From assembly GCF_020217465.1 (NCBI RefSeq), contig NZ_CP084115.1:620001-684000 (forward strand): a DNA stretch of 64,000 nucleotides. Reading direction: 5' to 3'. Made by a program: the position numbers and the translations under genes. The notes beneath the pieces are model-generated. The model searched no databases and was not told the origin of the DNA. It saw only the letters and a program-made list of their open reading frames with translations. Within the stretch, counting starts at the first letter, position 1. Every line of letters begins with the position of its first letter. The DNA comes from Cobetia amphilecti. GTDB lineage: Bacteria > Pseudomonadota > Gammaproteobacteria > Pseudomonadales > Halomonadaceae. This document shows, piece after piece, positions 1 to 64,000 of the stretch.

Positions 1-315
1 AACTTCCTCGACGTGGGTGGCGGTGCTACCAAGGAACGCGTTGCAGAAGCATTCAAGATCATCCTGTCCGACGACAACGTCAAAGCTGTTCTGGTGAACA
101 TCTTCGGCGGCATCGTGCGTTGTGACATGATCGCCGAAGGCATCATCGGTGCCGTCGAGCAGGTCGGTGTCAACGTGCCGGTCGTGGTGCGTCTGGAAGG
201 TAACAACGCTGAACTCGGCGCCAAGAAGCTGGCCGAAAGCGGTCTGAACATCATCGCTGCTACCAGCCTGACTGACGCGGCGCAGCAGGTTGTCAAAGCT
301 GCGGAGGGCAAGTAA
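1..315 (+). CDS. sucC: succinyl-CoA synthetase beta subunit, C-terminal end (partial)
   Basis: The last 104 codons of the ADP-forming succinate-CoA ligase beta subunit, which with SucD interconverts succinyl-CoA and succinate plus ATP in the TCA cycle. The reading frame is open from base 1, so the start lies upstream of the window. Visible family motifs are [10 protein letters not shown] and [16 protein letters not shown], both from the CoA-ligase domain that contacts the alpha subunit. The stop codon TAA shares its last base with the ATG of sucD, so the two genes are translationally coupled. The identification is very safe; only the N-terminal ATP-grasp part, about 285 residues, is outside the window. 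Confidence 0.97.
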
Positions 316-1187
316 TGAGCATTTTGATCGACAAGAACACCAAGGTGATCTGCCAGGGCTTCACTGGCGGCCAGGGTACCTTCCACTCTGAACAAGCCAT
401 CGCCTACGGCACCAAGATGGTCGGTGGCGTGACGCCGGGCAAGGGTGGTCAGACTCACCTGGGCCTGCCGGTGTTCAACACCGTCGCCGAAGCCGTTGCC
501 GAGACTGGCGCTGAAGCGTCCGTCATCTACGTGCCGGCACCGTTCTGCAAGGATTCCATCCTTGAAGCGGCCAATGCAGGCATCAAGCTGATCGTCTGCA
601 TCACCGAAGGCGTGCCGACTCTCGACATGCTGGAAGTCAAGGTCAAGTGCGACGAGCTGGGCGCGCGCGTCATCGGTCCGAACTGCCCGGGTGTCATCAC
701 TCCGGGTGAGTGCAAGATCGGTATCATGCCGGGTCACATCCACCAGCCGGGCAAGGTCGGTATCGTGTCTCGTTCCGGCACCCTGACCTACGAAGCCGTC
801 AAGCAGACCACTGACCACGGTTTCGGTCAGTCCAGCTGTGTCGGCATCGGCGGCGACCCGATTCCGGGTTCCAACTTCATCGACATCCTCGAGATGTTCG
901 AGAAGGACCCGAAGACCGAAGCCATCGTCATGATCGGCGAGATCGGCGGTTCTGCTGAAGAAGAAGCCGCTGCCTACATCAAGGCGAACGTCACCAAGCC
1001 GGTCGTCTCCTACATCGCTGGTGTGACTGCGCCTCCGGGCAAGCGCATGGGCCATGCAGGCGCCATCATCTCCGGCGGCAAGGGTACTGCCGACGAGAAG
1101 TTCGCGGCTCTGGAAGCGGCTGGCGTCAAGACTGTGCGTTCACTCGCGCAGATCGGCGATGCCATCAAGGAAGTCACTGGCTGGTAA
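315..1187 (+). CDS. sucD: succinyl-CoA synthetase alpha subunit
   Basis: A 290-residue subunit that binds CoA and carries the phosphohistidine intermediate of succinyl-CoA synthetase. The N-terminal CoA-binding Rossmann fold contains [15 protein letters not shown] near residues 15-30, [20 protein letters not shown] spans 121-140, and the phosphorylated histidine is His247 in KRMGHAGAI. The length matches the family. The start codon overlaps the sucC stop by one base, the normal sucCD arrangement. A strong intrinsic terminator follows at 1238-1270 and ends the operon. Confidence 0.98.
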
Positions 1188-1237
1188 GCCATTGATCTCC
1201 TGACAGCGATCGGCGCCAAGCGGATCGCATGTCACCG

Positions 1238-1270
1238 AAAGGGCAGGCCCATAGGGCCTGCCCTTTTTTC
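1238..1270 (+). terminator. intrinsic terminator after sucCD
   Basis: An inverted repeat (AAAGGGCAGGCCC, ATA loop, GGGCCTGCCCTTT) is followed by a T-run. It ends the sucCD transcript about 50 bases past the sucD stop. Confidence 0.9.
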
Positions 1271-1485
1271 GTTTCTGGCCCTCACCAGTCTCTCTCTAGT
1301 GCATGCCGGCGGGGTTACCTGCGGCCGGTGGCGCAGGCGAGGGGAGAGGTGTTTCGGCTGATGCAGGCGGGGCAGGTGCGTTCATATCAAGCAGTTGCTA
1401 ATCTGATGACTGTTCATTGGCACCTGACCAAGCGACACGTGCAGATGCCCCACGGCGCAACACGACTCACTGATAAGGATGTTCC

Positions 1486-2028
1486 ATGCTCAAGTCATTC
1501 CCCGCCCTTACGCGCTCCGCGCGCCTGCTGGCGTTGCTGTCCCTGCCGTTGGCTGCTGGCATGCCGCTGTCTGCCAGTGCAGATTCCGGCGCGGCGGCAG
1601 CCTCCGCCCCTGAAGCTTCAGCGAGCATGCAGGTGCCTGCCAAGGGCATCGAGTCGGTGACCAGTCGTGATGATGTCGCCTCCGTCCAGGCGCGTCTCGA
1701 GACGGCGCTCAAGGCCAAGGGGCTGACGCTGTTCAGCGTCATCGATCATGAGGCGGGTGCCGAGAAGGTCGGCATGGAGCTGCCCGCGACGCATACCGTC
1801 ATCTTCGGCAATCCCAAGGTGGGCACCCTGTTGATGCAGTGCAACGGGGCGGCCGCCCTGGACCTGCCGCAGAAGATGCTGATTCGCGCCGTGGAGGGTG
1901 GCAGCGTGATCGAGTGGAATGACCCGCAGTACATGGCCAATCGTCATGATCTGGGCGACTGCAAGCTGCCGCTGGACAAGATTGCCGGGCTGCTCAAGGG
2001 GCTGGCCGCCGAAGCGGCGGGTCAATGA
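1486..2028 (+). CDS. periplasmic DUF302 domain protein
   Basis: A 180-residue exported protein of the DUF302 family, whose biochemical role is not settled. Residues 1-32 form a signal peptide with a basic n-region, the hydrophobic stretch LLALLSLPLAAGMPL and an ASA cleavage site before Asp33. The domain covers about residues 60-160 and includes the family pattern HTVIFGNPKVGTLLMQ near residues 97-112. It stands alone, between the sucCD terminator and its own terminator at 2101-2132. I see no export lipobox, so it is probably soluble in the periplasm. No specific function can be assigned. Confidence 0.85.
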   Translation: MLKSFPALTRSARLLALLSLPLAAGMPLSASADSGAAAASAPEASASMQVPAKGIESVTSRDDVASVQARLETALKAKGLTLFSVIDHEAGAEKVGMELPATHTVIFGNPKVGTLLMQCNGAAALDLPQKMLIRAVEGGSVIEWNDPQYMANRHDLGDCKLPLDKIAGLLKGLAAEAAGQ

Positions 2029-2100
2029 AGGCAGCGCTCATCACGTGTCGATGCTGATATCGTGAACTGACAGCGAGCGCTGACGATCAGGCAGGACGAG

Positions 2101-2132
2101 AAAGCCGGACTCCTCACGGAGTCCGGCTTTTT
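2101..2132 (+). terminator. intrinsic terminator after the DUF302 gene
   Basis: AAAGCCGGACTCC and GGAGTCCGGCTTT pair around a four-base loop, followed by TT. It could also serve as a weak terminator for glpQ, which ends 40 bases away on the other strand, since the 5' arm starts with AAA. Confidence 0.85.
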
Positions 2133-2172
2133 GATGTTCCCCTGCCAAGGACTGCCTGTCTTGAAGGGCTGC

Positions 2173-3333
2173 TTACAGAGCATCACCGTGCTGCTTCAGC
2201 CACTGTACGGCGCGGTCCGGGTAGTCAGTGAAGACACCATCGACCCTGGCATCGACGAAGAAGACGCGCAGCATGTCGTCGTAATCGCTGGCCCAGTCCG
2301 GGATGCGGCCTTCATCGAGGCGGAAGGTGTAGGGCATCACGATCATGCCCTGCGCATGGGCTTTCTCGACCAGCGGCGTGACCTTGATGTCGTCCCGAGT
2401 CGAGCTGTCCTCGATCACCATCGGCTTCCACGGCCCGATGCCATCGGCGTAGGTGGCGATGCGCTGCATGCCGCCCTCCTGATACATCCAGTCATAGTCG
2501 TAGGGCTCAAGCTTGCCAGCCGCATCCGGCTGGAAGGTCATGTCCCAGCTGGTCTCGCCCATCAGCTGCACCAGACGCAGGTCCATCTCCAGTTCGGGCT
2601 GCAGCGTGTCGTGGATGCGCTTGAGGCCATTGGGATCGAAGACCTGCACGACGGCATTGTCATCCTGCGCGACGTAGCCGTAGTGCTTGAGGGTCTCGAG
2701 CACGGCTCGCGAGACCTGCTTGCCTTCCGACTGGTGGAACCAGGGCGCCTTGATCTCCACATACAGGCCGACATCGCGTCCGGTGGAGTGATTCAGGCCC
2801 TGGATCATCTCGATCTCTTCGCTCAGGGTGTGCAGGCCGAAGTGCGACTTGCCCAGCGGGAAGCGCTCAGGGTAGTCGGCGACCTGCTCGCCATCCTTGA
2901 CGGTGAAGCCCTCGCTGAACGACAGCTTGCGCAGCTCGTCCAGCGTGAAGTCGATGGCGTAGTAGCGGCCATCATCACGCGCACGCTCGGGGAAGACCTC
3001 GGCGACATTGGTCACACGGTCCAGGAAGCGGTCGTGCAGCACCACCAGCTGGTCATCCTTGCTCATCACCACGTCCTGCTCGAGGAAGTCGGCGCCCTGG
3101 GCATAGGCCATCGCCTTGGCCGCGAGGGTGTGCTCCGGCAGGTAGCCCGAGGCACCCCGGTGGGCGACCACGACCTTGTCGGTGCCATGGCCGGGGTCGA
3201 TGCTGCGCAGGGGCCTGTCATCAGCGAGTGCCGCTGAGGTCGAGGTGGCCAGCAGCGAGCCGACCACGCCCATCATGGCCAGCGGGCGGCGAATGCGGGC
3301 GGAAGTCGGGTGACGCTGGGAAGGATGCGGCAT
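2173..3333 (-). CDS. glpQ: periplasmic glycerophosphodiester phosphodiesterase
   Basis: A 386-residue GDPD that hydrolyses glycerophosphodiesters (deacylated phospholipids) in the periplasm to glycerol 3-phosphate and an alcohol. An N-terminal signal sequence of about 37 residues has a hydrophobic core and ends near ALA-DD. The catalytic signature HRGASGYLPEHT starts at His58; the metal-ligand segment FLEQDVVM has Glu85 and Asp87, and the second catalytic histidine is His100 in VVLHDR. DGRYYAIDFTLDEL and GVFTDYPD are close to E. coli GlpQ along the whole length. An AAGGTGAT ribosome site precedes the ATG. It is 134 bases downstream of the flippase-like gene on the same strand, so read-through from that operon is possible. 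No clear Pho box is seen in front of it. Confidence 0.95.
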   Translation of the reverse strand: MPHPSQRHPTSARIRRPLAMMGVVGSLLATSTSAALADDRPLRSIDPGHGTDKVVVAHRGASGYLPEHTLAAKAMAYAQGADFLEQDVVMSKDDQLVVLHDRFLDRVTNVAEVFPERARDDGRYYAIDFTLDELRKLSFSEGFTVKDGEQVADYPERFPLGKSHFGLHTLSEEIEMIQGLNHSTGRDVGLYVEIKAPWFHQSEGKQVSRAVLETLKHYGYVAQDDNAVVQVFDPNGLKRIHDTLQPELEMDLRLVQLMGETSWDMTFQPDAAGKLEPYDYDWMYQEGGMQRIATYADGIGPWKPMVIEDSSTRDDIKVTPLVEKAHAQGMIVMPYTFRLDEGRIPDWASDYDDMLRVFFVDARVDGVFTDYPDRAVQWLKQHGDAL

Positions 3334-3467
3334 GTGAGATCACCTTGAGCTGTGGTTATTGTATGGTCGTTCAATAAAGCCGCCTGCCAACATAACAAAG
3401 TCTTATTCATATGGCGATGATCAAGTGTTTTTCATGATGATGTCTGAAGCGCTGCTCGGTCGCCCCG

Positions 3468-4487
3468 TCATGTGGTCGCCGAGCGACGCTTGAGCAAGCT
3501 TCCCAGCATGCTGCGTCCCGCCATCACGAAGAACACCGGGGCGCCGGCGATCAGGTAGAAATAGAAGGTCACCGCTCGCCAGATCACCACGGCCGCCGCG
3601 GCACTGGCGGCGCCAATCATCGGGCTGAGCAGGGCAGTGGAGGACAGCTCCGCGCCTCCGGCACCGCCGGGCAGCAGCGTCAGCTGGCCCGCTGCCAGCG
3701 AGAGCATCTGCACGATGAAGGTCCAGCTCCAGTCGATGTCCTGCCCCAGTCCGGACACGGCCAGATAGAGGATCGAGTAGCGCAGCAGCCAATGGGCACA
3801 GCAGAGCAGGAAGATCAGGCTCAGCGTCAGGCGCGGCAGGGCGAGTGTCTCGACCAGCGCATGGCGGAAGTGGATCAGGCCCCGCGCCAGCTTGACGCGT
3901 GAGCGATGGCGTACCTTGAGCCAGCGCAGCAGGCGTCCGCTGGTCTTGAGCAGGCGCCGATGATGCTTGCCCAGCGCGGCCAGCAGGCCAAAGCCGATGA
4001 TCAGCAACAGCGCCGGCACGGCCAGCATCCACCCCAGGCGCAGGTCGATGGTATGCGAGAGGGCGTAGAGCCCGATGCTGGCCAGCGCCGAGAGGAAGAA
4101 CAGCATGTCGGTGATCTGATCGACCGCGAATACCGCCGTGGCCTGCGCCGGGCGCACCCCCTGACGTGACAGCAGCCCCATCAGGGTAAGCGGACCGCCA
4201 CTGCCGCCGGGGGTGGCGCTGATGGCGAACTCGGTCGCCATCACCATGCCGACGGCGCGCCGTTGCCCCAGGTGACCGCCACGCCCGGCCAGCAGCAGAC
4301 GCAACCGGCCGGCGTTCAGGTTCCAGCACATCACGATCATGCCCAGCATCAAGAGGAAGGTGTCGAGGGGGAACTGGCGCAGCTGGCCGCCCAGTCCGCT
4401 GCCACCCAGCACCAGCGGTATCGCGATGACCATCACAAGGCCAGCACCCAGTAACCAGAGGGCACGATTCATGGCAGATTCCCGCAA
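3468..4487 (-). CDS. UPF0104 / YbhN-type flippase-like membrane protein
   Basis: A 339-residue polytopic inner-membrane protein of the lysylphosphatidylglycerol synthase transmembrane (flippase-like) family, the same fold as the membrane half of MprF. About eight hydrophobic helices are visible, starting with LWLLGAGLVMVIAIPLVLGG. Conserved family segments are NAGRLRLLLAGRG, the glycine-rich loop EFAISATPGGSGGPLT, and LLPGGAGGAELSSTALL. An alternative start, MNRALW, lies five codons downstream. The gene follows the DUF2334 gene by 48 bases, forming the third member of an operon with the glycosyltransferase. I infer translocation of the lipid made by the two upstream enzymes; no substrate is shown by the sequence. 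Confidence 0.85.
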   Translation of the reverse strand: MRESAMNRALWLLGAGLVMVIAIPLVLGGSGLGGQLRQFPLDTFLLMLGMIVMCWNLNAGRLRLLLAGRGGHLGQRRAVGMVMATEFAISATPGGSGGPLTLMGLLSRQGVRPAQATAVFAVDQITDMLFFLSALASIGLYALSHTIDLRLGWMLAVPALLLIIGFGLLAALGKHHRRLLKTSGRLLRWLKVRHRSRVKLARGLIHFRHALVETLALPRLTLSLIFLLCCAHWLLRYSILYLAVSGLGQDIDWSWTFIVQMLSLAAGQLTLLPGGAGGAELSSTALLSPMIGAASAAAAVVIWRAVTFYFYLIAGAPVFFVMAGRSMLGSLLKRRSATT

Positions 4488-4535
4488 CGGGTTGTCACAA
4501 GGCCCATACGACGGGACTCATCCAGTGGGTGGGTC

Positions 4536-5378
4536 TCAGGCAGCACTGTGGGCCGCCTGGTGCGAGTTCAGTTGCGTCGTGTCAGACGTGGCGGGGGCGA
4601 GCAGCCCCTGCTGGGTCAGCCAGCCGATCTTGGTCATCGGCAGGCGCCCTTCATCGAGCAGGCGCTCGACCAGCGTCAACCAATACTGGCGTGAGCGTGC
4701 ATGGCGCATGTCGACCGGATGCAGGCCCAGACGCAACACCGGCGCCTGTTGCTCGCGGCTCAGCTTGCGCTGCGTCACCCACTGCGACATCAGGCGGCGT
4801 GGCGCGGAGCGTGCGCTCCACACGAGTCCGGGCGCATCGATGACCGTGAAGTCAGGCAGTCGATAGAGATGCTGGGGGTCACTGGTGTAGCGGAAGTCGA
4901 GGGACTTCAGAGCCTGACGAGTGCCGTCACTCATCAGCCAGGCAGGGGCCACGAATCCGTCCAATGGCCAGCCGAGGCGCTTGAAGAGTGCGGCGCCTTC
5001 CAGCAGGCGTCGTCTGGCTTCGGCCTCATCGAGGGGGTAGAACTCGCCTTCCCAGGTCAGCACGCGGCGCATCAGGTAATCGCGCGGGGTGCGGGGGGCT
5101 GGTGCGTCATCGCAGTGATGGAAGCCATGCAGGGCAAGCTCGTCCCCCTGTTGGCGGCGAGAGTCCAGCAGGGCGATGAATTCCGGAGCGTCTTCCAGGG
5201 CGCTGCGATGATGGAAGTCAGGCACCACCAGCCAGGTGATCGGGCAGGGGTGGTTCAGGCGTGCCTGGCAGAGAGCATCCACCTCGGCGACGAAGTCCCG
5301 GTAGTCGGACCAGGTCTCGGGCGCGACATCATGCAGGACCAGCAGAAAGTGCTGCTTGGCAGCCGGCGACTCAGCCAT
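4536..5378 (-). CDS. DUF2334 polysaccharide-deacetylase-like protein
   Basis: A 280-residue protein of the DUF2334 family, related to NodB-type carbohydrate esterase 4 deacetylases. The metal-site motifs are retained: HDVAP with Asp17 near the N terminus, and HGFHH with His84 and His87/88. FVAPAWLMS near residues 131-140 corresponds to the substrate-binding strand of the family. No signal peptide is visible, so it should act in the cytoplasm on a nucleotide-linked or lipid-linked sugar. Its start overlaps the 3' end of the glycosyltransferase by 8 bases, which means translational coupling. Deacetylation of an N-acetylated sugar lipid is an inference from family and neighbours. Confidence 0.85.
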   Translation of the reverse strand: MAESPAAKQHFLLVLHDVAPETWSDYRDFVAEVDALCQARLNHPCPITWLVVPDFHHRSALEDAPEFIALLDSRRQQGDELALHGFHHCDDAPAPRTPRDYLMRRVLTWEGEFYPLDEAEARRRLLEGAALFKRLGWPLDGFVAPAWLMSDGTRQALKSLDFRYTSDPQHLYRLPDFTVIDAPGLVWSARSAPRRLMSQWVTQRKLSREQQAPVLRLGLHPVDMRHARSRQYWLTLVERLLDEGRLPMTKIGWLTQQGLLAPATSDTTQLNSHQAAHSAA

Positions 5379-6495
5379 GGGTCACCTCCTCGAGTACCGG
5401 TTGCATGCGAGTCCCGGTGACCGCGTGATAATGGCCGAGCAAGCCATCCACGACACGGTCCCAGGCATGGTGCTTCTCGACATGTCGCCGCGCCTGGCGA
5501 CCCAGTGCGGCGGGGTCATTGGCGAAGACTTCCTGCACGGCACGCGCCATGGCATGCGGCGAGTGCGGGTTGCACAGCTGACCGCAGCCCAGTGGCACAT
5601 TCTCGGCCAGCGCGCCGGCGCGTGCCGCCACCACCGGCGTGCCGCAGGCCATGGCTTCCAGTACCACCAGACCGAAGGTTTCCTGGGTGCCGGCATGCAG
5701 CAGCACATCCACTGAGGCCACCAGACGCGCCACTTCGGTGCTGCTGCAGAAATGCCCGGTCACGCTGACATTGTCAGGCAGATGCCGCGGCATGCCCGAG
5801 CCGATCAACAGCAGATGGTAGTCGGGGCCGAGCAGGCGAGCGGCCTCCAGCAGCTCATCCAGATTCTTCTCGCGTGAGCCGCGTCCGGCGAAGGCCAGCA
5901 GGCGCACGTGGTCTTCCAGGCCAAGCTCGCGGCGCAGGCTCTCATCGCGGCAGTCAGGGTGGAAGGTGGAGAGATCGACACCGAGTGGCTGGATATGGAC
6001 ATTGTCGACGCCGAGCCGGTCGAGCCGGTCGGCCATCACCTGGCTGGGGGCCAGCACGCGATCGAAGTGGCGATAGAGGCGTTTGACGTAGCGATCGACG
6101 TTGGCCCCTGACCACTCGCCCAGGCGATTGGTGATCAGGCGCGGCAGGTCCGAGTGATAGAAGCCCAGCACCGGGACATCGAGCTTGCGACCGGCATCGA
6201 GTGCCGCCCACGCCGTGACGTAAGGGTCGCCGGCCTCGATGACATCCGGCTGCAGTGCCAGCAGCGTGCTGACCCAGCCGCCCCGGCGCAGGGGGAAGCG
6301 ATAGCCGTTGCCGAAGGGAATGGGCGGTGCCGGCACGCTATAGAGGTCATCACTGACACTGGTGGTCTCGCCGGGGACCAGCAGGCTGTGACGAACATCG
6401 GGCCGCGTCCGCAGACGTCGTCGCTTGGCTTCCAGGTAGGTTCTGACCCCGCCACTGGAGGGGGCATGGAACATGGTCATGTCAGCGATATGCAC
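5371..6495 (-). CDS. GT4 family glycosyltransferase, PimB/SqdX-like
   Basis: A 374-residue retaining glycosyltransferase with a GT-B fold. The N-terminal acceptor domain has the glycine-rich SSGGVRTYLEAK at 13-24 and YHSDLP near residue 113. The C-terminal nucleotide-sugar domain has GRGSREKNLDELLEA (Arg205, Lys210) and the EX7E motif QETFGLVVLE (Glu272 and Glu280). The YHSDLP and VLAPSQVM features resemble enzymes that glycosylate lipids (PimB', SqdX, MgtA) more than those that build polysaccharides. It is the first gene of the operon with DUF2334 and the UPF0104 protein. Neither the donor sugar nor the acceptor can be read from the sequence. Confidence 0.88.
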   Translation of the reverse strand: MHIADMTMFHAPSSGGVRTYLEAKRRRLRTRPDVRHSLLVPGETTSVSDDLYSVPAPPIPFGNGYRFPLRRGGWVSTLLALQPDVIEAGDPYVTAWAALDAGRKLDVPVLGFYHSDLPRLITNRLGEWSGANVDRYVKRLYRHFDRVLAPSQVMADRLDRLGVDNVHIQPLGVDLSTFHPDCRDESLRRELGLEDHVRLLAFAGRGSREKNLDELLEAARLLGPDYHLLLIGSGMPRHLPDNVSVTGHFCSSTEVARLVASVDVLLHAGTQETFGLVVLEAMACGTPVVAARAGALAENVPLGCGQLCNPHSPHAMARAVQEVFANDPAALGRQARRHVEKHHAWDRVVDGLLGHYHAVTGTRMQPVLEEVTHG

Positions 6496-6856
6496 ACGGA
6501 CTCCTCAAGACCGCTTTACCGGTCGTGCGCGATGAAGATGAATCCCGACGTCACTGCCCGCCATGGCTGCCTTGTCGTGCTTCAGGGTGCTCCCGGGTGC
6601 TTGAGAAAGACGCAATCGAGCACGCAGATTCCAGCAAGCCAGTGGCATTGACGAACGAGCCTCTGGTCAAGTCATGGGGGGAACCCGACGTGAAACCAAG
6701 GGCAGAGGCATGACATGCGGTGTCGCGCGTGACGAGACGCCTCGCCACGCGATGTTCCACACTGCGGCTGGCAATGACGTTACATCAGGAGATGACTGGT
6801 CTGTGTGACAACAGGGAACAATGTTGGTGCGATGCGCGCCCGGTCTCGGTCATTTG

Positions 6857-6913
6857 TCATCAAGCTCCTGTCATCAGGCTCCTGGCATCAGGCTCCTGGC
6901 ATCAGGTTCACTG
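6857..6913 (+). repeat. 14-bp direct tandem repeat, four copies
   Basis: Units TCATCAAGCTCCTG, TCATCAGGCTCCTG, GCATCAGGCTCCTG and a diverged GCATCAGGTTCACTG lie head to tail. Two neighbouring units differ by a single base. No gene covers them on either strand. Confidence 0.85.
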
Positions 6914-7013
6914 CCAGGGGAGGAGAGAAGTCACGCCATGCTGGCGATGGTCCAGCAGGGAGTGCGGCAGCTGGCCTCTGGTCAGTGCTGCGCAAGAGAA
7001 GCCATACGACATG

Positions 7014-7051
7014 CAAAAAAAGACCCTGTCCGGAGCCACCGGACAGGGCAA
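7014..7051 (-). terminator. minus-strand terminator downstream of the 125-residue membrane protein gene
   Basis: CCCTGTCCGG and CCGGACAGGG pair around AGCCA. Read on the minus strand the hairpin is followed by TCTTTTTTT. It is about 165 bases past the stop at 7217. Confidence 0.8.
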
Positions 7052-7216
7052 GTGCGTGCACTACAGGAATACAGGGGGCGACAGGGGGGAGGGTCGCCGG
7101 AGCGGGCATTGCAGGGTCTAGCAGTGGATCGACTCAGTCATGTCTGGCATCCGTGCCTGGTGTTGCATGGGGTCCTGGCATCGTTATCTGTCCTGATGGA
7201 GGGAGATCGGGCGTCA

Positions 7217-7594
7217 TCACGCCAGTCCATGCTGGGACAGGTGCAGGGCGCTGGGCATTGCCTGGCCAAGCTCCTGCGAGAAGGCGGCTTCCGGCTCGGC
7301 TGGGCGCTGGCTGGCGAGCAGCACAAGGCTCAGCAGCAGGCCGGCGGCCAGCAGCAGGCGGTTGCGGTTGCGGCGGCGATCACGTTCCAGCAGCATCGCG
7401 ACATGTTCCATCGCTTCACGTTGAATCTCACGCTGGCGCTCCGGAGAGGTGGAGCTGCCATCCGAGCTTCTGCCTGAGCTGCTGTCTGCTGCGGCGTCGA
7501 CGCGGGCGTAGCTCATGGCCGGGTGACGAACGATGGCGGCATGCTCGGCCAGGTGACGCAGTGAGGTAGCTGCAGTGGAGCGATGAGTTTTCAT
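7217..7594 (-). CDS. hypothetical single-pass membrane protein
   Basis: A 125-residue protein I do not recognise. It has a hydrophilic, serine-rich N-terminal half, a charged helix at 52-77 (ERQREIQREAMEHVAMLLERD), a strongly basic RRRNRNR and then one transmembrane helix at about 79-96 (LLLAAGLLLSLVLLAS). A short tail follows. The positive charges before the helix predict an N-in, C-out topology. A GAGGA ribosome site lies about 9 bases before the ATG, and a minus-strand terminator follows. These points support a real gene despite the lack of a known family. Confidence 0.6.
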   Translation of the reverse strand: MKTHRSTAATSLRHLAEHAAIVRHPAMSYARVDAAADSSSGRSSDGSSTSPERQREIQREAMEHVAMLLERDRRRNRNRLLLAAGLLLSLVLLASQRPAEPEAAFSQELGQAMPSALHLSQHGLA

Positions 7595-7786
7595 TTCCGG
7601 GTCCTCGCATGGACGAACTTCATCAGGGACAGGCTTCAGTCATTCGCGCTTGGTCAATCCAGTAACGCTGCAGCAGTGAAAGCAGATGTCGTGTGTCGAT
7701 GTGAGGAGTATAGCGTGAGCTTCTGTTTCACAAAATTACAATTTCTCACGCTTGGTACACGCACCGTATACGCAATGCACAAGAAC

Positions 7787-7821
7787 GAAAAACGCCCCGG
7801 GCGCAGAGCACTCCGGGGCGT
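7787..7821 (-). terminator. intrinsic terminator after RNase II
   Basis: ACGCCCCGG and CCGGGGCGT pair; on the minus strand the hairpin is followed by TTTTTCGTTC. It lies about 65 bases beyond the rnb stop. Confidence 0.85.
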
Positions 7822-7884
7822 AGATGGCCGTGGCAATTGCCCGTGATGACAAGGCAGTTACATACGGCAGTGGTGGGTCGCGGC

Positions 7885-9831
7885 TTATTCGGCCGGACGA
7901 CCTACCAGTGAACGACGCTCTTCACGGGCTTCGGTCAAGGAGACCTTGATGATGTCGCCCAGTGAGTAACGCAGCTCGTCTTCGATGCGCACGCGGCCTT
8001 CCTTGTCATCGATCGCGACCTTCTTGCGATCGCTGTGGATCAGCGGTGCCGGAATGAAGACGCTGGCGCCATTCTCTTCCAGACGCACACGCATGCCGCC
8101 ACGACGGATGTCGATGATCTCGCCAGTGAAGACCTGCTGTTCTTCGGCGGCCTTGGTCAGGTAGCGCACGTAGAGCCAGTCCTTCACATCGCGCTCGGCC
8201 ATGCGGTTGAGACGACGACGTTCGCTGAGGTGCTCGGTCAGCTGCTCGGTGGCTTCCGCCGGCACGTCCTGGCCGAGAATCACGCGCTTGATCAAGCGGT
8301 GGTTGACCATGTCGCCGTACTTGCGGATCGGCGAGGTCCAGGTCGCGTAGGCTTCCAGACCCAGACCGAAGTGCGGCCCCGGCTGAGCGGACATCACGGT
8401 GTAACCCTGGAAGCGACGCATGCGCACGTCCAGCCAGGTGTCTTCGCGGCTGTCCAGCTCCTGACGGATCAGGCGGTAGCCTTCCAGGCTGCCCAGCTGT
8501 TCCGGCGTGGCGGTGATGTTCTGACCAGCCAGGAACTCGATGGTGTCGTCGTACTTCTCCGGCGCGAAGCCCTGGTGCACGTTGAAGATACCGTGACCGA
8601 TGTGCTTGGAGAGCAGACGTGCGCAGCTCAGGTTCGCGGTGATCATGGATTCTTCGATCATGCGATTGCTGATGCGGCGGTGGTCGGCACGTACGTTGAG
8701 CACGTTGCCTTCCTCATCCAGCTCGAACTCGAAGTCCGGACGCTCGCGGAAGACCTGGGAATTGCGTGCACGCCAGGCGATACGCGCCTGGGTGAAGGCT
8801 TCCAGCTGACGCAGACCTTCGGCCAGCTCTTTGGTTTCCGGCTTCCAGCTGCCTTCCTGGCCTTCGATCCAGTCGGAGACGTTGTCGTAGGTCAGGCGGT
8901 GGTGGGAGCGCATGGTGGCCGCAAAGAACTTCGGCTCGCCGATCACGCCATCGGTATCGATGTCGACGATGCACATCAGCGTCGGGCGGTCTTCACCTTC
9001 CTTCAGCGAGCACAGGTCGTCGGCCAGGATTTCCGGCAGCATGGTGACGTTCTGGCTCGGCAGGTAGACGGTGAAGGAGCGCGTGCGCGCCTCTTCGTCG
9101 ACACGGCTGCCTTCCGGGACGTAGGCGGTCGGGTCCGCGATGGCGATGCTCAGGGTCCAGCCGCCTTCCGGGCGCTCGACGATGTGCAGGGCGTCATCCA
9201 TGTCACGCGTCTTCTCACCATCGATGGTGAAGAAGGGTACGTGGGTCATGTCTTCGCGAGTCAGGCCTTCCTCGAGCAGCGGCCAGTCAGTGCCGCCCTC
9301 CGGAGAGGCCTGTTCCAGCGCGTGACGCGCCAGGGTGACGCGCCACGGCACACGCGGGTTGTCCACGGTGGCGATGACTTCCTCGATCTGGGCGAAGAAG
9401 CTGCGGTCGTCCTTGCGCATCGGGTGACGCAGCAGACGTGCCACGACCCAGTCGCCATCATTGAGGGCTTCCTCATTGATGCCACGCTTCACACGCGCTT
9501 TCATGCGCGTGTTGATGGAGGGATGATCCGGCATCACGTTCAGGCGGCCATCACGCTTGCCGACACGAGCGACGAAGCGATCGACACCCGTCTCAATCAG
9601 CACTTCCGGCTGTACGGACTTCTTCTCACCTTCCACCTTGACGGTCGCTTCGACGGTATCGCCGTGCAGTACCTGCTTCATGGCGGGTGGCGGCACGAAG
9701 TAAGACTCGCCGTCCTCGCATTCGAGGAAGCCGAAGCCCTTGTCGGTGCCTTTGATCACCCCCGTGACACGGGGAATTTCCTGGCGGATTTGATCTTTCA
9801 GCTGCGCCAGCAGCGAATTGTTCTGCAGCAT
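7885..9831 (-). CDS. rnb: exoribonuclease II (RNase II)
   Basis: A 648-residue processive 3'-5' exoribonuclease of the RNB family that degrades single-stranded mRNA. Two N-terminal cold-shock OB domains (from about residue 20, TGVIKGTDKGFGFLECED) are followed by the RNB catalytic domain, with Asp204, Asp210, Asp212 and Asp213 in DGEKTRDMDDALH matching E. coli Asp201, 207, 209 and 210. A C-terminal S1 domain starts near residue 570 (FTGEIIDIRRGGMRVRLEENG). Length and N terminus (MLQNNSLLAQLK) are those of E. coli Rnb rather than the longer RNase R. It is transcribed alone. Confidence 0.96.
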   Translation of the reverse strand: MLQNNSLLAQLKDQIRQEIPRVTGVIKGTDKGFGFLECEDGESYFVPPPAMKQVLHGDTVEATVKVEGEKKSVQPEVLIETGVDRFVARVGKRDGRLNVMPDHPSINTRMKARVKRGINEEALNDGDWVVARLLRHPMRKDDRSFFAQIEEVIATVDNPRVPWRVTLARHALEQASPEGGTDWPLLEEGLTREDMTHVPFFTIDGEKTRDMDDALHIVERPEGGWTLSIAIADPTAYVPEGSRVDEEARTRSFTVYLPSQNVTMLPEILADDLCSLKEGEDRPTLMCIVDIDTDGVIGEPKFFAATMRSHHRLTYDNVSDWIEGQEGSWKPETKELAEGLRQLEAFTQARIAWRARNSQVFRERPDFEFELDEEGNVLNVRADHRRISNRMIEESMITANLSCARLLSKHIGHGIFNVHQGFAPEKYDDTIEFLAGQNITATPEQLGSLEGYRLIRQELDSREDTWLDVRMRRFQGYTVMSAQPGPHFGLGLEAYATWTSPIRKYGDMVNHRLIKRVILGQDVPAEATEQLTEHLSERRRLNRMAERDVKDWLYVRYLTKAAEEQQVFTGEIIDIRRGGMRVRLEENGASVFIPAPLIHSDRKKVAIDDKEGRVRIEDELRYSLGDIIKVSLTEAREERRSLVGRPAE

Positions 9832-10015
9832 TTCGGAAGTTCTGTTGGCGGGGTCAGTGGCTCACTATACGGACATGGAGCATGGGGGGAAAGCTACCAG
9901 ATGGCCCAACGCCCGCGCGGGTTGCGCGCAGGCGTGGATGAGCGGCAGGTCAAGCGCGGGCAAGCCTGGTGAAAGCGGCCTGCCGGTGTACTTTGCCACA
10001 GGCTCGGACGTGCAC

Positions 10016-10681
10016 TCAGTCGGCGGTCGTCGTGGCGTTCAGCAGACCCGAAACCGGCGTATCACCGTCGAACAGGGTGAAGATGGGCGCCTTGCGATGA
10101 CGGCCACCGATCTCGCGGGCCTTGATCAAGCCAAGCAGGAACTCGGCGACATTGGCCCGCGAGACCTGCATCTCGTCGGAGTCATCGGCGTTCTGGGTCA
10201 GCTTGCCGCTGCCGCTCTCGTTGGTGAGACGGCCGGGCTTGACGATGACATGACGCAGGCCACTCTCGGCGAGGCACAGGTCAGCGGCCTTCTTGGCCGC
10301 GAAGTAGGGGCGCATCGCCGCCGGACCGGCCAGCGGTGTCTCGGAGCGAATCGAGCTGACCTGGATCACGCGCGACAGCCCGAATTCGGCAGCCAGCTCA
10401 GCGGTGCGCATCGCACCGTGCAGGTCGATGGTCAGTGTCTTGTCCGGGCCGGTATTCGGGCCGGAGCCCGCAACGAACACCGCCTGATCGCAGCCATAGA
10501 AGGCCTGGCGCATCTCGCCTTCCAGATCGCCCAGAACCGTCGGGATGCTGCGTTCATGGAACCAGCTCTGCTGCTCGGTCGAGCGGATCATCGCGACGAC
10601 GGGTTCGCCGGCGGCCTGAGCCTTCTCGCAGAGTTGACGACCGATCTTGCCGTTGGCACCGATGATGAGCGTCTTGCGCAT
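10016..10681 (-). CDS. NAD(P)H-binding atypical SDR (NmrA/YwnB-like)
   Basis: A 221-residue Rossmann-fold protein of the atypical short-chain dehydrogenase group. The nucleotide loop is GANGKIG near residues 9-15, and the strand VIQVSSIRSETPL corresponds to the usual active-site strand. These proteins act as NAD(P)H-dependent quinone or flavin reductases or as redox sensors; the substrate is unknown. I chose the ATG at 10681 because GAAGGAG lies 7-9 bases upstream; the frame is open further up without a ribosome site. The gene is divergent from the Gfo/Idh/MocA gene, with about 286 bases between them. Confidence 0.82.
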   Translation of the reverse strand: MRKTLIIGANGKIGRQLCEKAQAAGEPVVAMIRSTEQQSWFHERSIPTVLGDLEGEMRQAFYGCDQAVFVAGSGPNTGPDKTLTIDLHGAMRTAELAAEFGLSRVIQVSSIRSETPLAGPAAMRPYFAAKKAADLCLAESGLRHVIVKPGRLTNESGSGKLTQNADDSDEMQVSRANVAEFLLGLIKAREIGGRHRKAPIFTLFDGDTPVSGLLNATTTAD

Positions 10682-10967
10682 GCTGTCTGCTCCTTCGCGA
10701 ATCAAATGGCGAGGCGGCTGGCGAGTGATATTGCCACTCACTGCCGCGCCCCTCCTGGTACAGCAAGGTCTGCGGGCTGAGCCACGTGACTTCAAGGGGA
10801 CTGCTGTTCGATGGCGGGCATTACGCGGCGACTCGCTCGCGGGATGAAGTCTGCGATGGACAAGCATTAAAGGCGGCTGTCATCTCTGTCTGTGGCACGG
10901 GAGCCTTGCTAGGATGGCGCTGCCAGGCACGACTCCCTCAAGATTGCGCCAACGACAAGGATGCCCG

Positions 10968-12119
10968 ATGAGCCGCATAGCCCACCCCGCCACTGATGAT
11001 CACAGCGACACCGCCGCATGGCACGGCGCCGCCTTCCCCTCCGAGAGCGCGATCCGGGTCGGGCTGATCGGTTATGGCATGGCGGTGCGCACCTTCCACG
11101 CGCCCTTGATCGAGGCCACGGACGGGCTGGCGCTGGTGGCGCTGTCCACCTCGCGGCCCGAGGTCGTCAGGGCCGAGCGCCCGCAGCTGGAGGTGGAGGC
11201 CACCCCGGAGGCCTTGCTTGCGCGTGACGATATCGACCTGATCATCATCGCGACGCCTAACGAGACTCACGCCCCGCTGGCCTCTGCGGCGCTGGCGGCA
11301 GGCAAGCATGTGGTCGTCGACAAGCCCTTCACGGTGACGCTTGAAGAAGGCGAGGCCCTGACCCGCCAGGCCGAGCAGGCCGGACGGGTGCTGGCGGTAT
11401 TTCACAATCGGCGCTTCGATGCCGACTTCCTGACGCTGGCGGAATTGATCAACGACGGCACGTTGGGGCGCATCGCGCATCTGGAATCCCACTTCGACCG
11501 CTTCCGCCCGACGGTGCCGAACCGCTGGCGTGAGCAGGCACTGCCCGGCAGCGGCCTGTGGTATGACCTCGGCCCGCACCTGCTGGATCAGGCGCTGTGC
11601 CTGTTCGGTGAACCGAGCGCCATCCAGCTCACGCGTCGCGCCCAGCGCGAGGGCGCGGTGACCGATGATTTCTTCCACGCCGTGCTCGATTACGCCCACC
11701 ATCCAGGGCACCCCGGGCTGGTGGTGGAGCTGCACGCCAGTGCACTGACGGCGGCGCCGACGGCACGCTTCGCCGCGCACGGTACCCGTGGCAGCTATGT
11801 GGTGTTCGGGCTCGACCCTCAGGAGGATTGCCTCAAGGCCGGTGACTGGCCCTCGCGTGACCCGCAGGAGCGCCATGCGCGCCAGTGGGGGCGGGATGCG
11901 CGTCCCGGAATGCTGACCGTGCTGGAGGCCGACCCAGACGGTGCCGAAGGCGAGCAGGTGCTGGTGGGCGGCACCCATCAGGGCCGCGATGGTGACTATC
12001 CGGCCTGGTATGCGGGGCTGCGCGACTGCATTCGCGGCCAGGGCGGCAATCCGACCTCGCCTCATGAGGCACTGCGCGTGATGAAGTGGCTGGAGGCCGG
12101 CATCGCCAGCGAAGGCTGA
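10968..12119 (+). CDS. Gfo/Idh/MocA family oxidoreductase
   Basis: A 383-residue NAD(P)-dependent oxidoreductase. The N-terminal Rossmann domain has VGLIGYGMAVRTFHAP near residue 33, the cofactor-binding lysine is in HVVVDKPFTVT, and the C-terminal domain carries GLWYDLGPHLLDQAL with the conserved Asp and His. The overall pattern is that of E. coli YdgJ-type dehydrogenases acting on sugars or inositols; the substrate is not shown. A CAAGG site 7 bases before the ATG fixes this start over the longer open frame. A 16-bp tandem repeat spans its stop codon, and a terminator hairpin follows at 12163-12220. Confidence 0.88.
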   Translation: MSRIAHPATDDHSDTAAWHGAAFPSESAIRVGLIGYGMAVRTFHAPLIEATDGLALVALSTSRPEVVRAERPQLEVEATPEALLARDDIDLIIIATPNETHAPLASAALAAGKHVVVDKPFTVTLEEGEALTRQAEQAGRVLAVFHNRRFDADFLTLAELINDGTLGRIAHLESHFDRFRPTVPNRWREQALPGSGLWYDLGPHLLDQALCLFGEPSAIQLTRRAQREGAVTDDFFHAVLDYAHHPGHPGLVVELHASALTAAPTARFAAHGTRGSYVVFGLDPQEDCLKAGDWPSRDPQERHARQWGRDARPGMLTVLEADPDGAEGEQVLVGGTHQGRDGDYPAWYAGLRDCIRGQGGNPTSPHEALRVMKWLEAGIASEG

Positions 12120-12157
12120 AATCCTCGAAGGCTGAAAGCATCGAAGGTGAGATGACT
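12110..12157 (+). repeat. 16-bp tandem repeat spanning the stop codon of the Gfo/Idh/MocA gene
   Basis: Units CGAAGGCTGAAATCCT, CGAAGGCTGAAAGCAT and CGAAGGTGAGATGACT. The first unit contains the TGA stop at 12117-12119, so the later copies reproduce an in-phase TGA-like segment in the 3' flank. Confidence 0.8.
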
Positions 12158-12162
12158 CACGA

Positions 12163-12220
12163 AAGACGCGCGCCCTGAAGGCCCGAATGGCCAGCTATCA
12201 GAGGCGCGCGTCTTGTTTTT
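12163..12220 (+). terminator. hairpin between convergent genes, probably bidirectional
   Basis: AGACGCGCGCC (12164-12174) and GGCGCGCGTCT are followed by TGTTTTT on the plus strand. The loop is long, about 27 bases. On the minus strand it would be followed by TTCGTG, so it terminates the plus-strand gene better than ycjF. Confidence 0.65.
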
Positions 12221-12250
12221 CAAGGCAGTGGCAGCGGAGGCGCGGCCTGC

Positions 12251-13444
12251 TCAGCTCGCGTCGTCCTCGCCCTTGTCGGCCTTGCGCATGCGCGAGAACA
12301 GCTCCGCGCGCAGCTCACCGATGCGCGGCACCTCCTCGGCATGGAAGGGGATGGGGCGCAGCAGGCGCATGGCGCGCAGGCCGAGACGTGCGTTCATCAG
12401 GCCACTGCCCAGCCCCTGACCGGCCTTGGTGGAGAGGCGGCCGGCCAGATTCATCGACAGCAGGTCCATGCTGGCCTCGGCGGCCAGTTCGCTGGCACCG
12501 GCGAAGACCATCGAGGCCAGCACCTCCTTGAACAGCCGCAGGCGGCTGGCATAGCCCAGCTCCAGCCCGTAGAGGCGCGACAGGCGCTCCATCATGCGCA
12601 GCCCGCGCCAGGCCACCAGACTCATGTCGACCCAGGTCAGCGGCGAGACCGCCACCATCACCGCCGTCTCGCCGCTCATGCGCGAGATCAGACGCCGCGC
12701 CTCACGATCCCGCGGCCCCAGCACGTGGAAGGCGAACAGCTCGCGGCGCTCCGACGGGGAGTGATGCGCTTCACAGGCGGCGCGCCAGGCGCGCACGCCG
12801 GCATCATCATCGCCGAGCTTCATCTGACGACGCAGCTGTTCGAGCAGGTCTTCCTGCTGGCTGTCGGCTTTGCCGCCTGCCTTGCCCGAGTCCTCGTCAG
12901 GCGTGGGCTGCGCATCACCGCGCTGGCCAAAGCTTTTTTGGCTAACGCCTCCTTGACCAAAGCTCTCTTGGCCAAAGTCATCCTGCTGATGTTCTTCCAG
13001 CTCGGCGCGCAGCGCGACGTGCTTGCGCAGGTGACGCAGCCTGAAGAGCTCCTTGCCCAGCGCACGGGCGCCGAGCCCGATGGCGCCAAGCCCCAGCAGG
13101 CCCCAGGCGCCGGCGATCAGATCACCGCCCATGGCCGCCTGATAGAGCGCATGACCGGCTTCGACACCCCCGAGTGTCAGGGTGCCGAGCAGCAGCCATT
13201 TGAGGCCGCGATGACGTGGCCGGGCGCTCAGCGTCGCATCGAGTCCCGGCGTGGCGGGTTCCGGTTCGGCCGCCGCCAGGGGCTGGCTTTCCATCTCCGG
13301 CGAGAAGTGACGCGCGCCGCGCAGGGCCTCTGCCGCGCTCTCGGTGGGGCGCTCGGCATAGGTGGTCGAGGCGGCATCGGCCTGCGCCGAATCGGGGCTC
13401 GTGAAGCGTTTGCCCGGGCGCGGATGGCGGGATTCGATGGTCAT
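12251..13444 (-). CDS. ycjF: YcjF (UPF0283) inner-membrane protein
   Basis: A 397-residue TIGR01620-family membrane protein, the constant partner of the ATPase YcjX. Two transmembrane helices lie at about 82-97 and 109-127, followed by a cytoplasmic region and a C-terminal domain with ARRLISRMSGETAVMVAVSPLTWVDM. Residues 155-174 carry an unusual in-frame run of pentapeptides (DDFGQ, ESFGQ, GGVSQ, KSFGQ) encoded by a 15-bp repeat that the family lacks. The gene starts inside the end of ycjX (ATG overlapping TGA by 4 bases). YcjXF is stress-associated and often found near psp genes; none are here. Confidence 0.9.
   Translation of the reverse strand: MTIESRHPRPGKRFTSPDSAQADAASTTYAERPTESAAEALRGARHFSPEMESQPLAAAEPEPATPGLDATLSARPRHRGLKWLLLGTLTLGGVEAGHALYQAAMGGDLIAGAWGLLGLGAIGLGARALGKELFRLRHLRKHVALRAELEEHQQDDFGQESFGQGGVSQKSFGQRGDAQPTPDEDSGKAGGKADSQQEDLLEQLRRQMKLGDDDAGVRAWRAACEAHHSPSERRELFAFHVLGPRDREARRLISRMSGETAVMVAVSPLTWVDMSLVAWRGLRMMERLSRLYGLELGYASRLRLFKEVLASMVFAGASELAAEASMDLLSMNLAGRLSTKAGQGLGSGLMNARLGLRAMRLLRPIPFHAEEVPRIGELRAELFSRMRKADKGEDDAS
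12923..12982 (-). repeat. 15-bp in-frame repeat inside ycjF
   Basis: Read on the plus strand the units are CTGGCCAAAGCTTTT, TTGGCTAACGCCTCC, TTGACCAAAGCTCTC and TTGGCCAAAGTCATC. They encode four FGQ-containing pentapeptides on the minus strand and keep the frame open. Confidence 0.8.
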
Positions 13445-14928
13445 TTCAGGTGGTCTCCCAGCAACCAGTCGAGCACGGCGTCCATGCGAATGTGAGGTGG
13501 CGCATTGCCGTCGATCTTCGGCGGCGCGAAGTGGGGGAAGTCGAAGCGACTTTCGGCCCAGAAATTCGGGTCGGGCAGCCGCGAGGGCACCTCGCCTGGG
13601 AACAGCAGCACGGACTCGCGGCCGGCGCCTTGCGTATCCGAGTTGCTCGCCCCCTCGTGCTCGCCGAGCAGTTGTCCCGCCAGCGCCGGATGACGTTGGC
13701 CATTCTCGACCACCTCACGCGCCTCGCTGGCGCGGATGGCGGCGATGGTGAAGGCCTTGAGCGGCACATCGCGATAGCGCAGGCGCTTGAGCGGGTCCGC
13801 CAGCAGCTGTTCGAGCAGGTCGCGCATCGCGCCATGCTGCTCTGGCGTGACGTGGTCGGCCTTGGTGGCGGCGATGGCCAGGCGGTCGATGCGGCGGTCC
13901 ATCAGGCGCGCCAGCAGGTGGCGGCGGCCATAGGCGAAGCTGTCGAACAGCTTGTCCAGCGCACGGCTCAGGTCGCGGAATGGCGCCGGGCCGGCATTCA
14001 GCGCGCCCAGCACGTCGATCAGCACGATCTGGCGGTCAAAGCGCCGGAAGTGGTCATGATAGAAGGGGCGCACCACGCGGCGGCGATAGTGATCGAAGCG
14101 GCGTGCGAGGGTGCGATACAGGCTGGCTTCCGGCAGGGCGGCCAGCGCGTCGGGTGTCCAGTCACCGAGTCCCGGCAGCGGGAAGAACTGCAGCACCGGC
14201 GCTTCGTCCAGCTCGCCGGGCAGCAGGAAACGGCCCGGTGTCAGGTCGACGAAGCCACCCTTGCGGCGCGCGGCGTGCAGATAGTCGGTATAGAGGCTCG
14301 CGATCTCGGCGAGGCGGTCTTCATCCACCTCACTGTCCGGTGTCAGGCCCTCGATGGCTGCCATCCAGTCATGCGCCCAGTCGCCACGCCCGTCGGCCAG
14401 CTGGGTCTCGCACTCGCTGCTCCAGCCGCTGAAGTCCTGCTCCAGCATCGGCAGGTCCAGCAGCCATTCGCCGGGATAGTCGATCAGGTCCAGCGTCAGG
14501 GTGGCGCGCTGGCTGTCGAGCATGCGCGCGGCGCGCGAGGTGGGGCGAAAGCCGATCTTGAGACGCAGCTCGCTGATGCTGCGGGTCGGCGTCGGCCATT
14601 CGGGGCCGTGCGGCGAATGCTGGCCGGACAGCGAGCGCAAGCCGGCTTCCAGCGGGAAGCGCGGGATGGAGAGGTCCGGCTGGCTGACGCGTTCCGCGCC
14701 GAGCAGGCGGCCATCGCGTGCGGCGGGCAGCAGTTCCAGACGCGCGCCGAGTCCGGCATGACGCAGCTGCTCGATCAGCGAGACGAGAAAGGCGGTCTTG
14801 CCGGCACCGGACAGGCCCGTGACGGCGAGCCGCAGCTGGCGGTCGAGACCGCGCTCCAGCAGGTCATGTGCTTCGCGGCCCACATCGCGGGCAAGCTGGC
14901 GGGCGTTGCGGGTCATGGTGTTGAACAT
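13441..14928 (-). CDS. ycjX: YcjX (DUF463) P-loop ATPase/GTPase
   Basis: A 495-residue P-loop NTPase. The Walker A motif GLSGAGKT is at residues 38-45, a DLIDYPGEWLLDLPML segment in the middle corresponds to Walker B, and IDRLAIAATKADHVTP carries the TKAD guanine-recognition motif, which favours GTP. It is cytosolic and membrane-associated through YcjF, encoded immediately downstream with a 4-base overlap. Its cellular role is known only as stress-related. The MFS gene ends 115 bases upstream on the same strand, so the pair may have its own promoter in that gap. Confidence 0.92.
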   Translation of the reverse strand: MFNTMTRNARQLARDVGREAHDLLERGLDRQLRLAVTGLSGAGKTAFLVSLIEQLRHAGLGARLELLPAARDGRLLGAERVSQPDLSIPRFPLEAGLRSLSGQHSPHGPEWPTPTRSISELRLKIGFRPTSRAARMLDSQRATLTLDLIDYPGEWLLDLPMLEQDFSGWSSECETQLADGRGDWAHDWMAAIEGLTPDSEVDEDRLAEIASLYTDYLHAARRKGGFVDLTPGRFLLPGELDEAPVLQFFPLPGLGDWTPDALAALPEASLYRTLARRFDHYRRRVVRPFYHDHFRRFDRQIVLIDVLGALNAGPAPFRDLSRALDKLFDSFAYGRRHLLARLMDRRIDRLAIAATKADHVTPEQHGAMRDLLEQLLADPLKRLRYRDVPLKAFTIAAIRASEAREVVENGQRHPALAGQLLGEHEGASNSDTQGAGRESVLLFPGEVPSRLPDPNFWAESRFDFPHFAPPKIDGNAPPHIRMDAVLDWLLGDHLK

Positions 14929-15043
14929 CAGGCATTCCCTGTCAGTGGGGGCGAGGCGGCGGCGCGATGTGATGGCGTCCTGGCAGCTGATGATGAGCTG
15001 GGTGATGGCCGGGACTTGTCAGCGTGCGCCGCACGGCTCGCCA

Positions 15044-16285
15044 TCATCCCTCTATCTGCGGGCGATCGGCGCGCAAGGCAAGCTGACGCCACGCCAGCAG
15101 GGCGATGGGCAGCAGGCAGGCGGGGATCAGCAGCAGGTTGAGCAGCGCCCAGCCCAGCGTACTGACCAGGGGGCCGGCCAGCAGCGCCGTCACCGCCCCG
15201 GTGGTGAAGACGAGGAACTCGTTGGCGGCCTGGGTGCGGGCCTTCTCGTTGGGGCGATGGCAGCGGGTCAGCAGCGTGGTGGCGGGCAGGAAGGTGAAGT
15301 TCCAACCGATGCCGAGCAGGATGAGACCGAGGAAGAACCCCTGGGTTCCCGTCAGGTAGTCGGCGGCCAGCAGCTGTGCGGTGGCAAGGCTTGCCAGCAG
15401 AAAGCCGCAGCCGGTCACGATCATGGTGCCCGCCCCGAAGCGGTCGACCAGCCGCCCGGTGAAGAAGGACGGCAGAAACATGGCGACCACGTGCCATTGA
15501 ATGGTGGTGGCGACGTGATCGAAGCCGTGTCCGGCATAGGCCATGGCCAGCGGTGTGGCCGTAATCGCCAGATTCATCACCCCATAGCCGACCATCGCGC
15601 TGAGCACGGCCAGCAGGAAGGTCGGTTGACGCAGGATCACGCCCAATGGGCGTGCAGGCGCCACTGCATCATCGTCGGCTGACTGGGCGTTGCCGTCACG
15701 GGGCAGGCGGATGAAGGCCAGCAGCAACAGCGCCAGCAGATAGAGCGCCCCCAGCCCGATGAAGCTGCCCAGGAAGGGGGTGTCGGCCAGTGCATGACTG
15801 GTACGCGCCAGCCAGGGCCCGAAGAAGGCCGCCAGCACGCCACCGCCCATCACCAGCCCGATGGCGCGCTCACGTTGCTCCTCCGGGGCGGCCTCCATCG
15901 CGGCGAAGCGATACAGCTGGCCGAAGCCGATACCGATGCCCACCAGCCAGGTGGCAAGCAGGAACAGTCCGAAATGCTGCAGATGCAGCGCCAGCACGGC
16001 CAGCCCCGCGCCAGCCAACCCGCACAGATTGCCGAGCACGAAGCCGCGCCGCCGCCCGAGACGGGCGGTGATCAACGAGGCGGGAATGGTGGCGCACATC
16101 AGGCCCAGCCACTGGGTGGCGACCGGCGCGGTCGACCAGCTGCTCGAGGCCAGCTGAGCACCGATCAGCGGTGAGACCGCGATCAGCAGGATGTTGCCGC
16201 TGACCAGCAAGGCCTGACACAGCGACAGCAGCGTGACGGCCAAGGGCAGGCGTGCCCGGTCGGCAGCGGGAGAAGATAGTGGCAT
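15044..16285 (-). CDS. MFS transporter
   Basis: A 413-residue major facilitator with about twelve hydrophobic helices. The loop-2 motif is GLMCATIPASLITARLGRRRG near residues 62-82, and the repeat of this motif in the second half is FFTGRLVDRFGAG. The central loop is short and charged (RLPRDGNAQSADDDA). Nothing in the sequence identifies the substrate; related proteins are generally annotated as drug or metabolite exporters. It sits between the DUF2927 gene, 108 bases upstream, and ycjX, on the same strand as both. Confidence 0.82.
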   Translation of the reverse strand: MPLSSPAADRARLPLAVTLLSLCQALLVSGNILLIAVSPLIGAQLASSSWSTAPVATQWLGLMCATIPASLITARLGRRRGFVLGNLCGLAGAGLAVLALHLQHFGLFLLATWLVGIGIGFGQLYRFAAMEAAPEEQRERAIGLVMGGGVLAAFFGPWLARTSHALADTPFLGSFIGLGALYLLALLLLAFIRLPRDGNAQSADDDAVAPARPLGVILRQPTFLLAVLSAMVGYGVMNLAITATPLAMAYAGHGFDHVATTIQWHVVAMFLPSFFTGRLVDRFGAGTMIVTGCGFLLASLATAQLLAADYLTGTQGFFLGLILLGIGWNFTFLPATTLLTRCHRPNEKARTQAANEFLVFTTGAVTALLAGPLVSTLGWALLNLLLIPACLLPIALLAWRQLALRADRPQIEG

Positions 16286-16393
16286 GAAGGCGCAGCTCCG
16301 TCGGATGTCGGCGCCCGGCGCGCCTGATCTGATTATGCCTGTGCTCCGCTCAGGCGTTCCAACTCCGTGTTCAGGATTGCGCTCACGTTGAGC

Positions 16394-17296
16394 CTAGTCT
16401 CCCGCCCATTCCCGCAGGCTGCCCTGGCGCACGCGGCGGATGGCATGTGACAGCTCGCCCTGCTCGGCAAGACGATGGATGACCGCAGGCAGCGCAGCGC
16501 GGACTTGCGCGGCTGACATGCCGGGGGAAAGTTCCGGGGCATACAGCATCTTGAGCAGTACGTAATCCAGCGGGCTCAGCCAGGTATCCACCGTGACGTC
16601 ACTGAAGACGGAGGGGAAGACCCTGTCTGAATCATTGGGCAGCCCCATCAGCTGGGCGCTCTCCTCGACGACGCAGTCCACCAGACGCGCCTTCTGGCGG
16701 GCATAGTCCGCGGGAATCAGGATCAGGCCGCTGGTGATGGCGTGATCCGGCCCGGTCTTGAACAGCGTCAGGCACACGCCTTCACGCAATGCCTTGCGCA
16801 TGCCCGGGGTGGCGGCCTGCTGCTTGCCGACGTAGGCGGCGGCCTCGCGCGTCATGTGGTCCCGGGCGATGAAGGCGATGCGCAGGTTGGCCTTTCCGGC
16901 GGAGGACACGAAACTCAGCGGCTGGCCGGTGATGGCGGCCAGATGACGAAACTGGACCTCGCTCATCTGTCGCTGCATGCGCGAATTGCCCAGCTGCGAA
17001 TCGACCCGCACCTTGATGGGCGCCTGCCAGCGCACCAGCGAGGCGCTGCTGCCGGGTTGGTATTCACGCTTGAGTGCCACTTCCATGAAGCTGTCCGTCA
17101 GCACATCGGCCCGCTGCCAGCGCTCGGCGGCCTGGCTCGGGCTGACGACGGCCAGACTGGGCAGCAGCAGGGCGATGCCCAGCGCCTTGAGCGCCCTGAG
17201 CGAGGAAAAGAAAGGAGCCCTCAGCGAAGAGGAGAAAGAAGCCCTCAGCGTGGAAAAAAACAGCCCTTTGAGCTGGCGATGGGGTAAGCAGGGCAT
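16394..17296 (-). CDS. exported DUF2927 protein with repeat-expanded signal peptide
   Basis: A 300-residue secreted protein matching DUF2927, a putative metalloprotease-like family of unknown role. The conserved C-terminal part includes DCVVEESAQLMGLPNDSD and PSVFSD. The hydrophobic core of the signal peptide, LGIALLLPSLAVVS, does not begin until about residue 39, because residues 11-35 are three octapeptide repeats (FFSTLRAS, FSSSLRAP, FFSSLRAL). GAAGAGG before the ATG at 17296 supports this start, and no other ATG lies between it and the hydrophobic core. Cleavage is expected near SQAAE. Confidence 0.78.
   Translation of the reverse strand: MPCLPHRQLKGLFFSTLRASFSSSLRAPFFSSLRALKALGIALLLPSLAVVSPSQAAERWQRADVLTDSFMEVALKREYQPGSSASLVRWQAPIKVRVDSQLGNSRMQRQMSEVQFRHLAAITGQPLSFVSSAGKANLRIAFIARDHMTREAAAYVGKQQAATPGMRKALREGVCLTLFKTGPDHAITSGLILIPADYARQKARLVDCVVEESAQLMGLPNDSDRVFPSVFSDVTVDTWLSPLDYVLLKMLYAPELSPGMSAAQVRAALPAVIHRLAEQGELSHAIRRVRQGSLREWAGD
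17193..17264 (-). repeat. 24-bp tandem repeat inside the DUF2927 signal peptide
   Basis: Three 24-bp units begin with GCCCTGAGCG, GCCCTCAGCG and GCCCTCAGCG on the plus strand (17193, 17217, 17241). They are purine-rich on that strand and encode octapeptides in the n-region on the minus strand. Confidence 0.85.
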
Positions 17297-17342
17297 GGGC
17301 GACCTCTTCAGGGAACATGCAGTTCAGCATGCCTGAAATGCA

Positions 17343-17379
17343 CACGCCCCGCGTGTCCGAGAGGGCAACGCGGGGCGTG
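17343..17379 (-). terminator. hairpin after the first symporter gene
   Basis: CACGCCCCGCGT and ACGCGGGGCGTG form a 12-bp stem with a 13-base loop, 50 bases past the stop at 17429. The T-run is poor, so termination may be weak and allow read-through into the DUF2927 gene. Confidence 0.5.
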
Positions 17380-17428
17380 ATACTCAATTGATGACGATTT
17401 GTCGTTTTGAAGCGGCGACTATCAGGCG

Positions 17429-19021
17429 TCAGATGAAGGCCAGATAGATGGCGATCACCAGCACGACCAGCAGCAGCGCGCAGACCTTGGCGCCTTTCCA
17501 GGGCGTCATGTCGATGGCGCCGACATCCTGCTGGATCCACGGCTCGTCACGCGGCGCCAGCTTGCCGATGATCAGCATCATCGCGATCAGCAGCACGAAC
17601 ACCAGGCCGACGAAGTGGAACTCGTGGATCACGTCGAGCACGCCGGAGAAGGCCGGCACGAAGTAGACCACCCCAATCACGCTGCAACCGATCAGCAGTG
17701 CCAGGTTGGCGGCGATGGTCGGCACGCGACGCGTCAGCAGCCCCATCAGCACCACGGCGAAGATCGGGATGAAGTAGATGGCATTCATCTTCTGCAGGTA
17801 GCCGAACAGACTTTCCTGGCCGGCCAGCAGCGGCGCGAGGGTCATGGAGGCGATCGCCAGCACCCAGCCGAAGCCCTTGGAGACCTTGACCACTTCCTCG
17901 TCGCTGGCCTCACGACGCAGATGCGCCTTGTAGATACCGGTGGAGAACAGCGTGGTGGTGGCGTTCAGCGCCGAGTTGAAGGACGACAGGATCGCGCCGA
18001 CCATCGCCGCGGCGAAGAAGCCGGTCAGCGGCGCGGGCAGCACATCGAAGACCAGCTGGCCGTAGGCGCTGTCGGCCTTGACGCCGGAAGAGGCATAGAG
18101 GTGATAGGCGATGATGCCGGGAATCACCAGATACAGCGGGCCCAGCAGCTTGAGGGCACCGGTCAGCAGCACGCCTTTCTGGCCCTCGGCGAGGGTCTTG
18201 GCGGCGAAGGTGCGCTGGATGATCTGCTGGTTGGTACACCAGTAGAAGAAGTTGATGATCATCACGCCGGTGAACAGGGTCGAGAAGGGCACCGACTGGC
18301 CTTCACCGCCCATGGAGTTGAATTTCTCCGGATTGGCGGCGGTCAGCGTGTCCCAGCCGGCCATCACGCCCTGGCCATCACTCACCGCATCGAGGCCGAA
18401 ATAGACGATCAGCATGCCGCCGATCAACAGGCCCACGCCGTTCAAGGTGTCGGAGATCGCGATGGAGCGCATGCCGCCGAACAGGGCATAGATGGCGCCG
18501 ATGATGCCGACCACCCAGATGGTCATCCACAGCAGTGCATTGGGCGAGCTGATGCCGGTCAGCGAGGGCAGATCCAGCATGCCCTGCAGGCCGATGGCAC
18601 CGGAGTAGAGGATGATCGGCAGCAGGATCACCGCGTAGGCGAACAGGAAGATCAGGTTGGTGATCAGCTCGGTGCTGCGGCCATAGCGCAGGGCCAGCAG
18701 CTCGGGCAGGGTGGTGATGCCACTCTTGAGGAAGCGTGGCAGGAAGAACATCGCCATCACCACCATGGCCAGTACCGCCATGACTTCCCAGGCCATCACC
18801 GACAGGCCATCGGTGAAGGCGGCGCCATTCAGGCCGACCATCTGTTCGGTGGACAGGTTGGTCATCAACAGGGAACCCGCGATCAGCGGGAAGGTCAGGC
18901 TGCGTCCGGCGAGGAAATAACCGGTGGAATGCGAGGTGTCATCGCGGTGTGTCCACCACCAGGTCAAGGCGGCGACCAGGCCGGTAAAGAACACGAAAGA
19001 AACAAGTGTCAAGGCATGCAT
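17429..19021 (-). CDS. sodium:solute symporter, YidK-like (copy 1)
   Basis: A 530-residue member of the solute:sodium symporter family with about 14 transmembrane helices. Family landmarks are GYFLAGRSLTFPLIAGSLLMTNLSTEQMVG in helices 1-2, GGMRSIAISDTLNGVG in the mid-protein loop, and FYWCTNQQIIQRTFAAKTLAEGQKG. This places it with E. coli YidK and sugar-type SGLT relatives. The substrate is unknown. It is a close paralogue of the gene at 19537-21132, on the same strand and separated by 515 bases with its own terminator and promoter space, so the two may be expressed differently. Confidence 0.92.
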   Translation of the reverse strand: MHALTLVSFVFFTGLVAALTWWWTHRDDTSHSTGYFLAGRSLTFPLIAGSLLMTNLSTEQMVGLNGAAFTDGLSVMAWEVMAVLAMVVMAMFFLPRFLKSGITTLPELLALRYGRSTELITNLIFLFAYAVILLPIILYSGAIGLQGMLDLPSLTGISSPNALLWMTIWVVGIIGAIYALFGGMRSIAISDTLNGVGLLIGGMLIVYFGLDAVSDGQGVMAGWDTLTAANPEKFNSMGGEGQSVPFSTLFTGVMIINFFYWCTNQQIIQRTFAAKTLAEGQKGVLLTGALKLLGPLYLVIPGIIAYHLYASSGVKADSAYGQLVFDVLPAPLTGFFAAAMVGAILSSFNSALNATTTLFSTGIYKAHLRREASDEEVVKVSKGFGWVLAIASMTLAPLLAGQESLFGYLQKMNAIYFIPIFAVVLMGLLTRRVPTIAANLALLIGCSVIGVVYFVPAFSGVLDVIHEFHFVGLVFVLLIAMMLIIGKLAPRDEPWIQQDVGAIDMTPWKGAKVCALLLVVLVIAIYLAFI

Positions 19022-19536
19022 GGGGGAGAATTCCTTTAGGCGTGCGGCGGCGAATCATGAGGCGGTGGGCAGGTGACCCGGGTAGCGATTCGACGCCGAT
19101 CCAGCCGTGGCGATGCAATGCACACAGCAAGCTGTGTCATCGTCCGTGAAGAGACTCACCGGTAACATTCACGGCAAGACTGGCGCTAGTGTAGGTATCT
19201 CCCGATTTCTCGCTATCCGCCATTTGTAGAACATACGTAGGTTTCGGGGTGTGGTTGGCGTCGATTGAGCGTTGAGAATGAACAGGCGGTCATTGCTTCT
19301 CAGTCTCTGGTATCAGGCATTGATCGCAGTGTCGTAAAAAGACACATGTCGCGGCTTTCACCGCGTATTGCGGGTCATCCTTCATGCTCAATCAGAGACG
19401 CCAGCGCCCCGCCATCGGTAAGGATGACGGGGCGCTGGCGTACTCATTTCATACGCTCATGTCGTGCACTCATATCGTGAGGTCATGGCGATGACGATGA
19501 CATGTGGCGTGCGATCGCGCTATGCGAGTGGGGCGA
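19022..19536. other. 515-base region between the two symporter genes
   Basis: No gene. It contains a strong hairpin (19399-19440) downstream of symporter copy 2 and the presumed promoter region of copy 1, roughly 19030-19260. I could not pick a convincing sigma-70 promoter or operator. Confidence 0.6.
19399..19440 (-). terminator. hairpin after the second symporter gene
   Basis: CGCCAGCGCCCCG and CGGGGCGCTGGCG form a perfect 13-bp stem around a 16-base loop, about 100 bases past the stop at 19537. There is no long T-run. Confidence 0.55.
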
Positions 19537-21132
19537 TCAGCCGGCGAAGGCCAGATAGATGGCCATCACCAGTACCAGCAGAATGATGCTGGCGATACGC
19601 GTGCCAGCCCAGGGCGTCATGTCGATGGCACCGACGTCCTGCTGGATCCAGGGTTCGGCGCGCGGTGACAGCTTGCCGATCACCAGCATCATGGCGATCA
19701 ACAGCACCAGCACGATGGCGATGAAGTGGAAGTTGTGCACCCGATCGACCAGCTCGGAAAGCGTCGGCACGAAGTAGAACAGGCCGATGACTGCGCAGCC
19801 GAGCACCAGCGCCAGGTTGGCGGCGATGGCCGGCACGCGCTTGGACATCAGCCCCACCACGATCACCGCCAGCAACGGGATGTAGTAGATGGAGTTCACC
19901 TTCTGCACGTAGACGAACAGGCTTTCCTGGGTCGCAAGCAGCGGCGCGATGGCCATCGCGGCGGCGGCCATGATCCAGCCGGCCCACTTGGAGGCCTTGA
20001 CCACCTCTTCATCGCTGGCCTGCGGCTTGAGGCGTGCCTTGTAGACATCGAGGCTGAACAGGGTGGCGGTGGAGTTGAGCGCCGAGTTGAAGGACGACAG
20101 GATCGCGCCGACCATCGCCGCGGCGAAGAAGCCGGTCAGCGGCGCGGGCAGCACATCGAAGACCAGCCGGCCATAGGCGGCGTCGGCCTTGATGCCGTCA
20201 CCGGCGTAGAGCTGGAAGGCGATGATGCCCGGCAGCACCAGATACAGCGGGCCCAGCAGCTTGAGGGCACCGGTCAGCAGCACGCCCTTCTGGCCTTCGG
20301 CGAGGGTCTTGGCGGCGAAGGTGCGCTGGATGATCTGCTGGTTGGTGCACCAGTAGAACATGTTGAGCAGCAGCACCCCGGTGAACAGGGTCGAGACCGG
20401 CACTGACTGGTCATCCCCGCCCAGCGAATTGAGCTTCTCCGGGTGGGTCTCCTTGAGCGTCTCCCAGCCGGCGAGAATGCCATTGCCGTCGCCGACACGG
20501 TCCAGCCCGTAGTAGACGATGATCATGCCGCCGATCAGCAGGCCGATGCCGTTCAAGGTGTCGGAAATGGCGATGGAGCGCAGGCCACCGAAGAGGGCAT
20601 AGATGGCGCCGGCGATGCCGACGGCGATCACGGTGCCGGTCAGCAGTACCATCTGCGAGTCGATGCCGGTCAGGGCGCGCAGGTCGAGCACGCCCATCAG
20701 GCCGAGGGCGCCGGAGTAGAGAATGCTGGGCAGTAGAATGATGGCGTAGGCCAGCATGAAGATCAGGTTGGCCAGTAGCTGGGTGGTGCGATCGAAGCGC
20801 AGTGCCAGCAGTTCCGGCAGGGTGGTGATACCGCTCTTGAGGAAGCGTGGCAGGAAGAACATGGCCATCGCGACCAGCGAGACCACGGCCACCACTTCCC
20901 AGGCCATCACGGAAAGGCCGTCGGTGAAGGCGGCGCCGTTGAGGCCCACCATCTGCTCGGTGGAGAGATTGGTCATCAGCAGGGAGCCTGCGATGATCGG
21001 GAAGGTCAGACTGCGTCCGGCGAGAAAATAGCCGGTGGAATGTTGATGGTCGTCACGACGGGTCAGCCACCAGGTGATCACGGCGACCAGCCCCGTGAAG
21101 AACACGAAGGAGCTCAGGGTGAGGGCGTTCAT
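19537..21132 (-). CDS. sodium:solute symporter, YidK-like (copy 2)
   Basis: A 531-residue paralogue of the downstream symporter, with the same helix pattern and landmarks (GYFLAGRSLTFPIIAGSLLM, GGLRSIAISDTLNGIG, FYWCTNQQIIQRTF). I chose the ATG at 21132, giving MNALTLSSF, because AAGGA precedes it and copy 1 starts the same way; the frame is open 23 codons further. A 90-base block at 20078-20167 is identical to 17967-18056 in copy 1, while other regions differ at many positions. The substrate is unknown. Confidence 0.92.
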   Translation of the reverse strand: MNALTLSSFVFFTGLVAVITWWLTRRDDHQHSTGYFLAGRSLTFPIIAGSLLMTNLSTEQMVGLNGAAFTDGLSVMAWEVVAVVSLVAMAMFFLPRFLKSGITTLPELLALRFDRTTQLLANLIFMLAYAIILLPSILYSGALGLMGVLDLRALTGIDSQMVLLTGTVIAVGIAGAIYALFGGLRSIAISDTLNGIGLLIGGMIIVYYGLDRVGDGNGILAGWETLKETHPEKLNSLGGDDQSVPVSTLFTGVLLLNMFYWCTNQQIIQRTFAAKTLAEGQKGVLLTGALKLLGPLYLVLPGIIAFQLYAGDGIKADAAYGRLVFDVLPAPLTGFFAAAMVGAILSSFNSALNSTATLFSLDVYKARLKPQASDEEVVKASKWAGWIMAAAAMAIAPLLATQESLFVYVQKVNSIYYIPLLAVIVVGLMSKRVPAIAANLALVLGCAVIGLFYFVPTLSELVDRVHNFHFIAIVLVLLIAMMLVIGKLSPRAEPWIQQDVGAIDMTPWAGTRIASIILLVLVMAIYLAFAG

Positions 21133-21382
21133 GGCATTATCCTTGTTGAACAACAGGGCTCGGAGGCCTGCTTGCTCAGCTGCCCATCGTCTGCAGAACA
21201 TGCCTCACCGTTGGCGCGCGGTACCACGAGACACGCTGTCAGCGACCGACATCTAGCGTGCCGATCAGTGTCAAAGAAATGCCTGACCCTCACCATTGAC
21301 AATTTGTCTGACATTTTTCTGCAATTGTCTGATTCGTGCAGACATAGCCTGCCAGCGGCTGTCGACCTGTCGCCATGACCAG
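21133..21382 (-). promoter_or_regulatory. upstream region of symporter 2 with repeated TTGTCTGA elements
   Basis: TTGTCTGA occurs at 21304-21311 and 21325-21332, exactly 21 bases apart. The second copy forms an inverted repeat, TGTCTG-N7-CAGACA, with 21339-21344; the first overlaps GACAA-T-TTGTC. The layout suggests a dimeric regulator binding one helical face. No regulator gene is adjacent. Confidence 0.4.
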
Positions 21383-21429
21383 AACGCCCCGCCTCTTGCG
21401 TGTCGGTCGACAGCAGGAGGCGGGGCGTT
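21383..21429 (-). terminator. hairpin downstream of phoD
   Basis: AACGCCCCGCCTC and GAGGCGGGGCGTT form a perfect 13-bp stem about 105 bases past the stop at 21535. The T-run is weak. Confidence 0.6.
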
Positions 21430-21449
21430 GTCGTTGTCAGAAGCTGGTA

Positions 21450-21528
21450 TCGGAAGTCGGTGTCAGAAGCCGATAGTCAGCAGCGAGTGCCACATGCCGA
21501 CATCAGAAGCGAGTGCCAGAAACCGACA
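21450..21528 (-). repeat. 26-bp degenerate tandem repeat after the phoD stop codon
   Basis: On the minus strand, units starting TGTCGGTTTCTGGCACTCG (21528), TGTCGGCATGTGGCACTCG (21502) and a diverged third copy lie head to tail, each ending near CT(T/G)CTGA. They begin 7 bases past the phoD stop. Confidence 0.65.
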
Positions 21529-21534
21529 CCGCTG

Positions 21535-23262
21535 TCAGGCGCTGGCGGCGGCGGGGGTCAGCACCTGCTGGTAGAGCGAGGCACCGTGGATGTCCTTCAG
21601 CGTCACGGTCAGCGCTTCGCTCTCGGGGTCGAGATCCACCTGGCCGAAGAACTGGAAACCCTCGCTGGGCGACATGTTGGCCCGCCCCTCAGGCGGCGCC
21701 TTCACGAATTCGAGTTTCGGCCCGAAGGTGTTGTCCAGCTCACCGGGACCGAAGGTGCCGGCGTGGATCGGGCCGCTGACGAATTCCCAGAACGGCGTGA
21801 AGTCCTTGAAGACGGCGCGCTCGGGCGAGTAGTGGTGCGCGGCGGTGTAGTGCACATCGGCGGTCAGCCAGACCAGATTCTGGATGTCGTGATCGCGCAC
21901 GAACTTGAGCAGTTCGGCAATCTCCTGCTCGCGCCCCAGTGCCTCGCCATCGCCATTGGCGCCGTTCTCGAAGTTGCCGCCGTCACGCACCAGCAGCCCG
22001 ATCGGCATGTCGGAGGCGATGACCTTCCAGGTAGCGGTGCTGGCCTTGAGCGACTGCTTGAGCCATGCCAGCTGATCGCGACCCAGGAAGTCGGTCTGTG
22101 GCCCGCGCCCCGTCTGGCGGTTGGCGGAATTGGCACCGCGGAAGCTGCGCATGTCGAGCATGAACATCTCGAGTCCCGGCCCGAAGCTGAAGTTGCGGTG
22201 GATGCGCTCCGGCGCGGCTGGGCCGGTGCGCAGCGGCATGTTCTCGAGGAAGGCGCGACGCGCATTGGCGGACAGCACGTCGAGATTCTTCTCGGTGTAG
22301 CGATCATCCTCGAGAATCTCGCCCGGGTACCAGTTGTTGGTGGTCTCGTGGTCGTCCCACTGGGCGAACATCGGCACTTCGGCATTGAAGCGGCGCAGGT
22401 TCTCGTCCATCAGGTTGTAGGCGTACTGGCCACGATACTCGTCCAGCGTTTCTGCCACCTTGGACTTGGCGGGCGTGACGATATTGCGCCACAGGCTGCC
22501 GTCGTGCTGGGTGACGCTCTCCTCGAGCGGGCCATCGGCGTAGATGGTATCGCCGGAGTGCAGGAAGAAGTCCGGCTTGACCTGGCGCATGGTCTCGTAG
22601 AGGCGTAGGCCACCGAAGTCCGGGTTGATGCCCCAGCCCTGACCGACGGTGTCACCGGACCACACGAAACGCAGCGCACGCGGTGTCTGGGCGCTCGGCG
22701 GCAACACCAGGCGACCGGCGGTGGCCTCGCTGATGGCGCGGTGATCATCCAGCGCCGCGTAGCGCACCCGATAGAAGACCTCGCCGCTGGCGTTGGCGCG
22801 AGTGCCGATGCGGGTCAGGTCGAGCTTGCTGGTCAGGCCGTCCGCCGGCAGGGCCACCGGGCCACGCATCTGGAAGGCGCCGCGCATCTCGGGATTGTCG
22901 GCCAGTTCGATCAGCATGCGTGCCGGCTTGTCGCTCTGGCTCCACAGCATGGCGCGGCTGGCGGTCACGTCGCCGCTCATCACGCCGGAGGGCATGCGCG
23001 GGCGCCGTCCTTCGGCCATCACGATGGCGGGAGCGCCGAGCAGGCCCGTGGTCGCCAGCAGCCCGACCCCGGCACCTTGCAGGCCGCGCCCCAGCAGCTG
23101 GCGGCGGTCCATCCGTGACGGGGCGCCGGCGGGGGTGACTGTCGAAGCGTCATTGCCGGCTGGCGCAGCGCTTGGCGAAGCGGGGGATGTAGGGGTGGTT
23201 TGAGCGGCGTGGGACTTGCGAGAGGAACGCAAAGGCAGCAGATCAGACAGACGGCGGGACAT
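21535..23262 (-). CDS. phoD: Tat-exported alkaline phosphatase D family protein
   Basis: A 575-residue PhoD-type phosphodiesterase or alkaline phosphatase acting outside the cytoplasmic membrane. A long n-region precedes a twin-arginine signal: MDRRQLLGRGL with Arg53-Arg54, then a hydrophobic stretch. Metal-site motifs include FLHSGDTIYADG and AQWDDHETTNNWYPGE, which supply the Asp and His ligands, and NLVWLTADVHYTAAHHY near the C terminus. AAGGAAG lies before the ATG at 23262; a start at Met51 would lack a ribosome site. Phosphate control is expected for the family, but I find no convincing Pho box upstream. Confidence 0.92.
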   Translation of the reverse strand: MSRRLSDLLPLRSSRKSHAAQTTPTSPASPSAAPAGNDASTVTPAGAPSRMDRRQLLGRGLQGAGVGLLATTGLLGAPAIVMAEGRRPRMPSGVMSGDVTASRAMLWSQSDKPARMLIELADNPEMRGAFQMRGPVALPADGLTSKLDLTRIGTRANASGEVFYRVRYAALDDHRAISEATAGRLVLPPSAQTPRALRFVWSGDTVGQGWGINPDFGGLRLYETMRQVKPDFFLHSGDTIYADGPLEESVTQHDGSLWRNIVTPAKSKVAETLDEYRGQYAYNLMDENLRRFNAEVPMFAQWDDHETTNNWYPGEILEDDRYTEKNLDVLSANARRAFLENMPLRTGPAAPERIHRNFSFGPGLEMFMLDMRSFRGANSANRQTGRGPQTDFLGRDQLAWLKQSLKASTATWKVIASDMPIGLLVRDGGNFENGANGDGEALGREQEIAELLKFVRDHDIQNLVWLTADVHYTAAHHYSPERAVFKDFTPFWEFVSGPIHAGTFGPGELDNTFGPKLEFVKAPPEGRANMSPSEGFQFFGQVDLDPESEALTVTLKDIHGASLYQQVLTPAAASA

Positions 23263-23528
23263 GACGGGCTTCCTTGTAACGGTCTGGCGTCAGGTTGGGA
23301 TAGAGAGTGGCAACACAAGTGACATCAGGGCACCAGCCAGCGCGGGACATGCCGCAAAGGCTGACAGCGCTGATGGGAGAGGCTACTTTCCACGCTCAAG
23401 ATGAAGATCCGGTGTCAGAACCATGATCGCCCCGCGCCGCTCAGGCCCGACACTCGCAGTGCAAGGTGGTGCGCTCAGCCAGGCCTGTCGCGCGGCTTCC
23501 TTCCCGACTCCACCCAAGGACACCTTCG

Positions 23529-24146
23529 ATGCCCCCCTCCATGCCCCCCTCAAGCCCCTCGGAATCCCCGCAACCTGACGCCGCCAGGCTGATCGCGGAC
23601 AGCCATCCCCAGGCACGGCAGGTACTCGATTACTGGTTCACTCAGCTGACGCCCAAGGACTGGTTTCGCAAGAGCGATGCCCTCGATGGCCAGCTGCGTG
23701 AGCGATTCGCCGCGCGGCTCGAGCAGGCACTTGCCTGTGAGCTGTGGGAGTGGCGGGCGAGCGTCGGTGGACGGCTGGCGGAAATCCTGCTGCTGGACCA
23801 GTTCGCGCGCAATATCCATCGCGATACTCCGCGCGCCTTCCGTGGCGACAACCTGGCACTCGCGCTCTCCCAGCAGGCCGTCGCGCTGGGCGACCTGGAC
23901 CGCCTTCCGCTGGCCTGGCAGCCCTTCGCGATCATGCCGTGGATGCACAGCGAATCGTTGCGCATCCATGAACATGCCGAACAATTGTTCGCACGCCCCG
24001 GTCTCGAGCACACCTTGCGCTACGAGCATCTGCATGCGGACATCGTGCGTAGATTCGGCCGCTATCCGCATCGCAATGCGATTCTCGGTCGCGAGTCCAC
24101 GCCGGAAGAGATCGCCTTCCTGGGCCAGCCCGGCTCCTCATTCTGA
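23529..24146 (+). CDS. DUF924 family protein
   Basis: A 205-residue all-helical cytoplasmic protein of the DUF924 family, whose function is unknown. Conserved stretches are VLDYWFTQLTPKDWFRKSDALD, the signature LLLDQFARNIHRDTPRAF, and LPWMHSE-like IMPWMHSESLRIHE. I chose the ATG at 23529 because AAGGA is 8 bases upstream; the frame is open for 21 more codons with no ribosome site. It is divergent from phoD and followed by the GlsB gene after about 100 bases. Confidence 0.88.
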   Translation: MPPSMPPSSPSESPQPDAARLIADSHPQARQVLDYWFTQLTPKDWFRKSDALDGQLRERFAARLEQALACELWEWRASVGGRLAEILLLDQFARNIHRDTPRAFRGDNLALALSQQAVALGDLDRLPLAWQPFAIMPWMHSESLRIHEHAEQLFARPGLEHTLRYEHLHADIVRRFGRYPHRNAILGRESTPEEIAFLGQPGSSF

Positions 24147-24195
24147 CAAATGAAAGATCGCCCCCTTTTAATTGTGTGACGTCGTCTCCAAGACT

Positions 24196-24222
24196 TGTAC
24201 AGCGGCGCCAAGCGCCTGTACA
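24196..24222 (+). other. stem-loop in the leader of the GlsB gene
   Basis: Two TGTACA hexamers (24196-24201, 24217-24222) pair and enclose GCGGCGC-CAA-GCGCC, which extends the stem. It ends just before the ribosome site, so it could affect translation or mRNA stability. Confidence 0.35.
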
Positions 24223-24244
24223 TCAGCAAGGAAGGAGACAGCAG

Positions 24245-24490
24245 ATGGGTATCATTCTCGGGTTGATCATCGGTGGTCTGGCCGGCTGGATCGCAGGCAA
24301 CATCATGCGCGGCGGCAGCTTCGGCATTCTTGGCAACATCGTCGTCGGTGTCGTCGGCGGCCTGCTGGGCAGCGTCATCTTCAAGCTGCTGGGGCTGGCC
24401 TCCACCGGCATCATCGGCTCGCTGGTCGTCTCGGTCGTGGGGGCGGTGGTGTTGCTGTGGATCGTCTCGAAGGTCAAGTCCAAGGCCTGA
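24245..24490 (+). CDS. GlsB/YeaQ/YmgE family stress-response membrane protein
   Basis: An 81-residue, glycine-rich integral membrane protein of the transglycosylase-associated (GlsB/YeaQ/YmgE) family. It has three hydrophobic segments: IILGLIIGGLAGWIAGNIM, FGILGNIVVGVVGGLLGSVIF and IIGSLVVSVVGAVVLLWIV, ending with KVKSKA. The start at 24245 has a strong GAAGGAGA ribosome site; an upstream ATG in the same frame does not. Related proteins are induced by general stress. The two catalase genes follow downstream on the same strand. Confidence 0.9.
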   Translation: MGIILGLIIGGLAGWIAGNIMRGGSFGILGNIVVGVVGGLLGSVIFKLLGLASTGIIGSLVVSVVGAVVLLWIVSKVKSKA

Positions 24491-24523
24491 CGGCGCGGTG
24501 TCGAGCCCCGTCAGGCGCGAATT

Positions 24524-24575
24524 AGCAAGCGCAAGCAGCAAGCGCAAGTAGCAAGCGCTAGCAGCAAGTGCAGTC
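24524..24575 (+). repeat. 13-bp direct tandem repeat, four copies
   Basis: Units AGCAAGCGCAAGC, AGCAAGCGCAAGT, AGCAAGCGCTAGC and AGCAAGTGCAGTC lie head to tail, starting 33 bases after the stop codon of the GlsB gene. Confidence 0.9.
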
Positions 24576-24711
24576 GTCAACAGCAAGTGAAGTCCCTTGC
24601 GGGTGTCTGGATGGATTCGATGTAGATACCCGCAGCAGCAACGCCTCTTGTCACCCGGGGCACCTGACTGCCCGGTGATCTGTCACGGCGCCGAGAGGTG
24701 CCTTGTTCGAG

Positions 24712-24786
24712 AAGTGCTTTGACAACAAGCACTTTCACGACAAGTGCTTTGAGAAGAAGTACCTGGACAAGAAGTACGCCGGCAAG
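24712..24786 (+). repeat. 15-bp direct tandem repeat, five copies
   Basis: Units AAGTGCTTTGACAAC, AAGCACTTTCACGAC, AAGTGCTTTGAGAAG, AAGTACCTGGACAAG and AAGTACGCCGGCAAG. In one frame they read as Lys-aromatic pentapeptides (KCFDN, KHFHD, KCFEK, KYLDK, KYAGK). Confidence 0.85.
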
Positions 24787-24864
24787 AGGCGGCAAGGCCG
24801 AATCATCCTTCAGCGCCACACTAGTGGCGCGTTGCGGATCTAGCGAAAACAGGAGCGTTTGAGC

Positions 24865-27111
24865 ATGGCGAGCAATGAGCACGATTCAGCACCCTCTTCC
24901 CAGTCGAATGCCGACAGCGCGAAGTGCCCCTATCACGAGGGCCAGAATCGCTCGGCGGAGGGAGAGAACCCCTATACCCATCCCAACCGCAATGGGCCGC
25001 ACGACACCAAGCCCAATGCCGGTGATGGCCATGCCAAGGACGAGGCGCTGGAGACCTATCGCGCCGACGCCGAAGGGCATGACCTGCGCACCAACCAGGG
25101 GCTGCGCATCGCGGACAACCACAACTCGCTGAAGGCGGGGGAACGCGGTCCGACCCTGATGGAAGATTTTATCTTCCGCGAGAAGATGAACCACTTCGAC
25201 AATGAACGTATTCCTGAGCGTATCGTTCACGCGCGTGGCGCGGCCGCGCACGGGTATTTTCAGGCCTACGACAATGCCGCCAGGTATTCCAAGGCCGGCG
25301 TGTTCAGCGACCCGTCCAAGAAGACGCCGGTGTTCGTGCGTTTCTCGACCGTGCAGGGCTCGCGTGGCTCCAACGACACGGTACGTGACGTGCGTGGCTT
25401 CGCGACCAAGTTCTACACCGATGACGGCAACTGGGACCTGGTCGGCAATGACATCCCGGTGTTCTTCATCCAGGACGCGATGAAGTTTCCTGACTTCGTG
25501 CACGCCGTGAAGCCGGAGCCGCACAACGAGATTCCCCAGGGCCAGTCAGCCCACGATACCTTCTGGGACTTCGTGTCACTGATGCCGGAAACCACTCACA
25601 CCGTGCTGTGGACCATGTCGGACCGCGCCTTCCCGCGCCATTACCGCAACATGGAAGGCTTCGGTGTGCATACCTTCCGTCTGATCGACCGTGAAGGCGT
25701 GTCGCGCTTCGTCAAGTTCCACTGGAAGCCGGTGGCCGGTACCTGCTCGCTGATCTGGGATGAAGCCCAGAAGCTGTGGGGACGTGACCCGGACTTCAAC
25801 CGTCGCATGATGTGGGATGACATCAAGAGCGGCGCGCCGCTGGAGTGGGAACTGGGCATCCAGGTGGTCGAGGAGAAGGACGAGCACAGCTTCGACTTCG
25901 ATATCCTCGATCCGACCAAGCTGATCCCCGAATCGCTGGTACCGGTGGTGCCGATCGGCAAGATGGTGCTGGACCGCAATCCGGACAACTACTTCGCCGA
26001 GACCGAGCAGGTCGCCTTCAATCCGGCCAACATCGTGCCGGGGATCGACTTCTCCAATGATCCGCTGCTGCAGGGGCGTCTGTTCTCCTATCTGGATACC
26101 CAGATGCTGCGTCTTGGTGGGCCGAACTTCCACGAGATTCCCATCAACCAGCCGGTGTGCCCGTTCCACAACAACCAGCGCGATGCCCAGCATCGTCAGA
26201 CCATCAACACGGGGCAGGCGTCCTACGAGCCGAACTCCATCGATGGTGGCTGGCCGGCCGAGACACCGCCGTCCCAGGACGCCCATGGCGGTTTCGAGCC
26301 GTATCATGAGCGCATCGAGGCGCACAAGGTACGTGCGCGCAGCGCCTCCTTCGGGGATCACTATTCCCAGGCCACCCTGTTCTGGAACAGCCAGACTGAC
26401 GTGGAGAAGGAGCACATCATCGCGGCCTACACCTTCGAGCTTTCCAAGGTCGAGCGTCCGTGGATCCGTGAGCGGGTGATCACCGAGATCCTGCCCAACA
26501 TCGATCTGGAGCTGGCACGTCGCGTCGGTGAGAATCACGGCATCGAGACACCGACCAGCAAGCCCGCGCCGGACGGTGAACTGGGCACCAGCCAGGTCGA
26601 CAGCGACCCGGCGCTGAGCCTGATGGCGCGCCTGCCGGACTCCATCGCCACCCGCAAGGTCGCGATCCTGGCTGCCGATGGCGTCGCCATGGAAGATGTT
26701 CGCTCGATCAAGGAGCAGCTGGCCGCCGAGGGTGCCGAAGGGCTGTTGATCGCCCCGAGCATGGCGCCGATCAAGGCCGGAGACGGCACCATGCTGTCGC
26801 CGGATGCGATGCTCAATGGCCTGCCGTCCGTGACGGTGGATGCCGTCGTCGTCGCTGGCGGCGCGGGTAGCGTCGAGGCGCTGAGCGGCTCGGGCCTGGG
26901 ACTCTATTATGTCCAGGAAGCCTACAAGCACCTGAAGCCCATCGTGGCGATCTGCGAAGGCAAGGAGCTGCTGGCCGCCGCCCGCGTGCCGGTCGAGGAG
27001 GGCGTCATCCTGGTGGATGATGTGCTCGCCGCCAGCCTGCCGCTGCGTGATGCCCTGATGGCTCACCGTGTATGGTCGCGTGATGCGCGTGCCAACCAGA
27101 TGCCGGCATGA
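24865..27111 (+). CDS. katE: large-subunit catalase HPII
   Basis: A 748-residue clade 2 heme catalase that dismutates hydrogen peroxide in the cytoplasm. The catalytic pair is His122 in RIVHARG and Asn195 in [10 protein letters not shown], and the heme-ligand tyrosine is in RLFSYLDTQ around residue 409. After about residue 590 a DJ-1/PfpI-like domain follows ([15 protein letters not shown]), which is diagnostic of HPII. AGGAG ends 9 bases before the ATG at 24865; a TTG two codons upstream is too close to it. A strong terminator follows. HPII genes are usually under stationary-phase control. Confidence 0.96.
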
Positions 27112-27148
27112 GGCGCTGACGCCCCACAAGGTATGATGTGACCCATAT

Positions 27149-27182
27149 AGCCCCCTGACCTGCGAAGGTCAGGGGGCTTTTT
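27149..27182 (+). terminator. intrinsic terminator after katE
   Basis: AGCCCCCTGACC and GGTCAGGGGGCT pair around TGCGAA and are followed by TTTTC. Confidence 0.92.
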
Positions 27183-27561
27183 CATGGTCATGATGCGGTC
27201 ATTTCCGGACGTGAAGATGTGATGGCGGAGAAAGGTGAAAACAGGGTTGGTGACACCTCCGGGTTGAGAGCCGTCCTGCGGTTCTCGCCGCTGAGGGTGG
27301 CTGATAGGCTCAGTGATAGAGGCTGATTATCGAAGGCATGCTGGTAATTGATTATCGCTAGAAGCACCAGGTGCGTAAGGTAAGCAGGCATCAAGGGGCC
27401 ACAAGCCAGCACATGCCGGGCAGGCATTGGCCCCGACCCGATTCGACAATGGGCTGCAGGCCTTCACATCAAGCAGCGCATGAAAATGTGACATCAGCAG
27501 CATCTGGCCTTGCCAGTCGAGTTTGATAGCGCTTTTTTCTACCTGACAGGAGAACGTCTAC
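27183..27561. other. 379-base region upstream of katA
   Basis: No gene. It contains the direct repeat TGATTATCG at 27324-27332 and 27349-27357 (25 bases apart) and two ATAG tetramers 12 bases apart (27304, 27316). The spacing does not fit the 11-base period of an OxyR site well. AGGAG lies 9 bases before katA. Confidence 0.5.
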
Positions 27562-29088
27562 ATGTCCCAGACTCCACGCTATACCACAGGTAACGGCGCC
27601 CCGGTGCCTCACGATGACATCAGCCAGACAGCGGGCCCGAATGGTTCACTGACCTTCGACAACTGGCGTCTGTTCGAGAAGCTGGCGCACTTCAACCGTG
27701 AGCGCATTCCGGAGCGTGTCGTCCACGCCCGTGGCGTCGCCGCCTACGGCACCTTCACCCTGGCCCGTGACCTGTCTGACCTGACCATCGCCCGCTTCCT
27801 GCAGGGTGTCGGCAAGCAGACCCCGTTGCTGGCGCGTTTCTCCACCGTGGCCGGTGGCCAGGACAGCGGCGACAACACTCGCGACGTGCGCGGCTTCTCC
27901 TTGAAGTTCTACACCGAGGATGGCAACTGGGACATGGTCGGCAACAACACGCCGGTGTTCTTCATCCGCGAGCCGTCCAAGTTCCCTGACTTCATCCACA
28001 CCCAGAAGAAAGACCCGCGCACCAACATGGTCGACTGGCAGAACCGTTGGGAATTCTGGGCCAACCATCCGCAGGCGCTGCATCAGGTCACCATCCTGAT
28101 GTCCGACCGCGGTATTCCGAAGTCGCTGACCACCATGAACGGCTACAGTTCGCACACGCTGAGCCTGTGGAACGACAAGGGCGAGCGTGTCTGGGTCAAG
28201 TGGCACTTCAAGACCGACCAGGGCCACGAGACGCTGACCGACGATCAAGCGGCGCAGGTCGCACCGGACTTCCACCAGCACGACATGTTCACCCGCCTCG
28301 AGCGTGGCGAGCGTCCGAGCTGGACCGTCAACCTGCAGGTGATGACCGAAGCGCAGGCACGTGACTACCACATCAACCCGTTCGATCTGACCAAGGTGTG
28401 GCCGCACGGTGACTTCCCGCTGATGGAAGTCGGCAAGATGGAGCTCAACCGCAACCCGGAGAACTACTTCGCGGAAGTCGAACAGTCCGTCTTCTCGCCG
28501 TCCAACTTCGTGCCGGGTATCGGCGCCTCCCCGGACCGCGTGCTGCAGGCTCGTCTGTGGGCCTACGCCGATGCACACCGCTACCGTGTCGGTGCCAACG
28601 CCGAGCAGCTGCCGGTCAACCGTCCGGTCTGCCCGGTCAACCACTACCAGCGTGATGGCGTGATGGCGGGCATGTGCCCGGTCACCGGTCACGGTGGCGG
28701 CCCGCTGGGCGGCCAGGTCGGTCAGGGTGTACCGGGAGAAACGAAGGAAGGTGGCCAGTACTCACGCACTAACTTCTACCCCAACGAGCGTGCCGATCAG
28801 GGCGCCCCGGTGCCGGACGCTACCGTCGCCGAGCCGGCGATGCCGCTGGAGCAGAACGCCTGGATGGGCTATCACGACAACAGCGATGAGGATAACTACA
28901 GCCAGGCCGGCAACCTCTATCGTCTGTTCGATGAAGGCCAGAAGACGCGCATCACCGACGTCATCGCCGGCACCATGGTAGGCGTCAGCCACGTGGTCCA
29001 GGACAAGATGATCGCGCACTTCCGTCAGGCGGATGCCGATTATGGTGATCGTATCGCCACCAAGCTGGCCAAGCTCGATCCGCGCTGA
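27562..29088 (+). CDS. katA: small-subunit heme catalase
   Basis: A 508-residue monofunctional catalase of the small-subunit type. His55 (ERVVHARGVAAYG) and Asn128 (DMVGNNTPVFF) are the distal catalytic residues, and the proximal tyrosine is in ARLWAYADAHRYRVG. Between the barrel and the C-terminal helices there is a glycine- and cysteine-bearing segment (CPVNHYQRDGVMAGMCPVTG, then GGGPLGGQVGQG) that looks like an insertion in the loop. There is no signal peptide, so it is cytoplasmic. It lies downstream of katE, but katE's terminator and a 379-base gap make it a separate unit. Confidence 0.95.
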   Translation: MSQTPRYTTGNGAPVPHDDISQTAGPNGSLTFDNWRLFEKLAHFNRERIPERVVHARGVAAYGTFTLARDLSDLTIARFLQGVGKQTPLLARFSTVAGGQDSGDNTRDVRGFSLKFYTEDGNWDMVGNNTPVFFIREPSKFPDFIHTQKKDPRTNMVDWQNRWEFWANHPQALHQVTILMSDRGIPKSLTTMNGYSSHTLSLWNDKGERVWVKWHFKTDQGHETLTDDQAAQVAPDFHQHDMFTRLERGERPSWTVNLQVMTEAQARDYHINPFDLTKVWPHGDFPLMEVGKMELNRNPENYFAEVEQSVFSPSNFVPGIGASPDRVLQARLWAYADAHRYRVGANAEQLPVNRPVCPVNHYQRDGVMAGMCPVTGHGGGPLGGQVGQGVPGETKEGGQYSRTNFYPNERADQGAPVPDATVAEPAMPLEQNAWMGYHDNSDEDNYSQAGNLYRLFDEGQKTRITDVIAGTMVGVSHVVQDKMIAHFRQADADYGDRIATKLAKLDPR

Positions 29089-29148
29089 GTCAGTCATGTT
29101 GCACCCTTCGTCAGGTCAGTAGTGACCCTTTGAGCTGACGAAAACATC

Positions 29149-29180
29149 AAGGCCCCCGCCGGGTAACCGGCGGGGGCCTT
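29149..29180 (+). terminator. intrinsic terminator between katA and ptrB
   Basis: AAGGCCCCCGCCGG and CCGGCGGGGGCCTT are nearly perfect arms around GTAA. The symmetric A and T ends allow function in both directions between these convergent genes. Confidence 0.88.
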
Positions 29181-29251
29181 GTCGTATGCGGCTGTCAGGG
29201 TGCTATCCGACAGTCACAGCGCTGTGCGAAAGACACGCAAGCACAGGCACC

Positions 29252-31369
29252 TCAGTCGTCGCGCGTGGCCTCATTGCCGTCGGCTTTCTCGCACACGCCC
29301 AGCGCCCACAGCAGGAAGGCGTCCTGGCGCGCATTGTCACGCCACGCCTTGAAGCGACCCGAGGCACCGCCGTGGCCGGAGCTCATGTCGGTGCGCAGCA
29401 GGACCGGGTGCGGCGTGCAGTCCATCTGGCGCAGACGCGCATACAGCTTGGCCGGCTCCCAGTAGGGCACGCGGGTGTCATGCCAGCTGCCCTGCAGGAA
29501 CAGCGGCGGATAGGGCGCGGCACTCAGGTTGTCCAGCGGCGAATAGGCGCGGATGCGACGCCGCGCCTCGTTCTCGTGCGGGTTGCCCCACTCGGTGTAT
29601 TCCGCGGTGGTCAGCGGCAGCTCCGGATTTTCCATGGTGCGCAGCACATCGACGAAGGGCACATCGAGCACCGCGGCGCAGAAGGCCTCGGGACGCTTGT
29701 TGAGGCTGGCGCCGACCAGCAGACCACCGGCGCTGGCACCGTAGGCGGCGATGCGATCCGCGGCCCCGACGCCTTGCTCGACCAGCGCATCACGCGCGGC
29801 GAGGAAGTCGTTGAAGCTGTTTTCCTTGTGCTCCAGCTTGCCGGCCAGATACCAGGGCTCGCCACGGTCCCCGCCGCCACGCACGTGGGCGACCGCGAAG
29901 GCGACGCCGCGCGTCAGCAGTTCCAGGCGGGCGATCGAGAACCAGGGGTCCAGCGTCTCGCCGTAGGCGCCATAGCCATAGAGCAATACCGGCAGCGGGG
30001 CGTGGGGGTGGCTTGCGTCATCACACAGGTCGCGCCGCATGACCACCGAGACCGGCACCTGCTCACCATCGTCGGAGGTCGCCCACAGACGGCGGCTGAT
30101 CAGATGCTCGGGCGCGAGATCGCCATGCACGGTCTGACGCTTGAGCAGGCGGCGCTCCCCCGTGTCGAGGTCGAGCTCGATCCAGCTCGGCGGCGTGGTG
30201 AAGCTTTCCTCGCGGATGCGCAGGCGGCGAGCATCGAAATGCGGGCAGTCACCCAGCCCCTGGCTCAGCGGTTGCTCCGGCATCGCCAGGCGCTCGTCGC
30301 GGCAGATCGTCTGTGTCGGCGCCGTGCCCTCGAATTCGATCACGCGCAGCCAGGCCTGGGCCTGACGGTGGTCGCGTTCATCGACCATCAGCCCCCAGCT
30401 GAAGGCTTCGACACCTTCCAGCGTCACCTCATCGCGGGTGGCGATCAGCGGCTGCCAGTCGCCGGGCGCATGCTCGGAGGCGATATCGAGCTGGAAGTGC
30501 GGCGCTTGCCTGTTGTGCAGCACATAGAAGTGGCCGGGGCGGTGATCGACGCCGTACTCGACACCGGTCTCGCGGGCGCGCACCAGGCGCATCTCACCCA
30601 GCGGGGCATCGGCCTTGAGCAACCAGGTCTCGCTGGTGTCCTTGGAGGCGGTCTCCAGAATCAGCCAGGCGCGTGAGCGGGTCTTGCCCATGCCGACCCA
30701 GAATTCGCTGTCTTCCTCGCGATAGAGCAGCGTCTCGGCGCGGCTCGTGACATTCAGACACCAGATCTCGAAGGGGCGCTGAGTGCTGTCATAGCGCGTG
30801 AACAGCAGGTGCTGGCCGTCCTCGGCCCACACCAGGTCCGGCCCGATATCCTCCAGCAGACACTCGTCATCGTGGCCGGCGTTGCGTGAGTCGCCATTCG
30901 CCGCGTTCAGTGTTGCAAGACGCAGGCTGAACACCTCGTCGCCGCTGGTGTCCAGAGTCCATGCCAGTTGCTGCTCATCCGGGGAGATGGCCATATCGCC
31001 CAGCTCGACGAAATCGTGATGGCGCGACAGGCTCTGCAGGTCCAGCAGGCATTCGTGCTGGCGGGTATCGGCGGGGTCGGCGCCGATCGCATGGCGCCAC
31101 CAGACCGGATAGTCGGCGTCAGCGGCGGTCTCGCTCCAATAGACGTAGTGATCCAGTGCCTCGGCCAGGCTTGAGACGGCCAGTTCGCGGCGCGCAAGAT
31201 GGCCGTGATAGAGGGCGTCGCTCAGCGGCGCGAGCGGGGCGAACCAGCGATCACTCTCGGCGTTGGCCGCCGTGAGAAAGGTGGTGACCTCTGGCGTGTC
31301 GCGTTCTTCAAGCCAGTGCCATTCGGGGTCATCGGCACGATAATGGCGCTGGACGGGGCTATCGGGCAT
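29252..31369 (-). CDS. ptrB: oligopeptidase B (S9 family serine peptidase)
   Basis: A 705-residue prolyl-oligopeptidase-fold enzyme that cleaves short peptides after Lys or Arg in the cytoplasm. The N-terminal beta-propeller (about residues 70-420) is followed by an alpha/beta hydrolase domain. The triad is visible: Ser in AAYGASAGGLLVGASL, Asp in QGSWHDTRVPYWEPAK and His in SSGHGGASGRF. The start at 31369 is supported by AAGAGGTAG before the ATG and by alignment of RHYRADDPEWHWLEERD with the family N terminus; the longer open frame is not used. It is a single-gene unit. Confidence 0.94.
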   Translation of the reverse strand: MPDSPVQRHYRADDPEWHWLEERDTPEVTTFLTAANAESDRWFAPLAPLSDALYHGHLARRELAVSSLAEALDHYVYWSETAADADYPVWWRHAIGADPADTRQHECLLDLQSLSRHHDFVELGDMAISPDEQQLAWTLDTSGDEVFSLRLATLNAANGDSRNAGHDDECLLEDIGPDLVWAEDGQHLLFTRYDSTQRPFEIWCLNVTSRAETLLYREEDSEFWVGMGKTRSRAWLILETASKDTSETWLLKADAPLGEMRLVRARETGVEYGVDHRPGHFYVLHNRQAPHFQLDIASEHAPGDWQPLIATRDEVTLEGVEAFSWGLMVDERDHRQAQAWLRVIEFEGTAPTQTICRDERLAMPEQPLSQGLGDCPHFDARRLRIREESFTTPPSWIELDLDTGERRLLKRQTVHGDLAPEHLISRRLWATSDDGEQVPVSVVMRRDLCDDASHPHAPLPVLLYGYGAYGETLDPWFSIARLELLTRGVAFAVAHVRGGGDRGEPWYLAGKLEHKENSFNDFLAARDALVEQGVGAADRIAAYGASAGGLLVGASLNKRPEAFCAAVLDVPFVDVLRTMENPELPLTTAEYTEWGNPHENEARRRIRAYSPLDNLSAAPYPPLFLQGSWHDTRVPYWEPAKLYARLRQMDCTPHPVLLRTDMSSGHGGASGRFKAWRDNARQDAFLLWALGVCEKADGNEATRDD

Positions 31370-31636
31370 GGCTACCTCTTGAAAGTGGGGTGCTCGAGTG
31401 TGTCGGGCGGGCATGGAGTGTAACATTGAGCCTGTCCCACAGCGTGCGCAAGCCCTTGTCTCATGGGAGGCATCGCCGCCGTGAGAGATGAATGCGCAGC
31501 CTCTGGTGCCACGCAACGTGTGGCCCCGATGATGGGATGACTCGATGGCTGAACTGAGGTGCCGGCTGCTTCTGCACAGGACAGGCACCCCTCAGAATGT
31601 CAGTCTCGACAGGATGTTATGACAGGAGTGAAGGGC

Positions 31637-32149
31637 ATGATGATTTCCGATTCGCTGCCGCAGATGTGGCTGATCTATTTTGGCCTGGCGGCGGTAGTGC
31701 TGTTTACCGGCTATATGGCGGTGCGAATACTGCCGCGTTTCCTGCGCTGGATCCTGGTCGGCGGTATCGCCGGCATGATCGCCGTGCCGACCAGTTTTCA
31801 CGTCACGGCCAGCGTCGCGGAAGATGCCTACACCGGCCTTGCACCGGCCATCGTGGCCTTTGCCGTCAGCGTGGTGCAGAAGGATGGTGGTGGCATGGCC
31901 TCGGCCTTCGGCATGCTGGTACTGGGCATCGGGGCCGGCGTGGTGCTGGGCCTGGTGATCTGGTGGCTGGGTCGCGGACGTGAACAGCGTCGCCGCGCCG
32001 CCCAGCAGCGCCGCGAGCCTCATGGCCACGAGCAGGAGGATGAGGAAGTGCGCGAGGGCCACGCCGCTGGCGCCAGCTTGCGTAGCGAGAAACGTGGCAC
32101 GTCGGCGCGTACCCGCGCAGGCCGTGACCGTCAGGAACCGTCGCTCTGA
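31637..32149 (+). CDS. hypothetical membrane protein with basic C-terminal tail
   Basis: A 170-residue protein of unknown function. Three or four hydrophobic helices occupy roughly residues 8-120 (MWLIYFGLAAVVLFTGYMAV, FLRWILVGGIAGMIAVP, GLAPAIVAFAVSVV, AFGMLVLGIGAGVVLGLVIWWLG). The last 50 residues are hydrophilic and rich in Arg and Glu. I prefer the ATG at 31637, with AGGAG 8 bases upstream; an in-frame ATG at 31619 is the alternative. The downstream vWA gene is 60 bases away on the same strand, so co-transcription is likely. Confidence 0.65.
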   Translation: MMISDSLPQMWLIYFGLAAVVLFTGYMAVRILPRFLRWILVGGIAGMIAVPTSFHVTASVAEDAYTGLAPAIVAFAVSVVQKDGGGMASAFGMLVLGIGAGVVLGLVIWWLGRGREQRRRAAQQRREPHGHEQEDEEVREGHAAGASLRSEKRGTSARTRAGRDRQEPSL

Positions 32150-32209
32150 TCGAGCGTCGTTCGATCAGCGCCAGCCGTGCATTGTCCGAGCGTGGACTAA
32201 GGATCTGTC

Positions 32210-34357
32210 ATGCCCCGTGATGTAGCTGTCACTTCGTCTCTTGAGCCAGTCCGTTCACCTGGGCTTGCGTCCGGCTCTTCATCCGGCCCTCTAGCGAAGG
32301 GCGCGGGGGCGCGCTGGCTGGCGGCCCTGATGCTGGCGGGCATCAGCCTCGCGTCGCCCTCGGCCTTCGCCGAGCAGGCATCATCAGCGGAGAACCCCTC
32401 GGTCAGCGAGCCGGTGAGCGAGTCGGTGAGTGAGCCGGCAAATGAGTCGGCAAGCGAACAGGCTGAGCAGATGCCGTTCGTGGCCCGGGATGTCGCGAGT
32501 GACGCGAATGCTGCCAGTGGCTCGGCGCGCGACATTGTGCCTGACCTGCGCATGGCGATCGATGTCTCCGGCAGCATGAAGCACAACGACCCGACCAATC
32601 TGCGCGCCAGTGCGCTCGACCTGCTGGTCACCTTGCTGCCGGAGCGCTCGCGTGCGGGGCTGTGGGGCTTCGGTGAGCAGGTGCAGCCCCTGCTGGCGCT
32701 GGGCGCGGTCGATGCGGGCTGGAAACAGGCGGCCCGCGGGCTGGAAGGGCGGCTGGACGATTACGAGCAGTACACCGATCTCGAGGCGGGCCTGCGTGCC
32801 GCCGCCGAAGGCGCCGATGCGAGCATCGATGGCCAGGGGCCGCGTCAGGTCATCCTGCTCTCCGATGGCATGGTCGACCTGCGTGAGCCGAGCAGCGAGA
32901 AGACCGCCTCGGACAGCGCCTCGCGCCAGCGCATCACCGATGAGCTGACGCCACAGCTGGCGGCGCACAACGTCACGGTGCATACCGTCGCGCTGTCGCG
33001 CAATGCCGATATCGATCTGCTGCAGCAGGTTGCCGATGGCACCGGCGGGCTGGCGACGGTCGCCGAGACCCCGGAAGACCTGCTGCGTGCCTTCCTCGGG
33101 GCGCTCGACCGTATCGTGCCCGGCGAGCTGGTGCCGCTCGAGGACAAGCGCTTCACCATCGATGGCAGCGTCGAGGAATTCACGGCGCTGGTCTTCCATG
33201 GCCCCGATGACAGCGCGCCGGTATTGATCGCACCGGATGGTCAGCGCTATTCGCTGGCCGACAAGGCGTCGTTGCCCGAAGGCGTGCGCTGGGAACATCA
33301 GCCGCGCTATGACCTGATCACCGTGACCGACCCCGAGGCCGGGCAGTGGCGTATCGAAGGGCAGGTGGGCGTCGATAGCCGCATCACCGTGGTGTCAGAC
33401 CTGGCGCTGGTGTCGCGCCCGCTGCCGGCCACGCTGTATCGCGGCTTTGGCTATTCCCTTTCAGCCTCGCTGGTCGACGGTGCACGTGATGTCGCTGAGC
33501 AGGACTTTCTGGCGACGCTGGACGGCAATGCGCGTCTGGTGCCGGAAGACGAGGGTGGCATGTCAGCAGAAACGGCAGCCGTGACCAGCGCCCAGCAGCG
33601 CGGTCTTGAGCGTGACGGCGCGCAGTTCAGCGTCAACATGCCGCCGCCGCAGCAACCGGGTGGCGCTCGCCTGACGCTGACCATCGAGGGCCAGCGCGAT
33701 GGCGCGCCCTTTGCACGTCAGTTGAGCCAGCGCACCAGCGTGGTCGACCCACTGCTGGTCGAGCCGATCGGTGGCAATGCGCAGAATGCGACGCCGCCGA
33801 GCGCGCTGGAGGTCAGCGCGCGTCATCCGTTGCTCAACACCGCCAACACCCAGCTGGACGCGACGCTGCAGGGCGAGCCGTTGAGTGTGGCGGAAGCGGG
33901 CGAGAGTCGCTGGCGTATCGAACTGCCGCCGCTGGAGCGTGACGTCAGTGCCGATGTGCAGATCAGCGCGCGCATCGCGCTGGGCGGGAGTTCGCGGGTG
34001 ATCGATCTCGCGCCCTATACCCTCAATGAGAATGCGGCGCGGCGTGCCGCCAATCTGGATCGCTCGCCCATCGAGGGTGAGTCCTTTGGTGAGATTCAGG
34101 GCCTGGATCAGGCGGTAGAAGAGAAGGAAGACCTCAATGATCTGCTGATGAAGGGCCGTCTGCCCATCGACAAGGTGCCTGCGTTGATCAGTCAGTGGTT
34201 CGAAGGAGCTTCGGACTTTGCCCAGCGTGAGGCAGAATCACCGCAAAGCCGCATGATCGCTTACGCCGTGGCCGGTGTGATCGGCCTGCTGGTAGTGATC
34301 ATGCTGGTGCGTCGCATGACGCGCAAGCCGACTCAGCGGGAGGAACCCCATGTGTGA
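32210..34357 (+). CDS. membrane-anchored vWA-domain protein
   Basis: A 715-residue protein, possibly of the TIGR03503 group. A signal-like hydrophobic stretch at about 34-52 (ARWLAALMLAGISLASPSAFA) suggests export. Residues 65-84 are five tetrapeptide repeats of the V/A-S-E-P/S type. The vWA domain begins at about residue 112 with a full MIDAS: Asp118, Ser120 and Ser122 in MAIDVSGSM, Thr in QYTDLEAG, Asp in LLSDGMVDL. A long beta-rich region follows, and a C-terminal helix (AVAGVIGLLVVIMLV) with a basic tail anchors it in the membrane, leaving the bulk in the periplasm. It overlaps the amidotransferase gene by 8 bases. Its function is not known. Confidence 0.82.
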   Translation: MPRDVAVTSSLEPVRSPGLASGSSSGPLAKGAGARWLAALMLAGISLASPSAFAEQASSAENPSVSEPVSESVSEPANESASEQAEQMPFVARDVASDANAASGSARDIVPDLRMAIDVSGSMKHNDPTNLRASALDLLVTLLPERSRAGLWGFGEQVQPLLALGAVDAGWKQAARGLEGRLDDYEQYTDLEAGLRAAAEGADASIDGQGPRQVILLSDGMVDLREPSSEKTASDSASRQRITDELTPQLAAHNVTVHTVALSRNADIDLLQQVADGTGGLATVAETPEDLLRAFLGALDRIVPGELVPLEDKRFTIDGSVEEFTALVFHGPDDSAPVLIAPDGQRYSLADKASLPEGVRWEHQPRYDLITVTDPEAGQWRIEGQVGVDSRITVVSDLALVSRPLPATLYRGFGYSLSASLVDGARDVAEQDFLATLDGNARLVPEDEGGMSAETAAVTSAQQRGLERDGAQFSVNMPPPQQPGGARLTLTIEGQRDGAPFARQLSQRTSVVDPLLVEPIGGNAQNATPPSALEVSARHPLLNTANTQLDATLQGEPLSVAEAGESRWRIELPPLERDVSADVQISARIALGGSSRVIDLAPYTLNENAARRAANLDRSPIEGESFGEIQGLDQAVEEKEDLNDLLMKGRLPIDKVPALISQWFEGASDFAQREAESPQSRMIAYAVAGVIGLLVVIMLVRRMTRKPTQREEPHV
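32402..32461 (+). repeat. 12-bp in-frame repeat in the vWA gene
   Basis: Five units (GTCAGCGAGCCG, GTGAGCGAGTCG, GTGAGTGAGCCG, GCAAATGAGTCG, GCAAGCGAACAG) encode VSEP, VSES, VSEP, ANES and ASEQ in a low-complexity linker just after the signal sequence. Confidence 0.9.
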
Positions 34358-35243
34358 ACTGCTCGGCATGAGTGCCAATGTGCCGACCGATATCTGCTTC
34401 AGCTTCGCCGGTTTTCTGCAGCGAGGCGGTGGTACTGGTCCGCACCGCGATGGTTGGGGAATCGCCTTCTATGAAGAGGGCGGTTATCGCGAATTCCGTG
34501 ACCCGCATCCGTCGGTGGATTCGCCCATCGCGCGCATGATTCTCGATTATCCGATCAAGTCGCAGATGGTCATCAGCCATATTCGCCAGGCCAATGTCGG
34601 CCAGGTGACACTGGCCAATACCCACCCGTTCACGCGCGAGCTGTGGGGCCGTCAGTGGTGCTATGCCCACAACGGTCAGCTGGCGGACTGGCAGGCACTG
34701 CCCCTGCCGTACTATCGCCCGGTGGGCAGCACGGACAGCGAGCACGCCGCCTGCTTCCTGCTCGGCGAGATCCGGCGCGCCTTCCCGAATCCGCCGGCGC
34801 GGTGCGAAGACCTGTGGCGGCATCTGCACGCCCAGTGCGAGCGTCTGCGCGGGCTTGGCGTCTTCAATCTGCTGCTCTCCGATGGCGTGCATCTCTACGC
34901 CTACTGCTCCACCAAGCTGGCGCACATCACGCGCCGTGCGCCCTTCGGGCAGGCGAGCCTCACCGACTTCGAGATGAGCGTCGACTTCCAGCAGCACACC
35001 ACCGATGCCGATGTGGTCTCGGTGATCGCCACCGATCCGCTCACTGACAACGAGCAATGGCAGCGCCTGCTGCCGGGGCAGCTGGTGGTGTTCCGCGAAG
35101 GCGAGCTGGTCGCCAGTCTCGGTGGCGAGTTGCCGCTGAGCCAGGAAGAGCCAGGGCAGGAGCAGGCCGAGAGCGGGGCGGTCGATCGCACCGCGACCGC
35201 GCGCCGCAAACCCGACTGGCTGGCTTCAGACTTGAGCTGCTGA
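34350..35243 (+). CDS. yafJ: class II glutamine amidotransferase domain protein (YafJ-like)
   Basis: A 297-residue stand-alone Ntn-hydrolase of the class II glutamine amidotransferase family. The nucleophile is Cys2 (MCELLGMSANVP), exposed after removal of Met1. Further glutaminase motifs are GPHRDGWGIAFYEEGG, HIRQANVG, NTHPFTRELWG and AHNGQLADW. No synthase domain is attached, so the acceptor of the ammonia is unknown. The ATG overlaps the end of the vWA gene by 8 bases, giving a coupled pair of a periplasmic and a cytoplasmic protein. The C-terminal 35 residues are a charged tail. A 19-bp repeat spans the stop codon. Confidence 0.88.
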   Translation: MCELLGMSANVPTDICFSFAGFLQRGGGTGPHRDGWGIAFYEEGGYREFRDPHPSVDSPIARMILDYPIKSQMVISHIRQANVGQVTLANTHPFTRELWGRQWCYAHNGQLADWQALPLPYYRPVGSTDSEHAACFLLGEIRRAFPNPPARCEDLWRHLHAQCERLRGLGVFNLLLSDGVHLYAYCSTKLAHITRRAPFGQASLTDFEMSVDFQQHTTDADVVSVIATDPLTDNEQWQRLLPGQLVVFREGELVASLGGELPLSQEEPGQEQAESGAVDRTATARRKPDWLASDLSC

Positions 35244-35283
35244 CGTTTGGCTGAGTCGCTGACGTTTGGCTGAGTCGCTGACG
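35239..35283 (+). repeat. 19-bp repeat spanning the yafJ stop codon
   Basis: Two identical units, GCTGACGTTTGGCTGAGTC, at 35239-35257 and 35258-35276, with the start of a third copy. The first contains the stop codon TGA (35241-35243). Confidence 0.92.
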
Positions 35284-35316
35284 CTGAGTGACGTAGAAAG
35301 AGCTTGAATGCCAGAC

Positions 35317-35350
35317 ACACGAAGGGCCGCAATCGCGGCCCTTCGTGTTT
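35317..35350 (+). terminator. bidirectional terminator between yafJ and cysK
   Basis: ACACGAAGGGCCGC and GCGGCCCTTCGTGT pair around AATC and are followed by TT. It lies between convergent genes and can serve both. Confidence 0.85.
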
Positions 35351-35379
35351 GCGGCTTTTGCCTGGTCAACGCGTGAGGC

Positions 35380-36345
35380 TCAGCCTTCGACGTCGTCGAA
35401 CATGCCGGCGAACATCGGCGAGGACAGGTAGCGCTCGCCGCTGTCCGGCAGGATGACGACGATGGACTTGTCGGCGTAGGCCGGGTCTTCCGCCAGACGC
35501 AGCGCCGCGGTCATCGCCGCCCCGCAGGAGATGCCGCACATGATGCCTTCTTCCTGCATGATGCGACGCGCCATGGCCATGGCGTCTTCACTGGCGACCG
35601 GCTCGACACGATCGATCAGCGCCAGGTCCAGGTTGTCGGGAATGAAGTTGGCGCCGATGCCCTGGATCTTGTGCGGGGCCGGCGTGATCGACTCGCCCTG
35701 CATGCGCTGGGTGATGATGGCGGATTCCGCCGGCTCCACCGCCACGGCTTCGAGTGACTGGCCGCGCACCGTCTTGAAGTAGCGGGCGATGCCGCTGATG
35801 GTGCCGCCGGTACCGACGCCCGCCACCAGCACGTCCATCTCGCCATCCAGCGCGTCCCACAGCTCCGGGCCGGTGGTCTCTTCGTGGATGCGCGGGTTGG
35901 CCGGGTTGGAGAACTGCTGCGGCAGGAAATAGCGTTCCGGTTCGGCCTTCTGCAGCTCGCAGGCCTTGTCGATGGCGCCCTGCATGCCCTTGGCCGGATC
36001 GGTCAGCACCAGGTTGGCGCCGAGGGATTTCAGCACCTTGCGACGTTCCATGCTCATGGAGGATGGCATGGTCAGCGTGACGGGGTAGCCACGCGCCGCG
36101 CCGACGAAGGCCAGCGCGATGCCGGTATTGCCGGAGGTCGGCTCGATGATCTCCATGCCCGGCTTGAGCACGCCGCGCTCTTCGGCGTCCCACACCATGC
36201 TGGCACCGATACGGCACTTGACCGAGAACGCCGGGTTGCGGGCTTCCACCTTGGCGTACAGGCGTGGATGGCTGCTGAGGCGGTTGATCTTGACCAGCGG
36301 CGTATTGCCGATGGCTTGCGAGTTGTCCTGATAGATCTTGGCCAT
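35380..36345 (-). CDS. cysK: cysteine synthase A
   Basis: A 321-residue O-acetylserine sulfhydrylase that makes L-cysteine from O-acetylserine and sulfide with PLP. The cofactor lysine is Lys43 in [11 protein letters not shown], the phosphate-binding loop is [16 protein letters not shown], and the substrate loop is [16 protein letters not shown]. The length matches E. coli CysK (323). AGAGGAC before the ATG at 36345 sets the start; the frame is open 83 codons further without support. It is transcribed alone and divergent from fadD. Confidence 0.96.
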
Positions 36346-36865
36346 GCGAGGTCCTCTGGGTATCTGGCGGCTAGACAGCGAGCATGCCCGCTGCTTGAGT
36401 GAAGTGATGACGCTCAGCAGCGCCTGTCGCGACTGTATGAGCATAAGGTTAAGGGCTAGCCGAGCGCGACTCAAAGGCCTGAAGCGCATAACGACATGGC
36501 AAGGTTGGCAGTCGCGGCTAGCCTCTGACCAAGGTCGTACAAGAGTAGTGATCTGATTTAACGAGACTTTTTGGGATGTGAACGATGGTTTCAATCGGTC
36601 GTTTTACATCGTTGGCGTGACTGGTTAAGGTGAAGCGCGGCGGCCCTGGAGGTTCTTGCCGGGGTGTCGTCGGTGTATTGCCGGCACCTGCGCGCGCGCT
36701 GTCGCGCCGTCCTTTTCCCCATCACGCCGTCATTCATGTCATTGTTCACATGTGGGCGTGACGCCCTGATAACAACAAGTGCTGAATTCTCGCCTGTGGC
36801 TGCCAGTGAAAGACTCCGCGCCCGGCCACGATCCAGCAGACGAATGCAGTCATGGAGCCCAAGCC
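36346..36865. other. 520-base divergent promoter region, cysK/fadD
   Basis: No gene. It should hold promoters for both flanking genes. I looked for a PsrA-type CAAAC-N4-GTTTG palindrome in front of fadD and did not find one. No hairpin or repeat stands out. Confidence 0.5.
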
Positions 36866-38626
36866 ATGCATGATGCCAATCCTGCCAACGCCTCGGCAGA
36901 CCCGGAAGCCGACAAGGCGTCTGATCACGCTGGCCCCGTGACCGGGGACGCCAACCTGATCGTCAGTGGTGAGCCGTTGTCCGGTCTCGAGGATTACCCC
37001 TCGATTCTCGAGGTCTTCGAGGCCAGCTGCGCCAACTATGCCGAGCGTCCGGCCTTCAGCTGCATGGACAAGACGCTCAGCTACGCCGATGTGGACCGCC
37101 TGTCGCGCAATTTCGCCGCCTGGCTGGAACACGAGACCGGCCTTGAGCCCGGTGATCGCATCGCCATCCAGCTGCCGAACCTGCTGCAGTTCCCGGTGGC
37201 GGTGTTCGGTGCATTGCGCGCCGGTCTGGTGGTGGTCAACACCAACCCGCTCTACACCGAACGCGAGATGCAGCACCAGTTCCATGACTCCGGCGCTCGC
37301 GCCATCGTGATTCTGGCCAACATGGCGGACAAGCTCGAGAAGGTGCTCAAGCGCACCGACATCGAGGAGGTCATCATCACCGAGATCGGTGACCTGCATG
37401 ACTTCCCCAAGCGTCCGCTGATCAACCTGGCGGTGCGCTACGTCAAGAAGATGGTGCCGAAGTACCACCTGCCCGACGCACACGGCCTGCGTGACGTGCT
37501 CAAGCGCGGGGCGGGGCTCTCGCACACGCGTGTCACGCGCCAGCCCGAGGACATCGCCGCGCTGCAGTACACCGGCGGTACCACCGGGGTTGCCAAGGGC
37601 ACCATGCTGACCCACCGCAATCTGGTCGCCAACATGCTGCAGGCGCGCGGCGTGATCAGTGATGTGCTCAATGAAGGTCAGGAGGTGCTGATCGCGCCGC
37701 TGCCGGTCTATCACATCTATACCTTCACGGTGAATTGCCTCTACAGCATGGAGAGCGGCAACCACAGCGTGCTGATCACCAATCCGCGCGATATCGATGG
37801 CTTCATCAAGACACTGGCCAGGACACCGTTCACCGCCTTCGTCGGCCTCAATACGCTGTTCTCGGCGCTATGTCAGCGTGATGACTTCAAGGCGCTGGAC
37901 TTCTCGAGTCTCAAGCTGACCATCTCCGGCGGCATGGCGCTGACGCGCAGCGCGGCCGAGCGCTGGGAAGCCGTCACCGGCTGCCCGATCGCCGAGGGCT
38001 ACGGCATGACCGAGACCTCGCCCATCGTCAGCTTCAATCCGCCGCGCGAGCTGCAGCTGGGCACCATCGGCAAGCCGGTGCCGGGCACCGAGCTCAAGGT
38101 GGTGGACGCCGATGGTGTGACGCTGGGGCGCGATGCGCCGGGCGAGCTGTGCGTGCGCGGCCCCCAGGTGATGAAGGGTTACTGGCAGCGTGACGACGCC
38201 ACGCGTGAGGCGATGGATGACGAGGGCTTCATCCGCACCGGCGATATCGCGGTCATCCAGCAGGATGACTTCGTGCGCATCGTCGATCGCAAGAAGGACA
38301 TGATCATCGTCTCCGGCTTCAATGTGTTCCCCAACGAGATCGAGGACGTGGTCAGCGGCCATCCGGATATCGTCGAGGCGGCGGCAGTGGGCGTGCCGGA
38401 CGAGCAGAGCGGCGAGGCGATCAAGCTGTTCGTGGTCTCAAGCAACCCGGATCTGGATCGCGACACCCTGCGAAGCTGGTGCAAGGAGCAGCTGACCGGC
38501 TACAAGGTGCCGCGCTTCGTCGAATTCCGCGATGAACTGCCCAAGACCAACGTCGGCAAGGTGCTGCGCCGTGAGCTGCGCGACAGCGAAGAGAGCGGTG
38601 GCAATACGCCGCTACGCGAGCACTGA
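36866..38626 (+). CDS. fadD: long-chain fatty-acid-CoA ligase
   Basis: A 586-residue adenylate-forming enzyme that activates fatty acids to acyl-CoA at the inner membrane. The ATP/AMP motif is YTGGTTGVAKGTMLTHRN, the adenylate-binding motif is EGYGMTETSP, and the FACS signature region is DEGFIRTGDIAVIQQDDF followed by VDRKKDMIIVSGFNVFPNEIE. The last catalytic lysine is in PKTNVGKVLRREL. GGAG lies 8 bases before the ATG at 36866; the frame is open 29 codons upstream. A terminator follows, so it is monocistronic. Confidence 0.95.
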   Translation: MHDANPANASADPEADKASDHAGPVTGDANLIVSGEPLSGLEDYPSILEVFEASCANYAERPAFSCMDKTLSYADVDRLSRNFAAWLEHETGLEPGDRIAIQLPNLLQFPVAVFGALRAGLVVVNTNPLYTEREMQHQFHDSGARAIVILANMADKLEKVLKRTDIEEVIITEIGDLHDFPKRPLINLAVRYVKKMVPKYHLPDAHGLRDVLKRGAGLSHTRVTRQPEDIAALQYTGGTTGVAKGTMLTHRNLVANMLQARGVISDVLNEGQEVLIAPLPVYHIYTFTVNCLYSMESGNHSVLITNPRDIDGFIKTLARTPFTAFVGLNTLFSALCQRDDFKALDFSSLKLTISGGMALTRSAAERWEAVTGCPIAEGYGMTETSPIVSFNPPRELQLGTIGKPVPGTELKVVDADGVTLGRDAPGELCVRGPQVMKGYWQRDDATREAMDDEGFIRTGDIAVIQQDDFVRIVDRKKDMIIVSGFNVFPNEIEDVVSGHPDIVEAAAVGVPDEQSGEAIKLFVVSSNPDLDRDTLRSWCKEQLTGYKVPRFVEFRDELPKTNVGKVLRRELRDSEESGGNTPLREH

Positions 38627-38704
38627 GAAAAGCGCTGAGCCGGCGGCGTGGCAGGGAACAAGCGCCGCCAAGGTTGGGCGCGGCTACGCGCAGGGCTACA
38701 ATGG

Positions 38705-38734
38705 ACGGCCCGTCACTTGTTGACGGGCCGTTTT
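38705..38734 (+). terminator. intrinsic terminator after fadD
   Basis: ACGGCCCGTCA and TGACGGGCCGT pair around CTTGT and are followed by TTTG. Confidence 0.88.
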
Positions 38735-38846
38735 GTCATTCAGGTGTCATGGCTTGCTGCCTCGTGCAGGCGAGCGTGAGGCTGAATTCCCGAGAGTTTC
38801 CGGCTGCGCGCGTGGCGTGTGGTCGCTGGTTGAGAAGAGGCAGTCC

Positions 38847-41800
38847 TTGAGCGACACCGCTACCGCACCGTCCGAACATGCGCGTCTTGAAGCCCTCGCG
38901 GCTCGCCTTGAACGCGCCCTGAGCCGTGATCAGCGCGAGCTGGGCAAGCGCCTGGCTGGCCTGCGGCGGCGTCTCAAGGAAGGCAAGCCGGTCGATCGTG
39001 CCATCAACGATATCGAGAGCCGCCTGGAGGCGAGCATCGCCCAGCGCGCCGCCCGCGAGACGGCACTGGCACGCTGGCAGACCCCCGCCGCGCTCAACTA
39101 TCCGCCGGAACTGCCGGTGGTGGAGCGTCGCGAAGACATCCTCGCCGCGCTTGCCGAGCATCAGATCGTGGTGGTCGCCGGTGAGACCGGCTCGGGCAAG
39201 ACCACTCAGCTGCCCAAGCTGTGTCTGGAGATGGGGCTGGGGCGCAACGGCCTGATCGGCCACACCCAGCCACGTCGTCTGGCGGCGCGCTCGGTGGCGG
39301 CGCGTCTGGCCGAGGAGCTCGAGACGACACTCGGCGAGACGGTCGGGTATCAGGTGCGCTTCAACGACACCACCGGCCCGTCGACGCTGATCAAGCTGAT
39401 GACCGACGGTATCCTCCTGGCGGAAACCCAGCATGATCCGGACCTGAGCCGCTACGAGGCGATCATCATCGATGAGGCCCACGAGCGCAGTCTGAACATC
39501 GACTTCCTGCTGGGTTATCTCAAGCGTCTCACCGCGCGCCGTCCGGACCTCAAGATCATCATCACCTCGGCGACCATCGACGTGGAGCGCTTCAGTCAGC
39601 ACTTCGCGGCCCAGGATGGCACGCCGGCGCCCATCGTCTCGGTCAGCGGGCGCAACTTCCCGGTCGAGACCCAGTACCTGCCACTGGTGCGCGACGCCGA
39701 GGATGAGGAAGACCTCAGCCTGCAGGAGGGTATCCTGCGCGCGGTGGAAGAGTTGTCGGTGATCGAGCGCGAGAAGGGCTGGATGCAGGGCCCGCGTGAC
39801 GTGCTGATCTTCCTGCCCGGCGAGCGCGAGATCCGCGCCACCGCGGACACCCTGCGTCGCGCCCAGCTGCGTGATACCGAGGTGCTGCCGCTGTACGCGC
39901 GCCTCTCCAACGAAGAGCAGAACCGCGTCTTCCAGCCGCATCGTGGCCGCCGCATCGTGCTGGCCACCAATGTCGCCGAGACCTCGCTGACCGTGCCGGG
40001 CATCCGCTACGTGATCGACCCGGGCCTGGTGCGCATCAGCCGCTACAGCTATCGCTCCAAGATCCAGCGTCTGCCGGTGGAACCGATCAGCCAGGCCAGC
40101 GCCAACCAGCGCAAGGGCCGCTGCGGGCGTATCGCCGAAGGCCTGTGCATCCGCCTCTACAGCGAGGAGGACTTCCTCGCGCGTCCGGAATACACCGAAC
40201 CGGAAATCCAGCGCACCAACCTGGCCTCGGTGATCCTGTCGATGCTGTCGCTCAAGCTGGGCGATATCGAGAAGTTTCCCTTCGTCGATGCGCCGGACTC
40301 GCGCTTCGTCACCGATGGCTTCCGCCTGCTGCGCGAACTGGGCGCGGTGGATGAACACAACCGTCTGAGCCGTGATGGCCGCACCCTGGCGCGTCTGCCC
40401 ATCGACCCGCGTCTGGCGCGCATGGTGCTTGAGGGCGCCTCGCGCGGCTGCCTGCGTGAAGTGCTGATCATCGTCAGCGCGCTGTCGATCCAGGACCCGC
40501 GCGAGCGCCCTGCCGACAAGCGCCAGCAGGCCGATCAGATCCACCATGAGTGGGATGACGACAATTCCGACTTCGTCAGCTGGCTGAATCTGTGGGAAGG
40601 CTTCGAACTGGCGCGGGATGCGCTGGGTGCCAACCCGCTGCGCCGCTGGTGCAAGGCGCGCTTCCTCAACTATCTGCGCCTGCGCGAGTGGCATGACACC
40701 TTCCGTCAGCTCAAGCAGCTGACGCGCGACCTGGGGCTGGAGATGACCAGCGCCCAGCATGAGCGCGACACCGAGGCCCAGGCCGAGGTCACCGCGCGGG
40801 TACTGGCCTCACCGGGGCAGGGTCGCCGCCCGTCGGTGGCCATCGATCACGAATCACTGCATCGCGCGCTGTTGACCGGGCTGCTCTCCAATCTTGGCCT
40901 CAAGCAGGAAAATCGCGAGTATCTCGGCGCGCGCAACCGACGCTTCTTCGTCCACCCGGGCTCCGGCGTGGCCAAGAAGTCGCCCAAGTGGGTGATGGCG
41001 GCCGAGATGGTCGAGACCACCAAGCTCTACGCGCGTCAGGTCGCGGCGATCAAGCCCGAGTGGGTCGAGCCGCTGGCCGAGCATCTGGTCAAGCGCAGCT
41101 ACAGCGAGCCGCACTGGGAGATGAAGCGTGCCCAGGTGGTCGCCAGTGAGCAGGTGACCCTGTTCGGGCTGCCCATCGTCACCGCGCGCAAGGTGCATTA
41201 CGGCCCGCTGGCGCCGGAAGAGTCTCGCGAGCTGTTCATTCGCCGTGCGCTGGTCGAGGGCGAATTCCAGACCCGTGCGCCGTTCTTCGCCCACAATCGC
41301 GGCCTGATGGATGAGGTCGGTGAGCTTGAGGACCGCGCGCGCAAGCGTGACATCCTCGTCGACGAAGAGACGCTGTTCGCCTTCTATGCCGAGCGGATTC
41401 CGGAAGGCATCTACAACGGGCGCAGCTTCGACAAGTGGCGCAAGGAGGCCGAGCGCGACAACCCCGATGTCCTGCATCTGAATCTCGACGACCTGATGGC
41501 GCGCGACGCCGAGGAAGTCACCGTCGCGCGCTACCCCGAACAGCTGCACCACAATAGCGTCGCCTACCCGCTGAGCTATCACTTCGCGCCCGGCGCGGTG
41601 GATGACGGCGTGACGATGATCGTGCCGGCGGCGATGCTCTCGCAGCTGCCACGCTATCGCATCGAATGGCTGGTGCCGGGGCTGTTGCGCGACAAGGCCA
41701 TCGCGCTGATGAAGTCGCTGCCCAAGCAGTACCGCAAGCAGGTGGTGCCGATTCCCAATTGGGTCGACGCCGCACTTGAGGCGCTGACCCCGGACGACGT

Positions 41801-43013
41801 GCCGCTGACCGATGCGCTGGCCGAGTTCATGCGCGTCAAGACTGGCTTGCGCCTGCCGCAGGATGCCTGGGCGCCCGAAACGCTGGAACCGCACCTGAAG
41901 ATGAACCTGCGTATCGTCGATCAGGACGGCAAGGTGCTGGGCGAAGGGCGTGATCTCGAGGCGCTGGAGGCTCGCTTCAAGGACTCGGCCGCGGCCGCCG
42001 CGCGGGCGATGGCCAGCCGCAGCCGTGAAGCCGACAGCGAAGTGCTGGAAGATCTGCCGGAGGCGCCGATCGCCACCTCGCACAGCACCACCCAGGCGGG
42101 CATTCGCGTCGAGGCCTATCCGGCGCTGGTGGTGAAGGCGGCAGCGCCTGCCGACGGCGGCATGAGCGCCAAGCAGCGCAAGCTGGCGCGCAAGACCGGC
42201 AAGAACAGCGCGCCGTCCAGCCATGCGCCTGCCAGCGCGACGGCTCAGGTCGAGCAGAATCTGAGCGTGGAGCTGTTCGATCATCCGGCCAAGGCCGCCG
42301 CCGCGCACCGTGATGGCATCACGCGTCTGGCGATGGCACGCCTGCCGGACCAGGTGCGCTATCTGGACCGTGACCTCAAGGCGCTGGAGCGCTGTGCGCT
42401 GCTGTTCGCCAAGGTCGGCACGCGTCGCCAGCTGGCGGATGACTTCATCTACAGCGTCTTCGAGCAGGTGATGGCCGTCGAGCCGCTGCCGCGTTCGCGC
42501 AGCGAACTGCAGGCGCGTCTCGATGACAGGCGGGCCGAGCTGGTGCCGCACGCCGAGGCGCTGCTCAAGCCGCTGGAAGCCGCACTCAAGCAGCATCTGG
42601 AGCTTTCCAAGCGCCTCAAGGGCAAGATCGACTTCTCGATGGCGCTGGTGGTGGCTGATCTCAAGGCCCAGCAGGCGCGCCTGATCACGCCGGGCTTCAT
42701 CCAGGCCTCCGGTGAATGGCTGCATCAGCTGCCGCGCTATGTGGAGGCGATGCTGATCCGTCTCGACAAGGCGCCGCGTGAGCGCATGCGCGACCAGCGT
42801 GACATGGAGGAGGTCAAGGGCTTTGAATCCCGCCTTGATGCCCGTCTGAGCAAGGCGCGCGAGCAGGGGCTGCCGGATGCGGAGCTGGAAGAGTTCGGCT
42901 GGTGGCTGCAGGAACTGCGCGTCTCGCTGTTTGCCCAGCAGCTCGGCACCCTGGAGACCGTCTCCGCCAAGCGCCTCGAGAAACGCTGGCAGGAGCTGAT
43001 GGCGCGCCGCTGA
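38847..43013 (+). CDS. hrpA: ATP-dependent RNA helicase HrpA
   Basis: A 1388-residue DEAH-box helicase, somewhat longer than E. coli HrpA (1300). The helicase core has Walker A GETGSGKTTQ, motif Ia TQPRRLAARSVA, the DEAH box IIDEAHERS, motif III SATID and motif VI (QRKGRCGRIAEG). Winged-helix, HA2 and OB regions and the long HrpA-specific C-terminal DUF3418 region follow. The start is probably TTG at 38847, giving LSDTATAPSEHARLEAL, with AAGAGG 6 bases upstream. An open frame reaches back to the fadD terminator, and a GTG at 38817 is the alternative. Confidence 0.93.
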   Translation: MSDTATAPSEHARLEALAARLERALSRDQRELGKRLAGLRRRLKEGKPVDRAINDIESRLEASIAQRAARETALARWQTPAALNYPPELPVVERREDILAALAEHQIVVVAGETGSGKTTQLPKLCLEMGLGRNGLIGHTQPRRLAARSVAARLAEELETTLGETVGYQVRFNDTTGPSTLIKLMTDGILLAETQHDPDLSRYEAIIIDEAHERSLNIDFLLGYLKRLTARRPDLKIIITSATIDVERFSQHFAAQDGTPAPIVSVSGRNFPVETQYLPLVRDAEDEEDLSLQEGILRAVEELSVIEREKGWMQGPRDVLIFLPGEREIRATADTLRRAQLRDTEVLPLYARLSNEEQNRVFQPHRGRRIVLATNVAETSLTVPGIRYVIDPGLVRISRYSYRSKIQRLPVEPISQASANQRKGRCGRIAEGLCIRLYSEEDFLARPEYTEPEIQRTNLASVILSMLSLKLGDIEKFPFVDAPDSRFVTDGFRLLRELGAVDEHNRLSRDGRTLARLPIDPRLARMVLEGASRGCLREVLIIVSALSIQDPRERPADKRQQADQIHHEWDDDNSDFVSWLNLWEGFELARDALGANPLRRWCKARFLNYLRLREWHDTFRQLKQLTRDLGLEMTSAQHERDTEAQAEVTARVLASPGQGRRPSVAIDHESLHRALLTGLLSNLGLKQENREYLGARNRRFFVHPGSGVAKKSPKWVMAAEMVETTKLYARQVAAIKPEWVEPLAEHLVKRSYSEPHWEMKRAQVVASEQVTLFGLPIVTARKVHYGPLAPEESRELFIRRALVEGEFQTRAPFFAHNRGLMDEVGELEDRARKRDILVDEETLFAFYAERIPEGIYNGRSFDKWRKEAERDNPDVLHLNLDDLMARDAEEVTVARYPEQLHHNSVAYPLSYHFAPGAVDDGVTMIVPAAMLSQLPRYRIEWLVPGLLRDKAIALMKSLPKQYRKQVVPIPNWVDAALEALTPDDVPLTDALAEFMRVKTGLRLPQDAWAPETLEPHLKMNLRIVDQDGKVLGEGRDLEALEARFKDSAAAAARAMASRSREADSEVLEDLPEAPIATSHSTTQAGIRVEAYPALVVKAAAPADGGMSAKQRKLARKTGKNSAPSSHAPASATAQVEQNLSVELFDHPAKAAAAHRDGITRLAMARLPDQVRYLDRDLKALERCALLFAKVGTRRQLADDFIYSVFEQVMAVEPLPRSRSELQARLDDRRAELVPHAEALLKPLEAALKQHLELSKRLKGKIDFSMALVVADLKAQQARLITPGFIQASGEWLHQLPRYVEAMLIRLDKAPRERMRDQRDMEEVKGFESRLDARLSKAREQGLPDAELEEFGWWLQELRVSLFAQQLGTLETVSAKRLEKRWQELMARR

Positions 43014-43335
43014 TGTCCTGAGGCTGGGCTCTGCCCTGGCTGAAGCTCTGTCATGGCTGAAGCTCTGCCTTGTCTGGGCCATTCCAGGGCGCTGTGCGTG
43101 GCATCAGGGGCTTGCGTGACCGGTACGTGGAGGCGTGCCGCGGCGGGATGGCCCAAGCTGCAGACAGGAATTGCTGTTTAAGCATTCACTGTGATCGCCC
43201 GACAAATGCTGACTCGGGCGTCTGGAATCGCCGAGACAGCGTACACTGAACATGGGGCATGACGACGCGGCGCCGGGTCGTGCCCCGCTCAATTCTGGTG
43301 ATATCCCGCGGGATAGCACTGTCAGGAGTGGATGC
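43014..43335. other. 322-base gap between hrpA and the ketosynthase gene
   Basis: No gene and no clear terminator. It holds the 17-bp repeat at 43028-43078 and presumably the promoter of the ketosynthase gene. Confidence 0.5.
43028..43078 (+). repeat. 17-bp tandem repeat 15 bases after the hrpA stop
   Basis: Units GCTCTGCCCTGGCTGAA, GCTCTGTCATGGCTGAA and GCTCTGCCTTGTCTGGG lie head to tail; the first two differ at two positions. Confidence 0.88.
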
Positions 43336-44580
43336 ATGCCAAACAATGACAATGATCACGCTGCCGATACGCAACACGCCAACGCCGGTCAGTCCATGAG
43401 CGCCAGCGGCAATCATCGCGTACTGATCACCGGCAGCGGGCTCTACACGCCGCCCAATGCCATCAGCAACGAGGCATTGGTGGCGTCCTTCAATGCCTGG
43501 GTGGCGGCGGACAATGCCGCCAATGCCGACGCCATCGCACGTGGTGAGCGTGAGGCGCGCACCGAGTCCAGCGCCGAATTCATCGTCAAGGCCTCGGGTA
43601 TCCACAGCCGCTACGTGCTGGATGCCGAGGGCATTCTCGACCCGGAGCGCATGCGCCCACGCCTGCCGGCGCGCGCCAATGACCAGCCCTCGGTGCAGTG
43701 CGAGATGGGCGTGGCGGCCGCGCGTGAAGCGCTGGCGGCGGCGGGCGTCAACGCCGCGGACCTGGATCTGGTCATCGTGGCCTGTTCCAACCTCGAGCGC
43801 CCCTATCCGGCGGTGGCGGTGGAACTGCAGGCCGCGCTTGAGGCCGGTGGCTATGCCTTCGACATGAACGTGGCGTGCAGCTCCGCCACCTTCGGCATCG
43901 AGACCGCTGCCAACGCGATTCGCAGCGGCAGTGCCAGGCGTGTGCTGATGGTCAATCCGGAGATCTGCAGTGCGCATCTCAACTTCCGCGACCGTGACAG
44001 CCACTTCATCTTCGGGGATGCTTGCACGGCCGTGGTGCTGGAGGCGGCGGATGTCGCCACGCGCACCGATGGCTTCGAGGTGCTCGGCACGCGACTGGTG
44101 ACGCGCTTCTCCAATGCGATACGCAACAATTTCGGCTTCCTCAATCGCACGGCGGTGCTTGAGGACGACGTGGCATCCGCGATGACACTCGACAGCGCAA
44201 GCCATCGTGTAAAGGCCGATGACAAGCTGTTCATCCAGGAAGGGCGGCGCGTCTTCCGCGAGGTCTGCCCGATGGTGGCCGAGCTGATCACCACCCATCT
44301 GGGCGAGATCGAGGCAGACGGCGGTGATGTTGATCGCATGTGGTTGCATCAGGCCAACCGCCACATGAACGACATGATCGCGCGGCGTGTGCTGGGGCGT
44401 GACCCGTCGAGCGAGGAAGCGCCGATCATTCTCGATCGCTACGCCAATACCAGCTCCGCGGGCTCGGTGATCGCCTTCCATCTCCATCACGCTGATCTGG
44501 CGCCGGGGAGCCTCGGGGTATTGTGTTCTTTCGGGGCAGGCTACAGTGCCGGCAGCGTGCTGCTGAAACGCTGCGGTTGA
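43336..44580 (+). CDS. beta-ketoacyl-ACP synthase III (FabH-like)
   Basis: A 414-residue thiolase-fold condensing enzyme. The active-site cysteine is in NVACSSATFGIETA, the histidine in MWLHQANRHMND and the asparagine in DRYANTSSAGS, the Cys-His-Asn triad of KAS III enzymes. It is longer than housekeeping FabH (about 317 residues) because of an N-terminal extension of some 25 residues and an insertion around FNAWVAADNAANADAIARG. It resembles the second FabH-type enzymes of pseudomonads, which feed short acyl-CoAs into fatty-acid synthesis. The start has AGGAG 7 bases upstream. It is not next to other fab genes. Confidence 0.88.
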   Translation: MPNNDNDHAADTQHANAGQSMSASGNHRVLITGSGLYTPPNAISNEALVASFNAWVAADNAANADAIARGEREARTESSAEFIVKASGIHSRYVLDAEGILDPERMRPRLPARANDQPSVQCEMGVAAAREALAAAGVNAADLDLVIVACSNLERPYPAVAVELQAALEAGGYAFDMNVACSSATFGIETAANAIRSGSARRVLMVNPEICSAHLNFRDRDSHFIFGDACTAVVLEAADVATRTDGFEVLGTRLVTRFSNAIRNNFGFLNRTAVLEDDVASAMTLDSASHRVKADDKLFIQEGRRVFREVCPMVAELITTHLGEIEADGGDVDRMWLHQANRHMNDMIARRVLGRDPSSEEAPIILDRYANTSSAGSVIAFHLHHADLAPGSLGVLCSFGAGYSAGSVLLKRCG

Positions 44581-44715
44581 AGCAGGACATTGCGCGAATC
44601 CACGTGGCCTGTGCTGGCTCTTGGCGGGCGCGGAACGTATAAAGAAGACCGGACCTGACAGCCAGGGATGTGGCAAGGACCGCTGCAGGAATCCAATAGA
44701 CTTACAGGTGACGAG

Positions 44716-45477
44716 ATGCACACGATCAAGACTTCCCTGCCGGCACTGCTGGCCATGTCCCTGCTGGCGGGTTGCGCCAGTACCGGAGACAGCGAGCCGA
44801 ACCCTCAGGACCCCTGGGAGGGCTTCAACCGTAACGTCTATACCTTCAATGACACCCTGGATCGCTATGCCCTCAAGCCGGTCGCGCAGGGCTATGACTA
44901 TGTGACGCCGGAGCTGGTACAGGATGGCGTGGGCAACTTCTTCTCCAATCTGGGAGAGGTCAGCACCATGTTCAACTCGGTGCTGCAGTGGAAGTGGGCC
45001 AATGCCGGTGTCTCCACCGGCCGTCTGCTGCTCAACTCCACCGTCGGCATCGGCGGCCTGTTCGACCCGGCCAGCGAGCTTGGCTGGACAGTGGATGAGG
45101 AAGACTTCGGTCAGACCCTCGCCGTCTGGGGCGCAGGGCAGGGGCCGTATCTGGTGCTGCCGCTGTTCGGTCCGAGTACCGTGCGTGATACCGCGGGCAT
45201 GCCGGTGGATTACTTCGCTGATCCCGTCAACTACGTCGAAGACGACAAGGTGCGTTACGGCCTGAAGGCGCTGGATCTGGTCGATACCCGTGCCGGTCTG
45301 CTCGAGCAGGAGAAGCTGATCCAGGGCGATCGTTACAGCTTCATTCGTGATGCCTACCTGCAGCGCCGCAACTTCGAGATCAACGATGGCAAGCTGGGCG
45401 ATGATCCCTTCGCCAGCGGCAGCTTCGATGATGCCGATCTCGACGGTGCCTTCGCACCGGAAGACGACAGCCAGTAA
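44716..45477 (+). CDS. mlaA: outer-membrane lipoprotein MlaA (VacJ)
   Basis: A 253-residue lipoprotein, the outer-membrane component of the Mla pathway that removes misplaced phospholipids from the outer leaflet. The lipobox LLAGC puts the lipidated cysteine at position 20. Family segments include DPWEGFNRNVYTFNDTLDRYALKP, NFFSNLGEV, GLFDPASELGW and GPYLVLPLFGPSTVRD. AGGTGA precedes the ATG at 44716. The rest of the mla operon is elsewhere, as is usual. The C terminus is an acidic tail. It heads a block (mlaA, rssB-like, rssC-like, tal) whose order I recognise from Pseudomonas. Confidence 0.95.
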   Translation: MHTIKTSLPALLAMSLLAGCASTGDSEPNPQDPWEGFNRNVYTFNDTLDRYALKPVAQGYDYVTPELVQDGVGNFFSNLGEVSTMFNSVLQWKWANAGVSTGRLLLNSTVGIGGLFDPASELGWTVDEEDFGQTLAVWGAGQGPYLVLPLFGPSTVRDTAGMPVDYFADPVNYVEDDKVRYGLKALDLVDTRAGLLEQEKLIQGDRYSFIRDAYLQRRNFEINDGKLGDDPFASGSFDDADLDGAFAPEDDSQ

Positions 45478-45592
45478 CGCGTCACCCGCAGCAGGCGACC
45501 GGTACCGTGAAGGGTCAGTGGTGCCGGTCGCGAGGGCAAGCAGCATCAAGACTGCGAGTGGATGGCAGTAAGGACGGGAATGAGGGGTTGGC

Positions 45593-46744
45593 ATGGCGGA
45601 TGAGCAAGGCAAGCGTCTGTTGATCGGTCTGATTGATCTTCCCGGCTCGCGGCGTGATGCGCTGGCGAACCTGTTGACGGATGAACGCTGTGCGGTGGCG
45701 GCCTGTGATGGCATCGCGACACTGCCCAGCGGGGTGGCGGTGGTGGTCGCGCATGTCGAGGCCGTTTCCAGTCATGAGTGGGCGCGGCTGGCCGAGCGCC
45801 TGCCGACGGTGGTGGTGGCCGAGAGCCGTGGCGATGAATGCCTGCTGCCGGCGGTGGAGGCCGGGCTGGTCGATTACCTCATCTCGCCGCGCGAGCATGG
45901 CTCGGTATTGCGCAGTCTGCTCAAGCGGGCGGCGGAGCATCACCAGCTGGCCCATGAGCACGCCAAGGCACGCGCGCGCCTCGAGGAGCTCAACGAGCAC
46001 CTGGAGACGCATCTGGCGCTGCTGCGTCAGGACCAGCAGGCCGGTGGCCAGATCCAGCAGCGTCTGCTGCCCCAGAGCGGGCAGCACATCAACGGCGTCA
46101 GTTACGAGTACTGCCTGTCGCCGTCGCTGTATCTGTCGGGTGACTTCCTCGAGTATCAGGCGATCGACGAACGCTTCAGCCTGTTCTACTTTGCGGATGT
46201 CTCCGGTCATGGCGCCTCGTCGGCCTTCGTGACCGTGCTGCTCAAGCTGCTGTTCGCACGCGCGATCCGCCACTGGGAGGAACATACGCCGGAAACCTTC
46301 GGCCCCGAGTGGCTGGCGCTGCTCAACCGTGAACTGATCGACAGTGGTATCGGCAAGCATGCCACGGTGATGTGTGGTGTGATGGACCGTGACACGCGCA
46401 CGCTGCATTACACCCTGGGCGCCCAGCTGCCGATGCCGGTACTGGTCACGCCCGATGGCGAGCTGCGTGAGCTGGAAGGCAGCGGTCGGCCGGTGGGGCT
46501 CTTCCCAGACACCCGCTATCCAGCGTATCGTGTGGCGCTTCCTGAGCGGTTCCGTCTGTGGCTGGCCAGTGATGGTGTACTGGAATGCCTGCCGGGCGAG
46601 GCGCTGGAGGACAGGACTCGAGCACTGCATCAACGGATTCTGAGCAGTGAGGATGTGCAAGGATTGCGTCGTGGACTGGCGCTGGATGGCGAGCTGCCGG
46701 ATGACCTTACCTTGATGACGCTGACAGGATTCCATGATGGATGA
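45593..46744 (+). CDS. rssB: RssB-like pseudo-receiver / PP2C phosphatase
   Basis: A 383-residue regulator with a receiver-like domain (about 8-112), a helical linker (about 118-155) and a SpoIIE-type PP2C phosphatase (about 160-380). The phosphatase keeps its metal residues in YFADVSGHG, LASDGVLE and PDDLTLMTL, so it should be active. The receiver does not: the strand VAVVVAHVEA has no phospho-accepting Asp, and the usual Lys-Pro is replaced in LISPREHG. Its partner is the STAS protein encoded directly downstream with an 11-base overlap, implying dephosphorylation of that antagonist. The name follows the Pseudomonas locus, where the pair influences RpoS; that role is inferred here. Confidence 0.85.
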   Translation: MADEQGKRLLIGLIDLPGSRRDALANLLTDERCAVAACDGIATLPSGVAVVVAHVEAVSSHEWARLAERLPTVVVAESRGDECLLPAVEAGLVDYLISPREHGSVLRSLLKRAAEHHQLAHEHAKARARLEELNEHLETHLALLRQDQQAGGQIQQRLLPQSGQHINGVSYEYCLSPSLYLSGDFLEYQAIDERFSLFYFADVSGHGASSAFVTVLLKLLFARAIRHWEEHTPETFGPEWLALLNRELIDSGIGKHATVMCGVMDRDTRTLHYTLGAQLPMPVLVTPDGELRELEGSGRPVGLFPDTRYPAYRVALPERFRLWLASDGVLECLPGEALEDRTRALHQRILSSEDVQGLRRGLALDGELPDDLTLMTLTGFHDG

Positions 46745-47291
46745 AGGACGTATCCAGGCCGTGTTCGAAGACGGCCTGTTCGTGCTCAAGCTATCCGGTG
46801 ATGTACGCCTGACGCTGTGTGCCACGCTGGATCAGCAGGTACAGCGCGTGGCTGCGGTTGAGGGACTGGAAAGCGTGATCATCGATCTGCGCGAAGCGAC
46901 CAATGTCGATTCCACCGCACTGGGCTTTCTGGCCAAGCTGGCGCTGGCGGTCCGCGACCGGCTGGTGATGCCGGCGCAGGTGGTGGCTGCCCATCCCGAC
47001 GTGCTGACCATGCTCAAGGTGATGGGGTTCGACGAGGTGGCCAGTGTCGTGGACGCCGGCAGCCTGCCGGAGGCGGACCAGGCCGATCTGGACGGGGCTT
47101 CCTGCTGCAACGCGCCAGCGCTGAACGAGTCTCAGGATGACGCCGATGCCTCGCCCCAGCAGGAACAGGAGCTGCGCGGACGCATTCTCGAGGCTCACCG
47201 GCTGTTGATGTGCCTGAACGGCCACAACCGCCTGGAGTTCCAGCCGCTGATCGAGCTGCTGGAAAGCGAGGAGCATCGCCAGCCGCACTGA
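46734..47291 (+). CDS. rssC: STAS-domain anti-sigma factor antagonist (RssC-like)
   Basis: A 185-residue protein with an N-terminal STAS domain (about 1-105). The phosphorylatable serine lies in EATNVDSTALGFLAK, the position used by SpoIIAA-type antagonists. A C-terminal extension of about 80 residues contains a CC pair and an acidic stretch, then a helix (GRILEAHRLLMCLNGHNRL); this part is not typical of simple STAS proteins. The gene starts inside the phosphatase gene (ATGATG at 46734). The kinase or anti-sigma partner is not in the window. Confidence 0.87.
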   Translation: MMDEGRIQAVFEDGLFVLKLSGDVRLTLCATLDQQVQRVAAVEGLESVIIDLREATNVDSTALGFLAKLALAVRDRLVMPAQVVAAHPDVLTMLKVMGFDEVASVVDAGSLPEADQADLDGASCCNAPALNESQDDADASPQQEQELRGRILEAHRLLMCLNGHNRLEFQPLIELLESEEHRQPH

Positions 47292-47316
47292 AGGCGCGCT
47301 GGGACGTTGAGCCTCA

Positions 47317-47378
47317 CAGCACGCTGCTGAAAGCACGAATCTGACAGCGCGATCCAGACAGCACGTTTCTGAAAGCAC
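47317..47378 (+). repeat. 14-bp tandem repeat 25 bases after the rssC stop
   Basis: Units CAGCACGCTGCTGA, AAGCACGAATCTGA, CAGCGCGATCCAGA and CAGCACGTTTCTGA, followed by a partial AAGCAC that runs into the terminator. Confidence 0.85.
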
Positions 47379-47419
47379 AAAAAAGCGCCTGCCGTGAAAT
47401 ACGGCAGGCGCTTTTTGTT
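47378..47419 (+). terminator. bidirectional terminator between rssC and tal
   Basis: AAAAAAGCGCCTGCCGT and ACGGCAGGCGCTTTTT pair around GAAAT. A and T runs on both sides suit both convergent transcripts. Confidence 0.92.
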
Positions 47420-47433
47420 GCCTTGGCCATTCA

Positions 47434-47460
47434 ATGAGCTCTTGCTTAACAAGAGCTCAT
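47434..47460 (-). other. perfect 11-bp inverted repeat between terminator and tal stop
   Basis: ATGAGCTCTTG and CAAGAGCTCAT flank CTTAA. It is a second hairpin in the tal 3' UTR, without a T-run, and could protect the 3' end or be a protein site. Confidence 0.5.
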
Positions 47461-47483
47461 CATCGGCGTTATGCTCCGTTGGC

Positions 47484-48422
47484 TCAGTGGCTGCGCAGTT
47501 CGGCCAGCAGAGTCTCGAGCTTGCGCTGATCGGCCATGAACTTGCGGATACCTTCGCCCATCTTCTCGGTGGCCATGGCGTCTTCGTTCATGTCCCAGCG
47601 GAAGTTGGACTCGGTCAGCACTTCCGGCACGTTCTGCTCGGCATCGGCGGCCAGCAGGCGACGTTCCAGCGGGCCGGTGCTCTCGGCCAGCTCACCCAGC
47701 AGTGCCGGCGAGATGGTCAGGCGGTCACAGCCGGCCAGCGCTTCGATCTCGCCGGTGTTGCGGAAGCTGGCGCCCATCACGATGGTCTTGTAGCCGTGAC
47801 CCTTGTAGTGCTCGTAGATGGCCTTGACCGACTTCACGCCCGGGTCGTTGTCGCCGCTGAAGTCGGCATCCGGCTGATTGGCCTTGTGCCAGTCGAGGAT
47901 ACGACCGACGAAGGGCGAGATCAGCGTCACGCCGGCATCGGCACAGGCCTGGGCCTGGGCGAAGCTGAACAGCAGCGTCAGGTTGGTGCGGATGCCTTCG
48001 CGCTCGAGCTTCTCGGCGGCGCGAATGCCTTCCCAGGTGGAGGCGGTCTTGATCAGGATGCGTTCCTGACCGACGCCATTGGCGGCGTAGCGCTCGATGA
48101 TGCGATGCGCGCGACGGATGGTCTCGTCGGCATCGAAGGACAGGCGGGCGCTGACCTCGGTGGAGACATAGCCCGGCACCAGGCCGGCGATCTCGGTACC
48201 GATATCCACGGCCACGGCATCGACGGCATCATCGATGTCGGTGGCCTTGCGCGCGACTTCGGTCAGGCGCTCGCGACGTGACGGGTCCTGAGCGGCCTGC
48301 AGGATCAGTGACGGGTTGGTGGTAGCATCAGTGGGCGCGAAGCGACGAATGGCCTCGAGGTCACCGGTGTCGGCGACGACGGTGGTCATTTCCTTGAGTT
48401 GGGAGAGCTTGTCCTGTGCCAT
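47484..48422 (-). CDS. tal: transaldolase
   Basis: A 312-residue class I transaldolase (TalB type) that transfers dihydroxyacetone units in the non-oxidative pentose phosphate pathway. The Schiff-base lysine is Lys125 in [13 protein letters not shown]; other signatures are [11 protein letters not shown] at 31-41 and [12 protein letters not shown]. The start at 48422 gives [12 protein letters not shown], as in the family, with AGGAAA upstream; the frame is open 152 codons further without support. It converges on rssC and shares its terminator. Confidence 0.95.
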
Positions 48423-48746
48423 GCAAGAGTTTCCTGTACTGAGCGTGAGCCACCCGAAGGGGTGAGTGGCCCTCATGAATAAGGCAAGAGGTGAAGGGCA
48501 GGGGCCGCCGGAGCGAGCGCTGCCACCGAGTGTGCACCCACGCCTGCCGGCTGTGAAGGCATCGCGGGCCGATCGCCCCAAGTGGATGATCCGCGGGGAT
48601 TTCATCAGCGTGATGTGACATTCGTCACCTGTGTAGGTCAACTGTATCAATTGTGCGGCGGCGCGCCCACTGTCGTCATCTGACGGCAAGGGCGTGGCGT
48701 TTTCGGCACGTGGACATACCATCGACAAACGATTGCAGGAGGGGAT
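48423..48746. other. 324-base divergent promoter region, tal/bcr-like
   Basis: No gene. A short palindrome, GTGAC-ATTC-GTCAC, at 48615-48628 may be an operator for either gene; no regulator gene is adjacent. Confidence 0.4.
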
Positions 48747-49964
48747 GTGGACAAGCGTCAAACCCGTCAGCTGGCCTTGCTGGTCGCGGCCAATACGGCC
48801 CTGGCTCCATTGGCCATCGATGCCTATCTGCCGGCATTGCCGGCCATGGCAGAAGACCTGGCGACCACGGTGCACCATACGGAGCTGTCGCTGTCGGTCT
48901 TCCTGCTCGGCTTCTCGCTGGGGCAGCTGATCTTCGGCCCGCTGTCAGACCGTATCGGGCGCAAGCCGGTCCTGCTGTCAGGCATCTTCGTTTTCCTGCT
49001 GGCGAGTCTGGCCATCACTCAGGTCGAGAGCCTCGAAGGGCTCTATGCGCTGCGCTTCCTGCAGGCGCTGGGCGGCGGCGCCTCGGTGGTCAATTCCTCG
49101 GCGATCGTGCGCGATTGCTTCAGTGGCCGCGAGGCGGCCAAGGTGCTGTCCACCGTCGCGGTGATCATGATGCTGGCGCCCTTGATCGCGCCTGCCATCG
49201 GCAGTCTGCTGCTGGGCATGGCGGGCTGGTGGCTGATCTTCGCCTTCCTGGCCGCCTATGCCGCCTTCCTGCTGGTGGTGCTGCCGCTGCGCTTGCCCGA
49301 GACCCGACGCAAGCGCGAGGCGGACGAGCCGCCGGCCAGTCTCCTGCAGGTCGCGCGTGACTATGCCAGCGTGCTGCGCCACGGGCCGGCGATGGGCTAT
49401 GCGCTGACGCAGGCGATGGGCTTCGGTGGCATGTTTGCCTTCATCACCGCGTCGCCCTACGTCTATATGCAGCATTTCGGAGTGACGGCGGCCTGGTACC
49501 CGGTGCTGTTCGGCGCCAACATCCTGTTCATGTTCACCGCCAACCGTCTCAACGTGCGCCTGCTGTCACGCCTGTCGCCGCCGCGCCTGCTGCGCATCGG
49601 CATCGGTATCCAGCTGTCTGCCGCCATCCTGCTGGTATCGGCGTTGGCGCTGGGGCTGGACCTGCTCTACGTCATCGCGCCGCTGCTGATGGTGTTCGTC
49701 GGGGCCAACGGCATGGTGGCGCCCAACGCGATCTCCTCGGCGCTGGAGTATTTCCCGCGCATCAGCGCCACGGCCAATGCGCTGATCGGCAGCATGCAGT
49801 TTGCCAGTGGCGCCGTGATCGGCATGTTGATCGCAGGTCTGGCGATGGACAGCCTGTGGCCGATGATTCTCGGCATGCTGGGCACGGCGCTGGTCAGCAA
49901 TATTCTGCTGCGGGTGCTGGCAGGGCGTCGCGCCCTGGCGCGCCATGAGACGCCGTCCGACTGA
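48747..49964 (+). CDS. Bcr/CflA family drug-resistance MFS exporter
   Basis: A 405-residue transporter with 12 helices of the Bcr/CflA (DHA1) group. Signatures are [14 protein letters not shown] in helix 1, [21 protein letters not shown] after helix 2, and [21 protein letters not shown] in helix 4. These efflux pumps use the proton gradient and export bicyclomycin, chloramphenicol or sulfonamides in other species; the substrate here is unknown. The start is GTG at 48747 just after AGGAGGGG; the overlapping ATG at 48745 is out of frame. It is transcribed alone. Confidence 0.9.
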
Positions 49965-49983
49965 GAAAGGCTTGAGCCGGCGA

Positions 49984-50001
49984 CTGTCACACAGTTGTCA
50001 T
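49984..50001 (+). promoter_or_regulatory. Pho box upstream of pstS
   Basis: CTGTCACACAGTTGTCAT reads as two 7-bp half-sites (CTGTCAC, TTGTCAT) with a 4-base spacer, close to the PhoB consensus CTGTCAT-N4-CTGTCAT. It ends 75 bases before the pstS ATG, suitable for an activator at -35. Confidence 0.82.
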
Positions 50002-50076
50002 GAATGCTTGGCAAGGTACTCCCTGTAGACAAGAAGCCACCTCACTGGCTCATTCCTATCGCAAGGAGTTTCAGGC

Positions 50077-51093
50077 ATGAAGGCGTTCCTCAAGTCCGGT
50101 CTCGCAGTGGCTGTCATCGCTGCATCAGTTGGTGCTGCAGAAGCCCGTGAACAGCTGCGCATCGTGGGTTCTTCCACGGTCTATCCGTTCTCCAGCTACG
50201 TCGCTGAAGAACTGGGTGCCACCAGCGATTTCCCGACTCCGGTCATCGAATCCACCGGTTCCGGCGGCGGCATGAAGCTGTTCTGTGAAGGTGTCGGTGA
50301 CAGCACTCCGGACATCACCAACGCCTCTCGCCGCATGAAGACGTCTGAATTCGAGCGCTGTGAAGAGAACGGCGTGACCGATATCACCGAAGCCATGATC
50401 GGCTTCGACGGTATCGCCTTCGCCCAGTCTGTCCGCGATGGCAGCATGGACCTGACCCGTGAGCAGATCACCCTGGCGGTCGCCGCTCAGGTGCCGGTCG
50501 ACGGCAAGCTGGTCGACAACCCCTACACCAAGTGGTCCGAGATCGACTCCTCCCTGCCGGACCGCAAGATCACCGTCTACGGGCCGCCTTCCACTTCCGG
50601 TACCCGTGACGCCTTCGAAGAGCTGGTGATGGAAGTCTCCACCGAAGAGATGGAAGGCTACGGCGGTGAGGGTTACACCAACATCCGTCAGGACGGTCAC
50701 TACATCGCTGCCGGCGAGAATGACAACCTGATCATCCAGAAGCTGGTCGAGAACACCGAAGCCTTCGGTATCTTCGGCTACTCCTTCCTCGAAGAGAATG
50801 CTGACAAGGTCGTCGGTGCTTCCATCGATGGCGTGCAGCCGGAAGCCGATGCCATCTCCTCTGGCGAGTACCCGGTCTCCCGCTCCCTGTTCTACTACGT
50901 GAAGAACCAGCACAAGGATGACGTGCCGGCTCAGCAGGCCTACAACGACCTGTTCATGAGCGAGAAGATGATCGGTGAGCTGGGCTACCTGAAGGGCATC
51001 GGTCTGATCCCGCTGCCGAAGGAAGAGCGCGCCACGCTTCGCGAGCAGGTCGCTGAGCGCACCAAGCTGACTCTGGCCGATCTCCAGAAGTAA
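50077..51093 (+). CDS. pstS: periplasmic phosphate-binding protein PstS
   Basis: A 338-residue substrate-binding protein of the high-affinity phosphate ABC importer. A signal peptide of about 23 residues (LAVAVIAASVGAAEA) precedes EQLRIVGSSTVYPFSSYVAEEL. Phosphate-contact segments are ESTGSGGGMKLFCEGVG, NASRRMK and PPSTSGTRDAFEEL. GAFGIFGY-type FGIFGYSFLEEN is also conserved. It is of the proteobacterial long-loop type, unlike E. coli PstS. A Pho box lies upstream. pstC follows after 128 bases that include a weak hairpin, which may let pstS be expressed more strongly than the rest. Confidence 0.95.
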   Translation: MKAFLKSGLAVAVIAASVGAAEAREQLRIVGSSTVYPFSSYVAEELGATSDFPTPVIESTGSGGGMKLFCEGVGDSTPDITNASRRMKTSEFERCEENGVTDITEAMIGFDGIAFAQSVRDGSMDLTREQITLAVAAQVPVDGKLVDNPYTKWSEIDSSLPDRKITVYGPPSTSGTRDAFEELVMEVSTEEMEGYGGEGYTNIRQDGHYIAAGENDNLIIQKLVENTEAFGIFGYSFLEENADKVVGASIDGVQPEADAISSGEYPVSRSLFYYVKNQHKDDVPAQQAYNDLFMSEKMIGELGYLKGIGLIPLPKEERATLREQVAERTKLTLADLQK

Positions 51094-51117
51094 GCAACGC
51101 AGCTGACCCTCTGACGC

Positions 51118-51145
51118 GGCCGGTTGCCCTTGGCAGCCGGCCCGT
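51118..51145 (+). other. weak hairpin between pstS and pstC
   Basis: GCCGG and CCGGC arms within 51118-51140 are followed by CCGTTTGCTTG. It may act as a partial terminator or an mRNA 3' barrier giving excess pstS message. Confidence 0.35.
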
Positions 51146-51221
51146 TTGCTTGACTGGTCGCAGGGTTTCGCAAGGCATGAAGCCTTCCCCCTGTGAACAA
51201 CGCGACTCCGGGACCCGAAAG

Positions 51222-52478
51222 ATGCAGACTCAGCAGATCTTTCTCTTCTTCATAGGCATCGTGGCGCTGGCTGGCCTGGTGGCCTTCTTCAGCGGCCGCA
51301 GCAAGGCACAGCGTGTGCGTGCCAGCGGTGCTGAAATGTACGCCCAGCCGGATCAGTACGGCTGGTTCACGGCAATCTCCAGCGCAGGGCCTGCTCTGCT
51401 GGTCGGTCTGGCAGCCGTCGTTGCGATTGCCACCGCAGATATCGATATCGAAGGCATGCAGCTGCTGATCGCCAGTCTGGTCGTCGCAGCCGTCGGCCTG
51501 GTCATCGGCCTCGCCTTGGTGAAGCCTGATTTCCATGCGCGCAATGCCATCGAGACCCTCATTCGTTATGTGTTGATCGGCGCGGCGATGATCTCCATCG
51601 TCACGACGTTCGGCATTCTGGTCTCGATCATCTTCGAGGCCATCCGCTTCTTCCAGATGGAAAGCTTCTGGACCTTCATCACCGGCACCACCTGGGATCC
51701 GGGCAACAGCTTCCAGATGGCCGCCGGCCGTGGTGAAGGTGTCGAGAGCACCGCCAACTTCGGCGCCGTACCGCTGTTCGCCGGTACCTTCATGATCACC
51801 CTGATCGCGATGCTGGTGGCCATTCCCATCGGTCTGCTCGCCGCGGTCTACATGGCAGAGTTCGCCCCCGAGAGCGTGCGTACCGTCGCCAAGCCGGTGC
51901 TGGAAGTGCTCGCCGGTATCCCGACCGTGGTCTACGGCTTCTTCGCCGCCATCACCGTCGCGCCGCTGATCGTCGACATCTTCTCGCCGCTGGGCATCGA
52001 GGCGTCCTACAACAACGCGCTGGCGCCGGGGCTGGTCATGGGCATCATGATCATTCCGTTCATTTCCTCACTGTCCGATGACGTCATCACCTCCGTGCCG
52101 GACACCATGCGTCAGGGCTCTCTGGCGCTGGGCATGACCCACGGCGAGACCATCCGCAACGTCATCCTGCCGGCCGCGCTGCCGGGCATCATCTCCGCGT
52201 CTCTGCTGGCCATGTCACGCGCCCTCGGCGAGACGATGATCGTGGTGATGGCGGCGGGCATGCGTCCGAACCTGACCGCCAACCCGCTGGAAGACATGAC
52301 CACCGTCACGGTGCGCATCGTTGCCGCGTTGACCGGCGACCAGGAATTCGCGAGTGCCGAGACACTGTCGGCCTTCGCGCTGGGTCTGGTGCTGTTCGTT
52401 GTCACTCTGCTGCTGAACATGGTCTCGGTGGTCCTGATCCGCCGCTTCCGTGAGAAGTACAGCGCCAACAACCTCTGA
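51222..52478 (+). CDS. pstC: phosphate ABC transporter permease PstC
   Basis: A 418-residue inner-membrane permease, about 100 residues longer than E. coli PstC. The extra N-terminal part holds three additional hydrophobic segments (QQIFLFFIGIVALAGLVAFF, AISSAGPALLVGLAAVVAIA, MQLLIASLVVAAVGLVIGLALV). The canonical part follows, with the ABC-permease EAA loop at MRQGSLALGMTHGETIRNVILPAALPG. The start is ATG at 51222; upstream in-frame codons lack a ribosome site. pstA begins 14 bases after the stop. Confidence 0.93.
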   Translation: MQTQQIFLFFIGIVALAGLVAFFSGRSKAQRVRASGAEMYAQPDQYGWFTAISSAGPALLVGLAAVVAIATADIDIEGMQLLIASLVVAAVGLVIGLALVKPDFHARNAIETLIRYVLIGAAMISIVTTFGILVSIIFEAIRFFQMESFWTFITGTTWDPGNSFQMAAGRGEGVESTANFGAVPLFAGTFMITLIAMLVAIPIGLLAAVYMAEFAPESVRTVAKPVLEVLAGIPTVVYGFFAAITVAPLIVDIFSPLGIEASYNNALAPGLVMGIMIIPFISSLSDDVITSVPDTMRQGSLALGMTHGETIRNVILPAALPGIISASLLAMSRALGETMIVVMAAGMRPNLTANPLEDMTTVTVRIVAALTGDQEFASAETLSAFALGLVLFVVTLLLNMVSVVLIRRFREKYSANNL

Positions 52479-52492
52479 GGCCGAGACTAGAC

Positions 52493-53659
52493 ATGAGCCA
52501 TTCATTCGACGATATCTCGGCCCAGCTGAAGGGCCGTCATCGCCGCACCAAGCGCCTGAAATTCATGTCCATGGGCGCACTCGCCCTGGCCGCCACCTTC
52601 CTGGTGGTCTTCATCGGCGACATGGTCATGCGCGGCTACCCGGCCTTCCAGCAGGCAGAACTGCACGTGCCGGTCACCTACAGCGAGCAGTCGCAGGAAA
52701 TCCCGCTGGCAGCGGTGGAAGAAGACGTGCGTGACCTGGTCAGCCGCGGCTGGCTGCGCCAGCTGCCGCGCGACATGGCCGCTGACGCCAGCCTGATGGG
52801 GCAGACGATCGACCGCTGGGTGATCGCCGATGACCAGGTCGATCAGTACCTCAAGGGCCACAAGTCACACCTGAAGCCCAAGCAGACCGCCGTGCTGGAC
52901 CGCATGATCGAGAACGGCACGGCTGAGCTCAAGTTCAACATCAACTTCTTCACCACCGGTGATTCGAAGTTGCCGGAATACGCCGGTATCTGGTCGGCCG
53001 CGATGGGCACGATCCTGACGCTGCTGGTCACGCTGGCCTTCGCCTTCCCGGTCGGCGTGCTGACGGCGGTCTATCTGGAGGAGTTCGCTCCGGACAACCG
53101 CTTCACCCAGGCCATCGAGATCAACATCAACAACCTGGCGGCGGTGCCGTCGATCCTGTTCGGTCTGCTGGGTCTGGCGATCTTCATCAACTTCTTCGGC
53201 ATGCCGCGTTCCTCCCCGCTGGTCGGTGGTCTGACGCTGGGTCTGATGACCTTGCCGGTGATCATCATCACCACGCGCTCGGCGCTGCGCAGCGTACCGG
53301 ACACCATTCGTCAGGCCGCTTTCGGCGTCGGCTGCTCCCGCTGGCAGGTGGTGCGTGACCACGTGCTGCCGCTGTCACTGCCGGGGATTCTGACCGGTTC
53401 CATCATCGGCCTGGCACAGGCGATGGGCGAGACCGCGCCGTTGATCATCGTCGGCATGGTGGCCTTCATTCCGGATGCGCCGACCGCCATCACCCAGGCT
53501 GCCACCGTGCTGCCGGCCCAGATATTCACCTGGGCGGGCGAGCCGGAGCAGGCCTATGTTGAACGTACTGCGGCGGGCATCCTGGTGCTGCTGTCAGTGC
53601 TGATCCTACTCAATGCCGCAGCCGTGATGCTGCGCAAGAAATTCGAGCGTCGCTGGTAG
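52493..53659 (+). CDS. pstA: phosphate ABC transporter permease PstA
   Basis: A 388-residue permease, longer than E. coli PstA (296). After the first helix (MGALALAATFLVVFIGDMVM) there is a periplasmic insertion of about 120 residues (roughly 50-170) that E. coli lacks. The remaining helices and the EAA loop (IRQAAFGVGCSRWQVVRDHVLPLSLPG) are normal. It forms the membrane channel with PstC. The operon order pstSCAB is kept; pstB follows after 81 bases. Confidence 0.93.
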   Translation: MSHSFDDISAQLKGRHRRTKRLKFMSMGALALAATFLVVFIGDMVMRGYPAFQQAELHVPVTYSEQSQEIPLAAVEEDVRDLVSRGWLRQLPRDMAADASLMGQTIDRWVIADDQVDQYLKGHKSHLKPKQTAVLDRMIENGTAELKFNINFFTTGDSKLPEYAGIWSAAMGTILTLLVTLAFAFPVGVLTAVYLEEFAPDNRFTQAIEININNLAAVPSILFGLLGLAIFINFFGMPRSSPLVGGLTLGLMTLPVIIITTRSALRSVPDTIRQAAFGVGCSRWQVVRDHVLPLSLPGILTGSIIGLAQAMGETAPLIIVGMVAFIPDAPTAITQAATVLPAQIFTWAGEPEQAYVERTAAGILVLLSVLILLNAAAVMLRKKFERRW

Positions 53660-53740
53660 GCAGCTGCGAGGCGGCCCGCCGATTGGCCGGTCGCCTTCCA
53701 CCCTTAGCCCTGGCCCACGACTCATCAAGGAATACGAGAC

Positions 53741-54583
53741 ATGAACAGCACCGTCGCCACTCCCGCCAAGCCTGCCGCCGCCACTCGCCCCGGTAGCCCG
53801 GTCGTCATCAATGAAGATGCCAACCACGAGCTGGCCATTCGCGTGGAAGACCTCAACCTGTGGTACGGCGAGAAGCAGGCGTTGAAGAACATCAACATCG
53901 ATGTCTTCCAGAAGAACGTCACCGCCCTGATCGGCCCGTCCGGTTGTGGCAAGTCGACCTTCCTGCGCTGCCTGAACCGCATGAATGACCTGATCCGCAG
54001 TGTGCGCATCGAAGGTCTGGTCGAGATGGATGGCCGTGACGTCAACGCGCGCAACATGGATGAAGTGGCATTGCGTCGTCGCGTCGGCATGGTGTTCCAG
54101 AAGCCGAACCCGTTCCCCAAGTCCATCTACGACAACATCGCCTACGCACCGACCATGCACGACCTGGTCAGCCGTCGCGCCGACAAGGATGATCTGGTCG
54201 AGAGCGCGCTGCGTGATGCGGGTCTGTGGGAAGAAGTGAAGGACATTCTCGACCAGCCGGGCACTTCGCTGTCCGGTGGTCAGCAGCAGCGTCTGTGCAT
54301 CGCGCGTGCCATCGCGGTCAAGCCGGACGTCATCCTGATGGATGAGCCGACCTCGGCACTCGACCCGATCTCCACCGCGACCATCGAAGACCTGATGGAC
54401 AAGCTGAAGACCCAGTTCTCCATCGTCACCGTGACGCACAACATGCAGCAGGCGGCACGTGTCGCCGATTACACCGCCTTCTTCCACATGGGTGAGCTGG
54501 TGGAGTACAACGACACCAAGACCATGTTCTCCAACCCGAATACCAAGAAGGCCGAGGACTACATCACCGGTCGCTATGGCTAA
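53741..54583 (+). CDS. pstB: phosphate ABC transporter ATP-binding protein PstB
   Basis: A 280-residue ATPase of the Pst importer. Walker A is GPSGCGKST, the Q-loop lies in [15 protein letters not shown], the ABC signature is [14 protein letters not shown], and Walker B with the D-loop is [12 protein letters not shown]; the switch histidine is in [13 protein letters not shown]. An N-terminal tail of about 25 residues precedes the domain. In many genomes phoU follows pstB; here two hairpins and then an opposing thiolase gene follow, so phoU and phoBR must be elsewhere. Confidence 0.96.
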
Positions 54584-54596
54584 GCGGCGCCTGCGT

Positions 54597-54622
54597 CAGG
54601 GGCTCGGATGGCTGAGCCCCTG
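54597..54622 (+). other. first hairpin after pstB
   Basis: CAGGGGCTC and GAGCCCCTG pair around GGATGGCT just beyond the stop. There is no T-run, so it is more likely an mRNA-stabilising stem than a terminator. Confidence 0.5.
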
Positions 54623-54657
54623 ATCGCTGCCTGAGAGCATCGCAGGCCGCACGACGA

Positions 54658-54695
54658 CACGAGGCCCGGATCATTGATCCGGGCCTCGTGTCATT
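54658..54695 (+). terminator. terminator between pstB and the thiolase gene
   Basis: CACGAGGCCCGGATC and GATCCGGGCCTCGTG are perfect 15-bp arms around ATT, followed by TCATTT. It separates convergent genes and may serve both. Confidence 0.8.
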
Positions 54696-54729
54696 TCAGG
54701 GCAATGCTTTGTCTGCCGCCTGTCTCGTA

Positions 54730-55950
54730 TCAGTCTTCCAGTTCGACGGCGATCGCGGTGGCTTCGCCGCCACCGATGCACAGCGCCGCGATGCCGCGCT
54801 TCTTGCCGCGACGCTCCAGCGCGTTGATCAGGGTGACGATGATGCGCGAGCCGGTGGAGCCCACCGGATGCCCCTGGGCGCAGGCGCCGCCGAAGACATT
54901 GACCTTGTCATGCGGGATGTCGTGGGCGTCCATCGCCAGCAGGGTGACCACCGCGAAGGCCTCGTTGATCTCGAACAGGTCGACGTCTTCTGTCGTCCAC
55001 TCCAGGCGCTTCATCAGCGAGTCGATGGCGCCGATGGGCGCCAGCGTGAATTCGCTGGGGTGCTGGGAGTGGGTGCTGTGACCGAGGATACGCGCCTTGA
55101 CGGCCAGCCCGCGCCGTTCGGCTTCATCACGGCGCGTCAGCACCAGTGCCGAGGCGCCATCGGAGATGGAGCTGGCATTGGCGGCGGTGATGGTGCCGTC
55201 CTTGGCGAAGGCCGGGCGCAGGGTGGGAATCTTGTCGAGATTGGCCTGGAAGGGCTGCTCGTCCTGCTCGACCACGCTCTCGCCCTTGCGGCTCTTGACC
55301 GTGACGGCGGCGATTTCCGGTGCGATGTCACCCGATTCGGTGGCCGTCATGGCGCGCCTGAGCGATTCGATGGCGAAGTCGTCCATGCGCTGGCGGTCAT
55401 AGCCGCGGGCATCGGCCACTTCCTGGGCGAACACGCCCATCAGCTTGCCGGTCTCGGCGTCTTCCAGCCCATCGAAGAACATGTGGTCCTTCAGCTCGCC
55501 ATGGCCGAGGCGATAGCCGCCACGCGCCTGGGTGAGCAGGTGCGGGGCGTTGGACATCGATTCCATCCCGCCGGCCAGCATGATGCGGTTGGTGCCTGCG
55601 CGAATCAGGTCATGCGCCAGCATGGTGGCCTTCATGCCGGAACCGCACAGCTTGTTGATGGTGGTGGCGCCGATGCTGTCCGGCACGCCGGCCTGACGCA
55701 TGGCCTGCCGCGCCGGGCCCTGCTTGACGCCGGCGGGCAGTACGCAGCCGAAGATGCCTTCGTCGACATCGGCCGGCGTGAGGCCTGCGCGCTCGATGGC
55801 CGCCTTGATGGCCACGGCGGCGAGCTGTGGCGCGCTCAGCGTCGAGAGTGAGCCCTTGAGGCCACCCATCGGCGTGCGGGCACCGGCGAGAATGACGATG
55901 TCATCGGCGCTGGCGGCGGGGCTTGGCGTAGTGCGGGAAGCGGTGGTCAT
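54730..55950 (-). CDS. acetyl-CoA C-acyltransferase (thiolase)
   Basis: A 406-residue thiolase that cleaves or forms beta-ketoacyl-CoA. The nucleophile is Cys102 in INKLCGSGMKA; the histidine is in GGACAQGHPVGSTGSR and the second cysteine in ALCIGGGEAT; NEAFAV is also present. The protein is closest in pattern to biosynthetic-type acetyl-CoA acetyltransferases. AGGAGA precedes the ATG. It is divergent from the TetR gene, 117 bases away, and probably under its control. Together with the genes at 56.9-61.8 kb it supplies the last step of acyl-CoA degradation. Confidence 0.93.
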   Translation of the reverse strand: MTTASRTTPSPAASADDIVILAGARTPMGGLKGSLSTLSAPQLAAVAIKAAIERAGLTPADVDEGIFGCVLPAGVKQGPARQAMRQAGVPDSIGATTINKLCGSGMKATMLAHDLIRAGTNRIMLAGGMESMSNAPHLLTQARGGYRLGHGELKDHMFFDGLEDAETGKLMGVFAQEVADARGYDRQRMDDFAIESLRRAMTATESGDIAPEIAAVTVKSRKGESVVEQDEQPFQANLDKIPTLRPAFAKDGTITAANASSISDGASALVLTRRDEAERRGLAVKARILGHSTHSQHPSEFTLAPIGAIDSLMKRLEWTTEDVDLFEINEAFAVVTLLAMDAHDIPHDKVNVFGGACAQGHPVGSTGSRIIVTLINALERRGKKRGIAALCIGGGEATAIAVELED

Positions 55951-56045
55951 GACGGTCTCCTGTGTCTTGTTATTGGAAGATCGAGTCGTGCAGTCGGCGT
56001 TGTGATCACTGCGTGGCTATGCTTTGATCCATTCAATCCCATAAA

Positions 56046-56066
56046 CCAAGCAAGCGCTAGTTATAC
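56046..56066. promoter_or_regulatory. possible TetR operator in the thiolase/tetR intergenic region
   Basis: ACCAAGCAAGCGCTAGTTATA contains CAAGCGCTAG, a near-palindrome, directly before the tetR start. Its position suits autorepression and control of the divergent thiolase; symmetry is imperfect. Confidence 0.3.
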
Positions 56067-56067
56067 G

Positions 56068-56685
56068 ATGAATGTAGCCACCGCCTCACCCCGTCGCAAG
56101 GAGCTGGTCCGTATCGCTGCCCGCCTGTTCGTCGAGGAGGGTTTCGATCGCACCACCGTCCGCATGCTGGCCCAGGAAATGGGCATCAAGTCCGGCAGTC
56201 TCTTCCATCACTTCGCCGACAAGCAGGAAATTCTGTGCGCCGTGATCGAAGAGGGCATGTTCAGTGCACTGGCCATCGCCCGTGAGCATCTGGCGCGCTG
56301 CGAGCCGTACCAGGCAAGCGAAGTGACCGCCTCGGCGGCGTCGCAGCAGCAGGCGCGTGAGCGACTGCTGGCCCTGGCGCGTGCACATCTGGACACGCTG
56401 CTCACGGATCGCAATGCCCATGTGGTCGCGCTCTATGAGTGGCGGCGGCTGGAGGGCCCGGCGCGCGAGCATCTCGTCCAGCTGCGCGATGACTACGAGG
56501 ATCTGTGGCGTGACGCCATCGCCTCCGCCGTGGCCGCAGGGCTGCTCAAGGGCGACGCCGCGCTGCTGCGCCAGTTCATGCTCGGCGCGCTCAACTGGAC
56601 GGTACGCTGGTATCGCCCCGATGGAGAGCGCTCCCCCGATGAGCTGGCCGAGGCGCTGGTCGACAGCCTGTGTCGTCTGCCCTGA
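56068..56685 (+). CDS. TetR family transcriptional regulator
   Basis: A 205-residue repressor. The N-terminal TetR helix-turn-helix is RIAARLFVEEGFDRTTVRMLAQEMGIKSGSLFHHFADKQEIL (about residues 14-55). The ligand-binding domain is alpha-helical and ends with LVDSLCRLP. No ribosome site is evident before the ATG at 56068; a GTG at 56002 would add 22 residues, and leaderless translation is possible. It is flanked by acyl-CoA genes, so an acyl-CoA ligand is a reasonable guess. Confidence 0.88.
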   Translation: MNVATASPRRKELVRIAARLFVEEGFDRTTVRMLAQEMGIKSGSLFHHFADKQEILCAVIEEGMFSALAIAREHLARCEPYQASEVTASAASQQQARERLLALARAHLDTLLTDRNAHVVALYEWRRLEGPAREHLVQLRDDYEDLWRDAIASAVAAGLLKGDAALLRQFMLGALNWTVRWYRPDGERSPDELAEALVDSLCRLP

Positions 56686-56781
56686 GCGAGTGTCTGCTGC
56701 ACGGCGTCCGTTACACCGCCTCTGCAACTTTTGGCCAGTCGAGCGTCACAATGCTTGCCGCCCGACAGGCTTGTCGCTAAC

Positions 56782-56798
56782 TTGACGTTTACGTTAAC
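56782..56798 (+). promoter_or_regulatory. LiuR-like operator upstream of the acyl-CoA synthetase
   Basis: TTGACGTTTACGTTAAC resembles the pattern TTGACGT-N2-ACGT-N-AA described for LiuR, a MerR-type regulator of branched-chain amino acid degradation. It lies 66 bases before the start at 56864. No merR gene is in the window. Confidence 0.45.
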
Positions 56799-56863
56799 TG
56801 TAGATGGCTGGCGCCCAGTCATCTCACATCGCCCCGGAGCACCACTCAGGAGCCAGTCACGCC

Positions 56864-58606
56864 ATGACGCCAAGCGATACAACAACAAACCGCACGTCAC
56901 GCGCCGCCTCTGCTGCATCTGCGAATTCACACGCCATGCAACCCGCCGCCAGCCAGACGCTGAGCGATTATCTGGCCGCCTTCGATATCCAGGCATTGCG
57001 CGATGAACTGTTCACCACGCCGCTCGACACCAATGACGAGGGCGAGCTCGGCAATGCCTATGAGGCGTGTGTCGGGCGTCATCTGCGCGCCGGGCAGGGC
57101 GAACGTATCGCGCTGGTCCACGAAGACGAACAGGGCCGGGTGCGTGAGCTGAGTTACGCACAGCTCGATGAGCAGAGCGCGCGGATGGCGGCTGCCTTGA
57201 AGGCACAGGGCGTGATGGCGGGGCAGCGGGTCGCCTGCATGCTGTCGCGCACGCCGGAGCTGATGATCGCGCTGGCCGCGACCTGGCGGCTGGGCGCCGT
57301 CTATCAGCCGCTGTTCACCGCCTTCGGCACCGATGCGCTCGACTATCGCCTGTCGCGCGCCGAGACGCAGATCGTGATCACCGAGACGAGCCAGCGCAGC
57401 AAGTTCACTGAGCTTGCCCGCCATCCCGTGATCATCTGCGTGCGCGGTGAGGGAGATGCGCTGGAGGCGGACGATCTCGACTGGCAGACATTGATGCAGA
57501 GCGAGCCACTGACCGAGCCGCCGGTGTGGCTTCCGGCGGAGGCGCCCTTCCTGCAGATGTTCACCTCCGGCACGGTCGGCAAGCCCAAGGGCGTGGCGGT
57601 GGCGCTGAATGCGCTGCCTGCCTTCTGGCTCTATCAACGCCTGGCGGTGGACCTGCGCCCCGGCGAGCGCTTCTGGAACATGGCCGACCCCGGCTGGGCC
57701 TACGGCCTCTACTACGCCATCACCGGCCCACTGTTGCTGGGTGCCACCACCTACTTCATGCAGGCGCCGTTCAGTGCAGAAGGCGGGCTGGCGTTCATGG
57801 AGCGTCACCGCATCGACAATTTCGCGGCCGCGCCCACGGCCTATCGCATGCTCAAGGCCTCCGGGCTCGGTGAAGGCGCCTTCGAGCGCCTGAACCTGCG
57901 GGTCGCAAGCTCCGCCGGCGAGCCCCTCAACACTGAGGTGGTGGGCTGGGTCGCGCGGGAGCTGGGCTGTGCGGTGATGGACCATTACGGTCAGACCGAG
58001 ACCGGCATGACCTGCTGCAATCATCACGCGCTGGCCCATGAGGTCGTGGTCGGCAGTGTCGGCTTCCCGCTGCCCGGCTATCGACTGGCCGTGCTCGACG
58101 CCGAGTATCGTGAGCTGCCGCCGGGCGAGCCGGGTGTGCTGGCGGTGGATATCGCCCGCTCTCCCGCGCACTTCTTCGCCGGCTACACCTGGCAGGAGAA
58201 GCAGCCCTGCGTCGAGGGCTATTACCTGACTGGAGACGTGGTGGTGGCAGAGCCCGATGGCCGCTTCACCTTCGCCGGGCGTGATGACGACATCATCACC
58301 ACCGCGGGCTATCGCGTCGGCCCGGCGGATGTCGAGAACGCTGTGCTGGTGCATCCGGCGGTGGCGGAATCGGCGGCGGTCGGCAAGCCGGATGCGCTGC
58401 GTGGCGAGATCATCAAGGCCTATGTGGTGCTGCGCGATGGCCATGTCGGCAGTGACGAGCTGGCGGAGGAAATTCGCGCCAGCGTGCGTCAGCGACTCTC
58501 GGCGCACAGCTATCCGCGCGAGATCGACTTCGTCGACAGCCTGCCCAAGACGCCGTCGGGCAAGATCCAGCGTTTCCTGCTGCGGGCACAGGCGCGCGCG
58601 AGCTGA
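56864..58606 (+). CDS. acyl-CoA synthetase, AMP-binding (ACSM/acetyl-CoA synthetase-like)
   Basis: A 580-residue adenylate-forming enzyme activating a short- or medium-chain acid to its CoA ester. The phosphate loop is FTSGTVGKPKGV, and NMADPGWAYGLYY is typical of the acetyl-CoA synthetase and ACSM branch. DHYGQTETGMT and GRDDDIITTAGYRVGP carry the adenylate-binding and hinge motifs, and the catalytic lysine is in PKTPSGKIQRFLL. AGGAG lies 11 bases before the ATG at 56864; ATG at 56936 is an alternative that would remove an Ala/Ser-rich leader. The SDR gene follows on the same strand. Confidence 0.9.
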   Translation: MTPSDTTTNRTSRAASAASANSHAMQPAASQTLSDYLAAFDIQALRDELFTTPLDTNDEGELGNAYEACVGRHLRAGQGERIALVHEDEQGRVRELSYAQLDEQSARMAAALKAQGVMAGQRVACMLSRTPELMIALAATWRLGAVYQPLFTAFGTDALDYRLSRAETQIVITETSQRSKFTELARHPVIICVRGEGDALEADDLDWQTLMQSEPLTEPPVWLPAEAPFLQMFTSGTVGKPKGVAVALNALPAFWLYQRLAVDLRPGERFWNMADPGWAYGLYYAITGPLLLGATTYFMQAPFSAEGGLAFMERHRIDNFAAAPTAYRMLKASGLGEGAFERLNLRVASSAGEPLNTEVVGWVARELGCAVMDHYGQTETGMTCCNHHALAHEVVVGSVGFPLPGYRLAVLDAEYRELPPGEPGVLAVDIARSPAHFFAGYTWQEKQPCVEGYYLTGDVVVAEPDGRFTFAGRDDDIITTAGYRVGPADVENAVLVHPAVAESAAVGKPDALRGEIIKAYVVLRDGHVGSDELAEEIRASVRQRLSAHSYPREIDFVDSLPKTPSGKIQRFLLRAQARAS

Positions 58607-58662
58607 ACACCGAGCCATGTACGTGGCTTTCAGGCACGGCCGGCTATCCGACGGGGCTTGTC

Positions 58663-58733
58663 TGTTACCACGCGCCTGTTACCACGCGCCTGTCACCACT
58701 GCCTCTCATCACCTTTCCTGCCATCACCTTTCG
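58663..58733 (+). repeat. two adjoining tandem repeats between synthetase and SDR genes
   Basis: TGTTACCACGCGCC occurs twice exactly (58663, 58677), then as TGTCACCACTGCC. It is followed by TCTCATCACCTTTCC and TGCCATCACCTTTCG (58704-58733). Together they fill most of the 140-base gap. Confidence 0.88.
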
Positions 58734-58746
58734 GGAGACTCGTTTC

Positions 58747-59511
58747 ATGAAGATCGCCGACCACTGCTTTCTGATCACCGGCGCAGCATCCGGCCTCGGG
58801 GCCGCCACGGCCTCACGTATTGTCGCGGCCGGCGGCCAGGTGGTGCTGGCGGACCTTGCCGAGGCCGCACGTGAACAGGCCGATGCGCTTGGGGAGGCGG
58901 CACGCTTCTGTCATTGCGATATCACCGACAGCGCCAGTGTCGAGGCCGCGCTGGATGTCGCGGAGCAGACCTTCGGTGCCATCCACGGCGTGATCCACTG
59001 TGCCGGCGTGGTGAGCGTCGCCAAGCTGGTGGATCGTGACGGCGAGCCTGCTCCGCTTGAGGGCTTCGAGAAGACACTGGCGATCAACCTGAGCGGCACC
59101 TTCAACGTGGCGCGCCTGACGGCGGCACGCATGGCGCGCAATGCCGCCGAGGGCGAGGACGGCGAGCGGGGCATCATTCTCAATACCGCCTCGGTCGCGG
59201 CCTTCGATGGCCAGGTGGGGCAGTGTGCCTATAGCGCCTCCAAGGCCGGGGTCGCCGGCATGACGCTGCCGATGGCGCGCGAGCTGGCACGCCATGGCAT
59301 TCGCGTGATGGCGATCGCGCCCGGCGTGTTCGAGACACCGATGATGGCCGGCATCCCGGAGCCGGCTCGCGAGGCGCTGTGCGAGGCGGTGCCGTTTCCC
59401 AAGCGTCTGGGCAAGCCCGATGAGTTCGCGCGTCTGGCCGAGCACATCATCACCAACAGCATGCTCAACGGGGAGGTGATCCGCCTCGATGGCAGCATTC
59501 GCATGGCCTGA
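58747..59511 (+). CDS. 3-hydroxyacyl-CoA dehydrogenase, SDR type (HSD17B10-like)
   Basis: A 254-residue short-chain dehydrogenase oxidising a 3-hydroxyacyl-CoA with NAD+. The cofactor loop is ITGAASGLGAATA near residue 10, and LADLAE supplies the Asp that selects NAD. The catalytic set is Ser in LNTASVAAFDG and YSASK. The sequence resembles type II 3-hydroxyacyl-CoA dehydrogenases, which in bacteria and mitochondria act in isoleucine degradation (2-methyl-3-hydroxybutyryl-CoA). It is 140 bases downstream of the acyl-CoA synthetase. Confidence 0.9.
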   Translation: MKIADHCFLITGAASGLGAATASRIVAAGGQVVLADLAEAAREQADALGEAARFCHCDITDSASVEAALDVAEQTFGAIHGVIHCAGVVSVAKLVDRDGEPAPLEGFEKTLAINLSGTFNVARLTAARMARNAAEGEDGERGIILNTASVAAFDGQVGQCAYSASKAGVAGMTLPMARELARHGIRVMAIAPGVFETPMMAGIPEPAREALCEAVPFPKRLGKPDEFARLAEHIITNSMLNGEVIRLDGSIRMA

Positions 59512-59536
59512 GGCTGGCGGGTAAGACCTTTATCGT

Positions 59537-59564
59537 CTGGATCGGGCTCTCTGGATCGGCTCTG
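59537..59564 (+). repeat. 14-bp duplicated unit after the SDR stop
   Basis: CTGGATCGGGCTCT and CTGGATCGGCTCTG are adjacent, 25 bases beyond the stop codon. Confidence 0.7.
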
Positions 59565-59623
59565 GGGAGAGAGCACGGTACACAAGGAATCTTGCAGGAC
59601 AGGTTATCTCTGGGGGAGATATT

Positions 59624-59653
59624 GCTCGATCGCGGCTGCGGTCGGGCTTTTTT
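59624..59653 (+). terminator. probable terminator after the SDR gene
   Basis: GCTCGATCGC and GCGGTCGGGC pair (with G-U pairs) around GGCT and are followed by TTTTTTG. Confidence 0.65.
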
Positions 59654-59685
59654 GTGTCTGTTTTTTGTGTCTTCTTTTGTGTCTG
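59647..59685 (+). repeat. T-rich repeat overlapping the terminator tail
   Basis: CTTTTTTGTGTCTG, TTTTTTGTGTCTT and CTTTTGTGTCTGCC are three near-copies, so the terminator's T-run has been duplicated twice. Confidence 0.75.
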
Positions 59686-59774
59686 CCGTGCGCGAGGGCG
59701 GCCTGGAGACAGGGTTCGCCACTGATGAGACAGGGCTTGCCACCAATGTCGCAGGCCAGAAATCAAACGACCGC

Positions 59775-59819
59775 TTGACGGTATGGCGAAGGAGGCGTTA
59801 ATTTCAAACACATGTTTGA
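59775..59819 (+). promoter_or_regulatory. promoter with PsrA-type operator for the acyl-CoA dehydrogenase
   Basis: A -35 TTGACG (59775-59780) and a 17-base spacer lead to a weak -10 TTAATT (59798-59803). The palindrome TCAAACACATGTTTGA (59804-59819) follows at once and contains CAAAC-N4-GTTTG, the PsrA pattern known from Pseudomonas. Repressor there would block the promoter until long-chain acyl groups are present. Confidence 0.65.
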
Positions 59820-59963
59820 TAGTGTTGCGTCAGACCTGTTCGCCGCCAGCGACTCGCTTCTTCATTGCTCGAGTGAGTGCTGCGCCGCCTGACAAGCGTC
59901 CTGCCGCCACCTGTCGTTGTTCAGGTCAGCGCCGCCGCGTCGCGACGGCTCAAGGAGTAAAGC

Positions 59964-61775
59964 ATGCCGGACTATCAGGCGCCGTTGCGCGACATCCACT
60001 TCGTGATGAATGAGCTGCTCGACTATCCCGCGCACTATGCCAGCCTGCCGGGTGGCGATGAGGCCAGCGACGATATCGTGACCGCCATCCTGGAGGAGGG
60101 CGCACGCTTCGCGCACGAGGTGCTGACGCCGCTGAACCAGTCGGGCGATCGCGAGGGCTGTACCTTCGAGGGCGGCGAGGTCAAGGCGCCGAGCGGCTTC
60201 AAGGCTGCCTATCAGCAGTATGTCGAGGGCGGCTGGCCGAGTCTGGCTGCCTCACCGGAGCATGGCGGTCAGGGTCTGCCGCCGTCACTGGCGATGGTGC
60301 TCTCGGAAATGGTCGCCTCCGCCAACCTGTCGTGGGGCATGTATCCGGGCCTGTCGCATGGCGCGATGAATGCGCTTGAACATCACGGCAGCGAGGTGCT
60401 CAAGCAGACCTATCTGACCAAGCTGGTCGAAGGCAGCTGGACCGGCACCATGTGCCTGACCGAACCGCATTGCGGCACGGACCTGGGGCTGATCAAGACC
60501 CGCGCCGTGCCGTTGGCTGACAGCGATGGCAGCAAGGGCTACCGCATCAGCGGCACCAAGATCTTCATCTCGGCCGGTGAACATGATCTTTCCGAGAACA
60601 TCGTGCACCTGGTGCTGGCCAAGCTGCCGGATGCTCCGGAAGGCTCGCGTGGCATCTCGCTGTTCGTGGTGCCCAAGTTCCTGCCCGACGCCAATGGCGA
60701 GGCCGGTGAGCGCAACGGCGTCAGCTGTGGCTCCATCGAGCACAAGATGGGCATTCACGGCAACGCGACCTGCGTGATGAACTTCGACTCCGCCACAGGC
60801 TATCTGGTCGGCCCGCCGCACAAGGGGCTGGCCTGCATGTTCACCATGATGAATGCCGCGCGTCTCGGCGTGGGGATCCAGGGCGTGGCGCTGGCCGAGG
60901 CCAGCTTCCAGAATGCGCTGAGCTATGCGCGTGACCGTCTGCAGATGCGTGCCCTGTCTGGCGCCAAGGCGCCTGAGAAGGCGGCCGACCCGATCATCGT
61001 GCATCCGGACGTGCGCCGCATGCTGCTGACCCAGAAGGCCATCGCCGAGGGCGGGCGCATGCTGGTGATGTACGCCGCCCAGTTCAATGACATCGTCGAG
61101 AATGCTCCGGACAGCGAAGACAAGGCACGTGCCGATACCTTGCTCGGCCTGTTGACGCCCATCGTCAAGGCCTTCCTGACCGAGACCGGCTTCGAGGCGA
61201 CAAACCATGGCGTGCAGGTCTATGGCGGCCACGGCTTCATTCAGGAATGGGGCATGGAGCAGTTCGTGCGCGATGCACGCATCACCCTGCTCTATGAAGG
61301 CACCACCGGTATCCAGGCGCTGGACCTGCTGGGCCGCAAGATCCTGATGAGCCAGGGCGAATCGCTCAAGGTCTTCACCAAGGAGATCCACAAGTTCTGC
61401 CAGGCCAGCGAAGGCAGCGAGTTTGCCAATCCGCTCGCTGAGCTCAACCGCGAATGGGGCGAGCTGACCATGGCGGTGGGCATGGGTGCGATGCAGGACC
61501 GCGAAGCGGTCGGCGCGGCCAGTGTCGATTACCTGATGTATGCCGGTTACGTCACGCTGGGCTACCTGTGGGCGCGGGCCGGTGAGACGGCCAGGGCCGC
61601 GCTGGCGGCCGGCGAAGGGGACGCTGCCTTCTATCAGGCCAAGCTGGATACCGCGCGCTTCTACTTCCAGCGCATCCTGCCGCGCACGCAAGGCCATGCC
61701 GCGATGATTCGTGCCGGTGGCGAGACGCTGATGGCGCCGACGGTGGAAGGCTTCGGCAGCGGCTTCGAGATCTGA
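59964..61775 (+). CDS. acyl-CoA dehydrogenase with C-terminal extension
   Basis: A 603-residue FAD-dependent dehydrogenase introducing the trans-2 double bond in acyl-CoAs and passing electrons to ETF. Substrate and FAD segments are MCLTEPHCGTDLGLIKTRA, ISGTKIFISAGEHDL and QVYGGHGFIQEWGMEQFVRDARITLLYEGTTGIQALDLLGRK; the catalytic base is expected at the Glu of LLYEGTTGIQ. A C-terminal domain of about 130 residues follows, as in the roughly 600-residue class common in Pseudomonas and relatives. AAGGAG precedes the ATG. The PsrA-type operator upstream points to fatty-acid induction. Confidence 0.94.
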   Translation: MPDYQAPLRDIHFVMNELLDYPAHYASLPGGDEASDDIVTAILEEGARFAHEVLTPLNQSGDREGCTFEGGEVKAPSGFKAAYQQYVEGGWPSLAASPEHGGQGLPPSLAMVLSEMVASANLSWGMYPGLSHGAMNALEHHGSEVLKQTYLTKLVEGSWTGTMCLTEPHCGTDLGLIKTRAVPLADSDGSKGYRISGTKIFISAGEHDLSENIVHLVLAKLPDAPEGSRGISLFVVPKFLPDANGEAGERNGVSCGSIEHKMGIHGNATCVMNFDSATGYLVGPPHKGLACMFTMMNAARLGVGIQGVALAEASFQNALSYARDRLQMRALSGAKAPEKAADPIIVHPDVRRMLLTQKAIAEGGRMLVMYAAQFNDIVENAPDSEDKARADTLLGLLTPIVKAFLTETGFEATNHGVQVYGGHGFIQEWGMEQFVRDARITLLYEGTTGIQALDLLGRKILMSQGESLKVFTKEIHKFCQASEGSEFANPLAELNREWGELTMAVGMGAMQDREAVGAASVDYLMYAGYVTLGYLWARAGETARAALAAGEGDAAFYQAKLDTARFYFQRILPRTQGHAAMIRAGGETLMAPTVEGFGSGFEI

Positions 61776-61780
61776 TGACG

Positions 61781-61833
61781 GTTTCAAGCCTGACAGCAGT
61801 TTCAAGCCTTACAGCAGCTTCAAGACTCAGCAG
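61781..61833 (+). repeat. 18-bp tandem repeat 6 bases after the acyl-CoA dehydrogenase stop
   Basis: GTTTCAAGCCTGACAGCA, GTTTCAAGCCTTACAGCA and a shortened GCTTCAAGACTCAGCAG lie head to tail; the first two differ at one base. Confidence 0.92.
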
Positions 61834-61896
61834 TTCGATGTATCGGCAACAGTCGTGTCTTATGCCTCCAGTCAGTGCGCTCTGACTCGGTACCCT

Positions 61897-61925
61897 TGGG
61901 GAGACTTCGGTCTCCCCATTTTTTG
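61897..61925 (+). terminator. intrinsic terminator after the acyl-CoA dehydrogenase
   Basis: GGGGAGA and TCTCCCC pair around CTTCGG, a stable tetraloop type, and are followed by ATTTTTTG. Confidence 0.92.
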
Positions 61926-62062
61926 TGCGCTTGGTGTCAGGCAGGAGTTTTTCCCGACACGAGCAATCAATCTCGTTTCAGTCTTGGCTTGTGACAGGCA
62001 TGCGCCCAAGATAGGCGCATCGAAGGCTGCCCCGCGGTTTCCTCGGGACAGCGACGCGCATG

Positions 62063-62101
62063 TACTTATGGCAAGTACTGATGGCAAGTACTGATGGCAA
62101 G
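62063..62101 (+). repeat. 13-bp tandem repeat before the AI-2E transporter gene
   Basis: TACTTATGGCAAG is followed by two exact copies of TACTGATGGCAAG and a decaying CACTGACAGG. It lies 24 bases upstream of the ATG at 62126. Confidence 0.92.
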
Positions 62102-62125
62102 CACTGACAGGATAGGTGGCGCAGG

Positions 62126-63409
62126 ATGCACGCGAACGACACGCCTGACGAAAGATCGCGACACGAGGAAGTGCCGCCCGAGGCGCAGATGGCTGACGCG
62201 CAAGCGCCTGACGATAGCGTTGGCGAGCCACGCAGCGTCAGTGAGGGCACTTCCATCGAGGAGGCCGTGACACGCATGCAGGTGCCACGCGACGAGCGTC
62301 AGCAGGAGGCGCTCGAACGCTCCGGACGTTCTCGCCATGCGCCCAATGTGCGCCGCGCGCTGGAGATTCACCCCTTGCTGGTCGGCATGGCCGCAGTGGT
62401 CATCATCATCGGCGGCCTCAAGCTGGCGGCGGACCTGGTGGTCCCGCTACTGCTGGCGGTGTTCGTCGCTGCGGTCTGCGATGCGCCGGTGCGCTGGCTG
62501 GCCCGTCACGGCATCGGGCAACGCTTCGGGGTGCCGATCGTCATCCTGACGGTCTGCGTGCTGTTCTCGTCGCTGACGGCGCTGCTGGTCTCGCGCTTCA
62601 CCCTGTTCAGCGATGAGATGCCCAAGCTTGAGGAGAGCCTGCGCGAACAGTATCAGAGCATGCTGGAATGGCTGGCGGACAGTGGCGTATCCATCGCGCC
62701 GGCCCGCTTCAGCGAGCTGGTCGATCCGGCCTCGTTGACCCAGTGGGTGCCGAACCTGCTGACCGGGCTTGGGGGGCTTCTGTCCTCGAGTGTCATCATC
62801 GTGCTGACGGCCACCTTCCTGCTCTATGAGGCGCTGTCACTGCGCGACAAGCTGGTCAGCACGCTGCGCAGCCCGCATGTCAGCCTGCGCCGCTTCACGC
62901 TGTTCTCGCTGACGCTACGCCGCTATCTGGCGGTCAAGACCTTGATCAGCCTCGTGACCGGGGGACTGGTCGCGATCAGCTGTCTGGTGCTCGATGTGGA
63001 GTTCGCCTTCCTGTGGGCCACGCTGGCCTTCTGCCTCAACTACATCCCCAACATCGGCTCGGCGCTGGCCGCGGTGCCTGCGGTGTTGCTGACGCTGGTG
63101 ATGCCGGAGGGTGGCGCGGTCAAGGCGCTGATGCTGGGCGGCTGTTATCTGGCGATCAACTTCATTCTCGGCAACTTGATCGAACCGCGCGTGATGGGGC
63201 GCACCCTGGGGCTGTCGACGCTGGCCGCCTTCCTGTCGCTGGTGGTGTGGGGCTGGGTGTTCGGGCCGGTGGGCATGCTGTTGTCAGTGCCGATCACCAT
63301 GACGCTCAAGATCGCCTTCGACTCGCACCCGGGCACGCGCTGGGCGGCGCGTCTGCTGGGCCCCTCCGTGCGCCGGATCCGCCGTCGTCGACGCATGGCG
63401 GAGGAATGA
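62126..63409 (+). CDS. AI-2E family transporter (UPF0118)
   Basis: A 427-residue membrane protein of the AI-2E/PerM family. A hydrophilic N-terminal tail of about 80 residues precedes helices starting with LLVGMAAVVIIIGGLKLAADLVVPLLLAVFVAAV. The conserved C-terminal region has FCLNYIPNIGSALAAVPAVLL, GNLIEPRVMGRTLGLSTLAAFLSL and WGWVFGPVGMLLSVPIT. Members export autoinducer-2 (TqsA) or act as ion antiporters; the substrate here is not known. The C terminus is strongly basic (RRIRRRRRM). Confidence 0.9.
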   Translation: MHANDTPDERSRHEEVPPEAQMADAQAPDDSVGEPRSVSEGTSIEEAVTRMQVPRDERQQEALERSGRSRHAPNVRRALEIHPLLVGMAAVVIIIGGLKLAADLVVPLLLAVFVAAVCDAPVRWLARHGIGQRFGVPIVILTVCVLFSSLTALLVSRFTLFSDEMPKLEESLREQYQSMLEWLADSGVSIAPARFSELVDPASLTQWVPNLLTGLGGLLSSSVIIVLTATFLLYEALSLRDKLVSTLRSPHVSLRRFTLFSLTLRRYLAVKTLISLVTGGLVAISCLVLDVEFAFLWATLAFCLNYIPNIGSALAAVPAVLLTLVMPEGGAVKALMLGGCYLAINFILGNLIEPRVMGRTLGLSTLAAFLSLVVWGWVFGPVGMLLSVPITMTLKIAFDSHPGTRWAARLLGPSVRRIRRRRRMAEE

Positions 63410-63451
63410 CCCGCGAGCCAGCTCTGCGTGGATGACCCGCTGCCAGAATGC

Positions 63452-63490
63452 CAAAGGCCCCGTCACGCTGTGCGTGACGGGGCCTTTGGT
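63452..63490 (+). terminator. bidirectional terminator between the AI-2E transporter gene and trxA
   Basis: CCAAAGGCCCCGTCACG and CGTGACGGGGCCTTTGG are perfect 17-bp arms around CTGTG. The flanks have short T-runs, and the genes converge. Confidence 0.8.
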
Positions 63491-63543
63491 TATCGAATCA
63501 GTGCGCGGTGGCTGGCGGGGCAGTCACCTGTCAGCAAGTCGAC

Positions 63544-63867
63544 TCAGAGGTTCTGCTCGATGAACTGGCTCAGCTGACCCTTGGACTGGGCACCGACCAG
63601 AGAGGCGACCTTGGCGCCGGACTTGAACAGGATCACGGTCGGCACGCCACGCACGCCTTGCTCGGCGGCGATTTCCGGCGCGTCATCGACATTGACGTTG
63701 ACGATCTTCAGGCCTTCGCCTTTCTCGTTGGCGACTTCTTCGACGACCGGCGCCATCATCTTGCACGGACCGCACCACGGGGCCCAGAACTTCAGCAGGA
63801 CCGGGGCTTCAGCGTTGAGAACTTCCTGTTCGAAGTTGGCGCCGGTGACATCGACGTGATTGGACAT
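63544..63867 (-). CDS. trxA: thioredoxin 1
   Basis: A 107-residue thioredoxin, the general cytoplasmic disulfide reductant. The active site WCGPC has Cys32 and Cys35 (FWAPWCGPCKM), and the cis-proline is in GVRGVPTVILFK. Length and motif spacing match E. coli TrxA. The start at 63867 (MSNHVDVTG) has GGAGAAAC upstream; the open frame continues 13 codons without a ribosome site. It converges with the AI-2E transporter gene and shares its terminator. Confidence 0.97.
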   Translation of the reverse strand: MSNHVDVTGANFEQEVLNAEAPVLLKFWAPWCGPCKMMAPVVEEVANEKGEGLKIVNVNVDDAPEIAAEQGVRGVPTVILFKSGAKVASLVGAQSKGQLSQFIEQNL

Positions 63868-64000
63868 CTTGTTTCTCCAGGGGATTCGTTTCGCTGTCTG
63901 CGGCATTGCCGGACATGCAGGCTGCGTCCGATGGTAGCGCCACTTTGCATCACTGACAAATGGGCATTGTCCATCGGCTCAATAGCACGGGGTTATGATC

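Follow-up and report, generated by a model that had tools for sequence, protein, structure and literature searches.

Three genes of Cobetia amphilecti very probably constitute the Cobetia copy of gpgSDF, with GpgS and GpgD predicted to yield the zwitterionic lipid glucosaminyl-phosphatidylglycerol (GlcN-PG) and GpgF probably flipping it. They lie in a 64,000-nucleotide stretch of DNA (the window), linked on the minus strand between positions 6495 and 3468; their products are, in order, a GT4 glycosyltransferase, a deacetylase of the DUF2334 family, and a membrane protein of the UPF0104 family. An earlier note on this DNA had recognized the coupled trio, which Pfam and NCBIfam matches corroborate. 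It had not recognized the trio as a named system, and here it was mistaken, as all three proteins have equivalog matches to gpgSDF; the gene set is already named and is not new as such.

Assignment of the trio to gpgSDF

A November 2025 report on Pseudomonas aeruginosa introduced the gpgSDF genes, PA4311-PA4313 (PA14_56030-56050). GlcN-PG has been known since the 1960s, and its genes did not receive names until 2025, in one species; the evidence comes from insertion mutants, from a complemented gpgD mutant, and from the genes expressed in Escherichia coli, whereas complementation failed for the gpgS mutant (PMC12713373).

Each Cobetia protein exceeds the equivalog cut-off of its NCBIfam model: GpgS scores 615.9 bits against the synthase model NF053787 (cut-off, 480 bits), GpgD 392.7 bits against the deacetylase model NF053788 (280 bits), and GpgF 468.3 bits against the flippase model NF053789 (320 bits). 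Pfam assigns the first to PF00534/PF13439 (8e-24/1e-21), the second to PF10096 (1e-28), and the third to PF03706 (1e-42), the family of the MprF membrane part, as the earlier note had supposed. The tie to the P. aeruginosa genes runs through the NCBIfam models, and the GpgS model also calls synthases of deacetylase-free operons at similar scores, so a match to it is no proof of the sugar. We infer an activity like that of P. aeruginosa from the equivalog matches together with the conserved motifs, the predicted fold, and the operon. The features of the region are as follows.

5371..6495, minus strand: gpgS, GT4 glycosyltransferase, predicted N-acetylglucosaminyl-phosphatidylglycerol synthase (374 aa, GTG start; NF053787, Pfam GT4, AlphaFold2)
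4536..5378, minus strand: gpgD, DUF2334 protein, predicted GlcNAc-PG deacetylase (280 aa; NF053788, PF10096, AlphaFold2 CE4 fold)
3468..4472, minus strand: gpgF, UPF0104/LPG_synthase_TM protein, predicted GlcN-PG flippase (334 aa with the ATG start, 339 aa with the TTG start at 4487; NF053789, PF03706)
5371..5378, minus strand: 8-nt overlap of the gpgS stop and the gpgD start, read from the sequence
7023..7049, minus strand: hairpin resembling a terminator, upstream of gpgS (stem of 11 pairs with a T run; consensus match only)
2173..3333, minus strand: glpQ-like glycerophosphodiester phosphodiesterase gene (NF008354, 529.8 bits), 134 nt downstream of gpgF

The genes follow the order S-D-F with tight spacing. 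The 8-nt overlap between gpgS and gpgD likely reflects translational coupling, and 63 nt separate gpgD from the ATG of gpgF. This ATG, at 4472, is a likelier start than the TTG at 4487, since the NCBIfam match of GpgF begins at residue 6. Among the best 80 of 432 GpgD matches (hereafter, the named loci), the median S-D distance is also -8 nt, with script-picked starts, and the two genes overlap in 67. Terminator-like sites in the region number 6, against 1.8 expected from shuffles; given the hairpin upstream of gpgS, the transcript start would fall between 7022 and 6495. No sigma-70 consensus promoter was found in 2000-7900, and no Rfam family reached its gathering score as a leader RNA element in 1000-8000.

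In the proposed pathway, GpgS would act in the cytoplasm, with UDP-GlcNAc as its most likely donor, and attach N-acetylglucosamine to the phosphatidylglycerol (PG) head group. GpgD, a predicted metal-dependent deacetylase, would then take off the acetyl group to give zwitterionic GlcN-PG, which GpgF would probably shift to the outer leaflet of the inner membrane. The addition of an N-acetyl sugar to a lipid, followed by deacetylation and flipping, is what the earlier note had envisaged, and it agrees both with the equivalog matches and with the steps demonstrated or proposed for the P. aeruginosa genes (PMC12713373). The synthase and deacetylase steps are experimental in P. aeruginosa and predicted for Cobetia; the sugar donor, the flipping, and the physiological role are deduced in Cobetia and in published work alike, the flippase role of GpgF being presented as a prediction in PMC12713373.

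Conservation of the operon and its neighborhood

The named loci were chosen by GpgD alone. GpgS lies directly upstream of GpgD in 80/80 of these best 80 of 432 matches, and GpgF lies downstream in 75; the gpgSDF neighborhood is not due to chance. Five of the 80 have S-D without an adjacent F, and their genomes hold no F over the cut-off (three have weak matches of 22 to 49 bits), so some hosts can do without F or have replaced it. We also sampled 151 genomes of Halomonadaceae, the family of the window. S and F are both present and adjacent in 98, with D between them in 55 and missing in 43, which makes the trio incomplete in some members of the family; the order S-D-F is kept in all 55 genomes with D over the cut-off. 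Many Pseudomonas thus carry the gene set, as do 55 of the 151 sampled family genomes. The recurrence of the three families as neighbors, a check proposed in the earlier note, therefore held for the GpgD loci but failed for D in 43 of the 98 family genomes with S and F.

The same note had suggested a link to phospholipid turnover through GlpQ. The downstream GlpQ homologue could belong to the pathway, for example by recycling glycerophosphoryl-glucosamine from GlcN-PG turnover, and its gene is on the strand of gpgF and adjacent to it in the loci from Cobetia (L002, L154-L157). One other genome (L142/L187) has, beside gpgF, a 121-aa remnant similar to the C terminus of GlpQ (Pfam GDPD, 17.6 bits, below the cut-off). 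However, no GlpQ match was found in 79 of the 80 named loci (best 80 of 432) or, beyond Cobetia, in 55 of the 56 family loci that were fetched (flanks of ~1.5 kb). Because the adjacency is confined to Cobetia and one remnant, GlpQ probably stands outside the system, and we consider its participation very unlikely.

Motifs and predicted structures of GpgS and GpgD

Both metal motifs named in the earlier note, HDVAP and HGFHH, are present in the DUF2334 protein. The motifs considered here are the following.

5656..5682, minus strand: E272...E280 motif of GpgS (near-invariant columns in the synthase alignment)
5319..5333, minus strand: HDVAP motif of GpgD, residues 16-20, with H16 and D17 (conservation in 109 sequences)
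5115..5129, minus strand: HGFHH motif of GpgD, residues 84-88 (H84 and H88 conserved, H87 not)
4716..4721, minus strand: H220-P221 of GpgD (at least 98% identity over 109 sequences)

We take E272...E280 of GpgS to be the EX7E motif of retaining GT4 enzymes. A Foldseek search with the AlphaFold2 model of GpgS (pLDDT, 85.7) returned MshA in its first four rows, followed by a sucrose-phosphate synthase and BshA; PimA was also retrieved. MshA and BshA both use UDP-GlcNAc, and sucrose-phosphate synthase is a UDP-glucose enzyme whose rank above BshA counts against the GlcNAc reading. With both kinds of enzyme mixed in the ranking, the fold search gave no decision on the donor sugar.

The GT4 fold is compatible with many acceptors, and the product might instead be a hexosamine glycolipid on a non-PG carrier, either diradylglycerol or a polyprenyl lipid. 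There is a precedent in hexSDF of Clostridioides difficile, which has the same order of roles and an aminohexosyl-hexosyl-diradylglycerol product (PMC10128005). The equivalog models are, however, named for the PG system and are exceeded by wide margins, and the annotated families differ: monogalactosyldiacylglycerol synthase for HexS and polysaccharide deacetylase for HexD, versus GT4 for GpgS and DUF2334 for GpgD. We give a non-PG carrier only a slim chance and retain PG as the predicted acceptor.

For GpgD, the structure prediction proposed in the earlier note gave a carbohydrate-deacetylase fold. The AlphaFold2 model (pLDDT, 87.8) has the fold of carbohydrate esterase family 4 (CE4), and the top VIA-align row is a polysaccharide deacetylase (Z, 16.6; RMSD, 3.1; 213 aligned), with a PuuE allantoinase in the third row; a search for PDB sequence homologues gave none at E <= 1. 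Alongside the modeled CE4-like fold, the candidate metal-site residues H16, D17, H84, and H88 show at least 98% identity across 109 distinct GpgD sequences, among which H87, the middle histidine of HGFHH, is not conserved. H220-P221 may correspond to the region of the catalytic histidine in CE4-like enzymes. That GpgD of Cobetia lacks activity or has another substrate, leaving GlcNAc-PG, is scarcely credible: the 43 of 98 family genomes with S and F but no D imply that the deacetylated product is not required by all hosts, but the conserved motif residues are intact in the GpgD of the window, its score lies more than 100 bits over the NF053788 cut-off, and gpgD overlaps gpgS here as in most named loci (67 of the best 80 of 432).

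Operons without gpgD

The D-less operons cannot make the amino lipid, barring a deacetylase acting from elsewhere, and relatives without D may make another sugar lipid. Hexose-bearing PG occurs in Halomonas, relatives of the host (Giordano 2007, as described in PMC6423904 and PMC7356697); like the gpgSDF product it is a sugar on PG, but the sugar is a neutral hexose without an amino group. The S-F pairs are candidate genes for the glucosyl-PG that Halomonas is reported to make, a lipid for which no gene is known to us. Stern and Tietz reportedly described a glucosyl-PG synthase activity in 1978.

The 40 D-less synthases that we read form one clade with clade-typical residues, and 36 of the 40 D-less loci adjoin sucCD or rnr, as do 18 of 20 full trios. 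The branch from this clade to the nearest S-D-F rows is weak (80/29). In the F tree, which omits 7 of 85 rows (five without F, L134 with a short F, and L154), the 39 D-less F rows need two changes rather than one; F is thus no clean repeat of the single D-less S clade. At the position of Q271 in GpgS, directly before E272, the 40 D-less relatives that we read all have R. Among GT4 enzymes, the residue before the first E of the motif varies even among enzymes sharing one donor, so residue 271 cannot separate glucose from GlcNAc, and we rejected it as an indicator of the donor sugar of this clade.

Tentatively, and as a possibility somewhat short of likely, Halomonadaceae may have two operon forms at one chromosomal site: S-D-F, which would make GlcN-PG, and S-F, whose synthase would have changed sugar and which would be the missing glucosyl-PG synthase-flippase pair. 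If true, the NCBIfam name "N-acetylglucosaminyl-PG synthase" would be wrong for the D-less clade, the two forms would represent a natural switch between zwitterionic and anionic sugar-PG, and the D-less candidate genes for the Halomonas sugar-PG would open an old biochemical finding to direct testing.

Comparison with known systems

MprF, the lysyl-/alanyl-PG synthase and flippase, likewise alters PG charge, and its membrane part belongs to the family of GpgF (PF03706, LPG_synthase_TM); unlike gpgSDF, it is a single fused protein with an aminoacyl-tRNA donor. GpgF matches PF03706 only, without the fused PF09924 synthase domain of MprF. The gpgSDF pathway would lower the net negative surface charge as MprF does, but without tRNA. 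The parallel drawn in the earlier note therefore survives as to the lowering of charge; its positively charged glycolipid does not, the predicted product being a zwitterionic PG lipid. PF09924 scores over its cut-off in 9 of the 151 family genomes (15 at E <= 0.001). Seven of the 9 carry S-D-F and two lack S, D, and F over the cut-off; all 6 genomes with weaker matches carry S-D-F. We thus rejected mutual exclusion of MprF and gpgSDF: MprF is merely rare in the family, and 48 of the 55 S-D-F genomes lack its synthase domain over the cut-off. The gpgSDF operon may be the main PG charge-lowering route in this family.

The hexSDF operon also combines a synthase, a deacetylase, and an MprF-like flippase. 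It differs in the annotated families of its synthase and deacetylase (GpgS matches the GT4 Pfam families and NF053787, not a monogalactosyldiacylglycerol-type synthase), in its diradylglycerol glycolipid, and in regulation by HexRK; HexSF without HexD gave the N-acetyl lipid, and HexSD without HexF still gave the amino lipid (PMC10128005).

Compared with gpgSDF of P. aeruginosa, the Cobetia operon belongs to a marine host, and family operons are sited by sucCD and rnr, versus near purU in 58 of the 80 named loci (Pseudomonas-type; best 80 of 432). P. aeruginosa has MprF, according to PMC12713373, whereas the genome of the window has no PF09924 match at E <= 0.001. The two operons share the same three families in the same order, with an equivalog-level match for each protein.

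The trio is a further member of the gpgSDF system

The trio lies on the minus strand of a host genome made up of one contig of 4.16 Mb, and its genus, Cobetia, is placed by NCBI in the family Halomonadaceae. The coordinates and motifs that the earlier note gave for the trio were right, and the features are as follows.

6495-5371, minus strand: GT4 glycosyltransferase gene (gpgS)
5378-4536, minus strand: DUF2334 protein gene (gpgD)
4472 or 4487 to 3468, minus strand: UPF0104 membrane protein gene (gpgF)
7049-7023: terminator-like hairpin between the trio and the upstream ORF (consensus match only)

The gpgS and gpgD genes overlap by 8 nt, the spacing from gpgD to gpgF is 63 nt (counted from the gpgF ATG), and a GlpQ gene follows the trio on the same strand, 134 nt on. 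Upstream of gpgS, positions 6858-6906 hold a short tandem repeat (3.5 copies of the 14-base unit CATCAGGCTCCTGG, 94% match). A 125-amino-acid ORF at 7217-7594 (minus strand), without a match in a Pfam search at E ≤ 0.01, stands beside the operon in the window's genus only, among the neighborhoods compared.

Each protein of the trio has its own equivalog model in NCBIfam release 20, and all three exceeded their cut-offs widely: GpgS scored 615.9 bits against GlcN_PG_synth (cut-off, 480), GpgD scored 392.7 bits against GlcNAc_PG_deac (cut-off, 280), and GpgF scored 468.3 bits against GlcN_PG_flip (cut-off, 320). The trio, which the earlier note did not recognize as a named system, is a further member of a known one, the gpgSDF system of Pseudomonas aeruginosa, published in November 2025 (PMC12713373). 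In that paper, a P. aeruginosa gpgS insertion abolishes both N-acetylglucosaminyl-phosphatidylglycerol (GlcNAc-PG) and glucosaminyl-PG (GlcN-PG), although complementation was not achieved; a gpgD insertion abolishes GlcN-PG and lets GlcNAc-PG accumulate, and gpgD in trans brings GlcN-PG back; and a gpgF insertion leaves GlcN-PG present but lower. Escherichia coli carrying all three genes makes both lipids, and with gpgS alone it makes GlcNAc-PG only; UDP-GlcNAc as the donor and flipping by GpgF are put forward there as proposals (PMC12713373). A term search of that paper gave no mention of Halomonas, and the name gpgSDF turned up in one paper of the literature searched. The earlier note had proposed that a lipid receives an N-acetyl sugar, is deacetylated, and is then flipped as a cationic glycolipid; it was correct in what it observed and nearly correct in this mechanism.

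Residues H16, D17, H84, H88, D90, and H220-P221 of GpgD are each at least 98% identical across 109 distinct GpgD sequences. The AlphaFold2 model of this protein (41 sequences, pLDDT 87.8) has a carbohydrate esterase 4 fold, in line with the earlier note's reading of it as a deacetylase. The top Foldseek row for the model was the acetyl xylan esterase 2c71 (E = 4.1e-6), and the 50 VIA-align rows were mostly polysaccharide, chitin, or peptidoglycan deacetylases or acetylxylan esterases (Z, 13.2 to 16.6), with PuuE allantoinase and ArnD within the top nine; a phmmer search of GpgD against PDB sequences returned nothing at E ≤ 1. For the GpgS model (pLDDT 85.7), Foldseek rows 1 to 4 were MshA, followed by sucrose-phosphate synthase, BshA, and GlgM, with PimA also among the rows.

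Conservation of the trio

We assembled a set of named loci with GpgD as the sole query, taking the best 80 of 432 candidates. Among these 80, GpgS lies directly upstream of GpgD in every locus and 75 also have GpgF downstream in the same orientation, so the co-occurrence on which the earlier note's operon depended holds for loci that have GpgD. The loci come from Pseudomonas, Stutzerimonas, Azotobacter, Chromohalobacter, and Cobetia. The five loci that have gpgS-gpgD without an adjacent GpgF (L033, L038, L064, L071, and L080) are all from Pseudomonas. No GpgF over the cut-off was found in these five whole genomes, three of which gave weak matches (22 to 49 bits), and the same search recovered GpgF in all three control genomes. 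GpgF is dispensable or replaced in these five hosts. In wider samples, genomes with a match over the cut-off of the deacetylase model numbered 4 of 115 for the order, 6 of 229 for the class, and 6 of 299 for the phylum, the window's own genome being counted in each sample.

A form of the operon that lacks gpgD

The same 151 genomes sampled from the window's family were searched with each model, and GpgS, GpgF, and GpgD exceeded their cut-offs in 98, 98, and 55, respectively. GpgS and GpgF share the same 98 genomes, where they are adjacent and on one strand. GpgD sits between them in 55 of the 98 and is absent from the other 43 (the D-less form), in which the gap between gpgS and gpgF is 43 to 164 nt; in five D-less genomes the gap reads 422 to 442 nt because the first part of GpgF was scored as a separate piece. 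Of the 43 D-less operons, we read 40 (L114 to L153), and tblastn at E ≤ 1e-20 found no gpgD in these 40 stretches. In one of them (L134, genome G262), gpgF has an in-frame TGA, reflecting either a pseudogene or a sequencing error. Genome G364, counted as having none of the three genes, carries all three in pieces below the cut-offs (G364:C1:3059771-3062496), from either decay or assembly errors.

The 40 D-less synthases group as a single clade with 100/100 support in a tree built on 85 GpgS rows; identity averages 72% among them and 56% between them and the S-D-F synthases of the family. R271, directly before E272 of the EX7E motif, is present in all 40, Q103, G106, and C151 each in 39, and L61 in 36. 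The near S-D-F rows carry F61, R103, and S151 (each 40/40), Q271 (37/40), and D106 (37/40). Taken singly, residues of this set also turn up outside the D-less clade: five more distant S-D-F rows include G106 (5/5), Q103 (1/5), and R271 (1/5). The GpgF tree did not cleanly repeat this single clade.

Both forms occupy one chromosomal place

The D-less and S-D-F forms share one chromosomal place: sucCD or rnr adjoins the operon in 36 of 40 D-less loci (both in 9) and in 18 of 20 S-D-F loci read (both in 7). Neither was seen in L135, L139 to L141, L171, and L172, which have short flanks; a longer stretch of the L171 genome (L188) contains rnr, and one of the L139 genome (L189), which ends near a contig end, contains neither. 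Two genera contain both forms (g205, with 18 S-F and 2 S-D-F operons, and g214, with 4 and 2), which suggests that the forms have been exchanged between species.

A D-less-type gpgS also sits alone on pMAQU02, a conjugative plasmid of Marinobacter nauticus VT8 (L182:5001-6119). Its product has the same five residues as the D-less clade, up to 84% identity, and a score of 597.7 bits against NF053787, the GpgS model; no gpgD or gpgF is annotated beside the gene or was found by tblastn (E ≤ 1e-4) in 11 kb. In G435, which belongs to the same order, a lone gpgF (L183:4048-5046) has a permease-like ORF (judged by eye) on one side and purU on the other; the 8 kb read there gave no gpgS or gpgD match. 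Because of this lone synthase gene and this lone flippase gene, we conclude that the gpg genes are lost or relocated individually.

Host context and possible product of the D-less form

The earlier note had also raised a possible link to phospholipid turnover through GlpQ. Only 1 of the 80 named loci (best 80 of 432 candidates) has GlpQ, that of Cobetia crustatorum, which is the same genome as L154 (same coordinates); GlpQ is present in all four fetched loci of the window's genus (L154 to L157), and the other 56 fetched family loci yielded a single short remnant (L142). PF09924, the synthase domain of MprF, had no match in the window's own genome and exceeded its cut-off in 9 of 151 family genomes (15 of 151 at E ≤ 0.001); 48 of the 55 S-D-F genomes lack a match over the cut-off, six of these carrying a weak one. 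Since PF09924 is absent or rare in these hosts, GlcN-PG may be the chief means by which they lower the charge of PG.

Two papers, both citing Giordano et al. 2007, describe a PG-hexose lipid of Halomonas (PMC6423904, PMC7356697). An operon of gpgS and gpgF without a deacetylase should yield a sugar-PG that retains the negative charge of PG, namely GlcNAc-PG if the enzyme still adds the same sugar and glucosyl-PG if it has switched to another. Alternatively, a deacetylase may be encoded elsewhere in the D-less genomes. With regard to glucosyl-PG as the product, the hexose of the Halomonas lipid is reportedly glucose, and the title of a 1978 paper names a glucosyl-PG-making enzyme activity from a halotolerant bacterium. 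A literature search that covered few subscription papers found no gene for glucosyl-PG synthesis, and we know of none. By inference, the D-less operon is a candidate for making Halomonas glucosyl-PG. Beyond the known gpgSDF system, two things are new here: the variant without gpgD and the possibility that it accounts for this lipid.
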